A program made the translations under genes and the position numbers. The notes beneath the pieces were generated by a model that was not told the origin of the DNA, ran no database searches, and was given only the letters and a program-made list of their open reading frames with translations. From Cladochytrium replicatum (taxonomy: Eukaryota > Chytridiomycota > Chytridiomycetes > Cladochytriales > Cladochytriaceae): DNA of 64,000 nucleotides. The stretch spans positions 347,234-411,233 of the forward strand of contig JAHLKD010000038.1 of NCBI GenBank assembly GCA_025526935.1. The letters run 5' to 3'. Numbering within the stretch: the first letter of the stretch is position 1; each line of letters begins with the position of its first letter. Below are positions 1 to 64,000 of the stretch, in pieces.

Positions 1-185
1 ACCCACAACTGCTCCATTTTATTTTTTTTGCGGCTGCTGGTATATTGCCCAGGCAATGTACATAATCGTGCAGTGGAGCGGCAAATAGACACAAATAAAT
101 ATCCAGAAACTCGGAAAACTCATCGAAGTGACTTGTGTCGACCTGAGCATTCTTCAAGTCTTCTCTCACTTCAGAGAGTTTTCGT

Positions 186-1874
186 TTACATCAAGCAACG
201 AGGGCAGTACCAGTGTCCTTTAGGAGGTTGTGTGAGTCCAACACAGCGGAGATGGAACCATTCAATGGGACAACCCTCATTGTCGCAACCGATCATCTGT
301 CCGAACGACACCTGACGACAAAAACAGTACAGCGATTCGTCTTCGGCTTGCTGCTGAGCGTAGGGAGTAGGGTAGGCATTGCTTTCCGAAACTTTCTCGA
401 CCTCATGTCTCACGACTTCGAACGACGGGCAGTCTTCGTTCTTGCATCCCGAGCTATCAAGGCAAAGTTGTAAATAAAAGTATTAGGCTTGAGCGTAAGC
501 GATTCACCTTGGCCCAAGGCATGATGACTCTGAATAACAGCGAGTGGGACGATCGGTGCTTGTCATTGGTCCAAAGTTGCCCTTTGTTCTTCCGCTTGCT
601 GTCCTCGAGCGCTGATGTTTGGCCGGCATGTTAGTCAATGTAGCCTCTGCCGAGCTCAACATTGCGGTGCTGCTTGATAACCCGAAAGATTGAAATTTTT
701 CTGATTCCTTTCTGTGATCGGGATCACGCATCTCAACATCCTTCACAGTTTCTTCATTCGTTGCAGGTGCGATGGGCTTTCGTTTCCGGGGCTTTCCTAC
801 CGGATCAGCTGGAGCTTGAATGAGTTAATAGAAACCACGAAACTACTGTTCTTTTCTCACTCTTGCGACGCTTCTTAGGAGGGTGGAGCTCCTCATTACC
901 AAGCGAAGACACTTAGCACAATAAACATGAGTGGTATGGTGTACAATTAATTGCATTCATGGTTACCGTCATCAATTTCAGCTCCGTCCACGAGAAGCGA
1001 AGGCATCAGCTTTGCACCGGTCACACTCTTCCGGGCATGCAACATGGCTGCCGTCGGGATCCGAAATATGTTTGCGCTGCCATCTGACTGCACTTTCAAA
1101 TCGGGTTTGATTTCTTCTCTGAGAGTTTGTTCCAGTTTGGTGACACACTCAGTTTCCATACTTTCTCCAGTTTCAGCTTCTTCCACGGTAGAGTCTATCT
1201 TCGAGCCATCAAATTTGTCAATTTTCTCGAATGCCTTGATTTTACGCAGATCTCGATCCACCCTTCTCATATGATGTCCCAGCTGTAAGTCAGTTTCACT
1301 GTAAGTTACTGCCTCACAGGTTAAAGGACATTACTTGCCTCTTTGAGAGCGAATTCTGTCAGCCATACTTTTTCATCTGCCTTTTCCAAAGTCGATTTCA
1401 GCACTCCCTGCATCGCTTTCCATTCCAGATCCTCTTGACCATCCGCCTTGCTGCAGAATTCAATAGCCGCTGCGCGGGAGACGTCTATTGCCGCCTGCGA
1501 GAACTCCGCAGCTCCCAATTCGTTGTGAGCATCGAAATCAGTGCGAATCAAACTGCTTGCTGGTCGATGATCCACTCTCATTTCACCACAGAAATCTTCG
1601 TGCTCGACCAGAGACCGGAGTGATGCCATAGTTTCTTCAATTTCTTCATCAAATAAACGCATCTGGTTGAGCTGGTACTTCAAGTTCGATGCCCAAAGAT
1701 CCGGGCCTGGTTTAAATTAATTGAACTGGGTGGATAGCAACGATTAGTGATACCTTCAAAAAGAGTGTTGAGGACGTCATCGGGTATCGCGAGATTCTCT
1801 GCGCTGTCAACGGAGATAAGGCTGGGAGTATTGATCGACGGCGAAAGGCCACCCGTGAGGAAATGCAGCGGCAT
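186..1874 (-). CDS. ING-family PHD-finger protein (multi-exon)
   Basis: The C-terminal exon (about 186-457) encodes a textbook PHD finger of the ING/Yng class: YCFCRQ, then GCDNEGCP, then WFHLRCVGL, then WYCPRC, a C4HC3 zinc ligand set. In this family the finger reads H3K4me3 for histone acetyltransferase or deacetylase complexes in the nucleus. Upstream open blocks on the same strand (504-746, 947-1270, 1321-1683, 1680-1874) contain a helical segment near [18 protein letters not shown] that fits the ING N-terminal coiled coil, and a Ser/Lys-rich linker. An acceptor is visible just before the PHD exon. The start is taken at the ATG at 1874; inner exon borders are not resolved. The PHD call is firm; ING membership rests on the finger type and the N-terminal helix. 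Confidence 0.62.
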
Positions 1875-1989
1875 CGCTGGCAGTCTGGAGGTGACGCGTG
1901 TCTTAAAAAGGAACTAACGCGTCTTTATCATCACAAGAAATTATCTATCCATGTACATGAATGAAGCATCCAAAAGATGCTGGCGGGCC

Positions 1990-4900
1990 TTAGTTTGAGG
2001 CTGATCTTCCTAATGTACTTCTTTTCGATGCCAACTGGCTTCCGAATGTTCGTTCGTCATCGCTTCTTACAATTGTTTCGGCACCACCATGAACTTTTAA
2101 TCTGAACGCATCCCATGGTTTTCCTTCCTGAGCATCCAAATTGGCAGGTCGCGGTTCCGTTGCTGATTGAGAAGACCTCTTGCTTGTACCAGATTTGGCT
2201 GGCAGAGGCTTCGATCCGGCCGATCGACCAGTTAATATGGCCGATCCACTTCCAGATCCCCATCCACCACCCCCGAACAGTGGACGATTGGCCCTTGGAA
2301 GATTCAAAAGTCGAACCCCGTTCGCTGCACGACCCTCTGCTGTACTAGACAATGTCCCCGGATCTGGACTTGATGTTATCGAATCAAACGTTGACTTTGA
2401 TCCGCTCTCAGGCTTCTCGTCGATGGAGGACGACGAATCACGGTCTGGCGAGGCAGAGTCATCACGAACTGGAGAAGAAGACAAGTTGCTCTGAACTCTT
2501 TGGCCCGGATCTCCTCCCTGGGACGAAGGTGTCTTTATGAAACCTCCGAAAACGGCACTCATATTGATGACTTGAGCGTCCAATCCATGCAACCTGGCGA
2601 GGATATTGGATCCTCTGCGCCTCTGTTTTGGAATTGACTTGAAATTGAAATAAGCACCTGTTCTCAAATAATCAGAAGTCTTCATACCTTTCGTGTTTGA
2701 TATCCTCTCCAGTGCTTCTGTATTACCATTGCCGCTTTCATTGCTTGCTCGTATTCATATGCCATCTTCCAATGCTTCAGAACCTCAACCTGCCGCAAAG
2801 TTAAACGACCCAAGCATCGCAAATTTTACCCCAATCGATACCTCTCCGTACAATCGTCTCAAAATCTGCTCATAAGCTCGGTTCTCCTTTGCTTCCAGCT
2901 CCAGTTTGTTCTTCGTCGCAGTAAGTTCCAAAGAAAGCATCGAAATTGCTCTCATCTGACGTCGGCTTAGCCGAGCGAGGATTTCCACTTGCAGACTCGG
3001 TCGCCGTTTGCGAGTAACGTAACCTCTCCTATCGCCCCACATTAGTTTCACAGTTTACGGACTTGAACGTGCTAGCACGAACCATAATGCTTGGATTCTG
3101 CATGCTGCGTTCGAGGCACCGTAGAATTTGAGCACTCGAATGCGTACTAGGAGCATTCGTACGATGGACTGAATTTTGACTGCCGATCGATATCCTATGT
3201 CTCCAATGAGCACTTGCTGGAAGTTGTGAATACATCAATATATACCAGCACTTTGCGCATTGCCGTCTTGAGACTTTTCAGGTGGCCCCATCTGGAGGCA
3301 CTCACTGTACATTGTCTCGTACATAACGTAACGCTGACCAACGCTCGCAAATCTTCGCCGATGCCATGAAAATACTCTATGCCTTGCCATTCGTCGCCGT
3401 ATCTGAAAGTCGCACGATCTGTCAATATCTGTAGGAAAGCTCGGTGATCTGTTCTCAGTTTACCTAAGAACCCTCGTGCAATAGCTTGCATCCGTGTAAC
3501 TGCCTGAAGAAAGCGACGTTCTTGGTCGGAATGGAGCTGGAAAACGAGCTTCTTCATGCTCTTCATCTGTATTGCCGAACAAACTCAGTTCAAATCACAA
3601 CATATGACAAACTACGACAGACTCTCACCTCCGAATCCATCATCACCACCTTTTCAACCAAGTCATTGAGCTCAGACTTATAACGCTCCAGCTCTTCCGC
3701 TTGTTCCTCGTCAAGCTGAAACAGTTGTGATGTTGAATAAAGGCGATTCGATCTCTCCAAACTGTTCGACCCTCCGTGGTTTTCCCCACTGGTGTCCACC
3801 GAAAACTGACTATCATCTCTTAGCAAACAGGAGCCTGTCGGTGAGTGTGCTCGCTATCCAAACAATGTACTCACTGAGTGGGCTTTCTGTCCTTTGGAGT
3901 TTGGCTTGATGTGAGTCCTGAATCGCGCGAAGGGCTGTCAATGGCCTGAGGTGCTACATTCTTGGTAGTTTCTCCCGAGCTCGCACCTAGCATCCTTCTT
4001 TCCGGAGTCAAATTTCGAGAAAGCAAGCTCGGGCCAGCATTCCGCGCAGGAGCAGGTTTATTTCCGGACACATTTGCCTCCGGCGGCCTTTTTGGTGATG
4101 CGTCACTCATGTTCTCCTCCTCAGACATCTGCACCGGTGAAAACTTTCCGAACTGCTTTGATACTCTGGCGGAACTTGGTCCATAATCAGTCCTCGGCAA
4201 CGCCCATCGCTCCTTAACACGTCGCTCCGTCCTGTCCAGTTCATTAGGAGCCAGTGGGAAGTCGTCATGAAATTTCGGGCCATCTACAAGGGGAAACTCT
4301 TCGCGGGCCGGTTCCAGTGTTTGAGATTTTTTCCTGAAACGAACGATCGGGGTTGCATGCGTATTGGGTGTCCAGGAATCTTCCGGTCTGCTGCCATCCT
4401 GCCTGTTCTCATACCAACGAGCAGTTTCCTCGTCATTTTCTTGCGATATGTCCCGACCGCCCATGAATGGTTGCGATCGAGATGTGGATTGGTTGTTTGT
4501 GCCTTCGGGCATCTGAATACGCCTATGAAAGTTGGACGAAGGATCGATTTGGGAAGTCATTCGATGGGTCGTCCATGCCGCTATTTCTTCACGATCCCCT
4601 TGTAAGCCAGGTTTCTGTGCGGCGTTCTGCCTGGCCAAGTATTGCCTCTCTGCACTATGGAATGACCTATCAAACCCATCATCTTCATAAAAAGGATCGG
4701 AAGATGCATTTAAAGGGCTCGATGACTGTCGACGATGGTTACTTCGCACAATTTCACGACCACGGTCCTTAATCGCAGAGTTCCTTACGGCAACGCGCAA
4801 ACGTTGTTCGACGGATGAGCTGGAGTTGTAATTTTGCTGGGCAGTGTTCGATCGTCCATACATAAAGTCTAACGGATGGACCCGATAGCTTCTGTTCACA

Positions 4901-5636
4901 TTCTCCTTTTGTGGATGATCCATATCTTCGTTGGAGCGATGGTGCTGTAAGTATTGAGAAACATGCTGTTGTTTTGTCGATAATGATGAATTGGATGAGC
5001 CATAAATATTGTCATAATGAATGTAGTTGTGTTCCGGTGGGTGAGTAGAGGTTCGGCTTGCAGGATACGTAGTTCGTTGCGGTGGATTCACTAGCCGTCT
5101 TCCCGAATCCCGAGAGAGATCATCAAGAAGTCGTGCGGTTTCGGAGGAAGACAGTCTTCCATGATCGAAGCTCGTGTGTCGACCATTTTCTCGACGCTGA
5201 TTGTTCTGGGAGGAAAAACCAAGCGGATCGCGTGAATCGACCGAGTAAGAATGGCGGCTGTTCGTACTCGATGCAAACGATCCGTTTAAAGATGTCGCAC
5301 GATCGTCGATGACTTTAGGCCGAGCTCGAAACGCTTCCGCTTCGTCGCTTAGCTAACGGGGGTCACGCAAGAGTATTGTAATATATTCAACGTACTTACA
5401 AGGACTGGATCCATGGCTGCCTGTACATAGGGCTCGACGGCTTTAGTTCTGTTAACTGGTTTGGGCTGTCGGCCCGGATGCGGCGATCGCCTCACCATAT
5501 CAGATGTGCTGGCACGCGAGCGCTGTTGCAAAGTTCTCGTCGGCTTAACGATGGTAGTGACTCCCGGTGCCGTGAACGACGTTGACGCCGTGCGAGTGAA
5601 CCCCGAGTGCGGTGTTCGTTGCGGCGATTGGGACAT
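1990..5636 (-). CDS. IQ-motif coiled-coil protein, unknown function
   Basis: A large minus-strand gene. Exon 1 is 5636-5400 (79 codons, GTAAGT donor). Exon 2 is 5352-3875 and joins in phase. Exon 3 is 3818-3629 and exon 4 starts at 3566; later open blocks run down to a stop at 1990. The N-terminal half is Ser/Arg/Pro-rich and probably disordered. Exon 3 carries a coiled coil (EEQAEELERYKSELNDL). Exon 4 has an IQ-type calmodulin-binding motif (MQAIARGFLGKLR), followed by another helix (QMRAISMLSLELTATKNKL) and a low-complexity Ser-rich tail. I do not recognise an orthologue. IQ plus coiled coil is common in centrosomal, basal-body or cytoskeletal proteins, which would suit a zoosporic fungus, but that is only inference. 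Splice sites after exon 4 are uncertain. Confidence 0.6.
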
Positions 5637-6812
5637 TCGTGATTGTAGTGTTATGGCACGCTGAATTCATAAATGGAGTTGGAACACTTAGAAAATGTGG
5701 CAACTGTGTTTTCGTTAATAATTTATTGTGTGAGGATCTCTGGGAAGAACACCTCTGCTCGCCCAAACTCGCACAAGACACACGACATCTGGAACTCCCG
5801 TCCACAAATTAGACTATTTATTTGAGCGACGCCAGTGCCGACAGCTCTTTGATATCGTCCATTCTTAATCAGTCGGAAAGTGTGACTGTTGCGTGCACCA
5901 ACGTGAATGCATTCACAAACATCATCTTCGTTTTCATGAACTCAGCAAAACCGGGCAAAAGTGGAAGAAATGCAAAATTACGCTCAAACGCAGTTGTCTC
6001 GTCTTCATATCCCGCATCATCCCATCGGTCGTCCCCTTCGTTACTGTCTACTTCTACTTTCTTCATGCCGTTCACGCTCTGGCAATTACTGCACCCTCTG
6101 TAATTCCTAGAATGCAACATCTAGCAGCCCCTTCGTTCTTCATAAACGGTGTTCCTACCCACCACATGTAAATTCCCGAGTCCAGGCATCTCAGCCATAC
6201 ATCTTCTCTGTCCAGATGTGTTCCCGTTACGCGATTGGACAGACGTGGCTTGTGAAGAACCCTCACCGTGATCTGCCCGTTGTGATGAGGTTCATGGCCT
6301 TGGATCGAGCGACTGGACAAGACCGATCTATGCGTGAGCGGAATGATCTGGAAATTTCCACAGGTTCCCCCGCGACAGTGATTCAGATCAGTCAGATCTT
6401 CACGTCAATTCCAAATGAGCAACAGAGCAGCGACAGAATCGAGTTGGGGCGTTTCGATACCTCCCAGTTGCGCTTTGATCCGCCTGTCAACGAAACTCCA
6501 CGAGCTTTGGGGAAGCAAATTGAAAAGCCTATCCGTGGTCCGGGAGACAGGTCCAACCACCACTTGGCGGTAGCAGCCGAACCTTCCGTAACGATTCCCA
6601 TGATCTATTCGAGAGGCCCTCATTATCACAATGGACCATGCTTAGTTGATCAAATCCGAACGGCAGCTCCACGGCCAGAGTTAATGAAACCTCCTGATCT
6701 GATACAATCAAACCCGCAAAAAGAAGTAAACCTGACCATCAATGACGATGCACTACCGACACATGTACTTCACTGCTACTGTATCCAGTGATCTGTGAGC
6801 TGATCCTTTTGA
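5637..6812. other. Unassigned interval between divergent genes
   Basis: About 1.2 kb with open stretches on both strands. Plus strand 6216-6791 is open for 191 codons. Minus strand 6320-6072, 6120-5869 and a short tail ending MDDIKELSALASLK with a stop near 5820 also look protein-like. It should contain the upstream exons of the FAM177-like gene at 6813 and perhaps the 3' end of another minus-strand gene. I could not build a consistent exon chain for either. Confidence 0.3.
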
Positions 6813-7120
6813 TCGAAGGCTCTGAAATCTCCTCCTGTTCAAGACGGACTGTGGGAAGGAGCCAAACATCTTGGGAGCAAGCTTCTTGGTGGTATCGACA
6901 CAGTCGGGAACTTCTTTGCCGACATGCTTGGAATCACGACACCTCGTTACGCAGAGTACATGGAGGATGCTCGCCGATACCAAGCATGGGTATACCCCTC
7001 ATGAATAACTTCTTGACTTTTTCAATTTAGTTTTCTCGCTCGCAGTTGCAACAGGAGGAAAGCTTCGCACAGGATGACAGGAACGCTCGGGTCCTTGTAC
7101 AATCACTCAAACGGCCCTGA
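6813..7120 (+). CDS. FAM177-like protein, C-terminal exons
   Basis: Two exons, 6813-6989 and 7031-7120, join in phase across a 41-nt GT-AG intron. Together they read a hydrophobic helix (LWEGAKHLGSKLLGGIDTVG), then the segment FFADMLGITTPRYAEYMEDA, then a charged Gln/Glu-rich tail. This matches the conserved C-terminal part of the FAM177 family, whose animal members carry an equivalent GITSPKY-type motif followed by a charged helix. FAM177 proteins are poorly characterised; animal members have been linked to the Golgi. The N-terminal exon with the family's acidic motif was not found in 5.8-6.8 kb, so this is a partial model. The acceptor before 6813 is inferred from an upstream in-frame stop. 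Confidence 0.55.
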
Positions 7121-7283
7121 ATATTTTCGTGTTGAGAGAAACTTTAGCATGGTCATCTCCACTCTTAACGCATAAATCGTGTGGTCTCTGATTGGCTATG
7201 GAATTAGCACAGTTTCTTAATAAATGAGCGTTTATCGTTGAATCAGTCATACTGCAACTACAACTCCTGCCTAAAGCATCTCC

Positions 7284-8515
7284 ATGTCAAGCAACCCTTT
7301 CCTCGACTCAAACGTCGATCCTTACGAGGAGGTAAAACCCCTCCAAAAACATCCAAATCATATAGTATCCAATCTCTCATATCCCCAAAGAAAGACAGTC
7401 CATCATCAAGTAATCCATGGGGCCCCAACAGCGCTCCCACAAACACCGCCCGCGGGGCATCCCGTCCCGCACCGCCTCCCCCAAAACCCGCTTCGAGCGG
7501 CTGGGGCCAGCAAGCAACTTCCGGTCACCGAGATCGCGAAGCGGAGCTGACCGAACGCGAGGAACGTCTCAAGTTTCGAGAGGCACAGGTAATGCAAAGA
7601 TAAATGGCTGTTGGTATGGCTGATTGCTCCATGCTGTTCCTCCAAGCTGGCCGAGCGCGAGGCAAGGTTTCAGGGCTTCAACCCCCCGAATTGGCCGCCG
7701 AAACCCTGGCCCTCGCCGATTCTGTATCATGATATCCATGCGGACATCCCTGAAAAGGGACAGTGGCTCGTGAAACGGCTTTACGGCACTTGGTTCGGTA
7801 AGTATACCTCAACAAACTCGAAGAAATTTCTCATGGTGATAATGTGATGTAGTCGCCATTGCTGGGTTCTTGTGCAACTTTATCGCAGCATTCGGACTTC
7901 TGGTCATCAAAGCGGAAGGGTCTGGAGGGACTTTTGGGTTGTCCATCCTCATCCTGCTGTACGTTCCCGCATAGCATTTCATCATGATTCAACTGTTGAT
8001 AGTTTCACAGAGTTGGGACTCCGGTTTCGTTTGTGTTCTGGTATCGTCAGCTCTACGACGGAGTCAAACACGATCGCAGCATTAGCTTCTTCATGTTTTT
8101 CTTGGTGAGGCACAAGATCTAAACTCAGATGACACCTTAAACAATGTGCAGAACTTTGTCATCTACCTCGGCGCGAAAATCATTTTCGTAATTGGAATGC
8201 CTGGATGGGGTGGAGCGTGAGTAATCCAACCAACTCCCCACAACAAACTGACCTGTTTGTTCGTTTATCAGTGGTGCGATCTACGCAATGCAAGCGTTCG
8301 GAGAAAACATTGCGGTGGGGATCTTATGCATCATCTCCACAGGCGTGATGGGCTTCGGCGTCCTGAACGGAATCTGGCAGATCAAGAATGCGGTCAGCTA
8401 CTACCGCACACGTGGGATGTCCGTGGCAGCTGCACGGAATGAGGCTGTCACAGGGTTTACCCAGTCAGAGGTGGGGAGGGATCTGATAAAGTCAGCAGCT
8501 CTGGGTCGTCATTAG
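7284..8515 (+). CDS. Secretory carrier membrane protein (SCAMP)
   Basis: Seven exons join in phase (7284-7331, 7391-7588, 7647-7797, 7853-7958, 8011-8104, 8152-8216, 8272-8515), giving 301 aa. The protein starts MSSNPF, an NPF endocytic motif typical of SCAMPs. It continues with a Pro-rich stretch and a coiled coil (EAELTEREERLKFREAQ LAEREARF). Next comes the family signature NWPPKPWP..ILYHDIHADIP, then four membrane helices, including VAIAGFLCNFIAAFGLLVI and NFVIYLGAKIIFVIGMPGWG. Between helices 2 and 3 lies the conserved FWYRQLYDGVKHDRS loop. SCAMPs are tetraspan proteins of post-Golgi and recycling vesicles. They are known from animals and plants but not from baker's yeast, so presence here supports an early-diverging lineage. 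All splice sites are GT-AG and the length is normal for the family. Confidence 0.92.
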
Positions 8516-9567
8516 GTATAATTATTTATAATGTGAGTTGCTCGATGGATCACCAAATTGGGGACTTTCGCAGCAAACAGATGGGACCACAAAATCACAC
8601 AGAAACACACTTCGATTACCCGTGCTGGTTGGAGTACATGAGTAGCAGTCGGATATTCACATCCCTGTTCCACCGAGTATTGCACCCAGGGCAGTCCAGA
8701 AGCTTCCATAGTCGGTGGTAGCAATGATCGCAGCAGTCGTCGTCCAGGTGCCACCGTCTTTGGTCCTTGCGTACCGCAGCTTCAATGGGCAGCCTGACTT
8801 GAGTATGGACATGGGTTCACAAGCTTGGGCAACTGGTGAGGCTCCGCATTCAGTGCCCCCATCGCACATCGAAAGCACACTGGAGAGGTGTACACTTTGG
8901 CCGTTTCACGGATAAGCCATACACGCAACGCCAGTCTTGCTTTGGTGTGCTTATTAGGCTTGAATTGCCCTAGATGCGTTGGAACCGGTTGTTAGTGCAT
9001 CTCCCCAAGCAATGACCAGATCGGTCTTGGAGTCCCGCCAGTTGTCCTCGTCCCACCCAGCGTGCCAACGAACTTGTATGCTCGCTCTACTTCTCGCTGC
9101 TTTGACCGGTACACTCACCAGTGCCATTGTGCATGGTCGTTCAAGGTGGTGTAGTGTGTGAGCATTGTCTCGATGTATGTGTGAGCATTGCCTCGATGTA
9201 TGTGGGAGCATTGCCTCGAAGTGTGTGGGAGCATTGCCTCGATGTATGTGTGTGAGCATTGCCTCGATGTATCGCACAAACCAACCCGAGTCCACTTTCT
9301 GCGGCTCTGTGGTGACCAGCAATGGATGTGAGTTCTGGGCTTGCGGCAACCTCGCGTTCTCCGCCAGTCGCCATTCCAAGTTAATGTTTGCAAGTTGATA
9401 ATACTCAGGAAAGCATTAACAGAAATTGACGTTTAGAGTAGTACAGGTGTCCTGGACTTGGGAGCCGCTAAATCGTACGTCCCCCTTTCGATGCACCTTC
9501 AACAGAAAGGGAGTTTCGGTAAATTGTCTTTGATTGTTGGGAAGTCATCGTCGGGGTGTCGCTACTT
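8516..9567. other. Gene-poor interval with a minisatellite
   Basis: No gene could be assigned. Minus-strand open stretches at 8657-8878 and 8954-9393 have no recognisable domain, and the second gains its length from the tandem repeat at 9155-9271. It may hide a short Cys-containing gene, but no consistent exon chain was found. Confidence 0.4.
9155..9271. repeat. ~23-bp minisatellite
   Basis: About five imperfect tandem copies of a ~23-bp unit built around gagcattgcctcgatgtatg, with small length changes between copies. They are not in one reading frame. Confidence 0.85.
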
Positions 9568-11380
9568 CTACCTCATGAAGAGCACAATGAGCTGCTTTTG
9601 GGCAATAGCAAGGTTTTTCAGCGTAAAACTCAAAATGGGACATAGATTTAGCTTTGGTGGTCGAATTTGGTATCTGCCTTTGGCCAGTGTACTTTTGAAT
9701 TCAATGTCGGTGATGGAGTATATCAATTGAACTGATAGAGATATTGATTCACGAGCAAGAGATTGAAGAAATTTGAAGCTATTGGTATGAGATCTAAATT
9801 CATTGAAGCTCACACCTTTTATACGTTCCTGCTCCTCGCTAAACGTCGTTCTTCTAGAATCTCCTTTAACAAGATCCGATGCTCCCTGATCCATCGCCGA
9901 TCCTCCAAACTGTCTGTCCAATAGTCTTTCTCCACATCAAGTCAGATCAGAAAGGGAATTCACAACAAATCATACTAATAAAATCAACATCTGTTTATAA
10001 ACTATCAAGGTGCATGCCGTGTGGCATAAATTGTTTTCCCATTGTACTTTTCCGCCTGTCCCCCACCAAGCACCCCTCCTTCCTCCCACACACGCTGAGG
10101 TGCTCCACCAGGAACTTCCTCCTTGTCCATTGATGTATTTCCTTCTGCCATCGCAACAAAGCTCCCGTTGTCGTGACTCATGTTTAGCACGCTCAGTGCT
10201 TCCATATTCAGTGCAGAGACTCCACGCATCACTGCAAGCTTGTACTTCTCCTGGTCCGCAATCCGTGCTTTGTCAGAATTCTTAAGCTCCAATTGCACGC
10301 CCTTGAGTTGTACTCGGAGCTTATTAATAAGCATCAGCTCCAAGATGGCCATTCGTGAGCTAGCAGGCCTACCTCCTCGATCCGCTTTTCGTATACCGCA
10401 CTCATTTCCTCCATAGTTTTCTCAGCAGCAATCTGGCTCAAATACTTCATTATTCTAGTTTCCGCATTTTAGAGCTGCTTGTTCAAACCTTCATCTGCTT
10501 CTCCGCTGCTCGTTTCCAACTTGCCCTGCAAGCCATCTGAAATCCAACTAATCCTTTCCGCAAGACCACCTTCCTACGATGCATCTCCGCCATCTTCACC
10601 CACGCGCCCAGCCGCCTCGTTTCCGCTGTTCTCGTCCTCCATCTTGCGATCAGAATGGTGATGTTGACCGTTTCACGCTGTTGCTTGGTCTGAGAAAACA
10701 TAACCTAATTCTCAACAGAAATTCCTTACCATTCTACCGTAGCCGTTCCCGATAACCAGCAGGAGCTCCTCCCTTTTCTCCAAGGTGTCCCTGAGCAACC
10801 TCCGTTCCTCCGTCAAATCCAGCACCCGCTTCGTCAGCTCAGCTATCCTGTCGTTTTGTTCTGAGGTAAGGGCTTCGGACCTTCGGCGTGCTTTTCTTTG
10901 GATCGATGCTTTGGCGTCCATAAAATCAGCCTGTTCCACACGCTCAGAGAATGATTGTGATCTTTCAATATCTTACAATCACCGCTCTTCGCATCAAATG
11001 CGACCACTTCTCCAGACAATCCACAAAATGGACCGCTTCGGCGTCTTCGTCCGGAACTTCTATCGACAACTGTTCGTCAAGCGTGGAATACGCAACAGAT
11101 GGGTGGCCCTCATTGTCCTACATTTTCATAATTCGATCAGGGATTCATTACCAAATGTTTATCTGGATACCATTGAGAGAAGTGGTTGCGGCTGTCCATT
11201 TGATCTTGGTTGTGACAACTGCTGGCCAGCTTGTGCGAATTGCGAGCTTCGTAAGCTGCCGGCTAATTGTTGTGGCGGTGTAGGTGCGCTGCGAGTAAGC
11301 GGCGTTGTCACGGCTCTTGAGTGCTGGCTGATCTCTGGCGCGATGGGAGGCTGGTGTTGCGTTGCTTGTTGAACTTCCAT
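9568..11380 (-). CDS. Coiled-coil protein, possibly centriolar type
   Basis: A minus-strand multi-exon gene. The first exon starts at the ATG at 11380 with a Gln/Pro/Ser-rich N terminus and ends at a GTATCC donor. It joins in phase to a second exon near 11120-10977 reading DNEGHPSVAYSTLDEQ and LEKWSHLMRRAV. The exon at 10957-10735 is strongly coiled coil (RIAELTKRVLDLTEERRLL). The next block has Trp/Arg-rich helices (ARWRTRTAETRRLGAWVKM, ACRASWKRAAEKQ), reminiscent of centrin-binding repeats in Sfi1/POC5-type proteins. Later blocks at 10352-10005 and 9921-9815 add another coiled coil and a polar tail. The family is not firmly recognised; centriole association is a guess from these helices. 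3' exon borders are uncertain. Confidence 0.45.
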
Positions 11381-11568
11381 GATGACCTGATTTGGACTGA
11401 TGAATTTGGTAACACCGCACGTGAATCGGAGTGGTCAACTACCACGAAAATAGAGGCCAAAAATATAGCATTCTGCTTATACCAAATGATGCCAATATAC
11501 AAAAGAATAGTCCAGAATAATAAGTCCGAGTTGATCCGGGAAAGATCGATCGCCATGGAGCATCCAGG

Positions 11569-13237
11569 TCAACCAACTGGAGGCAAACTATTCAGCTCCC
11601 TAGCTTTGTCGACTAGGTCCTTCCCAAGGAGTTTGAATAGATCATCCTGGAAGCTTGGATGCCAATTCGTGATAGGCACGACCTCCGTCTCCAGCTTAAT
11701 TCCCTCCGCGCTTCCAAGGCTCACACACACGAAGCCGTTGATTCCCACAAACCCCGCCTGATGACCACGCGTATGACCCCATCGCATCTTTGTTCCCGGT
11801 GACGGGCCAGGAGGAAACGTAAACTCGTCCAGTGGTGGTGTCTTGTATCGTTTGAAGTGTGTCAACATCGGTGACGCCTGGGTGAAGTTGACCATGTTTG
11901 TCTGCTTGAAAAAGTTGACGTGGGCGAACGCGGGAACGCCTTTGGGGTCGTATTGGATCATACTGATTCCGCAGAGTCTGTCCGGGTGCTCGGGGCTTGG
12001 AAGGAAGCCTCCGGGGCTGACCCAGTAGACAGGTGTGCTGGTGATTTTCCAACTGAATCGGAAGACGTCCTTGTCTCCGTGAAGGAAGTCGTGGAAACGT
12101 CGAATGTCATCATCACGTTCAAAGTACCAGAGGAGACGGAGGGCATTCCATGCTCTGGCGCGATCGAGAACAAGAATACCAGATTCCTGAATAGTGCAAG
12201 TCAGAAAATTATGAGTAAATCAAACAAAAAGGATATACCTGCTCCCATTCGTCCGTGCATGGTAAACCCAACCATCTCCACACGGGACTGTAAGGATGTG
12301 TTTTCCAGTAATCAACCCAGAATATTGTCCCGTATTTAATGTATTCTCCACTATCGAAAAGTTCGTCCGGATTCTTCATTGGCATCACGTCGACGTCGAG
12401 ATACAAGACCTCCCAGAATGCTGAGTTGAGAATGGCGACGGCTTTGATGTGGTAACCATCCGTCCGCCCTCTGGATATCGGCCAGGGAAGTTTCTCGTCA
12501 GCAAGGCGAAGGATCACAGGCATACCTGGCCGTGCCAAGTTGCTAATCGACTGCATCATGTCATCGTTCATCTCGTGTGGAAACCCCCAAACTTCGATCG
12601 GCAGCTTGCAGCCTTGAGATCGCAGAAGCTCGATCTGCGCTGTTAGGTAGGTCAATTGCTGAACATGACTGGTTGTGACGACAAGCCCACGGTTGCGAGG
12701 AAAATTGGGTGTGCTCCTTAGATAGGAATCTGATATGCTTATCACGCCCTGAGCACGGAGGACATCGTCGATCTTCTCCATGGTGGCGGAGAATTCAGTC
12801 ATAGGTAACTCGGGCATTTCCTCCGTGTACCACGTCTGCCACTCCATCCGTTTCTTGTCGATTTCAACGACCGGCCACCTCGACAAGTCGTCGTTCTTGT
12901 GGATCACATCATCCATGCCCTTGTAGCAAGGCTGAGGCAGGTAAGTTTCAGGATCTTGAAGAATGTCAGAGGAGTACGGAAGGATAGATGGCGTTTGGAC
13001 TGGTGCGATGGGATCAAGAGCCTCGCTATCTTGGATCTCGATGCTCTCAGAGACCGGCATGTTTCTTTCATCTACTGCAGAAGGAATATGTTGGTTCCAG
13101 CATTCACAGCCTGATGAATCAATCGTATCCGCTTGAAAGGTGAGAAAAGGCGAGAACATGAACTGAGTTCCTGCGATCAGGAGTAATGCGCAGATGAATC
13201 TCCATCGATACAGAAGCTGCCATCTTCCGTGCGCCAT
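11569..13237 (-). CDS. GT71-family alpha-mannosyltransferase (Mnn1/Mnn2 type)
   Basis: Two exons, 13237-12239 and 12186-11569, join in phase across a 52-nt intron to give 538 aa. The N terminus is a type II signal anchor (WRFICALLLIAGTQFMF), placing the enzyme in the Golgi lumen. The catalytic region has the GT71 pattern: LPIEVWGFPHEM, then KAVAILNSAFWEVLYLDVDV, a DxD metal site, then MKNPDELFDS, then YGTIFWVDYW and ESGILVLDRARAW. GT71 enzymes transfer mannose from GDP-mannose to N- or O-linked mannans on cell-wall glycoproteins. The short luminal stem carries two Cys in CECW. The ATG at 13237 is the first in frame. Which linkage it makes cannot be told from sequence. Confidence 0.88.
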
Positions 13238-13790
13238 AACCGTGTTTCCTTGTGAAGGTCCTTTGCGTCCAGCAGCAGCTATGTAATACTGTCGTAATTA
13301 TTTGGATATTTATATTCGCTTATTTTGGTTAGAAAATCAGTTACCAATATAAGGCACTTCGTATGTAATTAGGCATGCAGAGCACTCTGCATATGCACAT
13401 GTATGTAAGCATGATGATCCGGCGGAGAGCCGTTGTGCGGTGACGGAAGACGTGGGCGTTGTGTTATCTTGGCTCAGTGGCAGTGGCCTGTCTGTGATTG
13501 GCCGCTGGCCCAGAGCCAGTGGGGATATGGCATGTCTTACATCTCCATCAGCATCAAAGCAGAGGTGATCAAGTTGATCATACGCTACCCTACAACATAC
13601 TACAGCATCTCTGTGACTGCTGGACATAAGAGTGAGCTTCAAGGTTATTATTGGTACGACTTGAATATCTCCAATAAGCTCCCTGCCCCAAGCCATCCCC
13701 GACAAACGCTCACAGTACCAATGGAGGTGGATCGACAGTCAATGAAGAGCAGACTGATGCTGGCATGGATTGAACCATGACCATCTGTAT
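13238..13790. other. Intergenic, upstream of the mannosyltransferase
   Basis: No supported gene. A 115-codon plus-strand stretch (13433-13780) has no recognisable domain. The last 8 bases (13783-13790) are the left target duplication of the hAT element. Confidence 0.4.
13783..13790. repeat. Left target-site duplication of the hAT element
   Basis: ATCTGTAT, identical to 22443-22450. Eight bases is the hAT signature. Confidence 0.9.
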
Positions 13791-13965
13791 TAAGGATCGG
13801 CGGGTTTTAGGGTCTTTCGGGTCGGGTCCGGGTCCATTGACTAAATGTACCCGACCCGAGTGCCGGGTTTTCATGGAAAATTTTCGGGTCGGATCCGGGT
13901 CGGGTATCGGGTCCAGTAGGAAAACCCTTCTCGGGTCAAAAGTCAGACCCGAGTAAAACCCGATG
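13791..13965 (+). repeat. Left TIR and GGGTC subterminal repeats
   Basis: The terminal inverted repeat is followed by many copies of GGGTCGGGTCCGGGT-like words in both orientations (for example 13818-13834, 13849-13857, 13890-13907). In hAT elements such subterminal motifs bind the transposase. The same word family fills the right end. Confidence 0.8.
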
Positions 13966-13995
13966 TGATAGAGAATCTAAAACGAAGCTATTGTT

Positions 13996-14650
13996 CTTTC
14001 TGTCCACGCGGACACTTTCCAAGAAGACGCAATATAAGTTTTGTATGTATCAAACAATTTTGCATCACAACGGACATCGAGGCATGTATTTTCTGTCCAC
14101 CCGGACACTTTCTCAACTCATTGACGTACTTCAGTTATCTCTACCCAATACAACTAACCTCTCTATCAATGTTACTAGCAATAAGATTCTGTCCACCCGG
14201 ACACTTTCTTAACTCATTGACGGTACTTGAGTGATCTCTATCAAGTACAACTAACATCTCTATCAATGTTACTAGCAATAAAATTATGTCCACCCGGACA
14301 CTTTCTCAACTCATTGACGGTACTTCAGTGATCTCTATCAAGTACAGCTAACCTCTCTATCAATGTTACTAGCAATAAGATTCTGTCCACCCGGACACTT
14401 TCTTAACTCATTGACGGTACTTGAGTGATCTCTATCAAGTACAAACTAACATCTCTATCAATGTTACTAGCAATAAGATTCTGTCCACCCGGACACTTTC
14501 TCAACTCATTGACGTACTTCAGTTATCTCTACCCAATACAGCTAACCTCTCTATCAATGTTACTAGCAATACGATTCTGTCCACCCGGACACTTTCTCAA
14601 CTCATTGACGTACTTCAGTTATCTCTACCCAATACAGCTAACCTCTCTAT
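13996..14650 (+). repeat. ~97-bp repeat array, left arm
   Basis: About seven tandem units of roughly 97 bp. Each starts ctgtccacccggacacttt, followed by ctcaactcattgacg and later ctatcaatgttactagcaat. Some units carry ttaactc for tcaactc, so sub-types exist. The array resumes at 15787 after the nested retroelement. Confidence 0.9.
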
Positions 14651-15011
14651 TGTAGAATTTCGTCGTAGGCAGGTAAGATCAGATAAGAGGTACTTGTTCG
14701 ATGTATTGGAAGCTTAAGACTCACACCTTTTATAGGTTCTCCCATTCCCAACAAAGCCTCCCTTAATTTGTCCTTGCCACGTCAGCAGCGGCGCTCTCCT
14801 TCCTCCTTTGGTAAGTCCCCTTCAAGTTTGCTGGTGATCCGGAATTTTCTGGAACGCTGGCTTTTGAAGTTTTCGTCGAAGAACATGAAGCCGAAATAGA
14901 AACAGAAATGAAAATTTTGAATAACAACAGAGCTAGCGTCGTGGGTTAAACCACAAGCCATTCAACATCGTGTCGCAAGTTCCGCTATGGACGACGAGAT
15001 CGCCTTGAGAT

Positions 15012-15492
15012 TGTATGCTATGCGGACGCGGATCACGCCGGAGATCCTGACAACAAAAAGTCGACTACGGGATATGCTATCTTGATCAATGGGGGAGCTG
15101 TTGCCTGGGGGAGCAAGCTTCAAACATCAGCGGCGAGTTCGACAGCAGAAGCGGAGTACGTTGCACTATCCACAGCTAGCGACGAACTCGTTTGGGTAAA
15201 GCACATGCTTGAAGAACTTGGATATTCCTTTGCTGCTCCGCCTGTAGTCCACTGCGACAATACCGCTGCAATTGCTGGTGCCCGCAATCCCGGATTCAAG
15301 TCCCGGCATATCGCTTTGCGATATCACATCGTGCGTGGCCGCATTCGATCTGGGGACATTGACGTGCAGTATATCCCCACAGAGGATCAGGCGGCAGACA
15401 TCTTCACCAAGGGTCTCGCACGACGTCGACATGAGAAACTGATGGGTCTACTTGGGATGGTAGATGCAATGAAAGAGATGAGAGAAAATTAG
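15012..15492 (+). pseudogene. Copia RNase H fragment
   Basis: The reading frame begins in a RNase H domain: YADADHAGDPDNKKSTTGYA, then SSTAEAEYVALSTASDELVW, then HCDNTAAI and KSRHIALRYHIVR, ending after ADIFTKGLARRRHEKL with a stop at 15490-15492. This is the C-terminal end of a Ty1/Copia polyprotein. Gag, protease, integrase and reverse transcriptase are missing. It is a different Copia family from the elements at 45-64 kb. Confidence 0.85.
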
Positions 15493-15613
15493 GTTTTGTT
15501 TCTTGAAGGACACACCAATTATGTTTGCATTCCTTCTGGCTTCTATGTTTGTTTTTCAATTGTTATTTCTTTTCAACTTTCAAAGGAAGAACTTTTGTTC
15601 AGAAACGGGGGAG

Positions 15614-15786
15614 TGTTGAGTGTTGTTTCGTTCATAAAAGTTTTCCTTCTTTGTTTTTACTTTCAAAAAGAAAAAGTTCGGCTGAGGATAACAACAGGAT
15701 TATTGTTGATCCTCGGAATCGAACTTTTTCTTTTTGAAAGTAAAAACAAAGAAGGAAAACTTTTATGAACGAAACAACACTCAACA
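15614..15786. repeat. Perfect 67-bp-arm palindrome at retroelement 3' end
   Basis: Arms 15614-15680 and 15720-15786 are exact reverse complements (67/67 bp). The 39-bp loop contains a further short inverted repeat (gaggat...atcctc). It starts directly after the Copia polypurine tract, where the 3' LTR should start, with TGTTGAGTG and ends CTCAACA. Confidence 0.95.
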
Positions 15787-15985
15787 TCTATCAATGTTAC
15801 TAGCAATAGGATTCTGTCCACCCGGACACTTTCTCAACTCATTGACGTACTTCAGTTATCTCTACCCAGTACAACTAACCTCTATCAATGTTACTAGCAA
15901 TACGATTCTGTCCACCCGGACACTTTCCAAGAAGTCACAACGGAAGTTCTGTAACAAACAATTTCTACCACGACAGACCTCGAGA
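15787..15985 (+). repeat. ~97-bp repeat array, left arm continued
   Basis: Two further units of the left array lie between the nested retroelement and the transposase gene. The last, diverged unit ends about 60 bp before the transposase ATG, so the array lies in its promoter region. Confidence 0.85.
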
Positions 15986-16047
15986 GCTGTGCTTTCTGTG
16001 CACCTGGACATTAGAGTCGGTAACGTTCCAGCCACACCACAGCAAAA

Positions 16048-18474
16048 ATGGACGCCGCCTTTGTTAAACCAAAGCGTAACGCAGCGTCCGACGCAAGCCA
16101 AAGACTAGTGGACAGTCATCCGCTTGACACACGGAAGCGAAGTCTGCCAGCCCCCCAAATTTCAGAGGCGTCCAGCGAGGGGAACATCATGCAGGACAAA
16201 CGCAGACGTGTATCAGGACACGGTGGCAACAACAGCGCTCGAGAGCCGAGCTCCACATCTTCTTCCAATGACTCCAGCGAGTTGGGCCCGGCTTCTCAGC
16301 ATGCACCACAGCTTCCTGCCGACGTTAGTTTTGCTGACTCTTCAGTGCGACAGGAGCCTGCAGCTGGATCAGTTCAACCATCAATGCTTTCATCAGACGC
16401 AGATGTTGATAGCATGTCGGACTGTAGAGGTAGTCGAGGCGGCATAGCGAAGGATTACTATAAGGTTGATAATGGTCTGAGAACATGTTTGGTTGCGAAA
16501 TGCAAGTGGAGCCAGAAGGTCGATAAAACGGGATCAACAAAAAACTTCCTCCGGCATCTGAAAAACCACCATGGAAGTATTGCCAGGTCGCTTGGACTGT
16601 TGGACATCGTCCCCAAGGGACAACAGACATTGAATTTCGGCTCGCAGGAGAAGGAGCAAAACTTTGTGTTCAATCCAGACGTAGCGTGGCGGTCGATTTT
16701 GGACTGGATTGCTGCAGACAATCAGGCTTTTACTGTTGTGGAGAACGAGTTCTTTGTCAGCATGCTGAAGACTTTTCAGCCAAACTATACACCAAAGACG
16801 GCAAAAGCAGTGAAGCAAAAGGAGATGGATCTTTACGATAGGCAGAAGGAGCTCATTAAAGGTCTGATTGTTGGTTCGCCTTCAAAAGTATCAATAACAG
16901 CTGACTGTTGGACATCGAAGAACCAGATTTCTTTTCTTGGAATTACTGCCCACTTCATCACGAAAGAATGGGAGCCGCAGGACTTGCTGCTGCAGATGAT
17001 TCCGATGGTTGGAAAGCATGAAGGCGTCGCCATGGCTAGTCAGCTTGTCAAGTGTCTGGATGAATTTGGCATGCTATCGGGTGAACGCTTATTGTGCATT
17101 ACAACCGACAACGGTTCAAACAACTTTACCATGAGTGCTAAGCTGGAGACGCTCTTGGAAGATAGGGATATTGCGTGGTCTGCAGAAACTCAACACATGC
17201 GGTGTATGGCACACATTATCAATCTTGCAGCAAAGGATTTTATCGATACATTCGCGCCCGCAAGGGACACAGTCGCAAATGACGATAACTCCGGCGTTAA
17301 TGTCATAAACCTTCTTCGACGGCTAGTCAGAGGAATCCGGTCTTCCCCAAAACGACGAAGCTCATTTATTGATTCGTGCCGATTTGTGAAACTGGTTCCT
17401 CTATTACCAATTATCGATGTGACAACTCGCTGGAATAGCACGTTCTATATGGTCAAACGAGCCTTACAGCTACGAGAGGCAATGGACAAAATATGCTGGA
17501 TTGAAGATTCTTTGAAAGATTGGTCAATAAATCCAAAGCAATGGGAGGTCCTACAGAAGATCCGGGATGGTTTGAGTGTTTTCGAGGTTATATCAAAGGC
17601 AATCGAAGGGTCTAGATATCCAACACTTCCGCTTGTTATTCCATTTTACAACGATCTTATCGATCAACTGGAGGACCTAGAGGATGCAGAATTAGATGAA
17701 ACTTTCACCAAAGCATTTCGAAATGCACTAGATAAGCTGAGAATATATTACTCAATCGCTAAGAGCCCGTGTTTAGCAGTTGCTACGGTACTCGATCCTC
17801 GTTTTAAGTATCGATTTTCAAAGGCTTGGGAGAAAGATGTAGGAAGGGATCAGGTCACCCTAGTGCGGAAAGTCTGGGAGGAATCGTATAAGTCACGGAA
17901 AATCAAGAACAGTGGTGCCGATGTTTTTGGAAACACGCCAGAACGTCGACACGATTCGAGCGGAGCTTCCGGTGATAGACAGAAAAAAACGGACGCTGAA
18001 CGCTTGAGAGCCATTAGATCCGTTTTCATCTGGCAAGAAGAGATTCCTGAGGAAAAAGATGAGCTGGATCGCTATCTTGGCGATCAGGTACTCCGCGGTA
18101 TTGATTCTGATGGGAAGCCAATCAATATTATGGACTGGTGGAAGACCGTTGGAAGTGTGAACTTTCCAGCCCTAAGCCAGATGGCAATGGACTATTTAGG
18201 AATACCAGCAACAAGCGCTCCAGTCGAACGAAAGTTTTCAGCCGGGGTTGATTTGGTACCTGCAACTCGCAACCGCCTTGCTCCAAGAACAATAAATGCG
18301 TTGATGTGCCGTCATGACTGGTTGCATCAATTGAGTGCTGAAGAACCGTTCAAAAATGATTCCCTAGATTCAAAAAGTGATGTTAGTGAGGATTTTGTAA
18401 AGGTGCATAATTTTGGCGAGGATTTTGATGTGGTATTAGAGTTGGAAGCAACTGATGATAACCCACTCTTTTAA
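16048..18474 (+). CDS. hAT transposase, intact 808 aa
   Basis: A single uninterrupted ORF. Residues 1-135 are Ser/Pro-rich with a basic stretch (DKRRRVSGHG), a likely nuclear signal. Around 145-175 is a BED-type zinc finger (CLVAKCKWS, then LRHLKNHH). The RNase H-like core follows: first catalytic Asp in TADCWTS (about 286), second in ITTDNGSNN (about 353), the His/Cys segment HMRCMAHIINLAAKDF, then TRWNSTFYMVKRA. The C-terminal hATC dimerisation region has LDRYLGDQV, WWKTVGSVNFPALSQMAMDY and the hallmark ATSAPVERKFSAG. It catalyses cut-and-paste with 8-bp duplications, matching the ATCTGTAT flanks. No frameshift or stop is seen, so the enzyme may still work. Confidence 0.96.
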   Translation: MDAAFVKPKRNAASDASQRLVDSHPLDTRKRSLPAPQISEASSEGNIMQDKRRRVSGHGGNNSAREPSSTSSSNDSSELGPASQHAPQLPADVSFADSSVRQEPAAGSVQPSMLSSDADVDSMSDCRGSRGGIAKDYYKVDNGLRTCLVAKCKWSQKVDKTGSTKNFLRHLKNHHGSIARSLGLLDIVPKGQQTLNFGSQEKEQNFVFNPDVAWRSILDWIAADNQAFTVVENEFFVSMLKTFQPNYTPKTAKAVKQKEMDLYDRQKELIKGLIVGSPSKVSITADCWTSKNQISFLGITAHFITKEWEPQDLLLQMIPMVGKHEGVAMASQLVKCLDEFGMLSGERLLCITTDNGSNNFTMSAKLETLLEDRDIAWSAETQHMRCMAHIINLAAKDFIDTFAPARDTVANDDNSGVNVINLLRRLVRGIRSSPKRRSSFIDSCRFVKLVPLLPIIDVTTRWNSTFYMVKRALQLREAMDKICWIEDSLKDWSINPKQWEVLQKIRDGLSVFEVISKAIEGSRYPTLPLVIPFYNDLIDQLEDLEDAELDETFTKAFRNALDKLRIYYSIAKSPCLAVATVLDPRFKYRFSKAWEKDVGRDQVTLVRKVWEESYKSRKIKNSGADVFGNTPERRHDSSGASGDRQKKTDAERLRAIRSVFIWQEEIPEEKDELDRYLGDQVLRGIDSDGKPINIMDWWKTVGSVNFPALSQMAMDYLGIPATSAPVERKFSAGVDLVPATRNRLAPRTINALMCRHDWLHQLSAEEPFKNDSLDSKSDVSEDFVKVHNFGEDFDVVLELEATDDNPLF

Positions 18475-18507
18475 ATATAAATTGTTGTTTAGACTGTTCA
18501 TCTGTTG

Positions 18508-20215
18508 AAGTACCGTCCAGGAGTTGAGAAAGCGACCGCCTGGACAGAATCCTATTACAAGTAGTATTTGTAGAGAGGTTGGTTGTACTTGATCGAGATC
18601 AGTGAAGTATCAGTGAAGTACCGTCAATGAGTTGAGAAAGTGTCCGGGTGGACAGAATCTTATTGCTAGTAACATTATTAGAGAGGTTAGCTGTACTTGA
18701 TAGAGATCACTGAAGTACCGTCAATGAGTTGAGAAAGTGTCCGGGTGGACAGAATCCTATTGCTAGTAACATTGATAGAGAGGTTAGTTGTATTGGGTAG
18801 AGATCACTGAAGTACCGTCAATGAGTTGAGAAAGTGTCCGGGTGGACAGAATCCTATTGCTAGTAGTATTTGTAGAGAGGTTAGCTGTACCTGATAGAGA
18901 TTACTGAAGTACCGTCAATGAGTTGAGAAAGTGTCCGGGTGGACAGAATCGTATTGCTAGTAACATTGATAGAGAGGTTAGCTGTATTGGGTAGAGATAA
19001 CTGAAGTACGTCAATGAGTTGAGAAAGTGTCCGGGTGGACAGAATCTTATTGCTAGTAACATTGATAGAGATGTTAGTTTGTACTTGATAGAGATCACTC
19101 AAGTACCGTCAATGAGTTAAGAAAGTGTCCGGGTGGACAGAATCTTATTGCTAGTAACATTGATAGAGAGGTTAGCTGTACTTGATAGAGATCACTGAAG
19201 TACCGTCAATGAGTTGAGAAAGTGTCCGGGTGGACATAATTTTATTGCTAGTAACATTGATAGAGATGTTAGTTGTACTTGATAGAGATCACTCAAGTAC
19301 CGTCAATGAGTTAAGAAAGTGTCCGGGTGGACAGAATCTTATTGCTAGTAACATTGATAGAGAGGTTAGCTGTACTTGATAGAGATCACTGAAGTACCGT
19401 CAATGAGTTGAGAAAGTGTCCGGGTGGACATAATTTTATTGCTAGTAACATTGATAGAGATGTTAGTTGTACTTGATAGAGATCACTCAAGTACCGTCAA
19501 TGAGTTAAGAAAGTGTCCGGGTGGACAGAATCTTATTGCTAGTAACATTGATAGAGAGGTTAGTTGTATTGGGTAGAGATCACTGAAGTACGTCAATGAG
19601 TTGAGAAAGTGTCCGGGTGGACAGAATCGTATTGCTAGTAACATTGATAGAGAGGTTAGTTGTATTGGGTAGAGATCACTGAAGTACCGTAAATGAGTTG
19701 AGAAAGTGTCCGGGTGGACAGAATCCTATTGCTAGTAGTATTTGTAGAGAGGTTAGCTGTACCTGATAGAGATTACTGAAGTACCGTCAATGAGTTGAGA
19801 AAGTGTCCGGGTGGACAGAATCGTATTGCTAGTAACATTGATAGAGAGGTTAGTTGTATTGGGTAGAGATCACTGAAGTACCGTCAATGAGTTGAGAAAG
19901 TGTCCGGGTGGACAGAATCGTATTGCTAGTAACATTGATAGAGAGGTTAGTTGTATTGGGTAGAGATCACTGAAGTACCGTAAATGAGTTGAGAAAGTGT
20001 CCGGGTGGACAGAATCGTATTGCTAGTAACATTGATAGAGAGGTTAGTTGTATTGGGTAGAGATCACTGAAGTACCGTCAATGAGTTGAGAAAGTGTCCG
20101 GGTGGACAGAATCCTATTGCTAGTAGTATTTGTAGAGAGGTTAGCTGTACCTGATAGAGATTACTGAAGTACCGTCAATGAGTTGAGAAAGTGTCCGGGT
20201 GGACAGAAATCTGGG
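18508..20215 (-). repeat. ~97-bp repeat array, right arm (inverted)
   Basis: About 17 tandem units of the same repeat as the left arm but reverse-complemented (gtgtccgggtggacagaatc). Transposase is thus bracketed by a long inverted repeat. Unit sub-types (gatcactgaagtacc, gattactgaagtacc, tattgggtagag) recur in blocks, suggesting growth by unequal exchange of multi-unit segments. Confidence 0.92.
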
Positions 20216-20247
20216 AGACTGAGTGTCACTGTGTCTGTCTGGGTAGA

Positions 20248-20487
20248 ATAGGATTCTGTCCCCCCGGACACTTTCTCAACTCATTGACGGTACTTCAGTA
20301 ATTTCTATCAGGTACAGCTAACCTCTCTATTAATGTTACTAGCAATAAGATTCTGTCCACCCGGACACTTTCTCAACTCATTTACGGTACTTCAGTGATC
20401 TCTATCAAGTACAGCTAACCTCTCTATCAATTTTACTAGCAATAAGATTCTGTCCACCCGGACAGAATCCTCTCTATCAATGTTACT
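20248..20487 (+). repeat. Forward-facing mini-array
   Basis: About 2.5 units in the left-arm orientation, placed between the inverted array and ORF2. In the related copy (48.9 kb) the flanking sequences gtctgggtaga and agtttcttccctagc are directly adjacent, so this segment was inserted here. Confidence 0.8.
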
Positions 20488-20631
20488 AGCCAGTTTCTTC
20501 CCTAGCTTATTATTATTTTCAGATCGGGTAGAAAACTATAGTGTCAGGGAAGTATTATAGCATACATTCCTGTAACATTCCGGCTAAGAACACCGGGCCA
20601 GTATCTTCCCACGACAAACAGTACAAACACC

Positions 20632-22142
20632 ATGCCTCGAACTACAAAGAAGCGAGCGTTAAAACAATCCAGACCATCATCTGAAAGAGAATCAAGTGCA
20701 GAACCTGTGACTGCACCTGAAACATCTCTGGCATCGGGTTCTGAAGTGGAAGCAGAAGAAGTTGGCCTTGATGTCAAATCGACAGATGTCAAATCGACAG
20801 CTCCTTCAAAGAAACCGGCGCGACGTGGTACTAAAGGGGATGCTGACTATTTGCTCATCGACGGACTCTGTCCTGCTTCAGACATACGACTTTGGTATCG
20901 AAAATTCAAAGCGAGCAGCCACAGCTACGACTCGGAGGCCTTCATCAGCAACTGTCAAACAAATCGTGATGAATGCGGCCCAAGATTTGTTCTTCAAGGG
21001 TTGATCGACCGACTTAACTCTGACAGCAAGCTAGTTCGTCAAGCCCTGAACGAAATTCACGATGAATGCAGTGGACGAACGGAGTTCATAACAGCAGCAA
21101 ACGCCTATCGTATGGAGTGCTTGAAAAGCTCTTCCTTTCAGAAGGAAACAACATTTCTGGACTTTTACAGGCGGCAGGGACACAAGTACGGCATTTACAG
21201 AGGAATGCCCGTCACTGCAAAGGTTGATGAGTTCCAAGCGACCATCAAACGAGCAGATGAGGACCGTGAAAGGACAAAACAGGTCCTCAAACAGTCAGAA
21301 CGACTGTTGAACATGACAAAAGATCTTGAAGAGACGGCAATGAACGAGAGAAGGACCCGCATCGCAGCAGAAGTGCGAGAGAAGGCTCTCATTGATGAAT
21401 TGGGCAGGGCGGGTGCATTGATTCAGCACGGCGAGCACGAAGAGCTAGCAAGATTCAGGGAGATCACCGCCGCAATGGAAAGGGAGAAGCAGGCAACTTC
21501 CCAGGAGATTTCACAATGGAAATCACGTGTGACCGCCCTGGAGGGAGAGCTTGCTGCTCTGAAACGACAGGCTGGTCATTCAGAAGCTGCAGCACCTGCG
21601 GCGCCAACATCAACAGGATCAATGAGGTTATTTATGACCTTAAATTGCCGTCTCTTCCACCAGCAATCAAGTACGTCAATGTAAACTACGAAGTCCTCTC
21701 CCGAAATGAGTTTTTACGGCCCATATTTGTTGAATCAGACGACCGCTCAAGCCGAATATCAACTTCAAGTAGCAGTTCTCGGAGCAGCCTTACTCTTCTT
21801 AGGGTGCACATTTTGCTCGGAAACTGGATACGGCACAATAATTCGCTAAGTACGTCTGCCACTATCTATCGCATGTTCAGGGCATTAGTGGATGCATATC
21901 CTTCTGAGTGGCTAAGGTTCTGGACGGCATACATCGGGCATCTTTCGTCCATAACGCTCCCTGAGGTGGATTGGAAACCTTGGAAGACAGGTTTAGCCAA
22001 GGATTTCATGCTTTCAAATGACGACATTGATCGGTTCATCAGGACTGGGTTGGCGAAGGACGTAACCAGTGGTGGATGGGACTCTGACGATATGAACCAG
22101 ATACAGAAGCTGATTTGGGCTGTTCCACCTATCAACTTGTGA
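20632..22142 (+). pseudogene. hAT accessory ORF2, unknown protein, frameshifted
   Basis: This is a second gene inside the hAT element, same strand as the transposase. The first frame (20632-21684) begins MPRTTKKRALKQ, a basic N terminus. Then come an acidic Ser-rich linker, a conserved block around LWYRKFKASSHSYDSEAFIS and a long coiled coil (about residues 195-310). A deletion of about 170 bp near 21618, judged against the copy at 47.1-48.7 kb, shifts the frame. The rest is read in another frame to 22142: LKLPSLPPAIKYVNVNYEVL, AYPSEWLRFWTAYIGHLSS, GLAKDFMLSNDDIDRFI. I recognise no family. Recurrence in two elements suggests a role for the element, perhaps DNA binding or transposase partnering, but that is inference. 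Confidence 0.7.
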
Positions 22143-22264
22143 TTGCTCAGTGGAGTTTTGTTTCTTTTTACGATAGTGTTTCTAAAATACACACTGTCCA
22201 CACAGACACAAAGTGTTCATGTAAATATCCGTGGTCTAACTCAAAATTCAATCAATCCTCTCCT

Positions 22265-22442
22265 GGGCAGCAAAAACCCGGCGGGTCAGGGTCGGGTACG
22301 GGTTTCAACCACTTCGGGTCCGGGTATTCCCTTTGTACCCGTCAGTGACCCGGCGGGTCCCCAGACAAACACGACCCGACCCAAAGGGTTTGGTGCGGGT
22401 CGCCACTGAAACCCGGACCCGACCCGGACCCGCCGAACCTTA
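22265..22442 (-). repeat. Right TIR and GGGTC subterminal repeats
   Basis: Dense CCCGACCC/GGGTC words end in the inverted terminal repeat. A close copy of this ~180-bp end is found inverted at 46791-46965. Confidence 0.8.
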
Positions 22443-22450
22443 ATCTGTAT
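22443..22450. repeat. Right target-site duplication of the hAT element
   Basis: ATCTGTAT, identical to 13783-13790. Confidence 0.9.
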
Positions 22451-23513
22451 CATAGGTGACAATTAGTATTAAAAAGAGTATTCTACCTCCATCTCTGTGA
22501 GGGGAGATTGACATCTCGCTCTCAGCAGTGTTCTCACTGAAGTTGTTCTGTGCCGTTTTCATTCAGGCAATACGAACTTTAAGTACTGTATACCATGGAT
22601 AGCCTTGCCTATACCATCCTCCAGGTCAGCATCATTCAGCTCTGGGTAGTACTTGATGCATGCAGGTGACATTTCCTCTATCAGATTGATTGTGGGAGAA
22701 ACTGATACCTTGTGTCATAGCTATCGCATGTGTGCCTCCAATACATTCGAACATGGACGCATGCTCATTGAATGCTATGGCCCTCGTTGCTACATGGGCA
22801 GCTGCACCAAACAGTGATTGCAATGCCATTTTGCACAGTTATCGGAGGATCAGGCATTGATGACTGCACAGAGATGCATCTGCTAGCAAACTTCATGATG
22901 TGATCGTTACTGAAGTTGAGGTCTGGTGGAGTGAGCTTCAGTGCATCTATGAACATCTCAATAACTTATGACGCTGCGTGCAAGCCATCTCTTCAACATA
23001 CTGTTTTTGCCACAAATCGTTCGTACCGAATATACCTGTTGCATTGATATGTACCTTGCTACCTCTGCAACTTACCTTGTCACGGCCAGTGAGTAACTTG
23101 AGTGCTGCCTCATTCACTTCCTTGGTGCGTATTGTTACAGTCAGAGAAGCTACATAGCGGTTGTTGAAGATGTTCTCTACATCATCCTCTGAGAACCTCT
23201 CTTTGCAGGATGCAATGATGTCCTTTGGCAATACATAGACAACACCATGCAGGTTCAGTAGCAGTATCTCGACTGCCTTTGTCTTGCCTTGACCGCCATA
23301 TCCAAAGAGCACAAGTATGCGTGGTCTGTCAACTGGATCCATGAGAGCGTTACTGATGCACAACATTATTACATCAAGATTGTTTGCCCTTAGTACGTTG
23401 AGTAACTGCACTTCTGCCTTTGATGGCTCAATGGCAACTATGATGAACGGAACATGTATGGCGGATAGAGGCATGTGACAGAATCCAGAGACAATCTTGT
23501 ATGCATCGTCAGC

Positions 23514-23597
23514 CCCAGTAACTTCATCACCTCTATTATGTGGTAGTATGTTGGTCCCAGTAACTTCATCACCTCTATTATGTGGTAGTATGTTGGA
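23514..23597. repeat. 42-bp direct duplication
   Basis: Two identical 42-bp copies (cccagtaacttcatcacctc...). The length is a multiple of three, so it adds 14 residues in frame to the helicase-like remnant. Confidence 0.9.
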
Positions 23598-23700
23598 CAC
23601 TCTCATGTATCTGACAGTGTAGCCGCTTATCTGGAGTGAGTAGCGTGCAGCAGATATGCAGACACACCTCTAAGGCTGCCGACTGATTTCATGCATCTCC

Positions 23701-23924
23701 TCTCAAGGAATGATATGTACGGACCAGCTGCCTCTCAAGGAATGATATGTACGGACCAGCTGCCTCTCAAGGAATGATATGTACGGACCAGCTGCCTCTC
23801 AAGGAATGATATGTACGGACCAGCTGCCTCTCAAGGAATGATATGTACGGACCAGCTGCCTCTCAAGGAATGATATGTACGGACCAGCTGCCTCTCAAGG
23901 AATGATATGTACGGACCAGCTGCC
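23701..23924. repeat. 32-bp minisatellite, seven identical copies
   Basis: Seven uninterrupted, identical copies of a 32-bp unit (tctcaaggaatgatatgtac followed by ggaccagctgcc). It sits in the helicase-like remnant and shifts its frame. Lack of divergence points to recent expansion. Confidence 0.95.
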
Positions 23925-24306
23925 TTCTCAAAGTTCACAGACACATTATCCATCTCAAGAGTATCGCATAATTGCCTCAGAGCAGGCCCAGACCGTAACC
24001 ACCACCAATAACCAAGTGACGGAACGTAAATGTAGCAGATACCATTGACTGATGCAACAAATCTCTTATTGTACATCAGGTCCTTAATGACAGGTATCCT
24101 TGTCACTAACAAGCATTGATAGAGGTCCTGATAGTGGGAATGCATCCTTTCGAAAATCTCGATATCATATCACTTTGAAGTTGAGATTCTGGAGTCTAAG
24201 GCTGCTGAGCGGGTCCCCCATGATGCCGTGATGCTCTCATACGTCTCAAGTAACATTAAAGATAACACAAAACCTCCCTTCCGTGCGCCACACTACCCAG
24301 GTTGCA

Positions 24307-24899
24307 ATGTTTGTTTTCGCTTCAAAACGAGTATTAAAGCACGGCCTGGCACTTGTCACAAAGGGTTACGCAGCCCAAGCTGGGCGAAATGCGAGACTGA
24401 TTCAAACGGGACAAAACTTCACCCCAGACGATGTGGACCGAATAAGGGAGCAGGCTGAGAAGCTGCGACGGGAGCAGCCAGAGACCTTCAAAAAGATCGA
24501 GCAGCTCGGGAGGGATCCTGAGCTCATGGCGGAAGTTGCGGAGCTCATGCAGTCGATACAGGCGAAAGGGTTCGTGAACGTATCGGCAGATGGTTCACCA
24601 TCTTGGTCCAACATCTTGAAGGTATCGGAAAGCTTAATGACTCTCTCGAATGATATTCTAACCATGGTGTAACTTTCCTTTCATTTTTCGGGTTTGCTTT
24701 TACCACCTTCCTCCAGATGGTTGGGGACAAAGACGTTCGCAGCAAGCTTGTTTCCTTGACAGAATTGATGCGTGCGAAGGGAGTAGATCCAGCTGCATTT
24801 GCTGGTTCGCAAGGAGCCTCTGGGGACAGCTCACCGCAATCAGGGAAGGGTTCGATGCTGGATAGCCTGAAGACATTGCTTGGCGGAAAGGGAAACTGA
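24307..24899 (+). CDS. Small protein with likely mitochondrial presequence
   Basis: Two exons, 24307-24621 and 24717-24899, join in phase across a 95-nt intron with GTATCG donor and CCTCCAG acceptor, giving 165 aa. The N terminus (MFVFASKRVLKHGLALVTKG) is basic, hydroxylated and free of acidic residues, as in mitochondrial targeting signals. The body is helical and charged: FTPDDVDRIREQAEKLRREQ, then ELMAEVAELMQSIQAKGFVN. Exon 2 gives DVRSKLVSLTELMRAKG and a Gly/Ser-rich end (LKTLLGGKGN). I do not recognise a family. The ATG at 24307 was preferred to the one at 24283 because it starts the presequence. Confidence 0.6.
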
Positions 24900-25054
24900 G
24901 CAAAATGTAAACATCACATTGCTTAAACTTTGTGTAAACAGAGCGGAGGTTCTAATCGAGTCCGAAGCGGTAAACTTTTTCTGGTCTGTCACTACACTCC
25001 CCATGGCTTTGACGTTTCCTTCCTTTCTGACCACGTGTGACTCGTCAAGCCCGG

Positions 25055-25718
25055 TCCATGTTGAAAGACTGCACGGGGGTGAATGCATTGTACTTTCCAA
25101 GCACACAGCTTATTATGGTGTTTGTCGGCGAAGACACCCCACAGCGAATGCCATCGCCCTACGCCGCACCATTTCTTCCGCCCTATCCAGTAACTGCCAG
25201 AGCGTCTCCTTCCACGGCGGAGATAGCATCAACGTCCGAGTACTCGCTAGAACCACTCACAGAACTACTCGTTGGAGATGGACTTGCGTCGAGTATGCGC
25301 ATACCTGACGGCATCCCCGTTTGTGTGATGTCTCCTTTCGGTAGACAACCACCCAGCAACTTCACACGTTGCCACGGTCGACGAACACCGCAAGAGCGAT
25401 ATCATATTTCAGCATTCAACATTGCACGGCTACCCCCAGTTCTACGTGCTACTATCGCCATCCCCTTCCTGCTCGTCGTAGTTCCATGTCTACTTCTACC
25501 ATTTGGTTTGTTGGCGTTGTGATATCCCCAAATGTCTACCTACCCTTTTTCTTGCACGTAGTCGCAGTTTTATGCTTAAGTGTAATCGCACATGTCCACG
25601 CGCTCTGGATCTTTGCGATAGCTGCAACTTCCGCAACCGTCCACTTTGTTCGCAGGGGATTATCTTTCGCCACCTGCCCACTTCTATTTCGCTGCTGCCG
25701 AACGCCACGATCTGACCT
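25055..25718 (+). CDS. Possible small membrane protein, Cys-rich tail
   Basis: From about 25055 a frame is open to 25522. It encodes a Pro/Ser-rich segment followed by one strong hydrophobic helix (ATIAIPFLLVVVPCLLLPFG). A GTGATA donor near 25519 and a GTAG acceptor near 25562 would join in phase to a Cys-rich end (KCNRTCPRALDLCDSCNFRN) and a stop at about 25715. A competing frame (25369-25965) is also open, with YFLGMLMAAKQIEHSNIDLE near its end, so the 3' structure is unresolved. No family is recognised. The helix and Cys pattern are observed; the gene model is tentative. Confidence 0.35.
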
Positions 25719-25965
25719 CTCTCCGGCATATCTTTCTTCTCCGATCTATCCCAAGTTTGTCATTTTCGACGATAGTCCTCCGCTCAGCCATGTAGTGGTA
25801 CGAATGCTTTGGGCTCTGGCGACGCTTTCGCGACCATCTCCTGCCTTTGCAGAGCGATACTTTCTTGGCATGCTGATGGCAGCAAAGCAAATAGAGCACT
25901 CAAACATCGACCTGGAACGAAATGATCCGGTTATCGCGGCCGATGTGCACTGTCACTTTCGATAG

Positions 25966-26503
25966 ATTGCAATCAAACGGTGGCGGCAATGCATATTAGC
26001 TGTGAATGCACCTCAGGGAATGCTTACACACTAAAGCTTATTATAATATCTTTTATTTAAATTGACTGTTAGAAGAAGATTTTAGCTTGCATTTTTTTTC
26101 TTGTTGATGGTGCAATTTCAGATTCGGACAATTATCACATGGCTGGTGAAGGTTTCATGCGAAATAAGGTCGAGCACCCTCGCATTATTTGTGGTCGAAA
26201 ATGATGGTTTATGCGCTGCGCAGGGATATGAATGATCACCAACATGTGCGAATGCCACACAGCACAACGACGTGAGCAAGTTTTGCTGGGGTGGTTTGAC
26301 CGGTCGTCAAGCACCACGCTATAAATTCCCCCCCAACGAAACAATTCGCACAAATTTGATGCACGTTTAGTCACGTGACTCCATGTGAAATGCACGCGGT
26401 GCAGGATTGATGCTTCGCCACGATCAGTCAGGCCGATGGCCTTAAAGCCCGAACCCCTTTCCCCACACAGTGTTGAAACACACTCCACTCCTCCACCAGC
26501 GCT
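25966..26503. promoter_or_regulatory. Upstream region of xylose isomerase gene
   Basis: 538 bp with no supported gene; the open minus-strand frame across it is the antisense shadow of exon 1. It contains a perfect 12-bp E-box palindrome AGTCACGTGACT at 26369-26380, the consensus for bHLH factors such as Cbf1/USF, and a TATA-like TATAAATT at 26320-26327. Confidence 0.5.
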
Positions 26504-28160
26504 ATGACCGTGAAAGAATTCTTCGCGTCCGCAAAGCAGATCGAGTACAAAGGTCCCAGCAGCGAAGACCCTCTCTCCTACCGTTGGTACAACAAGGATG
26601 AAGTTATTCTCGGCAAGAAGGTATAGATCTAGTGAGTAATGCATGTGTGCAAACCTGAATGCTATCGCAAAAGATGTCGGAATGGCTAAAGTTCTCTGTG
26701 TGCTACTGGCACACGTTCCGCGGAACCGGTCTTGATCCCTTTGGAACTCACACGCTCGACCGTCCGTGGTACTCGATCGACCGCACCGATATTCCATACG
26801 CAGAGATCGTCGAGTACTGCAAGGCTCGCGTCGACGCCGCTTTCGAGTTCTTCACCAAGCTCGGGGTGGAGTACTACACTTTCCACGACCGCGATGTGTC
26901 ACCTGAGCTCGCAACTCTCGCTGAGACCAACCAGTATGTTTATATTCTCACTTCTTTTTTTGGCTAAGTATTGAATGTCAGGCTGCTGGACGAGGTTACG
27001 GACTACATGCTCAAGAAGCAGGAGGCGACTGGTGTGAAACTTCTCTGGGGCACGGCCAACTTGTTCTCTGCACCCCGATTCGCCCAGGGTGCCGGAACTT
27101 CGTGCGAATTCGACGTGTACGCCACTGCCGCTGCTCAGGTCAAGAAAGCGATGGACGTAACGCACAAGGTACGGCGGCTCTGTGTCCATCTTCAGACGTC
27201 TTCTAACTGAACAACTTAGCTTGGTGGTTCCGCTTACATTTTCTGGGGAGGTCGTGAAGGTTACGCTTCCCTCTTGAACACCAACGTCCGAAAGGAGCTG
27301 GACAACATGGCTGCCCTGTTCAAGATGGCTGTAGCCTACAAGGAGAAGATTGGAGCTACCTTCACCTTCATGATCGAGCCTAAACCCCGTGAGCCAATGA
27401 AGCACCAGTACGACTACGACGCGCAGACTGTGATTGGGTTCTTGAAGACCTACGGTCTCGACAAGGACTTCAAGCTCAACATCGAGCCTAACCACACCAC
27501 TCTTGCTGGTCACGAGTACGTTCACGACATCTTGGTTTCGGCTGAGTACGACTTCTGTACGTACATATATGATGTTTTGTTTTCGCTCATTTAACCTGTC
27601 TTTTCTTTCCTCATTCAGTGGGTTCTATCGACTGTAACACCGGAGACCCATTGGTCGGCTGGGACACTGACCAGTTCTTGATGAATGACCGTGACGCAAC
27701 TCTCGTTATGATGGTTGTGTTGAAAATGGGAGGTTTCACCGCGGGTGGTCTCAACTTTGACTGCAAAGTTCGCCGCGAGTCAACCGACTTGGAAGGTGAG
27801 CCAAATCACCATTGATTCTTGATTGTACGTATTGCTGACCTCTCCATTTTTGCAGACATGTTCATTTCACACATTGGTTCGATGGACTGCTTTGCAAAGG
27901 GTTTGCGCATGGCGGCTCACATTCAGAGCCGCGGACGCCTCGCTGGTCTGCTTGAGCAGCGATACGCGTCGTGGACAGGTGCTGACGCGAAGGGTGTTGT
28001 CGGTGGAGCAGCCACTTTCGAAGAGCTCGAGCAGTACGTTCTTGGGTTGGGAGCTAAGCTCCAGACTGTACGTGCCAGGTCTGGCAAACAGGAATTGTTT
28101 GAGCGAGTGTTCGCGGATGAGTGCGACTCTGCGCTGATTGAGGTCGCGAAGAAGCATTAA
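26504..28160 (+). CDS. xylA: Xylose isomerase (EC 5.3.1.5)
   Basis: Six exons (26504-26620, 26674-26933, 26982-27168, 27220-27556, 27619-27795, 27856-28160) join in phase to 460 aa, the usual size for the long form. The enzyme converts D-xylose to D-xylulose with two divalent metals. Family signatures are present: substrate-binding [13 protein letters not shown], catalytic His in [27 protein letters not shown], metal-ligand Glu/His in [17 protein letters not shown] and [14 protein letters not shown], Asp ligands in [10 protein letters not shown] and GWDTDQF, then [12 protein letters not shown]. Most fungi use xylose reductase plus xylitol dehydrogenase. Isomerases are known from anaerobic chytrids such as Piromyces and a few others. 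The introns show this is a settled nuclear gene, not bacterial contamination. Confidence 0.97.
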
Positions 28161-28374
28161 GAGTAGTTATGAACCAGCGTGGTAGTCGGTCTTCTTTGTA
28201 TGTACCAGTAATGCTAATATGATGTGAAAAGAATCATGCACAACACCTGGTTGGTCCCTTTTGTGTGTCTCATTGGTCCTGATTTGGCTGGTAATTAAAC
28301 GCGTCCCGCTCAACTGAACGTGTCTCTCCTTCGCCGGTCTCTGCTCCGCGAAACGACCCCACCACGGCCAAACT

Positions 28375-28380
28375 TATAAA
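28375..28380 (+). promoter_or_regulatory. TATA-like box before the WSC-oxidase gene
   Basis: TATAAA, 47 bp upstream of the ATG at 28427, in a 266-bp intergenic gap. It would imply a short 5' leader. Confidence 0.4.
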
Positions 28381-28426
28381 GCGGATCTTGTCTCAGATCA
28401 TTGGTCTCTCTATCAATATATTCCTT

Positions 28427-31400
28427 ATGGCTAGTGTGGCCGTATCGCTGGCTGTGTTGCTGTCCGTAGACTCGGCTTTGTCCCTGGTGCACGAATCGGC
28501 AATAGAGGTAACTGCTGATCTTCGATTTCATGTACTGCAGATACTCACTGCATATTGCATTCAGATTAATCATGGCTCCTTACTCGACAAACGTGCTCTA
28601 ACTCCGTCTCTTTACTCATCGGTCGGATGTTATACAGAGGGCAACGGGGGTCGTGCCCTCACCCTCTCGTCCTTCTTCAATACAAATTCCATGACGGTTA
28701 CATCCTGCATCGCCTTCTGCTCCAATTCGAACTACGTGTTGGCGGGATTGGAATACGCCCAGGAATGCTATTGTGGGAACAATCTTAAGAACAACGCTAC
28801 AGTTGCGCCAGCAGGTGATTGCAACATGGCTTGCAATGGAAACCTAGCTCAGACTTGTGGAAGTAGCAAACGTCTTTCGATTTGGTCGTACAACGGCGCG
28901 ACGCCGGTCCCTGCCCCGATCCCGTCGGTTAACAAGACAAAAGTCTTTGCTGGCGGGTTTACATACAAGGGCTGCTTTCAGGACAACGTTCCAAATTACG
29001 GAAAGACGTTGGCTGGTGCCAAAGTTGCGGATGACACCATGACGCAAGATTCTTGCATCAGCTTCTGCGATGGGAAAGGATATTCGTTTGCCGGTGTTGA
29101 ATATGGGAGGGAGTGTTCTGTAAGTGGAATCGATGGCGATCTACATTGTAATTAACTTGATCCTCTAAACATCTCAAAATTCAGTGCGGAAACTCATTCG
29201 CAACGACCGTCGCTGCCCCAGAATCCGATTGCTCGATGCAGTGTTTGGGTTCAGAGGCACAGCTCTGCGGTGCCGGAAATCGACTCAACATCTTTGGAAA
29301 GCAGAGCATTACCACTACGACGGCAACATCAACGACGACGACGACCACGACGACTACCAGGACGTCTGCAGCGGCAGTCACTACCAGTTCATCCTCTTTC
29401 GGTCCAAACTTCCAATATGTTGGATGCTACGCCGAAGGAACCACCGGTCGTGCTTTGAACAGAGACGCGACAACATCCAATGCGCTCACCCCGGCGGTTT
29501 GCATCAGCTACTGCAGCGGGAAAGGCTATTCCTTGGCCGGTTTGGAGTTCGGTGTCGAGTGCTGTACGTGATGTATCTTGGATCGAATAATGTCCTCGAA
29601 GCTGATCTGCGTCTTCCAAATCAGTTTGTGGAAATGACATCCGCAATCAAGGATCTGCGGCACCAGCGACCAATTGCTCAATGTCGTGCTCCGGCGACGC
29701 CACTCAAACTTGTGGTAACGGCGGACGCCTATCCGTCTGGTCGCTCAATGGCGCAACTCCAGTTATAGTACCCCCACCGACTGTTAAAACCAACAACTTG
29801 CCTGGATCTTGGTCTTACTCCGGTTGCTATGTTGATCCGGCCGCACCGCGTGCCCTGGGCGGCGAGATAACTGCTGGAACAATGACACCGGTCAAATGCA
29901 TCAACCTCTGCAATGGGAAAGGTTACAAGTTCGCAGGGATCGAGTACGGTAACGAATGTTACGTGAGTGGAAATGTTTGCACCGCAGAACTATGCTGACT
30001 GTTCATTTCGCTAGTAGTGCGGTTACACACTCACCACAGCGAAAGTTGCCGAGACTGATTGCAACACGTTCTGTACGAGCGACGAGTCCTACTTTTGCGG
30101 AGCTGGAAATCGACTCACAGTGTATGTGAATGGAGCTTTCGGGGTAACCACCACCACAACAACAACCACCGCGACAGCAGTTCCGCCTCCCATAGTTCAG
30201 ACCACTGGTTTGCCAAACGGCTGGGTGGTAAAGTTGTAGTTATGTTTCATTCACATGTAGTGCTCATTTTTTCCGTAGATTCTCGATTGCTACACTGATT
30301 ATCCCGGAACCAAAGTGCTCACAGGTGGTTCGACCACAAGTGCAACCATGACGCCAGGCTACTGTATCAACTACTGTGCTGGCCTTGGCCTTACTCTCGC
30401 AGGGTTGGAGAATGGGAACACTTGTCTCTGCGACACTGCAATCCGTAACAACCATGTTCGTGCGACTGGTTGTACAACGAGCTGTGCTGGGGCTGCCGGA
30501 ACAGTTTGCGGTGGTACGATGAAGGTTCTGATCTACAACTACACACTCTCTGCTCCACCGACGGCAACATCCCCGATTCCTTCGCCCTCGCCGAGTCCCA
30601 TTCTCGGAATCAAAAAATCTGGCTTTGTGAAAGCGGGCGTTCAGTTCCTTGGGTGCTACCAGGAAAACGGCAACCGCGCACTGCCAGCGTTCGTCAAAGA
30701 TAACGTCCCCATAACCGTCGACAGCTGCATCGATATCTGCCAGACTGCGGGTTACCGACTCGCTGGGATGGAGTTCTCTAAGGAGTGCTGGTGTGACAAT
30801 GCAATTGCGTCCGTTGCAACCCTCACGACTTGGCAAGCCGACTCGCAATGCAACATGCCGTGCACTGGTGACCAGTACCAGGTCTGTGGTGACGCGAGTC
30901 GTATTACCATATACAACAACACCCAGTTCACACCTACTGCACCTCCTGGTGGTGGAGGGGCGGGTGGCGGCGGAGGAGCCTTGACACAAGTATCGCCAAA
31001 GTTCACTATTTCGGGAGGGAAGAATTACTCTTGGGTCGGATGCTATACCGAGGGCCAGGGCGTTTATGGACGTGCTTTGCAAGGCTCGCAATCGATATTG
31101 AACAACCAGACTGTGTACTCTTGTGGAACTTACTGCGTTGCTCAGAACTTCACCTTGTTTGGCGTAGAATATGGGGTGAGTGAAAATCTTTTCCGACAAT
31201 ACTACCTGGACTATGTCTGAATCCTTATATGTAGGTCGAGTGCTACTGCGGAAATATTCTCATCAACGGTCCCGCTCCCGTTCCATCTCTTGATGGCTGC
31301 ATGATGCCCTGTGGTGGAAATGCATCCCAAACCTGCGGTGGAGGACAAAAGCTTCAGATCTATTCCCTTAATGGACAGGCTCCGGCGGTTCGACCTGTGC

Positions 31401-33552
31401 CAGTCGTGCTTACTAAGGATCTACCTGATAAGTGGTACTATGCCGGATGCTGGCACGACACTGTCAACGGACCCAACAAGGCCGTGCCGTTCAAGAGTGT
31501 GTTCAATGGAAACATGACTGTTCTGAACTGCATCGATCATTGTCAGCTCTTCGGATACGCCGTTGCCGCGGCTCAATACGGCGACGAGTGCTGGTGCGGA
31601 GACCGGATCTCTCCGGATGCCGCGCAAGTTGCAGAGATTGTAAGTTGGGGGCGATGCGAAGAAACGAAGGAATGCATCGTGATCTGAATTTTCTCAAAAA
31701 GCAATGTACCACCCCTTGCTCGGGCAACACACTCGAGCTGTGCGGTGCAGGTGCAATCTCTAACATCTACGTCCACAATGGAAGTCTCTTCGAATGGCAG
31801 ACTCCGACGGTGACTGGCCGGTACGAGCAATTCATGGGGGGAGTCGATGTCCCGCTTCTTGCTGGTGTCGCCCCGTACAACAACAAGGTTGTTTTCCTTG
31901 CTCGATTGGCTGGAGGACAGCCAAACACTACCCATGCTTACGAGTTCGACTGGAAGAATCGGAATTACAGGACCGCTTTCCGTGAAATGGTGAGCTTACG
32001 ACATGATAGGAAGATCTGGTGTACTAATCACCCATTCCAGCACATTAAAACCGACATTTTCTGTGCTGCTGGAAACATATTGCCTGACAGCATCGGGCGA
32101 TTCCTTGCAGTTGCAGGTTGGGCGGATGAAGCGCTACAAGGAGTACGTGTGTACAAACCGACTGGACAGCACTTTGTGAACGGCACTACCGACTGGGAAG
32201 AGAACCCGCCAGCGCTGCATTTGAAGGTCGCGCGATGGTACCCGACCACCGCGACACTCACAAACGGCTCAATCATCGTCGTCGGAGGATCTGCGGCCGC
32301 GAACACACCTAACCAGCCATCCGTCGAAATTCTTCCAAATCCAGCAAACTCTGGGCCAACACCTCTAGAACTTCCGCTTCTCGTGCAAACAGATGGCCAT
32401 AACCTGTACTGTGGAGTATACGTGCTTCCGAACACCGGCGCATTGTTCATTTTCGCTGGAGAGCGTGCTCAGCTCCTCAGACAGACCGACTTTAGCATCC
32501 AGCGTGAACTCCCCATCTGCCCGAACGGCGTGCTGCGAGAGGGCTACAGAACATACCCGTTCACTGGATCGTACGCTCTTTTGCCCATGACAGCACCAGC
32601 CTATCGTCCGGAGTTTTTGGTATGCGGGGGAGGAATTGGCGGAGGCGGGAAGGCACACAACACTTGTGCGCGGATCGGACCGGAGGACACTAATCCAACA
32701 TGGATCGTTGAGCGCATGGCACGTGAAATGGTTTTTCATCGTTCCAGATATATTGAATGAATCATTTTACAGCCTTTCGATCGAGTCATGCCGAACATGG
32801 TCCAGTTGCCGGACGGAACGTACCTCATCGTCAATGGAGCTGCGGAGGGTGTTGCAGGTTTCGGATTAGCAAAGAAGCCAGTGCTCACCGCCATCCTGTA
32901 CGATCCTGCTGCAGTCGTTCACAAGCGAATTTCGATTCTCAATACGACTGTCGTTGCACGAATGTACCATTCAGGTGATGTTCCATGATGAAAGCAAACG
33001 ATCAACTTATACTCAAATTTTAGAATAGAGGCGACCCTTCTTCCTGACGGAACGGTTTTGATCAGTGGGTCGGATCCGGCAGACAACGACTTCCCCGAGG
33101 AGTACCGTCTCGAAATATACGTCCCGCCATACATTGCAAACAATCCGCCTCGACCCACGTTCACCCTTGCAAACGGTGCTTCCCGGGACCTCGCGTACGG
33201 ACAAGGGCTTGCTTTGACCGTCGTGGCACGCACCACGAACAAACCCATCCGTGTTTCGTTCATGCGTGACGGTGTCAACACCCACTCCACCCACATGGAT
33301 CAACGCTTTATCTGGCTTGACATTACCATCGGGCCTACTAGCCAAACAGGAAGCGGAACGTACACTGTGCGCATGCCGCCGAACGGAAAAGTCGCTCCGC
33401 CAGGATGGTACCAGATCTGGGTCTTGGAAGGCCCGACTCCGTGCCAAGAACATACTTGGGTTCGAATTGGAGGTGATCCGTCTTCGCTGTACGGATGGCC
33501 GAGCGTCCCTGGTTACAACCTCACTGGACTCGGTCAGACCGTGACATGGTAG
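28427..33552 (+). CDS. Secreted glyoxal oxidase with eight WSC domains
   Basis: Eleven exons (28427-28507, 28565-29119, 29185-29563, 29625-29962, 30018-30224, 30279-31175, 31235-31639, 31702-31989, 32041-32730, 32773-32974, 33029-33552) join in phase to 1,521 aa. A signal peptide (ASVAVSLAVLLSVDSALS) comes first. Eight Cys-rich WSC domains follow, each starting like GCYTEG...GRAL and holding CYCGN/CWCDN; these bind wall polysaccharide. A Thr-rich linker (about residues 330-355) separates WSC2 and WSC3. The C-terminal ~640 residues are a radical copper oxidase of the AA5_1/glyoxal oxidase class: cross-link Cys in DIFCAAGN, Tyr in VARWYPTT, Tyr-His pair in ARMYHS, last His in HSTHMDQRF. It oxidises small aldehydes to acids, making H2O2 at the cell surface. 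Copper is required, and a putative copper transporter gene lies 523 bp downstream. Confidence 0.93.
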
Positions 33553-34075
33553 ACCGAAAAACCATGAAATAGCCCCTTTATGCTTTTCGAGACCGATCAT
33601 TATCATCCCCATTTGCCACAATCACCCACCACCTATTTTGGTTATTTTTTTGATGCCATGTGAGTTTGGTAGCTTTTCGTTCCCCCCTTTGTTATTTAGA
33701 CTTTTTACGCCTTGCATGCATCCTAAATTACTCATTATCACAGCTGCGGATAGCCCATCGCCCGGTCTCACCACTCCCGCTTGTTTCTCTTATGCGGTGC
33801 GCCTTGTCTTTTGCAGTTCCTCGTTTTTACATCAGTTTCCCCGATAGATGGAGATGTCTCAAAACAGGAACATTCGTCGGTTCACACCCGTTCATTTTCC
33901 AATTTAGTTCTATGTGAGGTAACAAGAAACGCGGATACCCAAAATACAGTCAGTACAGGCTCTTTGAGATTTGAACTCGTTCGCAGTTGTGAATCTCCAA
34001 TCGAAGGTGAAAACTTTCCGTGCAAAATTTTGGGGCTTTGGGAAATAAAGTTGCGACAGGGTGGCTTGAAGTTCA
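33553..34075. other. Intergenic region between copper-linked genes
   Basis: 523 bp, AT- and pyrimidine-rich, with no supported gene. It must hold the terminator of the oxidase gene and the promoter of the DOMON-Ctr gene. I saw no clear copper-response motif. Confidence 0.5.
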
Positions 34076-35381
34076 ATGATGCTTCCCCAGACGATCCTGG
34101 CGTTCGTGGCCGTCGCGGCAACGGCTGCTGCTCATCCACTCTCTTTGACTGTAGAATATTCTCCGTTGAGGGGACTTTATTGCTCGGCTGGAAAGGACCC
34201 ATTTTGCTGTGCAGTCTGGGCGGCACCAACTGCCACCCGCGTCTCGTTTCACCTTGAAGGCCCATCGAGTGCTGGATGGATTGCGGTTGGTCTCGGAATG
34301 TCCATGGTGAACGCGGATATTATGGTACGGAAATAAGTCGCATCCCATGAATACTACTTGACAGTGGGTTTTCTCAAACTAATAGGCGTCATGGCGCAAT
34401 CTGGAATCGGGGAACATGATTCTGTTTGATTATTTTTCAACGGACGCGGCTCAGCCTATGGTCGATAACATGCAGGACCTTACGCTTATTGGAGGGGGCG
34501 ACGTGGATGGAAAAAAGAGGACCTCAGTGTTGTTCACGAGACCACGCGTCACGAACGACACGGCTTCAGATATTCAGATTCCGACGGGACCCAATGCAGT
34601 CGTAAATCTCATCTGGGCCCTTGGCGTCGCAGTACCGACAGCGGGAGACTCACAACTGCCCAAACATTCGAGCGCCGGAGTATTTGCGCTCACATTGGCA
34701 CCATCGGACCCTGCCACCGGATCTTCAACGCTCTTGGATATCTGGATGGCGCGTATGGGCGGCGAATCGATGGAATCGACATCTTCGATGAACATGCGAC
34801 CTTCAGTGTTGCCGCCTTTCCTCGCTGTCCTGTTCTCTGGGGTTCCCGCGGATCCCTCCCGCATCCCACTCTACGTAATCAGCGTTGTCTCGCTTCTTCT
34901 CGTCGGATGCATCGTCGAGGCGCTCGCAACTGTTCGCCCCATCCTCGAGCACGCTGTCACGCCAAAGGGTAATAGTACTACCCCTCGCACCACCGCCGCC
35001 CAATGGACGCTTCCCACGTACCTCGTAGGCGGCACGGTCCGCTTTGTCGAGATTGCGCTGACGTACACGATGATGCTCGTCGTGATGTCGTTCGACCCAG
35101 TCGTTTTCGTCGCTGTGATCGCGTCGTGGACGATTGGTTACATTGTGTTCACACCCATACGGATGCGCAGGAAGAAGGCCAGCGGAGCTGGTGGCGGTGG
35201 CGGTGCTGGAGACGATGTTGGGGAGAGGATGCAGAGGGGGAGGGGCGGGAAGAAGTGGGAGAAGTTGGGGTCGAGCGCGAGCGGCGGATTGGACCATGGT
35301 GACGGCGTCGAGGAGGAGGAGGAAGAGGAGGAGGTCGAGACTTTGGTTAGGAAATCTGAGCAGACGCTGCATCAATGTTAA
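34076..35381 (+). CDS. DOMON domain fused to Ctr-type copper transporter
   Basis: Two exons, 34076-34324 and 34386-35381, join in phase to 414 aa. A signal peptide (ILAFVAVAATAAA) leaves a mature protein starting HPLSL. Residues about 30-205 form a DOMON domain: WIAVGLGMSMVNADIMASW, then LFDYFSTDA, then LIWALGVAVP, then PKHSSAGVFAL. The Met in GLGMSM and the His in PKHSS sit where haem-binding DOMONs place their axial ligands. A Met-rich stretch follows (WMARMGGESMESTSSMNM), then three helices: PLYVISVVSLLLVGCIVEAL, then VEIALTYTMMLVVMSFDP with the Ctr MxxxM selectivity motif (MLVVM), then VVFVAVIASWTIGYIVF, where SxxxG replaces GxxxG. The tail is Gly-rich, then acidic, ending LHQC. Ctr trimers import Cu(I). 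A fused haem domain could reduce Cu(II) at the surface; that is inference. Confidence 0.85.
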
Positions 35382-35869
35382 GTTTACGTTCATTTGCAGT
35401 TTCTTTCTGCGACACATCTTCTAACTTGACGTTCAAGTTTCGCCGAGCACTCCCAGTTTTGTCGCTTTGCTTGTTTGGTGTACATAGAGAATAGACACAT
35501 TTTTGCAAGAAGGATCAGGAAATTATTATAAGAAATATAAGTACTACCTGCGTATGACTTAGTCCCGAGATATACGACTATCACCTATTAGGGGCGTGAA
35601 ACGTGATTAGGTCACTGGTTCCGAAAATCCCCTCAACGTTGATGTGTCTGGACAACGTTCAAGTATCCTGTATCCTGTCAACGTTGACGTCTGTTCACAG
35701 TAACATTTATTGAAGTGTCAGTTTGCTAAAGTTGCCGACACTGTTGAATTCGCCATGATATCACTTTTGTAAACACATAATGTTGTCGACATACGTATGA
35801 GACATGAAAACATGTAGTGAAACAAGATGTTCGAGTAGTAGTGTGTCCCAGAAATGTTAGCCCATGAAA
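35382..35869. other. 3' flank, no gene seen
   Basis: AT-rich sequence after the DOMON-Ctr gene. The minus-strand open stretch entering at 35718 belongs to the tail of the transposase remnant. Confidence 0.4.
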
Positions 35870-36690
35870 ACGGAACGTATCTGGTTGATTTGTGTTGTCC
35901 AAACCCTGTAATGGAACAGCCGAATAATTGTTTTAGCCGCAGCTGTCCTACATCTTGATTGAATGGCAGTGGATTTTCGCACACATTTGCTTATTGAACC
36001 CACACCCATTCGGCTGCCTGTTGTATGCTTGTCAGCGCATTATTGATGTCAGCCAACTCTGTCATTGACTCTCTTGGTGCACGCCCCCGGTCGCCATGCT
36101 TTAACGGTGTTCTCACTCCAGATCACATATGCATCACCGGAAAGGCTGTATCGGTGGCAACAGTATATACTGCCTGGCTGGCACGGTATATACTGCCTGG
36201 CTGGCACGGTATATACTGCCTGGCTGGCACGGTATATACTGCCTGGCTGGCACGGTATATACTGCCTGGCTGGCACGGTATATACTGCCTGGCAGAGTCT
36301 TTCTGTTTGGGTTGGTAATGGGATCGTGTACATCCAGTATTTGATAAAAGAACGTTTGTCTCATTTCGGAATCATTCCAAGTGCCCAGACAGTTGTGACG
36401 GCCCCAAACAATTGTTCCATCTGCACCAAAACAGAATGTGCCGGCTACTTTGACACTATGGAGCCAACCGCTGTAAAATGCCATTTGCTTCTTGGGTAGG
36501 GTCAGTTCTTGTACCATTGTAAGTTGTAGTTCTTTCCATCAATGAAGCCCCACACGTTGCACCAACCTCCTCTGTTGTTCATGAGCTGGCTATGAAACTG
36601 GTGCAGCAGGGAGATCAAGCAAAGCTTGAAAGAGGTATCATTCCACCCTGCGGATGGTTTGCAAGAATTGAGCTGGCGATATACCAAACA
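35870..36690 (-). pseudogene. DDE_Tnp_4 (PIF/Harbinger-like) transposase remnant
   Basis: Minus-strand pieces in several frames keep the order of a DDE_Tnp_4 nuclease. They are CNVWGFIDGKNYNL (first Asp), FYSGWLHSVKVAGTFCFGAD, GTIVWGRHNCLGTWNDSEM, then DTAFPV (second Asp), ALTSIQQAAEWVW (Glu), and a terminal PLPFNQDVGQLRLKQLF. Frameshifts, stops and a six-copy 23-bp repeat (36163-36293) in the loop before DTAFPV show it is dead. The upstream N-terminal part and the ends of the element were not identified. Confidence 0.72.
36163..36293. repeat. 23-bp minisatellite, six copies
   Basis: Six near-perfect copies of tatatactgcctggctggca plus cgg. They lie inside the DDE_Tnp_4 remnant and break its frame. 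Confidence 0.95.
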
Positions 36691-36710
36691 TCAGCTGGAG
36701 CGTCTTAGTC

Positions 36711-38892
36711 TCACTCTGTGAGGAGTAGAAATGTAGAAGACGTGTGAGGATTGCATGTTTGTCTCCAAAACGAATTGGACGCCCAGGTTTCCCTTTCCAC
36801 TTTTAACTTTGTAGCGCAGATCAAAGCCACAAGAAGAGTGTCGAAGGTGTGTCCAGGCCGCCCTATTGACGTAACTAGATTTTCATTGCTTCCTGTACAA
36901 AGAGTGTACCACAAACTCTCCAGTGGATTGATGAGACACTCCGATGTAAGATAGTAAAACAGCAAATCCGAAACATGGGACCTACTGAGGTTTGAAATCA
37001 ACAGTCTGACACTACTTGCCTTGAGCCAATAACTATCTTTACTAAACTCCGCAGAACTGAGAGTAGAGGAGTGCAGAGTCAACAGGTACATTGCAAGATA
37101 GGATGTGGAGGAAACTGAAACGCCGCTGATGGCTGAAGGAGATGGGTGGCTGTGAAACCATGGTGTGGCAGTCCAGCCAGCCTAACGCAAAAATACCTTT
37201 GCCTTCCAAATCTGTGTAGCCTCGATTTTGGTCAAACAGATTTGATACAGTGTTGCGCAGCACCAAATCATAATAAGCATTTGATTTTTGATACTGCTTT
37301 GCTTGGCAGCAAACACGTCCAAATTTGAGTTTTGGAAACCTTCTAATTGTCTTTTCCCACTTCAAAACTCTCCAGAGCCCCTGCAACTGCCTGGAGAGCT
37401 GTCGAATTTCTTTGGAGGCACGTAAGATCAGGCAAGAGGTACTTGTTCACTGTATTGGAAGCTTAAGACTTACACGTTTTATAGGTTCTCCCATTCCCAA
37501 CTATGCCTCCCTTAATTTGTCCTAGCCACATCAGCAGTGGCACTCTCCTACCTCCTTTGGTAAGTCCCTCCAAGTCTGCTGGTGCTCTGGAAATTTCTGG
37601 AGCGCCGGCTTAAAAGTTTTCGTCTGAACATATTACTCCCAATAAGAACATCAAGTGAAGAGACATTCTCACAACGAACAAAGCGTAGTGGGTAAGCCAC
37701 AAGCCATAGCCTTCCACAAACAAAGTTCAATGCTGCTGCCGTTGGAGCCCGGGTCCAGGTTCAGCATCCATAGCCTCCGGAAGCTTGAAGATGCCAGGCA
37801 CTTACGAATAGGAAAGAGCTTTTTGGTTTTGTTAAAGTTGGTGCGGAAGACATCCAAGTGGTACTCCCCAAAATAAGAGGGGTACCTGTCGTAAAACAGC
37901 CTTCGGTTTATCCCACACCTTGATAGACCTGTCTTGAACATGTTCTCAAGGAAGATTTGGGCTTTGCATTTGTTGTCACCAGTTGTAATCCACTCAGCGG
38001 TCATTGAGTGAATCGTTAAGGCACAATCCAAGGGGTTGAAGGTTTAAACAGAACGAAGAGCAAATTTTCACTATTTCGAAATGATGGCTCGATATGAGTT
38101 GGGGGAGGCAGAGCGTTCCATATCCAGCTGGGGTGCTTTCAAGCATGCAAAAGTGGATGTTGGAGTGAAATCATCAGCAACACTGTTGAACAACGCCATT
38201 TTGCCGAGCAAAGGTTGCCGAAATCTGAAAGTTCTGCAGTTTTGGGCCATCCAAAATCTTGAGATCTTTGTCTTAAAACGAAGGATCCGCATTTCATCTA
38301 CCCACAAGTCGGCATGAACGGGAAAGAACAAACGAATCATGGCTCGAAACGAAACAAGTCAATTCGCGACTCAAGCAATTCAAAATTCTCAACCAGGTAT
38401 TCCGTCATGAAGTTGTTCATCATCCAAACTGTTTCAAGGCGGTTGCAAGTATTGTTCAGCTCAACATCGAGGATGGCTTCACCCTCTACAATGTGTACAA
38501 TGTTTGATACTTTGCGTATTTTGATAGTAAGCGTATTGATACCGCAAGATGCCCACATTTTTTCTTTATTTGTGTGATAATCTTACTTCGGGTAAATTTT
38601 TGGCAGATTGTATTTTTCCGGTAATTCCCCCAGTCGCCAACAGATTAAGATGATTGGCTAGAGCAAAGTTTAATTATGTGTATTTATGGCAGCATGCATT
38701 CTACCTTCAATGGCTTCTTCATCGCAGTCTTATTTCACGAGTCACTTCGAGCTCTTGGGTCGTGATTGAGGGCATTTGTCTGCTGACCTGTTGAACTCCG
38801 TTACTGGTATCAGTGCGCATTTATATATTTTGTTCCAAACAGTTACACCATGATTGTGTACATGTATGCAGGCGATACATTGTGTATTAAAT
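36711..38892. other. Gene-poor stretch with short decayed frames
   Basis: Several minus-strand open pieces (36711-37091, 37042-37386, 37669-38031, 38071-38340, 38337-38558) look protein-like but have no domain I recognise. They may be the remains of one gene or of the upstream half of the transposon at 35.9-36.7 kb. 37398-37715 is a dispersed repeat. 38580-38890 is AT-rich with nothing seen. Confidence 0.35.
37398..37715 (+). repeat. Dispersed ~300-bp repeat (LTR-like)
   Basis: Aligns over most of its length with 14651-14967, for example ggttctcccattcccaac, cctcccttaatttgtcc and ctcctttggtaagtcc in the same order. Identity is roughly 80-85% by eye. It starts tgtcgaatttc against tgtagaatttc. 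Likely a solo LTR or fragment of the same retroelement family. Confidence 0.7.
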
Positions 38893-39864
38893 CTACTGCA
38901 CGTCGAGGTGAATCTTTTTCTTCGGTCTCCAGGTCATGGCAATGACTTCGCCCGAGTCAGCGGCTGTGATGGGTCTGCCGATATCACCGGCGTCGTCGGC
39001 GTTCCACGGTGCCTTGACTGGTGACTCTTGCGATGGATCAGTGGTAGCAGCTCCGTCGTCATCGACGGCAGCCTTCCTCTTCTTTGCGGCCATATAGGAA
39101 GCTCTCATTTTGAGGTAGTCCTTGTGCAGACCGCATTCTGTCTTCTGCTGACCAGCCCAACGACCGTCCCGCTCATTCTCCCCTTCGCGGGTCGGTCTGG
39201 TGCTGTGCACGTCACCGATGGACTTATAGCCCTTGTCGTGGAGAGCGTTGTAGGGAACATTGTTTTCCTTGATGTACGACCAGACCTGGTTGTAGTCCCA
39301 GCTTGCCAATGGGTTAAGTTTGATGATGGGCGGGGACGAGGTACGGTCGAGCTCGATGATGGGGATCGACTGCCTCTCGCCCTTCTGCGACCTCCTCCGA
39401 CCGGTGATGACTGCCCTGACGTTCAGCTCCTCGTATGATCTGCGGGCAGGCTCGACCTTGACCAGATAGTCGTAGACATCGGGGTCAGTTTCCCACAGTT
39501 TCTGGCCGTGCAGGGATTCAAAGTCTTCTCGCGAGGTGCAGCCGTGGGGTTTGTAGATGTGTAGAGGAACGTTATAAGTTTGAGCGACGCGGTTGGCGAG
39601 ATCGATCGTTTCGTTGAAGTGGTAGAGGGTGTCGATGAAGACGAGGGGGATTGGGGTCGATTTCGCAGACGGGAGACGGGAGAGCAGGTCGGCAGTGACG
39701 AGACCGGTGAGGCCGAAAGCGGTGGTTTGGTAGAGATTTGGGAGAGAGATAGCGGCCCATTGCAGGATCAGAGAGGGGTGCAGATTGGCTAGCCTGTCGT
39801 TGAGGAACAGGATGTACTCGTCGGAGAAGGGGAAGCCAAGAGTTGAAGCGGTAGTTTCAGCCAT
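38893..39864 (-). CDS. MET16: PAPS reductase (EC 1.8.4.8)
   Basis: Single exon, 323 aa. The enzyme reduces 3'-phosphoadenylylsulfate to sulfite in the cytosol using thioredoxin. Motifs: PLVFIDTLYHFNET (nucleotide-binding PP-loop region), VRAVITGRRRSQKGER, PLASWDYNQVWSYI, then the catalytic-Cys signature KTECGLH (about residue 250). The Cys pairs that bind iron-sulfur in APS reductases are absent, so PAPS is the expected substrate. The C-terminal extension (RKAAVDDDGAATTDPSQESP) is polar and probably disordered. It is transcribed divergently from sulfite reductase across 287 bp, so the two consecutive steps of sulfate assimilation share a promoter region. Confidence 0.96.
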   Translation of the reverse strand: MAETTASTLGFPFSDEYILFLNDRLANLHPSLILQWAAISLPNLYQTTAFGLTGLVTADLLSRLPSAKSTPIPLVFIDTLYHFNETIDLANRVAQTYNVPLHIYKPHGCTSREDFESLHGQKLWETDPDVYDYLVKVEPARRSYEELNVRAVITGRRRSQKGERQSIPIIELDRTSSPPIIKLNPLASWDYNQVWSYIKENNVPYNALHDKGYKSIGDVHSTRPTREGENERDGRWAGQQKTECGLHKDYLKMRASYMAAKKRKAAVDDDGAATTDPSQESPVKAPWNADDAGDIGRPITAADSGEVIAMTWRPKKKIHLDVQ

Positions 39865-39949
39865 CGCAAGGGGTGAGTGGCAACAGTTAGGGAGCAGGTG
39901 GGGTATTTGAGTTTGGGTGACAACAATAAATCAAATCAAAGATTGCTAG

Positions 39950-39959
39950 ATTGCGCAAT
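39950..39959. promoter_or_regulatory. Palindromic bZIP-like site
   Basis: ATTGCGCAAT is a perfect 10-bp palindrome of the C/EBP type, 18 bp from the CYS3-type site. The binding factor is unknown. Confidence 0.35.
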
Positions 39960-39976
39960 GAGTGGCTTGCGAACGG

Positions 39977-39986
39977 ATGGCATCAT
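39977..39986. promoter_or_regulatory. CYS3/MetR-type bZIP site
   Basis: ATGGCATCAT fits ATGRYRYCAT at all ten positions and lies near the middle of the divergent promoter. Confidence 0.55.
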
Positions 39987-40151
39987 CAGTGCTCCTGTGG
40001 CAGTGCTGCGGTGCCGGTGCACAAGCGCAAGCGCACCACCAGCAGCCAGATCCGTATCCCTCCCATCTCATCTACTGCGCCATTCCTACTGATATTGATA
40101 TTATTGTTGCTGCTTAATTGATTGCTGTCGTTTTCTGTGCTGCCAAAGACG

Positions 40152-43100
40152 ATGCCTGACCATTCGGCGCATTCGCTGTTGTTCGCCGCCGTTGCTTCGG
40201 TGGCCGAAGATCTGCTGCTCATCACCTCGCCTTCTGTTCCCTTGCTGCCAAACTCGCTTCCGTCTATCCTCGATCGTTTGTCTACTCTCCTTGCTCTCTC
40301 GGTATTCCCTTTACCTCTCTTTGCTCCTCTCTGGCTAACCCTTTGCTTCGTCGCAGCCTAATCCTCCTCTCGCTGCTTCGGTATTGCCACTTCCGCAAAC
40401 CCTAGTTAACTGCATCCCTTTCATCTACGACGCTGTCAGAAAACGCGCTCAACTGGTCTTTCACGTCATTGCTGACTCTGCAGACAATGATTACTCGCAT
40501 TTCGCTGCAATGAGAGATACCGGCGCGGTCTTGCTGGCCACCTGTCCGGATCATGAGTCGGTCGCTGATGCTGTCGTCCTCGCTCATGCTATTGCAAAGG
40601 CTGTCGAGCTGCCAGTCGTCCATTTTGTTGGAAATAACCAGAATGCCCTGTCGGATGTTTTGGTGAGGAGAGAGAGAGAGAGGGGAGAAGAGAGATGATT
40701 GTTGGAGTCAACCAAGCCGCTTGAAGTGAAGAGATGAAGAAAGGAGAGAAAGAAGGGAAGGGAAGAGATATATAAAGGAGAGAAACAAGGCGCGAAGCGC
40801 CTTGAAGAGAACAGATGAATATCGGAGAGACACAAGCCGCGATGCCCCTTGTTATATCACCGCGAAGCGTTGGACAAACTGATTGTGGCAAACAAGGCGC
40901 GAAGCGCCTTGAAGAGAACAGATGAATATCGGAGAGACACAAGCCGCAATGCCCCTTGTTATATCACCGCGAAGCGTTGGACAAACTGATTGTGGCAAAC
41001 AAGGCGCGAAGCACCTTGATAAACCGTGATGTATCACCGCCGAAGCGTTGGAGCGACTGATTATGGCGATAAACCGTGATATATCACCGTGAAATACCGC
41101 GAAGCGTTGGACCAACTGATTGTGGCGCGAAATGGATCGATGGACATCAGATCACGGCGCGGGGCGACATTCACGGGCAAAGCGCCGTACTTACCCATGG
41201 GCTTTCATGCTCATGATTTTCTGTTGCAGCCCACGCTGGACAGGGATGCGGCGACCCGATTCTTGCAGTCACTGAAATCGACTCCGATCGCACCATCGGT
41301 CGCACCTTCCGTAGTCTCTACGCCGGTAATGGGATACTCCCCTGCCCTGAGCATCGCCCCTTCCGCCGCTGCCGCTGCGTCCCCCACCGCGTCTGTTTCC
41401 GCTGCGCTCGCAAACACCCAGCTATCCGAACTGCCCCCCTTCATCAAACGCCACGACGGCGCCGAAGTGGACCAGGCCAAAGTCCTCTCCGCCATTTTGG
41501 TAATTCAACGAAACATCACACCTCAAATAACAATCTCATCATCACTTTTCCCAGGAAATCAACCAGAAGCTAGCCCGTCCCGTTCCGCTGTTTGACTACT
41601 CGGGTGCACCCGACGCCACTTCCGTCGTGATCGTGCTCGGCTCAACCTCCTTCAACGTCGAATCCGCAATCAACTCACTTGTCGCAGACTCTAAGAAAGT
41701 CGGTGTCCTTCGCGTCCGGTTGTACCGTCCCTTCTCGGATCGCCATGTCCTCGCCGCCCTCCCGGCTTCCGTCACCAAAATCGCCGTCTTTGAGACTTGC
41801 CGGTTCCTTTCTACCCCCCTGTCGCCGCTCTTTGTCGATGTCGCAACCGCTTTCAACTCGGGCGGTTGGCACGCAACTCCGCCGGTGATTCGCGAGGCTC
41901 GCCCTGAAGGCGACGCCGCGTCGGTCACGCCAGAGATGATCGTCAAGGCTGTCACCTTGCTTTCCTTGTCGAACCCTCCCGTGTTCTTTGGGGCTGCACA
42001 GCCCACCGCTACCCCTGCACCTCAGATCAAGGAAGTCGCTGCCTCTTCCGCCGTTACTCCTGACAACGTCGAAGGACCGTACATCAAGCTGCTCGAGCAG
42101 GTGTTTGCCAACAGACTGGTAATTGCAAACGTTGCCGGCCACGAATCTGTCTGGGGCGGTGCGGGCTCTGGGTCTGCCGAAGTCGGATTCGGGCGTCTGT
42201 TAGTCCTCATCCAGAACCAGCAGCGTCTCACGACTCTCATCCAGTCATTGACTTCTGAAAAGTCACCTGTCAACCTCCCCAAACCTCTTGTCCAGTCTCT
42301 CCATGACTGGCTCCGGCTCCCGGCAAATGCGAAATCCGACAAGGTGCTGGCAGCAGCCTCGGAAGTCGAGAAGCACCTCGTCGCAATCCCACCGCCCGCA
42401 ATCTACGACGGTCCTCTCGCCGAGCTCCTCCGCCTCCGTCACCACTTCCGCAAACCCGCTCTCTGGCTCGTGGGCGGCGACCGTCTCGCTTACGACATTG
42501 GGAACAGCGGCGTGCACCACCTCGTGTCTTCCAAGCAGCCCGTCAACATGCTCGTTCTTGACACGCAGCCCTACAGCGAAAAAGTGTCGGGTATCAGCGC
42601 GACCGGCGACGTGCGCAAGAAGGATATCGGGTTGTACGCGATGAGTTACGGCGGCGTCTACGTTGCCTCAATCGCGTTGAACGCGTCGTATGCGCAGGCG
42701 CTGAGGTCTATCATGGAAGCCGAGGCATACCCCGGCCCTTCGATTGTGCTTGCTTACTCGCCTCGGGTTGGTGCCGACGCATCCAACACCGGATATGAGA
42801 GTTTGGTGGCGAACAAGCGATTCGCGACGAGCGTGAGTGGGCCGTTGACTGCGCTCAAGGAGACGAAGCAGGCGGTGGATTCGGGGTACTGGCCGTTGTA
42901 CCGCTGGAACCCGTCGTCGGAGGAAGGCTTCAGCCTGGATTCTGAGAGAATCCGGAAGGAGTTGAAACAGTTCCTTGAGAAAGAGAACCAGCTTGCCCTG
43001 GTGATAAAGTCCAAGGGGCCAGAATACGGCGTCGGGATCGACGCCAGCGCGAGCGAGACTGTTCGCAAAGTCGCGGAGCGGAAGGTGCAGGACTCGTATG

Positions 43101-45513
43101 CGGCGCTGCTGGGATCACTGAATGCCGTGCCCTTGACGATCCTGTATGGCTCCGACGGCGGCAATGCCGAGAACGTGAGCAAGAAGATCGCTGCGGAGGC
43201 GAAAGGGCGCGGATTGCGCGTGCGGATGTCGACTATGAACGACGAGGCTGTCGAGGATCTCGCAAAGGAGACGAACGTGCTGTTTGTGGTGTCGACGGCG
43301 GGGCAGGGCGAGTTCCCGATCAACTCCAAGGAGCTCTGGCGGTCGCTCGCGCAGATGCAGAAGGGCGGTGCCGTGGATCTGAGCAATGTGCAGTACGCGG
43401 TGTTTGCGATGGGCGACTCGCATTACTGGCCGCTGCCCGAGGACGCGGTGTATTTCGCCAAGAGCGGGAAGGATCTCGACGCGAAGCTTGAGGCGTTGGG
43501 CGCGAAGCGGGCCGTGGAGGCTGGGATCGGAGACGACCAGGACCCTGATGGGTACATGACTGGGTACCATGCTTTCTTGCCAAAGGTGTGGGAGTTTCTC
43601 GGCGTGGGCGAGGTGGAGGTGAGCGCTACGCCGGGTGCGTTGGGGCCGCCTTCGGACGACGCGATTAAAGAGAGCAGCAATTATCTGCGTGGGACTATCA
43701 AGGAGGGTCTGGAGGACCGGAGCACAGGCGCGCTTGCGGAGTACGATACGAAGCTGACAAAGTTCCATGGGATCTATATGCAGGACGATCGGGATATCAG
43801 GGAGCAGAGGACGAGGCAGGGTCTCGAGCCGGCGTTCTCGTTTATGATCCGGGTGAGGGTCCCTGGGGGTGTCGCGACGCCGGCGCAGTGGTTGCGGATG
43901 GACGAGATTGCGGACACGTATGCGAACGGGACGATCAAAGTGACGACGCGGCAGGCGTTCCAATTCCATGGGGTTGTGAAGGGCAAGTTGAAGAAGACAA
44001 TGCAGGAGATTAACCAGTGCCTCATGGGTGAGTGTGAGAGAAAGAGGGTATGATGCCTGAATGCATTGCTGATGGTATGGTTTTTGATGTTTTTGAAGAC
44101 ACGATTGCGGCGTGTGGAGATGTGAACAGGAACGTGATGTGCAACCCTAACCCGGACATTTCTGAGCTTCATGCGGAAGTGTACGAGTTCGCCAAGGCGT
44201 TCAGCGAGCATCTGACACCTAGGACATCGGCGTACCACGAGATCTGGCTGGACAAGCAGCTGGTTGCGGGCGGAGAGGACCATGAGCCTCTGTACGGCAA
44301 AACGTACCTCCCACGCAAATTCAAGACCGCCATCGCTGTGCCTCCAAGCAACGATGTGGATGTGTTTGCGCACGATCTTGGGTACATTGCGATCGTGGAC
44401 CCAGCGACAAAGAAACTTATCGGATACAATGTGACTGTTGGAGGTGGGATGGGCATGACGCACGGGAACAAGAAGACGTACCCTGTTCTCGCGCAGGTTC
44501 TTGGATTCGCGACGCCCGAGCAGGCTATCACGGTCGGTGAGAAAGTGATGCTCGTCCAGCGAGACTATGGCGACCGAACGAACCGCAAGCACGCGCGGTT
44601 AAAGTACACAATCGAGGACCGTGGGTTGGACTGGTTCCGCAGGGAAGTCGAGACGTTGTTGGGGTACAAGCTCGCGCCGGCCAAGCCGTACGAGTTTACG
44701 CACAACGGGGACCGGTACGGGTGGACGAGGAGTGAGCACACCGGGCGGTGGCATTACACGCTCTTCGTGCAGAACGGGCGCGTGAGGGACTATGTCAGCA
44801 CGAACGCTAAGGGGTCATCTGCGCCGCGGTACAAGACTGGGCTGCACGCCATCGCGACGCAATTGAAGCGGGACGGGAACGGCGAGCTGAGGCTCACGCC
44901 GAACCAGCACGTGATGATCTCGAACCTCACGGATGCGCAGAGGACCCAGGTTGCGGGGTTGTTGAAGGAGTACGGGCTGTCGAACGAGGGACGCGGGCTC
45001 GCGACGCTGCATTCGATGGCGTGCGTTGCGCTTCCGACGTGCGGGCTTGCGATGGCGGAGAGCGAGCGGTACCTGCCTGATTTGGTGGAGATGATTGAGG
45101 ATGTGATGGAGGAGTGTGGGTTGGATAGGATCAAGGACGCGATTACTGTGCGGATGACGGGGTGTCCGAACGGGTGCGCTAGGCCTGCCTTGGCGGAGAT
45201 CGGGTTCGTTGGCAAAGGTGAGTGAGATATCTGAGTGGACGTTTGTGTTGTGGGATGTTTCTGAGCTGATACGATGATTGTTTTCTTTTGTTTTGTAGCA
45301 CCGGGGGCGTATAACATGTATCTCGGAGGGTCCTTTAGAGGCGACAGGCTGAACAAGTTGTATGCAGAGTCGCTTGGGGAGAAGGAGATTCTGGAGGCTC
45401 TGAGACCGGTGTTGAAACGGTATGCGTTGGAGAGGAACGGGGCTGAGGAAAAGTTTGGGGATTTTGTGACGAGGGTTGGGATTGTGAAGCATGGCAAGAA
45501 CTTCCATGACTGA
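40152..45513 (+). CDS. MET5: Sulfite reductase hemoprotein (beta) subunit
   Basis: Exons 40152-40301, 40357-40662, about 41075-41499, 41555-44027, 44099-45217 and 45299-45513 give about 1,560 aa (yeast Met5 is 1,442). The product reduces sulfite to sulfide with six electrons passed from the flavoprotein partner. The N-terminal half is the pyruvate-oxidoreductase-like region of fungal Met5 ([19 protein letters not shown]). A flavodoxin domain follows ([31 protein letters not shown]), then the sirohaem domain ([24 protein letters not shown]). The four Cys that bind the 4Fe-4S cluster and sirohaem are in [13 protein letters not shown] and [10 protein letters not shown]. Exons 4-6 join in phase. 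The exon 2-3 junction does not: no GT-AG pair restores phase, and the gap is filled by a repeat derived from exon 3. The gene could be damaged there, mis-assembled or unusually spliced. Confidence 0.93.
40784..41128. repeat. 107-bp minisatellite in MET5 intron, exon-derived
   Basis: Two nearly identical 107-bp units start at 40783 and 40890. A third, shortened unit starts at 40997, and a last partial copy runs into the coding exon. Each unit contains cgcgaagcgttggacaaact gattgtggc, which encodes [10 protein letters not shown] and matches the true exon ([10 protein letters not shown] at about 41097-41126). The repeat therefore arose by duplicating the start of exon 3. Confidence 0.85.
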
Positions 45514-45815
45514 AAGAAAGTAGTAGTTTTCGAAGGAATGATATGAGATTGATTCTGTGATTTTGTTCGTTGAAACAATGTTATTATAATTGGGGCATTG
45601 ACCAGCTTTCTGTTAAGGAATGAAGTTGAGTGTCTTGCTTGATGACCAACTAGCACGAATGCATGCAATGCAGCATCATGTCTGCGATCGTTCGGGAACG
45701 ACGTGCATGCGCTGTGGGGCACCTTTGCTTTAAGGCTTCCCTGTCTTCTCACAGACAGCGACATTCCGCACTCTGCAATCGCTGCTTCGTGTTCACAGCC
45801 CCTCCCACCACATTC
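45514..45815. other. 3' flank of MET5, no gene seen
   Basis: About 300 bp with no coding signal. It runs into Copia fragments. Confidence 0.4.
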
Positions 45816-45960
45816 AAAAATCAACTCCTGTCTGCACGATAACAGATTGACTGCAAATGAAATATTGGGTCTCATTTTTGTTGCAATATACAAGAGTTTC
45901 ATCAATGCAGAACGAAAGTTGGTTTCATCAGCATTGGATAAGATGGGCATTGTTTCGTCA
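45816..45960 (-). pseudogene. Copia reverse-transcriptase C-terminal fragment
   Basis: Minus strand reads ETNFRSALMKLLYIATKMRP followed by NISFAVNLL. This matches the segment after reverse transcriptase in the full element (FRSMLMKISYVATKTRPDIS at about 57.3 kb). It is too short to be functional. Confidence 0.75.
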
Positions 45961-46054
45961 TGTTTTTACTGAGATGAGGCTGTGCGAGCCACTTTAGCAT
46001 CAGATTTCTGGACAGCAAGGGAGATGCTTCTGAAAGCATGATTCGTCACATTTC

Positions 46055-46790
46055 TGTTGAACAAAGCTGTGGTCTGGATCCTCAGGTTGTATGTATTGAT
46101 TAACGTATTCATCCGTACCATGTGTGAGGATAATGTCTTTGGTGAAACTCAAAATGTCCCCAGAGTCGCCAATGATACTACACACCAATGCAAGTGTGTC
46201 TTCGAGATCGGGAACATAAAGTGCGTTGTGTATTATCTTCATTCGCCCATTGGGTAAAACTACAGATACATCTCCAAAACCACAAACTGGGATTGTATGA
46301 CTATCACGGGTTAATCATAATAAGAGATGAATAAAGAAGATTGTGAGTCACAGGTGCTAACGCAAGAGAATGTTCCTTGCATATATATCGCCACAGGCAG
46401 CTCAAATGAGTGTACTGTTGTTTTGGCTTTTCCTTCCGGAAGCTCAGGATCGCAGCGATTGGGTTTGACTGTTCTTCTCACAGGTGTAGCGAAGCATAAT
46501 CATGCTAAGCTCTGCATGAGATCTGGCTCTCCTCAACTGGATTGTTGTTGCACATGATTCCCACGAACATGGTAATCATATGTAAAGCTTTGCTCTGATC
46601 TGATCCTGGCTTCACTTCTACAAGTGGATAATAGAAAAGTAATGACAGCCTACTATGCCTATGGCTAAAATAATTAACCAATGAAGAAATAACCAGAGGT
46701 GTCCAAACACGTAATAGATCATCATCTGTATGCTTTAGTTCAATAGTTAGAAATATTGCTCGGTGAAGAGTGACATTTCTGTATATCAGG
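46055..46790 (-). repeat. Rearranged Copia LTR with internal pol insert
   Basis: Starts with the family LTR end tgttgaacaaagctgtggtc and continues after about 46310 as LTR sequence to 46790. At about 46092-46270 it is interrupted by a piece of protease-region coding sequence on the minus strand (KIIHNALYVPDLEDTLALVC). Its far end is cut by insertion of the hAT fragment at 46791. Confidence 0.7.
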
Positions 46791-47088
46791 TAAGGTTCGG
46801 CGGGTCCGGGTCGGGTCCGGGTTTCAGTGGCGACCTGCATCAAACCCTTTGGGTCGGGTCGTGTTTTTGGGGCACCCGCCAGGTCACTGACGGGTACGAA
46901 GGGAATACCCGGACCCAAAGTGGTTGAAACCCATATCCGACCCTGACTGGCCGGGTTTTTGCTGCCCAGGAGAGTATTGATTGAACTTGAGTTAGAACAC
47001 TGATATTTGCATGAACACTTTGTGTCTGTTTGGACAGTGTGTTATTTAGAAACACTATCGTAAAGAGAAACAAAACTCCACTGAACAA

Positions 47089-48734
47089 TCACAAGTTGAT
47101 AGGTGGAACAGCCCAAATCAGCTTCTGTATCTGGTTCATATCGTCAGTGTCCCATCCACCACTAGTTACCTCCTTTGCCAACCCAGTCCTGATGAACTGA
47201 TCGATGTCATCATTTGAAAGCATGAAATCCTTGGCTAAACCTGTCTTCCAAGGTTTCCAATCCACCTCAGGGAGCGTTATGGACGAAAGATGCCCAATGT
47301 ATGCCCTCCAGAACCTTAGCCACTCAGAAGGATATGCATCCACTAATGCTCTGAACATGCGATAGATAGTGGCAGACGTACTTAGCGAATTGTTGTGCCG
47401 TATCCAGTTTCTGAGCAAAGTGTGCACGCAGCCACGCACCCTAAGAAGAGTAAGGCTGCTCCGAGCACTACTTGAAGTTGATGTTCGGCTTGAGCGGGCA
47501 TCAGATTCAACAAATATGGGCCGTAAAAACTCATTTTGGGAGAGGACTTCGTAGTTAACGCTGACGTACTTGATTGATGGCGGAAGAGACGGCAATTTAA
47601 GGTCATAAGTAACCTCATTGATCTTATGCATCTGGAAGCAGATACCCTGGATGACCTCTTTCACCAAAAGGATAGCCGTACGACAGTGCTGCTGCAGGCT
47701 AAGCAATGCAAGGGAACTGGTTGGAGAACTGGTTTGATGTACCTTCGGAATTCTACCAATCCCCTTGATAGCCGACGATATGCTTATTGGGCCGCCCGTT
47801 GATGTTGGCGCTGGCGTTGCTGCAGCATCTGAATGACTTGCCTGTCGTTTCAGAGCAGCAAGCTCTCCCTCCAGGGCAGTCACACGTGATTTCCATTGTG
47901 AAATCTCCTGGGAAGTCACCTGCTTCTCCCTTTCCATTGCAGCGGTGATCTCCCTGAATCTTGCTAGCTCTTCATGCTCGCCGTGCTGAATCAATGCACC
48001 CGCCCTGCCCAATTCATCAATGAGAGCCTTCTCTCGCACTTCTGCTGCGATGCGGGTCCTTCTCTTGTTCATTGCCGTCTCTTCAAGATCTTTTGTCATG
48101 TTCAACAGTCGTTCTGACTGTTTGAGGACCTGTTTTGTCCTTTCACGGTCCTCATCAACCTTGGCAGTGACAGGCATTCCTCTGTAAATGCTGTACTTGT
48201 GTCCCTGCCACCTGTAAAAGTCCAGAAATGTTGTTTCCTTCTGAAACGAAGAGCTTTTCAAGCACTCCATACAATAGGCGTTTGCTGCTGTTATGAACTC
48301 CGTTCGTCCACTGCATTCATCGTGAATTTCCTACAGGGCTTGAAGAACTAGCTTGCTGTCAGAGTTAAGTCGGTCGATCAAACTTGAAGAACAAATCTTG
48401 GGCCGCATTCATCACAATTTGTTTGACAGTTGCTGATGAAGTCCTCCGAGTCGTAGCTGTGGCCGCTTGCTTTGAATTTTCGATACCAAAGTCGTATGTC
48501 TGAAGCAACACAGAGTCCGTCGATGAGCAAATAGTCAGCATCCCCTTTAGTACCACGTTGCGCCGGTTTCTTTGAAGGAACTGTCGATTTGACATCAAGG
48601 CCTACTTCTGCTTCTTCCACTTCAGAACCCGATCCCAGAGATGTTTCAGGTGCAGTCACCGGTTCTGCACTTGATTCTCTTTCAGATGATGGTTTGGATT
48701 GTTTCAAAGCTCGCTTCTTTGTGGTTCGAGGCAT
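47089..48734 (-). pseudogene. Second copy of hAT accessory ORF2
   Basis: Homologous to 20632-22142. It keeps the central segment missing from the first copy (GPISISSAIKGIGRIPKVHQ and following, about 57 codons). It is broken differently: a 1-bp deletion near 48386 (after RFVLQ) and an in-frame TAG near 48331 (at the position of Asn in the other copy). From 48270 to 47089 it is open for 393 codons, covering the coiled coil and C-terminal region. Together the two copies indicate an ancestral protein of about 560 residues. Confidence 0.75.
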
Positions 48735-48908
48735 GGTGTTGATGTTTGTCGTGGGAAGATGCAGGCGCAGTGTTCTTTGCCGGAATGTTACCGGAATGTA
48801 TGCTATACTACTTCCCTGACACTATTGTTTTCTACCCGATCTGAAAATAATAATAAGCTAGGGAAGAAACTGTCTACCCAGACAGACACAGTGACAACTC
48901 AGTCTCCC

Positions 48909-49329
48909 AGATTCTGTCCACCCGGACACTTTCTCAACTTATTAACGGTACTTCAGTAATTTCTATTCAGGTACAGCTAACCTCTCTACAAATACTACTA
49001 GCAATAGGATTCTGTCCACCCAGACTTCTCAACTCATTCACTGTACTTCAGTTATCTCTACCCAATACAACTAACCTCTCTATCAATGTTACTAGCAATA
49101 AGATTCTGTCCACCCGGACACTTTCTCACCTCATTGACAGTACTTCAGTTATCTCTACCCCAATACAACTAACCTCTCTATCAATGTTACTAGCAATAGA
49201 ATTCTGTCCACCCAGACTTCTCAACTCATTGACGGTACTCACTTATCTCTACCCGATACAACTAACCTCTCTATCAATGTTACTAGCAATAAGATTCTGT
49301 CCACCCGGACACTTTCTCACCTCATTGAC
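48909..49329 (+). repeat. ~97-bp repeat array, second element
   Basis: About four units of ctgtccacccggacacttt type. Some are shortened to cacccagacttctcaactc, a sub-type not seen in the first element. Confidence 0.88.
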
Positions 49330-49927
49330 GTGCACCAAAGACTCTTTGTGAGGCTATATCACAATCCGATGAGGCTCCATCCTGGTTAGCGGCGATGAAG
49401 GAGGAAGTCACACAATTAGTCGGCAACAATACTTGGGCCGAAACGTTTTTACTTGATGGACGGAATTCATTATCGGGCAAATGGGTTTTCACATATAAGC
49501 TTGACGAACATGGCAATATTACTCGATTCAAAGCACGTTGGGTCGTACGAGGATTATCACAGATTGAAGGATTGGATTTCGATGAGACCTATTCTCCGGT
49601 TACGAAAACGTTCACGATCTGTTTTCTGATTGCATTAGCAGCATAAGTCGGCATGGTCATATTCCAGTTTGATATCAAGGGTGCATATCTCAAGGCGATA
49701 CTGGAAGAAGAGAACTACGTCAAACTCCCTCATGGTTTTGGACGAGTAGACTTCCGGAATCGACCCATCGTCTGCAGACTTATCAAAAGTCTGTACGGTC
49801 TACACCAGGCAGCTCGAGAATGGTACAAAACTCTTTGGAAACAATATCTTAGTGTTGGTTTCGTGCGGAATATTGCAGACATCTGTCATTTCTTGCGATA
49901 CAATCCAACAAATAATCTTACAAAATA
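49330..49927 (+). pseudogene. Copia integrase-RT fragment
   Basis: Plus-strand coding remnant: MKEEVTQLVGNNTWAETFLL, ARWVVRGLSQIEGLDFDETY, FQFDIKGAYLKAILEEENYV and AAREWYKTLWKQYLS. It carries a stop in the middle (about 49645) and ends before the YVDD-type motif. It is the inverse of the same region in the full element at 56.6-59.4 kb. Confidence 0.88.
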
Positions 49928-50119
49928 ACGCAGAAAAACAAGAAAACTATTGAGCTAAATTGACCGTTCTCGCCAGCTTTATGACCCATTAATACCTGCA
50001 AACAAACTACCGTTCATGTCGATGACATACTACATTTTTCCACAGATCCAAACGCATATCATCGGTTTCAGACTGATTTGGAGACTTCGTTCTGTCGAAG
50101 TTTGGTTTGAGGGCGATGT

Positions 50120-50720
50120 GATTTGATCAGTTTAAGTGCTGCTGATCTGGGACTTGCGCTAGAGATAGTCCTCAGGTTGATCTGTGTATGCGCAGAGTTT
50201 TGTGTTTCTCCAATCACGCTCTTGCGCCACAGCCACCCGAAATCTCATATCGCCACAGGCTCTTTGAATTGTGCAAACAATTCAAATATACTGTCGTTTC
50301 GGCTTTTATAATTAACCTGTGGCTATAGACATATGGAAATATCTAATATAAACATTATTCTCTCGAATAGAGAGATATAGATCCCAGTGATCGTTCACAA
50401 TAACCATTGTGAGCAGAACATGAAGATTAGCTATAATCTTGCCTACAATGACATGTTCTCTATGAGAAATAAATATGTAGTAGCTTGCATTAGTATCATA
50501 CAAGATGTACTCGAGTATGATATAACTGTCAGCAGCAAACTGATTAGCATCACATTCTTTCTCAAACGCGTCATCACTCGCAGAACTCTTTTCTTGATTC
50601 CAATGAGTAAAGGAGGATGTCTTCATGACCAATAGTTAGAAATGCCAGTTCTTTCATGTAATGTATGATTACGCATGAACTTGTCCCAGACGTCTCTGGT
50701 AAGGCTATTTCCCCTCAGTG
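50120..50720 (-). repeat. Diverged Copia LTR-like sequence
   Basis: Shares ordered words with the family LTR (tcctcaggttg, atcgccacaggctc, ctgtcgttt.ggctttt, caatagttagaaatg) but is otherwise diverged. An identical copy is at 53897-54497. Confidence 0.45.
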
Positions 50721-50769
50721 TCGGTAGCGGATGAAGACTGGAGTAGCTAGTTCCATATATGTGCATGCA

Positions 50770-51852
50770 TCAACACAAATCTCTTTCCCGTCGCCCAATA
50801 ATAACGTGTTCATCCGTATCACCATGCGTGAGGATAACCTTGTCTTTGGTGAAACTCACAATGTCCCCGGAGTCTCCAATGATACTACACACCGATGCAA
50901 GTGTGTCTTCGAGATCAGGAACATAAAGTGCGTTGTGTATTATCTTAATTCGCCCATTGGGTAAAACTACAGATACATCTCCAAAACCACAAACTGGAAT
51001 TGTATGACTATCCGCTAGTTCCACCACGTCCTCGTCATTCGCATACGTCAGTGAACTAATGGCATGACGATTAGGTGTCATCCAAACAGTTGCGCCTGTA
51101 TCAAGCAAACCCACATGATCCTTTGCTTGAACATGTACACGGACAACCTTCTGTGCCGAGTGTGCATTCACTATCGAAAACATATTTCCGATGTATGTGT
51201 CAGCATCTTCATCAACAGAAGTAGGTTGGGTAAGGTCAAAGATTACCTTCTTGGTCAACACCGGTTTGGCGGTAGACTTGTCCTCCGACGAATCATCGCC
51301 TGCATCGCCACGGCTGGCAATGAATGCACGAAAATCCGTGTCTAAACAAAGACTCTTTGCAGTGAGATAGCGTTTACACGCCGACTGCTTGTGTCCTCGT
51401 TTGCCACAGAAGTTGCATGTGAGATCTGTCTTCTTTGCAGAAGAAGATGTGGACAACCTGGAGTCCTGCGACTGCCTGGTCCGAGTGGAACTGCTACTCC
51501 CACCGCTACTGCCTGAGCCACCCGAGGCACCCTGCTTACAGCATTGAGCATTGGTGTGAGACGAGTTCGGATGCAAGGTACAAATATCCTCCGACTTCGC
51601 AACCTTGGCTTTCGCTTTCCCCTTCGCTTTCTTTGCCTTTGCCTTCATGGCCTTCTTTGTCCCATTAGGCCCACCGGCATCCATGGCGACGTTGAGTTGG
51701 ACCAATTGGTTGAGGTCGGTCAAGATATTTGATACTGTTTCGAAGTAATGTGTTGGCTTTTGGTGGAATGGTCGCGGAGCATTCGGATTTGCAGCATTAA
51801 TTGGGTCTTGTGTTAACGCCGGTTCCCATTCGGCATATGCGGAAGTGATCAT
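50770..51852 (-). pseudogene. Copia gag-protease fragment
   Basis: A 360-codon open piece: gag C-terminal part (MITSAYAEWEPALTQDP), Lys/Ala-rich basic stretch, zinc knuckle CNFCGKRGHKQSAC, protease active site LLDTGATVWMTPN, and KIIHNALYVPDLEDTLASVC. It lacks integrase and everything downstream. Adjacent gag N-terminal sequence (51856-52142) is inverted. Confidence 0.88.
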
Positions 51853-51855
51853 TTT

Positions 51856-52142
51856 CCGAGAAAAGGTACAAGGGTCCGTGTTGGAATTCTATGCAGATGT
51901 TTCCCAAAACGCGACATGAATCGAGTCAGAGCTTATGTGTCAGCAAAGGGCAAAGTCGATGGACTTTGCCGAATTTTCAGTGCTGGCGGTCAAGCTCTGA
52001 TCGAATCGTCTATGTGGGAGCAACGGCTGGTAGATCTGAAATGCACGAACGGTCAGTCCGCAGAAAGCGTTCAGCAGTTTGTGACCGACCTCACTGAGTT
52101 GTTCGAACTCAAACTGAACTCTTCACCGGACGAGCTCGTAAT
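51856..52142 (+). pseudogene. Inverted Copia gag fragment
   Basis: Plus strand reads MNRVRAYVSAKGKVDGLCRI, then WEQRLVDLKCTNGQSAESVQ. This is the part of gag that should precede the 50770-51852 fragment on the other strand. An internal inversion separated them before the block was duplicated. Confidence 0.85.
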
Positions 52143-52741
52143 TGTTGAACAAAGCTGTGGTCTGGATCCTCAGGTTGTGTGTGTTGCTAATTCACGGGTT
52201 AATGTTTCTAAGAGATGAATAAAGAAGATTGCGAGTCACAAGTACTAGCGCAAGAGAATGCTCCTTGTGTGTATCGCCACAGGCTCCTTAAATAAGTGTA
52301 CTGTCGTTTTGGCTTTTCCTTCCAGAAGATCTGGATTGAAGCGATAAGGTTTGACTCTTCTTCTCACAGGCGTAGCGAAGCATAATCATGCTAAGCTGTG
52401 CGTGAGATCTAGCTCTCCTCAACAGGATTGTTCTCACACATGATTCCCACGAACGCGTTAATCATATGTAAACCTTTGCTGTGATCTGATCCGGGCTTCA
52501 CTTCTGCAAGTGGATGATAGAAAAGTAATGACAGTTTACTATACCTATGGCTGCAATAAATATAACCCATGAAGAAATAACCGGAGGTATCCAAACTCGT
52601 AATAGATCATCATCTATATGCTTTAGTTCAATAGTTAGAAATGTTGCTCAGTGAAGAGTGACATTTCTGTATATCGGGCGTTTGTGTTTTTGTACTATCA
52701 ATGACTGGATTGGCCAAGTCCATCAATCGAAATACTTAACA
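52143..52741 (-). repeat. Copia LTR, 599 bp
   Basis: tgttgaacaaagctg... to ...cgaaatacttaaca, appearing identical to 55920-56518. It is followed at 52742 by inverted pol sequence rather than a polypurine tract, so it is not a proper element end. Confidence 0.9.
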
Positions 52742-52748
52742 CGGTGAC

Positions 52749-53705
52749 ATGCATGTTGTTGAACATTTACATGGACTAGACGATGATGACCCAGACGATG
52801 CTGATTATGATCCAAATGCTGATTTATCGACTCCACAATCCATTACTGAAGAATCTCCGAATTTGTCTTCCGTATCTCCTGTAGAGGAATATGATGCACA
52901 ACTCGAAAGTGATCTTCAATTCATTGGAGAAGATGTCGACGAAGCATATGCAGCAAGAAAACGAAAACGTCAAGCAAGTGCAAATTTGTCGAACGCCAAA
53001 AGGAAACAAAATTCCTTGTTTACCCGGTCCGTTCCTAATATCGATTGGACCCTGAAGGCCGATTCCTCATATCCAACACAACCAATTGCGAATGGAAATA
53101 TACGGACTGCACCAAAGACTCTTCGTGAGGCTTTATCACGATCCGATGAGGCTCCATTCTGGTTAGCGGCGATGAAGGAGGAAGTTACACAACTAGTCGG
53201 CAACAATACTTGGGCTGAAACGTTTTTACCTGATGGACGGAATTTATTATCGGGCAAATGGGTGTTCACATATAAGCTTGACGAACATGGCAATGTTACT
53301 CGATTCAAAGCACGTTGGGTCGTACGAGGATTTTCACAGATTGAAGGATTGGATTTCGATGAAACCTATTCTCCAGTTACGAAAACGTCCACGATCCGTT
53401 TTCTGATTGCATTAGCAGCATTAGTCGGCATGATCATATTCCAGTTTGATATCAAGGGTGCATATCTCAATGCGATACTGGAAGAAGAGAACTACGTCGA
53501 ACTCCCTCATGGTTTTGGACGAGTAGACTTCCGGAATCGACCCATCGTCTGCAGACTTATCAAAAGTCTGTACGGTCTACACCAGGCAGCTCGAGAATGG
53601 TACAAAACTCTTTGGAAACAATATCTTAGTGTTGGTTTCGTGCGGAATATTGCAGACATCTGTCATTTCTTGCGATACAATCCAACAAATAATCTTACAA
53701 AATAA
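52749..53705 (+). pseudogene. Copia integrase-RT fragment, 318 codons
   Basis: Open from HVVEHLHGLDDDDPDDADYD through KWVFTYKLDEHGN and FDIKGAYLNAILEEENYVEL to HFLRYNPTNN. It then meets a stop and a short foreign insert just before the catalytic-Asp region. Nearly identical in protein to the full element but on the opposite strand. Confidence 0.9.
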
Positions 53706-54546
53706 CGCAGAAAAACAAGAAAACTATTGAGCTAAATTGACCGTTCTCGCCAGCTTTATGACCCATTAATACCTGCAAACAAACTACCGTTCATGTCGAT
53801 GACATACTACATTTTTCCACAGATCCAAACGCATATCATCGGTTTCAGACTGATTTGGAGACTTCGTTCTGTCGAAGTTTGGTTTGAGGGCGATGTGATT
53901 TGATCAGTTTAAGTGCTGCTGATCTGGGACTTGCGCTAGAGATAGTCCTCAGGTTGATCTGTGTATGCGCAGAGTTTTGTGTTTCTCCAATCACGCTCTT
54001 GCGCCACAGCCACCCGAAATCTCATATCGCCACAGGCTCTTTGAATTGTGCAAACAATTCAAATATACTGTCGTTTCGGCTTTTATAATTAACCTGTGGC
54101 TATAGACATATGGAAATATCTAATATAAACATTATTCTCTCGAATAGAGAGATATAGATCCCAGTGATCGTTCACAATAACCATTGTGAGCAGAACATGA
54201 AGATTAGCTATAATCTTGCCTACAATGACATGTTCTCTATGAGAAATAAATATGTAGTAGCTTGCATTAGTATCATACAAGATGTACTCGAGTATGATAT
54301 AACTGTCAGCAGCAAACTGATTAGCATCACATTCTTTCTCAAACGCGTCATCACTCGCAGAACTCTTTTCTTGATTCCAATGAGTAAAGGAGGATGTCTT
54401 CATGACCAATAGTTAGAAATGCCAGTTCTTTCATGTAATGTATGATTACGCATGAACTTGTCCCAGACGTCTCTGGTAAGGCTATTTCCCCTCAGTGTCG
54501 GTAGCGGATGAAGACTGGAGTAGCTAGTTCCATATATGTGCATGCA

Positions 54547-55629
54547 TCAACACAAATCTCTTTCCCGTCGCCCAATAATAACGTGTTCATCCGTATCACC
54601 ATGCGTGAGGATAACCTTGTCTTTGGTGAAACTCACAATGTCCCCGGAGTCTCCAATGATACTACACACCGATGCAAGTGTGTCTTCGAGATCAGGAACA
54701 TAAAGTGCGTTGTGTATTATCTTAATTCGCCCATTGGGTAAAACTACAGATACATCTCCAAAACCACAAACTGGAATTGTATGACTATCCGCTAGTTCCA
54801 CCACGTCCTCGTCATTCGCATACGTCAGTGAACTAATGGCATGACGATTAGGTGTCATCCAAACAGTTGCGCCTGTATCAAGCAAACCCACATGATCCTT
54901 TGCTTGAACATGTACACGGACAACCTTCTGTGCCGAGTGTGCATTCACTATCGAAAACATATTTCCGATGTATGTGTCAGCATCTTCATCAACAGAAGTA
55001 GGTTGGGTAAGGTCAAAGATTACCTTCTTGGTCAACACCGGTTTGGCGGTAGACTTGTCCTCCGACGAATCATCGCCTGCATCGCCACGGCTGGCAATGA
55101 ATGCACGAAAATCCGTGTCTAAACAAAGACTCTTTGCAGTGAGATAGCGTTTACACGCCGACTGCTTGTGTCCTCGTTTGCCACAGAAGTTGCATGTGAG
55201 ATCTGTCTTCTTTGCAGAAGAAGATGTGGACAACCTGGAGTCCTGCGACTGCCTGGTCCGAGTGGAACTGCTACTCCCACCGCTACTGCCTGAGCCACCC
55301 GAGGCACCCTGCTTACAGCATTGAGCATTGGTGTGAGACGAGTTCGGATGCAAGGTACAAATATCCTCCGACTTCGCAACCTTGGCTTTCGCTTTCCCCT
55401 TCGCTTTCTTTGCCTTTGCCTTCATGGCCTTCTTTGTCCCATTAGGCCCACCGGCATCCATGGCGACGTTGAGTTGGACCAATTGGTTGAGGTCGGTCAA
55501 GATATTTGATACTGTTTCGAAGTAATGTGTTGGCTTTTGGTGGAATGGTCGCGGAGCATTCGGATTTGCAGCATTAATTGGGTCTTGTGTTAACGCCGGT
55601 TCCCATTCGGCATATGCGGAAGTGATCAT
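54547..55629 (-). pseudogene. Copia gag-protease fragment, second copy
   Basis: Identical in protein to 50770-51852, in the duplicated block. Confidence 0.88.
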
Positions 55630-55632
55630 TTT

Positions 55633-55919
55633 CCGAGAAAAGGTACAAGGGTCCGTGTTGGAATTCTATGCAGATGTTTCCCAAAACGCGACATGAATCG
55701 AGTCAGAGCTTATGTGTCAGCAAAGGGCAAAGTCGATGGACTTTGCCGAATTTTCAGTGCTGGCGGTCAAGCTCTGATCGAATCGTCTATGTGGGAGCAA
55801 CGGCTGGTAGATCTGAAATGCACGAACGGTCAGTCCGCAGAAAGCGTTCAGCAGTTTGTGACCGACCTCACTGAGTTGTTCGAACTCAAACTGAACTCTT
55901 CACCGGACGAGCTCGTAAT
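55633..55919 (+). pseudogene. Inverted Copia gag fragment, second copy
   Basis: Same as 51856-52142, ending SSPDELVI where the LTR begins at 55920. Confidence 0.85.
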
Positions 55920-56518
55920 TGTTGAACAAAGCTGTGGTCTGGATCCTCAGGTTGTGTGTGTTGCTAATTCACGGGTTAATGTTTCTAAGAGATGAATAAA
56001 GAAGATTGCGAGTCACAAGTACTAGCGCAAGAGAATGCTCCTTGTGTGTATCGCCACAGGCTCCTTAAATAAGTGTACTGTCGTTTTGGCTTTTCCTTCC
56101 AGAAGATCTGGATTGAAGCGATAAGGTTTGACTCTTCTTCTCACAGGCGTAGCGAAGCATAATCATGCTAAGCTGTGCGTGAGATCTAGCTCTCCTCAAC
56201 AGGATTGTTCTCACACATGATTCCCACGAACGCGTTAATCATATGTAAACCTTTGCTGTGATCTGATCCGGGCTTCACTTCTGCAAGTGGATGATAGAAA
56301 AGTAATGACAGTTTACTATACCTATGGCTGCAATAAATATAACCCATGAAGAAATAACCGGAGGTATCCAAACTCGTAATAGATCATCATCTATATGCTT
56401 TAGTTCAATAGTTAGAAATGTTGCTCAGTGAAGAGTGACATTTCTGTATATCGGGCGTTTGTGTTTTTGTACTATCAATGACTGGATTGGCCAAGTCCAT
56501 CAATCGAAATACTTAACA
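55920..56518 (-). repeat. 3' LTR of the full Copia element
   Basis: 599 bp. In element orientation it starts TGTTAAG and ends TTCAACA. The polypurine tract abuts it at 56519. Confidence 0.92.
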
Positions 56519-56645
56519 CACCCCCTCAGTCATTAGATAGGTACAACCGAGAGTATCACTCAACCGATCATAACTTTCTGTAAATGCTGAAGTTGATATT
56601 CTATTGAAATAAAGGTGAGTTGTATGGACATCGCCAGCCGGTCGT

Positions 56646-59435
56646 TCAAGATAGTATATTAAGTGAAGACTGACTGACTAGCCCCAACGAGCCCCTGTGT
56701 TTAAGGTATAATTTACTTCCAAGAGGTTTAGTTAAGATGTCGGCGATCATATCAGAATTATCCATATGGTGTAACTCCTGATGTTTCTGTTCAACTTGGA
56801 GATTCACAAATCTCTCGCGAACGTCCATGTGTTTGGTCCGTTTGTTGTTGAACAGATTGTTTGCGATAGACTCGGTGGATTGATTGTCTTGCCATAAACG
56901 GAGCGGATTGAACGACGTAATTCCAATACCCGTCATAAGATTTTTCATCCACTTCATCTCACGCGATAGTTCGTTCAGCGCATACAGTTCGGCTTCCGAC
57001 GACGAGGCTGCAATAGTCTGTTGTCGAATCGACTGCCAACTGATTGCCGCATTAGCGAACATTACCACGTAACCGGTTCGTGAGTATCTATCTGCATCGC
57101 CCGCCCAGTCTGCATCGGCATAACCTTGTGGGTTGTTAGCCGAATCAAACATGTAGAGACCGTCGGGTCTTAGCATCGGAGACGTGATACCAGTCCGTGT
57201 ATAGTGTAAACCGTAATCCCAAGTACCGAGTAAATATCGTTGTAATCGATAGAGAGCCTTTGATTCTGACTGTCGAGGATCAATCTGATGTTGTGCCAAA
57301 ATATTGACTGCGTATGAAATATCCGGTCGTGTCTTAGTCGCCACGTACGATATCTTCATTAACATTGATCGAAATTGTGTTGCCTCGGCATCGGACAGTG
57401 TTGGTGTGGTCTCATCAAAGATATATGATTTTGACATCGGTGTTTTGGTCGGTTTGATGTTGGTACCCCATAAATTCGCTTCTTCGAGAATCTTCTTTAC
57501 GTACAATGCATTGCTAAGGAAATATCCTTCCGTTGTCTGCAATAACTCCATTTTCAGAATCCATTTCGCCTTCGAAGTACTGCCTACTGTGAACGAAGTT
57601 TCCAAATCGGTCTGAAACCGATGATATGCGTTTGGATCTGTGGAAAAATGTAGTATATCATCGACATGAACGGTAGTGTGTTCGCGGGTATTATTTGTTG
57701 GATTGTATCGCCAGAAATGACAGATGTCTGCAATATTCCGCACGAAACCAACACTGAGATATTGTTTCCAAAGAGTTTTGTACCATTCTCGAGCTGCCTG
57801 GTGTAGACCGTACAGACTTTTGATAAGTCTGCAGACGATGGGTCGATTCTGGAAATCTACTCGTCCGAAACCATGAGGGAGTTCGACGTAGTTCTCTTCT
57901 TCCAGTATCGCATTGAGATATGCACCCTTGATATCAAACTGGAATATGATCATGCCGACTAATGCTGCTAATGCAATCAGAAAACGGATCGTGGACGTTT
58001 TCGTAACTGGAGAATAGGTTTCATCGAAATCCAATCCTTCAATCTGTGAAAATCCTCGTACGACCCAACGTGCTTTGAATCGAGTAATATTGCCATGTTC
58101 GTCAAGCTTATATGTGAAAACCCATTTGCCCGATAATAAATTCCGTCCATCAGGTAAAAACGTTTCGGCCCAAGTATTGTTGCCGACTAGTTGTGTAACT
58201 TCCTCCTTCATCGCCGCTAACCAGAATGGAGCCTCATCGGATCGTGATAAAGCCTCACGAAGAGTCTTTGGTGCAGTCCGTATATTTCCATTCGCAATTG
58301 GTTGTGTTGGATATGAGGAATCGGCCTTCAGGGTCCAATCGATATTAGGAACGGACCGGGTAAACAAGGAATTTTGTTTCCTTTTGGCGTTCGACAAATT
58401 TGCACTTGCTTGACGTTTTCGTTTTCTTGCTGCATACGCTTCGTCGACATCTTCTCCAATGAATTGAAGATCACTTTCGAGTTGTGCATCATATTCCTCT
58501 ACAGGAGATACGGAAGACAAATTCGGAGATTCTTCAGTAATGGATTGTGGAGTCGATAAATCAGCATTTGGATCATAATCAGCATCGTCTGGGTCATCAT
58601 CGTCTAGTCCATGTAAATGTTCAACAACATGCATGTCACCGGCTTCTTCTAAGCGGTAATATATGGGGTCGTCGTTTATATCCTCATCGATTTCTTCGTC
58701 TGCAACGGTAGAAATCGGGAAATTGTCTGAGACAAACTCAACAGTCGTCTCTTGCACCCCCTGATCCCCGGTTGGTATTTGATCAACATCGAAATATGTC
58801 CCGGCCTTCAGTGGATATTGTACCGTAAGATCGTCGAGTAACTGTCGGGTAGGATTATAACCAACAAAAACTCCCTCGTGGAACGTAACATGGAAGTATT
58901 CGCCTATTGTGTTTGTCCGAAAATTGAGTGCTATGACGATCTTCAGGTCTTCACCCTTGTATCCGAGAAACAGACCTAGTTCAGACTTGTCTCGGATTCT
59001 GCGCGCCAACCTTTGTTCGTGTGAGATCCACAAACTAACGAGTGTTCCAAAGGCGTGGATAGTTGCCAAATCTATCCGCTTGTCAAGGTAAGCACAGTAC
59101 GGAATCGCATTCACAGCTGAATGGAAAGTAGCGTTCTTGACGACCGCAGCGTATAGGATGGAGAGTTGCACGAATTGAAGTGTTCGTGGTAGTCCAGCTT
59201 GTAGCAGCATCGCGTCCGACATATACTTGATTGATTGTATATTCCGCTCTGATAGACCATCGAGTTCCTTTACTGACGGAGGAGCTGGGTGGACGCGGAT
59301 GCGAGGAATCTTGGTATTGCACCATTGGATCAACCGTTTAGTAATCAATTCTCCTGAATCGGAACGTAGTTCAGCAACGTGTAATGGGTGATTGCGATTT
59401 TCCACATCAGCGATATGTCGAATCATACTATCCAC
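56646..59435 (-). CDS. Copia pol: integrase C-part, RT, RNase H
   Basis: 929 open codons. The integrase core continues from the upstream ORF: second catalytic Asp in LRSDSGELITK and Glu in LSERNIQSIKYM. An acidic linker follows (HGLDDDDPDDADYD). Reverse transcriptase has KARWVVRGFSQIEGLDFDET, FQFDIKGAYLNA and the catalytic VHVDDILHF. RNase H has YADADWAGDADRYSRTGYVV, SSSEAELYALNELSREM and NKRTKHMDVRERF, ending ADILTKPLGS. It lies in the same frame as the gag ORF, separated from it by one UGA codon. Apart from that stop the polyprotein looks intact. Confidence 0.94.
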   Translation of the reverse strand: MDSMIRHIADVENRNHPLHVAELRSDSGELITKRLIQWCNTKIPRIRVHPAPPSVKELDGLSERNIQSIKYMSDAMLLQAGLPRTLQFVQLSILYAAVVKNATFHSAVNAIPYCAYLDKRIDLATIHAFGTLVSLWISHEQRLARRIRDKSELGLFLGYKGEDLKIVIALNFRTNTIGEYFHVTFHEGVFVGYNPTRQLLDDLTVQYPLKAGTYFDVDQIPTGDQGVQETTVEFVSDNFPISTVADEEIDEDINDDPIYYRLEEAGDMHVVEHLHGLDDDDPDDADYDPNADLSTPQSITEESPNLSSVSPVEEYDAQLESDLQFIGEDVDEAYAARKRKRQASANLSNAKRKQNSLFTRSVPNIDWTLKADSSYPTQPIANGNIRTAPKTLREALSRSDEAPFWLAAMKEEVTQLVGNNTWAETFLPDGRNLLSGKWVFTYKLDEHGNITRFKARWVVRGFSQIEGLDFDETYSPVTKTSTIRFLIALAALVGMIIFQFDIKGAYLNAILEEENYVELPHGFGRVDFQNRPIVCRLIKSLYGLHQAAREWYKTLWKQYLSVGFVRNIADICHFWRYNPTNNTREHTTVHVDDILHFSTDPNAYHRFQTDLETSFTVGSTSKAKWILKMELLQTTEGYFLSNALYVKKILEEANLWGTNIKPTKTPMSKSYIFDETTPTLSDAEATQFRSMLMKISYVATKTRPDISYAVNILAQHQIDPRQSESKALYRLQRYLLGTWDYGLHYTRTGITSPMLRPDGLYMFDSANNPQGYADADWAGDADRYSRTGYVVMFANAAISWQSIRQQTIAASSSEAELYALNELSREMKWMKNLMTGIGITSFNPLRLWQDNQSTESIANNLFNNKRTKHMDVRERFVNLQVEQKHQELHHMDNSDMIADILTKPLGSKLYLKHRGSLGLVSQSSLNILS

Positions 59436-59447
59436 CGCATCACTCTT

Positions 59448-61829
59448 TCAATTCAGGAAGTAGATTGTGATGAAACGAGGTTGTTCGTCGACAATGATCT
59501 GCCAATATCTCTTCTTCTGTCCGTCGTAGATTAAACGTACGACATCGGAAAACAGACGGAAAAGTTTCCTCGGAGCTCGACTTATTGTAGAATAAATCGG
59601 CTTCTGCTTCAGCTTCGTGCGACTACAGACCAAACAATTCTGCATAATTGATTTGTTGACAAGATTGAATGCATCCGGTTCAACCTTGGGCATTTTGATG
59701 TTGAGCTTCTCTGCCGTTCGAAAGATTGTCCGTAAGTGGATGTGACCAAACTGCTGGTGTAACTTTGCAAGTTCGTGTACTGTCACTGGCGATAAGTTGG
59801 TGCTCACTCCAACTGTATCTTGAGATGCTCGTTGACATTCATCATCGTTCGTTTGACGAATGTTGTTGTCTGACATTACATCGAGACCCATCGCGTGAGA
59901 AGATCGTACACCGGACGTAAAGTCCATCGACTGATCGAGACCTTCTGCGGATACCGCTACTGCTTTAGCTCGTTGAGCAATCACATGCCGCGGTTGGTGA
60001 GTTCCGACGGTACTAACATCAGCATAGAGATAGTACAAATCTCTTTCCCGTCGCCCAATAATAACGTGTTCATCCGTATCACCATGCGTGAGGATAACCT
60101 TGTCTTTGGTGAAACTCACAATGTCTCCGGAGTCTCCAATGATACTACACACTGATGCAAGTGTGTCTTCGAGATCAGGAACATAAAGTGCGTTGTGTAT
60201 TATCTTAATTCGCCCATTGGGTAAAACTACAGATACATCTCCAAAACCACAAACTGGAATTGTATGACTATCCGCTAGTTCCACCACGTCCTCGTCATTC
60301 GTATACGTCAGCGAACTAAAGGCATGACGATTAGGTGTCATCCAAACAGTTGCGCCTGTATCAAGCAAACCCACACGATCCTTTGCTTGAACATGTACAC
60401 GGACAACCTTCTGTGCCGAGTGTGCGTTCACTATCGAAAACATATTTCCGATGTATGTGTCAGCATCTTTATCAACAGAAGTAGGTTGGGTAAGGTCAAA
60501 GATTACCTTCTTGGTCAACACCGGTTTGGCGGTAGATTCGTCCTCCGACGAATCATCACCTGCATCGCCACGGCTGGCAATGAATGCACGAAAATCCGTG
60601 TCTAAACAAAGACTCTTTGCAGTGAGATAGCGTTTACACGCCGACTGCTTGTGTCCTCGTTTGCCACAGAAATTGCATGTGAGATCTGTCTTCTTTGCAG
60701 AAGAAGATGTGGACGACCTGGAGTCCTGCGACTGCCTGGTCCGAGTGGAACTGCTACTCCCACCGCTACTGCCTGAGCCACCCGAGGCACCCTGCTTACG
60801 GCATTGAGCATTGGTGTGAGATGAGTTCGGATGCAAGGTACAAATATCCTCCGACTTCGCAACCTTGGCTTTCGCTTTCGCCTTCGCTTTCTTCGCCTTT
60901 GCCTTCATGGCCTTCTTTGTCCCATTCGGCCCACCGGCATCCATGGTGACGTTGAGTTGGACCAATTGGTTGAGGTCGGTCAAGATATTTGACACTGTTT
61001 CGAAGTAATGCGTTGGCTTTTGGTGGAATGGTCGCGGAGCATTCGGATTTGCAGCATCAATTGGATCTTGTATTAACGCCGGTTCCCATTCGGCATACGC
61101 AGAAGTGATCATTTTTCCGAGAAAAGGTACGAGGGTCCGTAGTTCAATTGTCTGCATCGTGATTTTTGCGACTAACCGGTTTAGTAGATCCTTGATTACG
61201 AGTTCGTCCGGTAAAGAGTTCAGTTTGAGTTCGAATAACTCAGTGAGGTCGGTCACAAACTGCTGAACGCTTTCTGCCGACTGACCGTTCGTACATTTCA
61301 GATCTACCAGCCGTTGCTCCCACATAGACGATTCGATCGGAGCTTGTCCGCCAGCACTGAAAATTCGGCGAAGTCCATCGACTTTGCCTTTTGCTGACGC
61401 ATAAGCTCTGACTCGATTCATGTCGCGTTTTGGGAAACATTCGCATAGAATTCCAACTGCGACGTTATTGTCCGCTTGTTGTGCACGGTAATCTTGCATC
61501 TCAGCACGATATTGCGTACGTAAGTGACTGTTGTGTGTGACGATCGCCAAATGTTCACGTAGTTCTGCTTCCCATTGTGCTCGTGCTTCGTTAGCAGCTC
61601 CGCCAGCAGCTCCGGCGATGACTATCGGACGCTGTGGGCGATTTCCTTCCGCCTCGTAATTCGGATTATCAGGAAGAGCCATTGGTTCTTGGAGAAGCAT
61701 AGTGCCAGCGCCGCCACGTAAGTTTGCGTAAGTCTGCACTTGTTCCATGTACAGATCGAAATCCTGCAGCGTTTTACCGGTGAATGGCTTCGGCCGCGAA
61801 GATGTGGCGTCATTCGATCCTGAACCCAT
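59448..61829 (-). CDS. Copia gag-protease-integrase N-part
   Basis: The likely start is the ATG at 61829 (MGSGSNDATSSRPKPFTG). The frame is open slightly further, to 61865. Gag has EQRLVDLKCTNGQSAESVQQ; a Lys/Ala-rich basic run and the zinc knuckle CNFCGKRGHKQSAC follow. The aspartic protease has LLDTGATVWMTPN. The pre-integrase zinc site is LHQQFGHIHLRT...CLVCSRTKL. The first integrase Asp is in FRLFSDVVRL, and the ORF ends YFLN then UGA. About 794 aa. The UGA falls inside integrase, so a full polyprotein needs readthrough or this copy is mutated. Confidence 0.92.
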   Translation of the reverse strand: MGSGSNDATSSRPKPFTGKTLQDFDLYMEQVQTYANLRGGAGTMLLQEPMALPDNPNYEAEGNRPQRPIVIAGAAGGAANEARAQWEAELREHLAIVTHNSHLRTQYRAEMQDYRAQQADNNVAVGILCECFPKRDMNRVRAYASAKGKVDGLRRIFSAGGQAPIESSMWEQRLVDLKCTNGQSAESVQQFVTDLTELFELKLNSLPDELVIKDLLNRLVAKITMQTIELRTLVPFLGKMITSAYAEWEPALIQDPIDAANPNAPRPFHQKPTHYFETVSNILTDLNQLVQLNVTMDAGGPNGTKKAMKAKAKKAKAKAKAKVAKSEDICTLHPNSSHTNAQCRKQGASGGSGSSGGSSSSTRTRQSQDSRSSTSSSAKKTDLTCNFCGKRGHKQSACKRYLTAKSLCLDTDFRAFIASRGDAGDDSSEDESTAKPVLTKKVIFDLTQPTSVDKDADTYIGNMFSIVNAHSAQKVVRVHVQAKDRVGLLDTGATVWMTPNRHAFSSLTYTNDEDVVELADSHTIPVCGFGDVSVVLPNGRIKIIHNALYVPDLEDTLASVCSIIGDSGDIVSFTKDKVILTHGDTDEHVIIGRRERDLYYLYADVSTVGTHQPRHVIAQRAKAVAVSAEGLDQSMDFTSGVRSSHAMGLDVMSDNNIRQTNDDECQRASQDTVGVSTNLSPVTVHELAKLHQQFGHIHLRTIFRTAEKLNIKMPKVEPDAFNLVNKSIMQNCLVCSRTKLKQKPIYSTISRAPRKLFRLFSDVVRLIYDGQKKRYWQIIVDEQPRFITIYFLN

Positions 61830-61881
61830 CTTGTCGTTGTTGTCCAAAGAAAATGTGTTAAGCAACGATTCGTAACTATTG

Positions 61882-62480
61882 TGTTGAACAAAGCTGTGGT
61901 CTGGATCCTCAGGTTGTGTGTGTTGCTAATTCACGGGTTAATGTTTCTAAGAGATGAATAAAGAAGATTGCGAGTCACAAGTACTAGCGCAAGAGAATGC
62001 TCCTTGTGTGTATCGCCACAGGCTCCTTAAATAAGTGTACTGTCGTTTTGGCTTTTCCTTCCGGAAGATCTGGATCGAAGCGATAAGGTTTGACTCTTCT
62101 TCTCACAGGCGTAGCGAAGCATAATCATGCTAAGCTATGCGTGAGATCTAGCTCTCTTCAACAGGATTGTTCTCACACATGATTCCCACGAACGCGTTAA
62201 TCATATGTAAACCTTTGCTGTGATCTGATCCGGGCTTCACTTCTACAAGTGGATGATAGAAAAGTAATGACAGTTTACTATACCTATGGCCGCAATAAAT
62301 ATAACCCATGAAGAAATACCCGGAGGTATCCAAACTCGTAATAGATCATCATCTATATGCTTTAGTTCAATAGTTAGAAATGTTGCTCAGTGAAGAGTGA
62401 CATTTCTGTATATCGGGCGTTTGTGTTTTTGTACTATCAATGACTGGATTGGCCAAGTCCATCAATCGAAATACTTAACA
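61882..62480 (-). repeat. 5' LTR of the full Copia element
   Basis: 599 bp, paired with 55920-56518. Differences include ccggaag for ccagaag and ggccgcaat for ggctgcaat. Confidence 0.92.
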
Positions 62481-63286
62481 GTTTGGCTGGTTTAAGATTG
62501 GATTCCCATAATTTCAATCTCTGCAATATTTCCTTTGCATATTGAGCATTGGTTATGAAATAACCGTGAGTAGTTTTGATCAATTGCATTTTCAGAATCC
62601 ATTTTGCTGTAGAGTGACTTCCGACCTTGAATGAGGAATTCAAGCCATCCATGAAGTCGTGGTAGCCATTTGGGTCTGGTGAGAAATGAGGAATCATCTC
62701 TACATGAACAGTAGTGTGTTCACGTATTTTCACTGTGGAACTGTGAGTAGATGGTTTCATTTGCCAGAAATAACAAGCATCTGAAGATCACGGATGTATC
62801 CCATGTCTTCATATTTCGCCCAGAGGCATTTGTACCATTCTCTAGCAGCTTGATGTAACCAAAAAAGCTTTTGACAAGATTACAACTAATGGATTGCCAG
62901 ATTCGTCAGTCTCTGTAAATCCATGGGGCATTTCAACATAAACATCTTCCTCAAGTGATGCATTGAGATATGCTCCTGTAATGTCAAATTGATAGATGTG
63001 TAATTTGACAATTGCAGCAAGACAACTAGTAATCGAATTGTAGTGGTTTTCGCCACAGGAGAATAGGTTTTGTCGAAATCCATTCCCGTATCTGGAAGAA
63101 CCCTCTAACTACCCATCGTGCCTTGAATCGGATGATGTTGCCATCTTCATCAAGTTTGTATGAATAAACCCATTTGCCAGTGAGAAGGTTGTTCCCATTT
63201 GGCAAGATGCGTTTGTTCCATGTTCCCAAATTGATAAGTTGTTGATTTTCTTCACACATGGCTGCAAGCCAGTATGGCCATTCATC
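62481..63286 (-). pseudogene. Older, decayed Copia RT fragment
   Basis: Minus strand pieces: WNKRILPNGNNLLTGKWVYS and DGNIIRFKARWVVRGFFQI at 63259-63110, then frameshifted RT, then HTTVHVEMIPHFSPDPNGYH (catalytic DD altered to EM) and STAKWILKMQLIKTTHGYFI at 62725-62560. It is a different, more degraded family than the flanking element. It served as target DNA for the elements on both sides. Confidence 0.82.
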
Positions 63287-63880
63287 TGTTGAACAAAGCT
63301 GTGGTCTGGATCCTCAGGTTTGTGTGTTGCTAATTCACGGGTTAATGTTTCTAAGAGATGAATAAAGAAGATTGCGAGTCACAAGTACTAGCGCAAGAGA
63401 ATGCTCCTTTTGTGTATCGCCACAGGCTCCTTAAATAAGTGTACTGTCGTTTGGCTTTTCCTTCCGGAAGATCTGGATCGAAGCGATAAGGTTTGACTCT
63501 TCTTCTCACAGGCGTAGCGAAGCATAATCATGCTAAGCTGTGCGTGAGATCTAGCTCTCCTCAACAGGATTGTTCTCACACATGATTCCACGAACGCGTT
63601 AATCATATGTAAACCTTTGCTTGATCTGATCCGGGCTTCACTTCTACAAGTGGATGATAGAAAAGTAATGACAGTTTACTATACTATGGCCGCAATAAAA
63701 TATAAACCCATGAAGAAATACCCGGAGGTATCCAAACTCGTAATAGATCATCATCTATATGCTTTAGTTCAATATTAGAATGTTGCTCAGTGAAGAGTGA
63801 CATTTCTGTATACGGGCGTTTGTGTTTTTTTTACTATCAATGACTGGATTGGGCCAAGTCCATCAATCGAATACTACAAA
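63287..63880 (-). repeat. LTR of a further Copia element running off the window
   Basis: Same LTR family, but with many single-base insertions or deletions (for example cgtttggc for cgttttggc, ctatactatgg for ctatacctatgg). It is followed by the polypurine tract and the start of the internal region. Confidence 0.85.
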
Positions 63881-64000
63881 CACCCCCTCAGTCATTAGAT
63901 AGGTACAACCGAGAGTATCACTCAACCGATCATAACTTTGTAAATGCTGAAGTTGATATTCTATTGAAATAAAGGTGAGTTTATGGACATCGCCAGCCGG
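63881..64000 (-). mobile_element. 3' internal end of a Copia element, cut by the window edge
   Basis: Matches 56519-56638 (caccccctcagtcattagat onward). The rest of this element lies beyond the window. Confidence 0.8.

Follow-up and report, generated by a model that had tools for sequence, protein, structure and literature searches.

A DOMON domain joined to a Ctr-type copper channel in the chytrid Cladochytrium replicatum

Gene structure of the DOMON–Ctr fusion

The window, a 64,000-nucleotide stretch of the Cladochytrium replicatum genome (Chytridiomycota, Cladochytriales), carries on its forward strand a two-exon gene (34076..34324 and 34386..35381) whose 414-residue product is deposited as 'hypothetical protein' (P0001). 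The model was obtained by a donor/acceptor scan with reading of the frames, and P0001 is letter-for-letter identical to it, which bears out the single intron and the span 34076..35381 proposed in the first-pass annotation. Three donor/acceptor pairs sharing one acceptor opened a frame longer than 400 residues; only the donor at 34325 left the DOMON motif whole, and this donor yields P0001. Exon 2 alone is a single open frame of 331 residues that holds the second half of the DOMON together with the entire Ctr core, and therefore no splice error joined two genes. Both Pfam families exceeded their curated cut-offs on the spliced protein and five fusion loci were found in the genome, confirming the DOMON–Ctr fusion that had been proposed. 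The gene is laid out as follows.

34076..34324, forward strand: exon 1, codons 1–83, ATG at 34076; deposited protein identical
34076..34132, forward strand: signal peptide, residues 1–19 (hydropathy, by eye); the mature chain may begin HPLSL
34181..34700, forward strand: DOMON / CDH-cyt-like domain, residues 36–188, split by the intron (PF03351, PF16010)
34304..34306, forward strand: Met77, aligned with haem ligand Met65 of Phanerochaete CDH (PcCDH)
34325..34385, forward strand: intron, 61 nt, GT..AG, phase 0
34386..35381, forward strand: exon 2, with the DOMON second half, linker, Met segment, Ctr core and tail; the stop codon ends at 35381
34665..34667, forward strand: His177, aligned with haem ligand His163 of PcCDH
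34743..34796, forward strand: Met-rich segment WMARMGGESMESTSSMNM, residues 203–220
34869..34925, forward strand: TM1, residues 245–263 (hydropathy; invariant Glu261, Arg267)
35043..35093, forward strand: TM2, residues 303–319 (PF04145), containing MxxxM
35073..35087, forward strand: MLVVM, the MxxxM Cu(I) filter motif, residues 313–317
35103..35159, forward strand: TM3, residues 323–341, with SWTIG (330–334) replacing GxxxG, x12 after MxxxM
35169..35378, forward strand: tail, probably cytosolic from the predicted topology, Gly-, Lys/Arg- and Glu-rich, ending HQC

The proposed signal peptide agrees with the hydrophobic residues 1–19, and hydropathy revealed a hydrophobic N terminus in all five paralogues. 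The suggestion that the N-terminal His of the mature chain is a copper ligand did not survive: the cleavage site was judged by eye and the chain starts with His in two of five paralogues only, which excludes such a residue as a general copper ligand of the family.

Five fusion loci and selection on the joined protein

A profile search of the genome (50.5 Mb, 198 contigs) returned 12 Ctr places, all above cut-off, and, at E ≤ 0.001, 19 CDH-cyt places and 21 DOMON places, the latter not all above cut-off. DOMON–Ctr fusions occupy five loci on five contigs, C38 (the window), C14, C35, C40 and C52, each of which matches all three families (DOMON, CDH-cyt and Ctr) at E ≤ 0.01. C14 is 77% identical to the window protein, C52 37%, C40 35% and C35 32%. 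Since C38/C14 and C40/C52 sit in duplicated blocks, the five loci amount to about three lineages. In every model a single open exon extends from the later portion of the DOMON to the Ctr core inclusive, and a phase-0 intron falls at the same DOMON site, after D-[IL]-[MQ]; C40 and C52 have one extra intron each. For C38, C14 and C35, the deposited proteins P0001–P0003 are identical to the models. The deposited C52 model (P0004, 298 aa) starts partway through the DOMON, much of which it omits, and carries a Ctr name only, and word-based protein searches gave no full-length C40 protein among the matches listed. NCBIfam, a prokaryotic library, expectedly matched none of the five members, and neither Cytochrom_B561 (E ≤ 0.01) nor Ferric_reduct (PF01794) with FAD/NADPH domains was matched in these proteins. 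As for the other seven Ctr places, judged by eye, four have Cys-rich ectodomains (in a neighbouring frame at two of them), two are short and one is interrupted.

We then estimated dN/dS by the Nei–Gojobori method for four genes, C38/C14 and C40/C52, at a dS of about 0.66–0.70. The ratios for DOMON, linker and Ctr TMs were 0.19, 0.18 and 0.16 in the first pair and 0.066, 0.067 and 0.064 in the second, with looser values in the signal peptide (0.33 and 0.23) and the tail (1.15 and 0.43). Both domains and their join are thus under purifying selection in C38, C14, C40 and C52.

The Ctr-domain tree comprised 14 rows, namely 11 of the 12 Ctr places of the genome (C93 was excluded for its interrupted frame) and P0005–P0007. 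A branch of modest support (76/76) set the five DOMON–Ctrs apart from the other rows; they formed one branch in 74% of bootstrap trees, the C35 branch being long. This tree is consistent with a single fusion event and is not strong proof of one. In the DOMON tree, the fusion DOMONs separated from four stand-alone DOMONs at 100/99. This tree says little about origin, because only four of 13 loci passed a motif filter that required Met and not His; the four all have His, and their Met is a product of the filter and no evidence.

The ectodomain resembles CDH cytochromes at the haem-ligand positions

The window protein matched Pfam DOMON (PF03351) at residues 52–162 with 50.8 bits (curated cut-off 32.7) and CDH-cyt (PF16010) at 59–188 with 34.6 bits (cut-off 27). 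DOMON / CDH-cytochrome domains of this kind go under the name AA8. Cys36 and Cys44 of this region are kept in all five paralogues. The placing of a Met and a His at haem-ligand positions was upheld: counted along the alignment of a profile made from the five DOMON–Ctr rows, Met77 and His177 fall on Met65 and His163, which the accessible text of PMC11112829 gives as the haem-coordinating residues of CDH. With the DOMON part of this profile, the best solved match was 6jt6 (E 5.5e-6), deposited as an extracellular PQQ-dependent sugar dehydrogenase. The CDH cytochrome entries 1d7c and 1d7b reached E values of 0.12–0.13, weak alone, with the haem ligands in register, and entry 1pl3 has His at the Met65 position. 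Judging by these ligand positions, the window DOMON is predicted to bind haem.

The Met/His pair is present in four of the five fusions (C38, C14, C40 and C52). The fifth, C35 (locus L040, C35:187500-192500), has His at the Met position and, depending on the alignment, Thr or Arg at the His position, and carries a His/Asp-rich linker of about 90 residues. C52 (L045, C52:249500-254000) lacks VGW, three core DOMON codons at a splice junction; with three core residues missing, the Trp of VGW among them, its DOMON is a putative fold only. C35 provides a natural DOMON–Ctr counterpart without haem ligands. Elsewhere in the genome, L018, L020 and L023 are stand-alone DOMONs with Met/His, whose hydrophobic C terminus resembles a GPI signal by eye.

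A divergent Ctr core with the filter methionines

MxxxM-x12-GxxxG is stated as the Ctr motif in the available part of PMC3103425. In salmon Ctr1, according to the accessible text of PMC6437178, the two MxxxM methionines form the Cu(I) selectivity filter, and substituting either abolishes copper transport. MxxxM is kept in all five DOMON–Ctrs, as is the x12 spacing to [GS]xxxG; the TM3 motif is SxxxG in C38 and C14 and an exact GxxxG in C40, C52 and C35. The channel part of the five-row profile found the Ctr1 chimera 6m97 (E 2.6e-5).

The proposed three-helix Ctr core holds in its MLVVM motif and in its Pfam Ctr match (PF04145, residues 278–338, 32.3 bits, curated cut-off 25.3), and is qualified by a match that spans TM2–TM3 only and by the SxxxG in TM3. 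TM1 of the window copy is backed by hydropathy, which shows TM1 plus a TM2–TM3 pair, and by alignment to the paralogues; the N terminus would be extracellular. In C40 and C52 the match runs along the entire Ctr profile, and the deposited C52 protein P0004 scores 76 bits. The LFxxW stretch ahead of TM1 is degraded in the window copy, which by its residues is a divergent type of Ctr among the family. The Met-rich segment noted earlier is present at residues 203–220, and its Met218, ahead of TM1, is invariant in a six-row alignment of P0001–P0004, Nowakowskiella P0005 and the jgi 'copper transporter 1' P0006.

Comparison with known proteins and distribution

The DOMON–Ctr proteins share with the Ctr/COPT/SLC31 family (PF04145) the three-TM core, MxxxM-x12-[G/S]xxxG and a Met segment before TM1, but have a DOMON of about 150 residues ahead of that segment and, in the window copy, SxxxG. 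With the DOMON / CDH-cytochrome domains (PF03351, PF16010) they share the HMM family and the Met/His positions; in CDH, however, the DOMON is fused to a flavin dehydrogenase, whereas here it is fused to a metal channel. The four stand-alone DOMON relatives, unlike the fusions, seemingly end in a C-terminal anchor signal (by eye). CYBDOM proteins (DOMON plus b561, such as Arabidopsis HYP1) likewise place an extracellular DOMON on a membrane protein, but have their own transmembrane electron path, which DOMON–Ctr lacks. The DOMON–ferric reductases reported in Naegleria and oomycetes also have an outward-facing DOMON on a membrane protein of metal uptake; there it sits on a reductase, here on an importer. 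An extra ectodomain on a Ctr core is reported for the green-algal Cys-Met Ctrs (Chlamydomonas CTR1/CTR2), in which it is cysteine-rich, unlike a DOMON; judged by eye, similar Cys-rich Ctrs are present both in this genome and in Nowakowskiella. Cbi1/Bim1 of Cryptococcus is, to our knowledge, not a DOMON. It resembles the present case as an extracellular protein that assists copper uptake by Ctr1, but is, as described in the accessible part of PMC9258870, a separate copper-binding protein and not a fused domain.

In word-based protein searches of limited sensitivity, no DOMON–Ctr from outside C. replicatum was among the matches listed. Such searches need shared exact words, and this absence is therefore weak evidence that other fungi lack the fusion. 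The other proteins among the matches listed, P0005–P0007, are Ctrs with Cys-rich N-terminal parts, in which no DOMON was matched. The first-pass annotation knew of no described protein with this pairing, and in the open literature on DOMON with Ctr, copper or chytrids, which leaves subscription journals largely uncovered, no DOMON–Ctr fusion was described among the titles and abstract openings listed. A DOMON would be a new ectodomain for a Ctr; the Ctr and DOMON families themselves were already known.

Genomic neighbourhood

Directly upstream of the window gene lie frames of the copper radical oxidase type.

28295..33552, forward strand: WSC repeats, then a glyoxal oxidase N domain and a GO-like E-set

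Four frames in this interval hold nine matched WSC stretches (2+3+2+2), some of which may be halves of a single domain. Related WSC/glyoxal oxidase frames lie upstream of C14 too. The interval 24000–34000 of the window is collinear with C14:195500-205400 as diverged copies, and the C40 and C52 flanks are likewise collinear with each other, hinting at large-scale duplication. The glyoxal-oxidase neighbourhood, being one duplicated block, is a single observation and may be without meaning. On its downstream side the window gene has a PAPS-reductase-like frame and another that carries flavodoxin, PFOR_II and NIR_SIR_ferr domains; in the 10 kb downstream, BLAST matched no frame to the C14 flank.

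A possible haem relay at the channel mouth

As stated in the accessible text of PMC6981102, a fungal Ctr takes up Cu(I) once plasma-membrane reductases have reduced Cu(II). We infer for DOMON–Ctr a plasma-membrane location, a trimeric state, haem occupancy and Cu(I) transport. The protein would then be a Ctr-type copper importer of the plasma membrane. Its ectodomain would be a DOMON with b-type haem, of the CDH cytochrome type and attached some 30 residues away from Met218 and the pore, and a channel trimer would hold three such DOMONs at its mouth. A donor, which could be an FRE-type protein, one of the genome's DOMON–b561 proteins or an extracellular reductant, would reduce the DOMON haem; the haem would pass single electrons to Cu(II) held at the Met-rich entrance, and the resulting Cu(I) would move through the MxM segment to the MxxxM filter. 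That electrons flow from haem to copper, and from which donor they come, is conjecture.

Several precedents have been reported. In the available text, CDH haem/cytochrome domains pass electrons to terminal acceptors (PMC11112829), DOMON–ferric reductase fusions occur in Naegleria and oomycetes (PMC3591440), and HYP1, which joins a DOMON to b561, acts as a reductase on ferric as well as cupric substrates (PMC10784544); the accessible part of the HYP1 study adds that its ligand mutants were mislocalised, so that the role of the DOMON haem was not testable there. The N terminus of human CTR1 is described as binding Cu(II) and Cu(I) and keeping the reduced state, with His-Met-Asp clusters, in the accessible portion of PMC8867124, which in 2022 called the route from Cu(II) to Cu(I) for mammalian Ctr unclear. 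Redox at a Ctr ectodomain is thus an older concept, and a haem-domain route would be new.

A donor is needed because Ctr and DOMON supply no electrons themselves, and the window protein has no electron-donor domain. The genome gave 14 Ferric_reduct matches, 13 of them above cut-off and some being pieces of one gene, and five Cytochrom_B561 matches; the frames C80 and C135 match both DOMON and b561. By these domain matches, the Ferric_reduct proteins and C80/C135 are possible donors. Given the Ferric_reduct and Cytochrom_B561 matches, the fusion does not replace separate reductases, and the idea of a fungus without them is out. Four patterns for a Mac1/Cuf1-type copper element gave no match in the 500 bases before the window ATG, where chytrid regulators may differ from those patterns; across all five promoters (500 bases each) the single match was in C40, to the loosest pattern and without a chance control.

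The idea of a one-protein reductase and importer accordingly stands in part: the fusion, the ligand positions and the filter methionines support it, but the protein would have to draw its electrons from elsewhere and separate reductases are present, which leaves the idea, as read from the residues, plausible but unproven. The arrangement suggests, without proving it, that the fungus captures and reduces copper directly at the entrance of the importing channel. A Ctr importer whose haem DOMON is the last relay, reducing Cu(II) at the pore mouth, is the reading to which we tentatively give most weight, somewhat short of an even chance. We are more doubtful of the narrower version, a single-polypeptide cupric-reductase-channel in which Cu(II) is reduced above the Met filter and Cu(I) is never released, with a DOMON–b561 or FRE-type partner giving the electrons. 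Against a relay, the C35 fusion persists without the Met/His pair, C52 lacks VGW, the window Ctr copy is divergent, separate FRE-type genes exist, the protein lacks an electron-donor domain and the copper-element patterns had no match before the window gene.

The persistence of C35, with its added His/Asp-rich linker, would fit a reading in which the fusion imports copper while the DOMON is simply a binding ectodomain for a cell-wall glycan, haem or copper-loaded ligand, docking the importer or concentrating copper near the pore without acting as a reductase. DOMONs are reported to bind haem or sugars in the accessible text of PMC3591440 and PMC10784544, and a copper shuttle from Cbi1 to Ctr1 is proposed for Cryptococcus in that of PMC9258870; moreover, other ectodomains stand beside Ctr at four of the 12 places in this genome and in P0005–P0007, all of them Cys-rich. 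Pure docking, however, needs no ligand pair, and Met/His is kept in four of five fusions, including C40 and C52, which are only 35–37% identical to the window protein. We consider docking a serious possibility, though we lean against it. The haem-ligand positions and membership in a haem-DOMON family would also suit a redox or copper sensor that gates the channel or triggers its turnover and is not the reductant of the transported ion. For hCTR1, endocytosis is described as being under the control of Cu(II)-to-Cu(I) reduction together with the coordination of Cu(I) by the ectodomain (PMC8867124, accessible text). Nothing in the sequence positively supports a sensor, however, and the two paralogue pairs have different C-terminal tails, so that we regard this as unlikely.

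We consider very unlikely an electron exchange between the haem DOMON and copper enzymes outside the cell, such as the neighbouring glyoxal-oxidase-type product or LPMOs, both secreted, with copper supply explaining the co-localisation. The CDH cytochrome mediates electrons and CDH acts with LPMOs, as the available part of PMC11112829 states, and both C38 and C14 have WSC/glyoxal oxidase frames immediately upstream; but these two form one duplicated block, and BLAST matched none of the frames in the 10 kb upstream of the window gene to the flanks of C40, C52 or C35. The deposited P0004, which begins inside the DOMON under a Ctr name only, speaks for an error of gene model or assembly wrongly joining a DOMON gene to a Ctr gene. 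Such an error is extremely improbable: in all five models, each on its own contig, one open exon reaches across the two domains, the intron site is common, and purifying selection covers the linker in two pairs. On the five loci, the single exon and this selection we reject a fusion by artefact.

The fusion adds a copper channel to the DOMON partners met here, namely flavin dehydrogenase, b561 and FRE, and a family with the ligand pair together with a member without it (C35) offers a ready comparison for the coupling of reduction to import.

Repeats in the window

Tandem arrays of a 97–98-bp unit, in both orientations, occupy 14091–14650, 18609–20208, 20247–20464 and 48909–49330 of the window. 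The unit has at least 234 matches across many contigs and is a genome-wide dispersed minisatellite. In addition, six near-perfect 23-bp copies (98% matches) lie at 36155–36293, about 770 bases downstream of the stop codon of the window gene.
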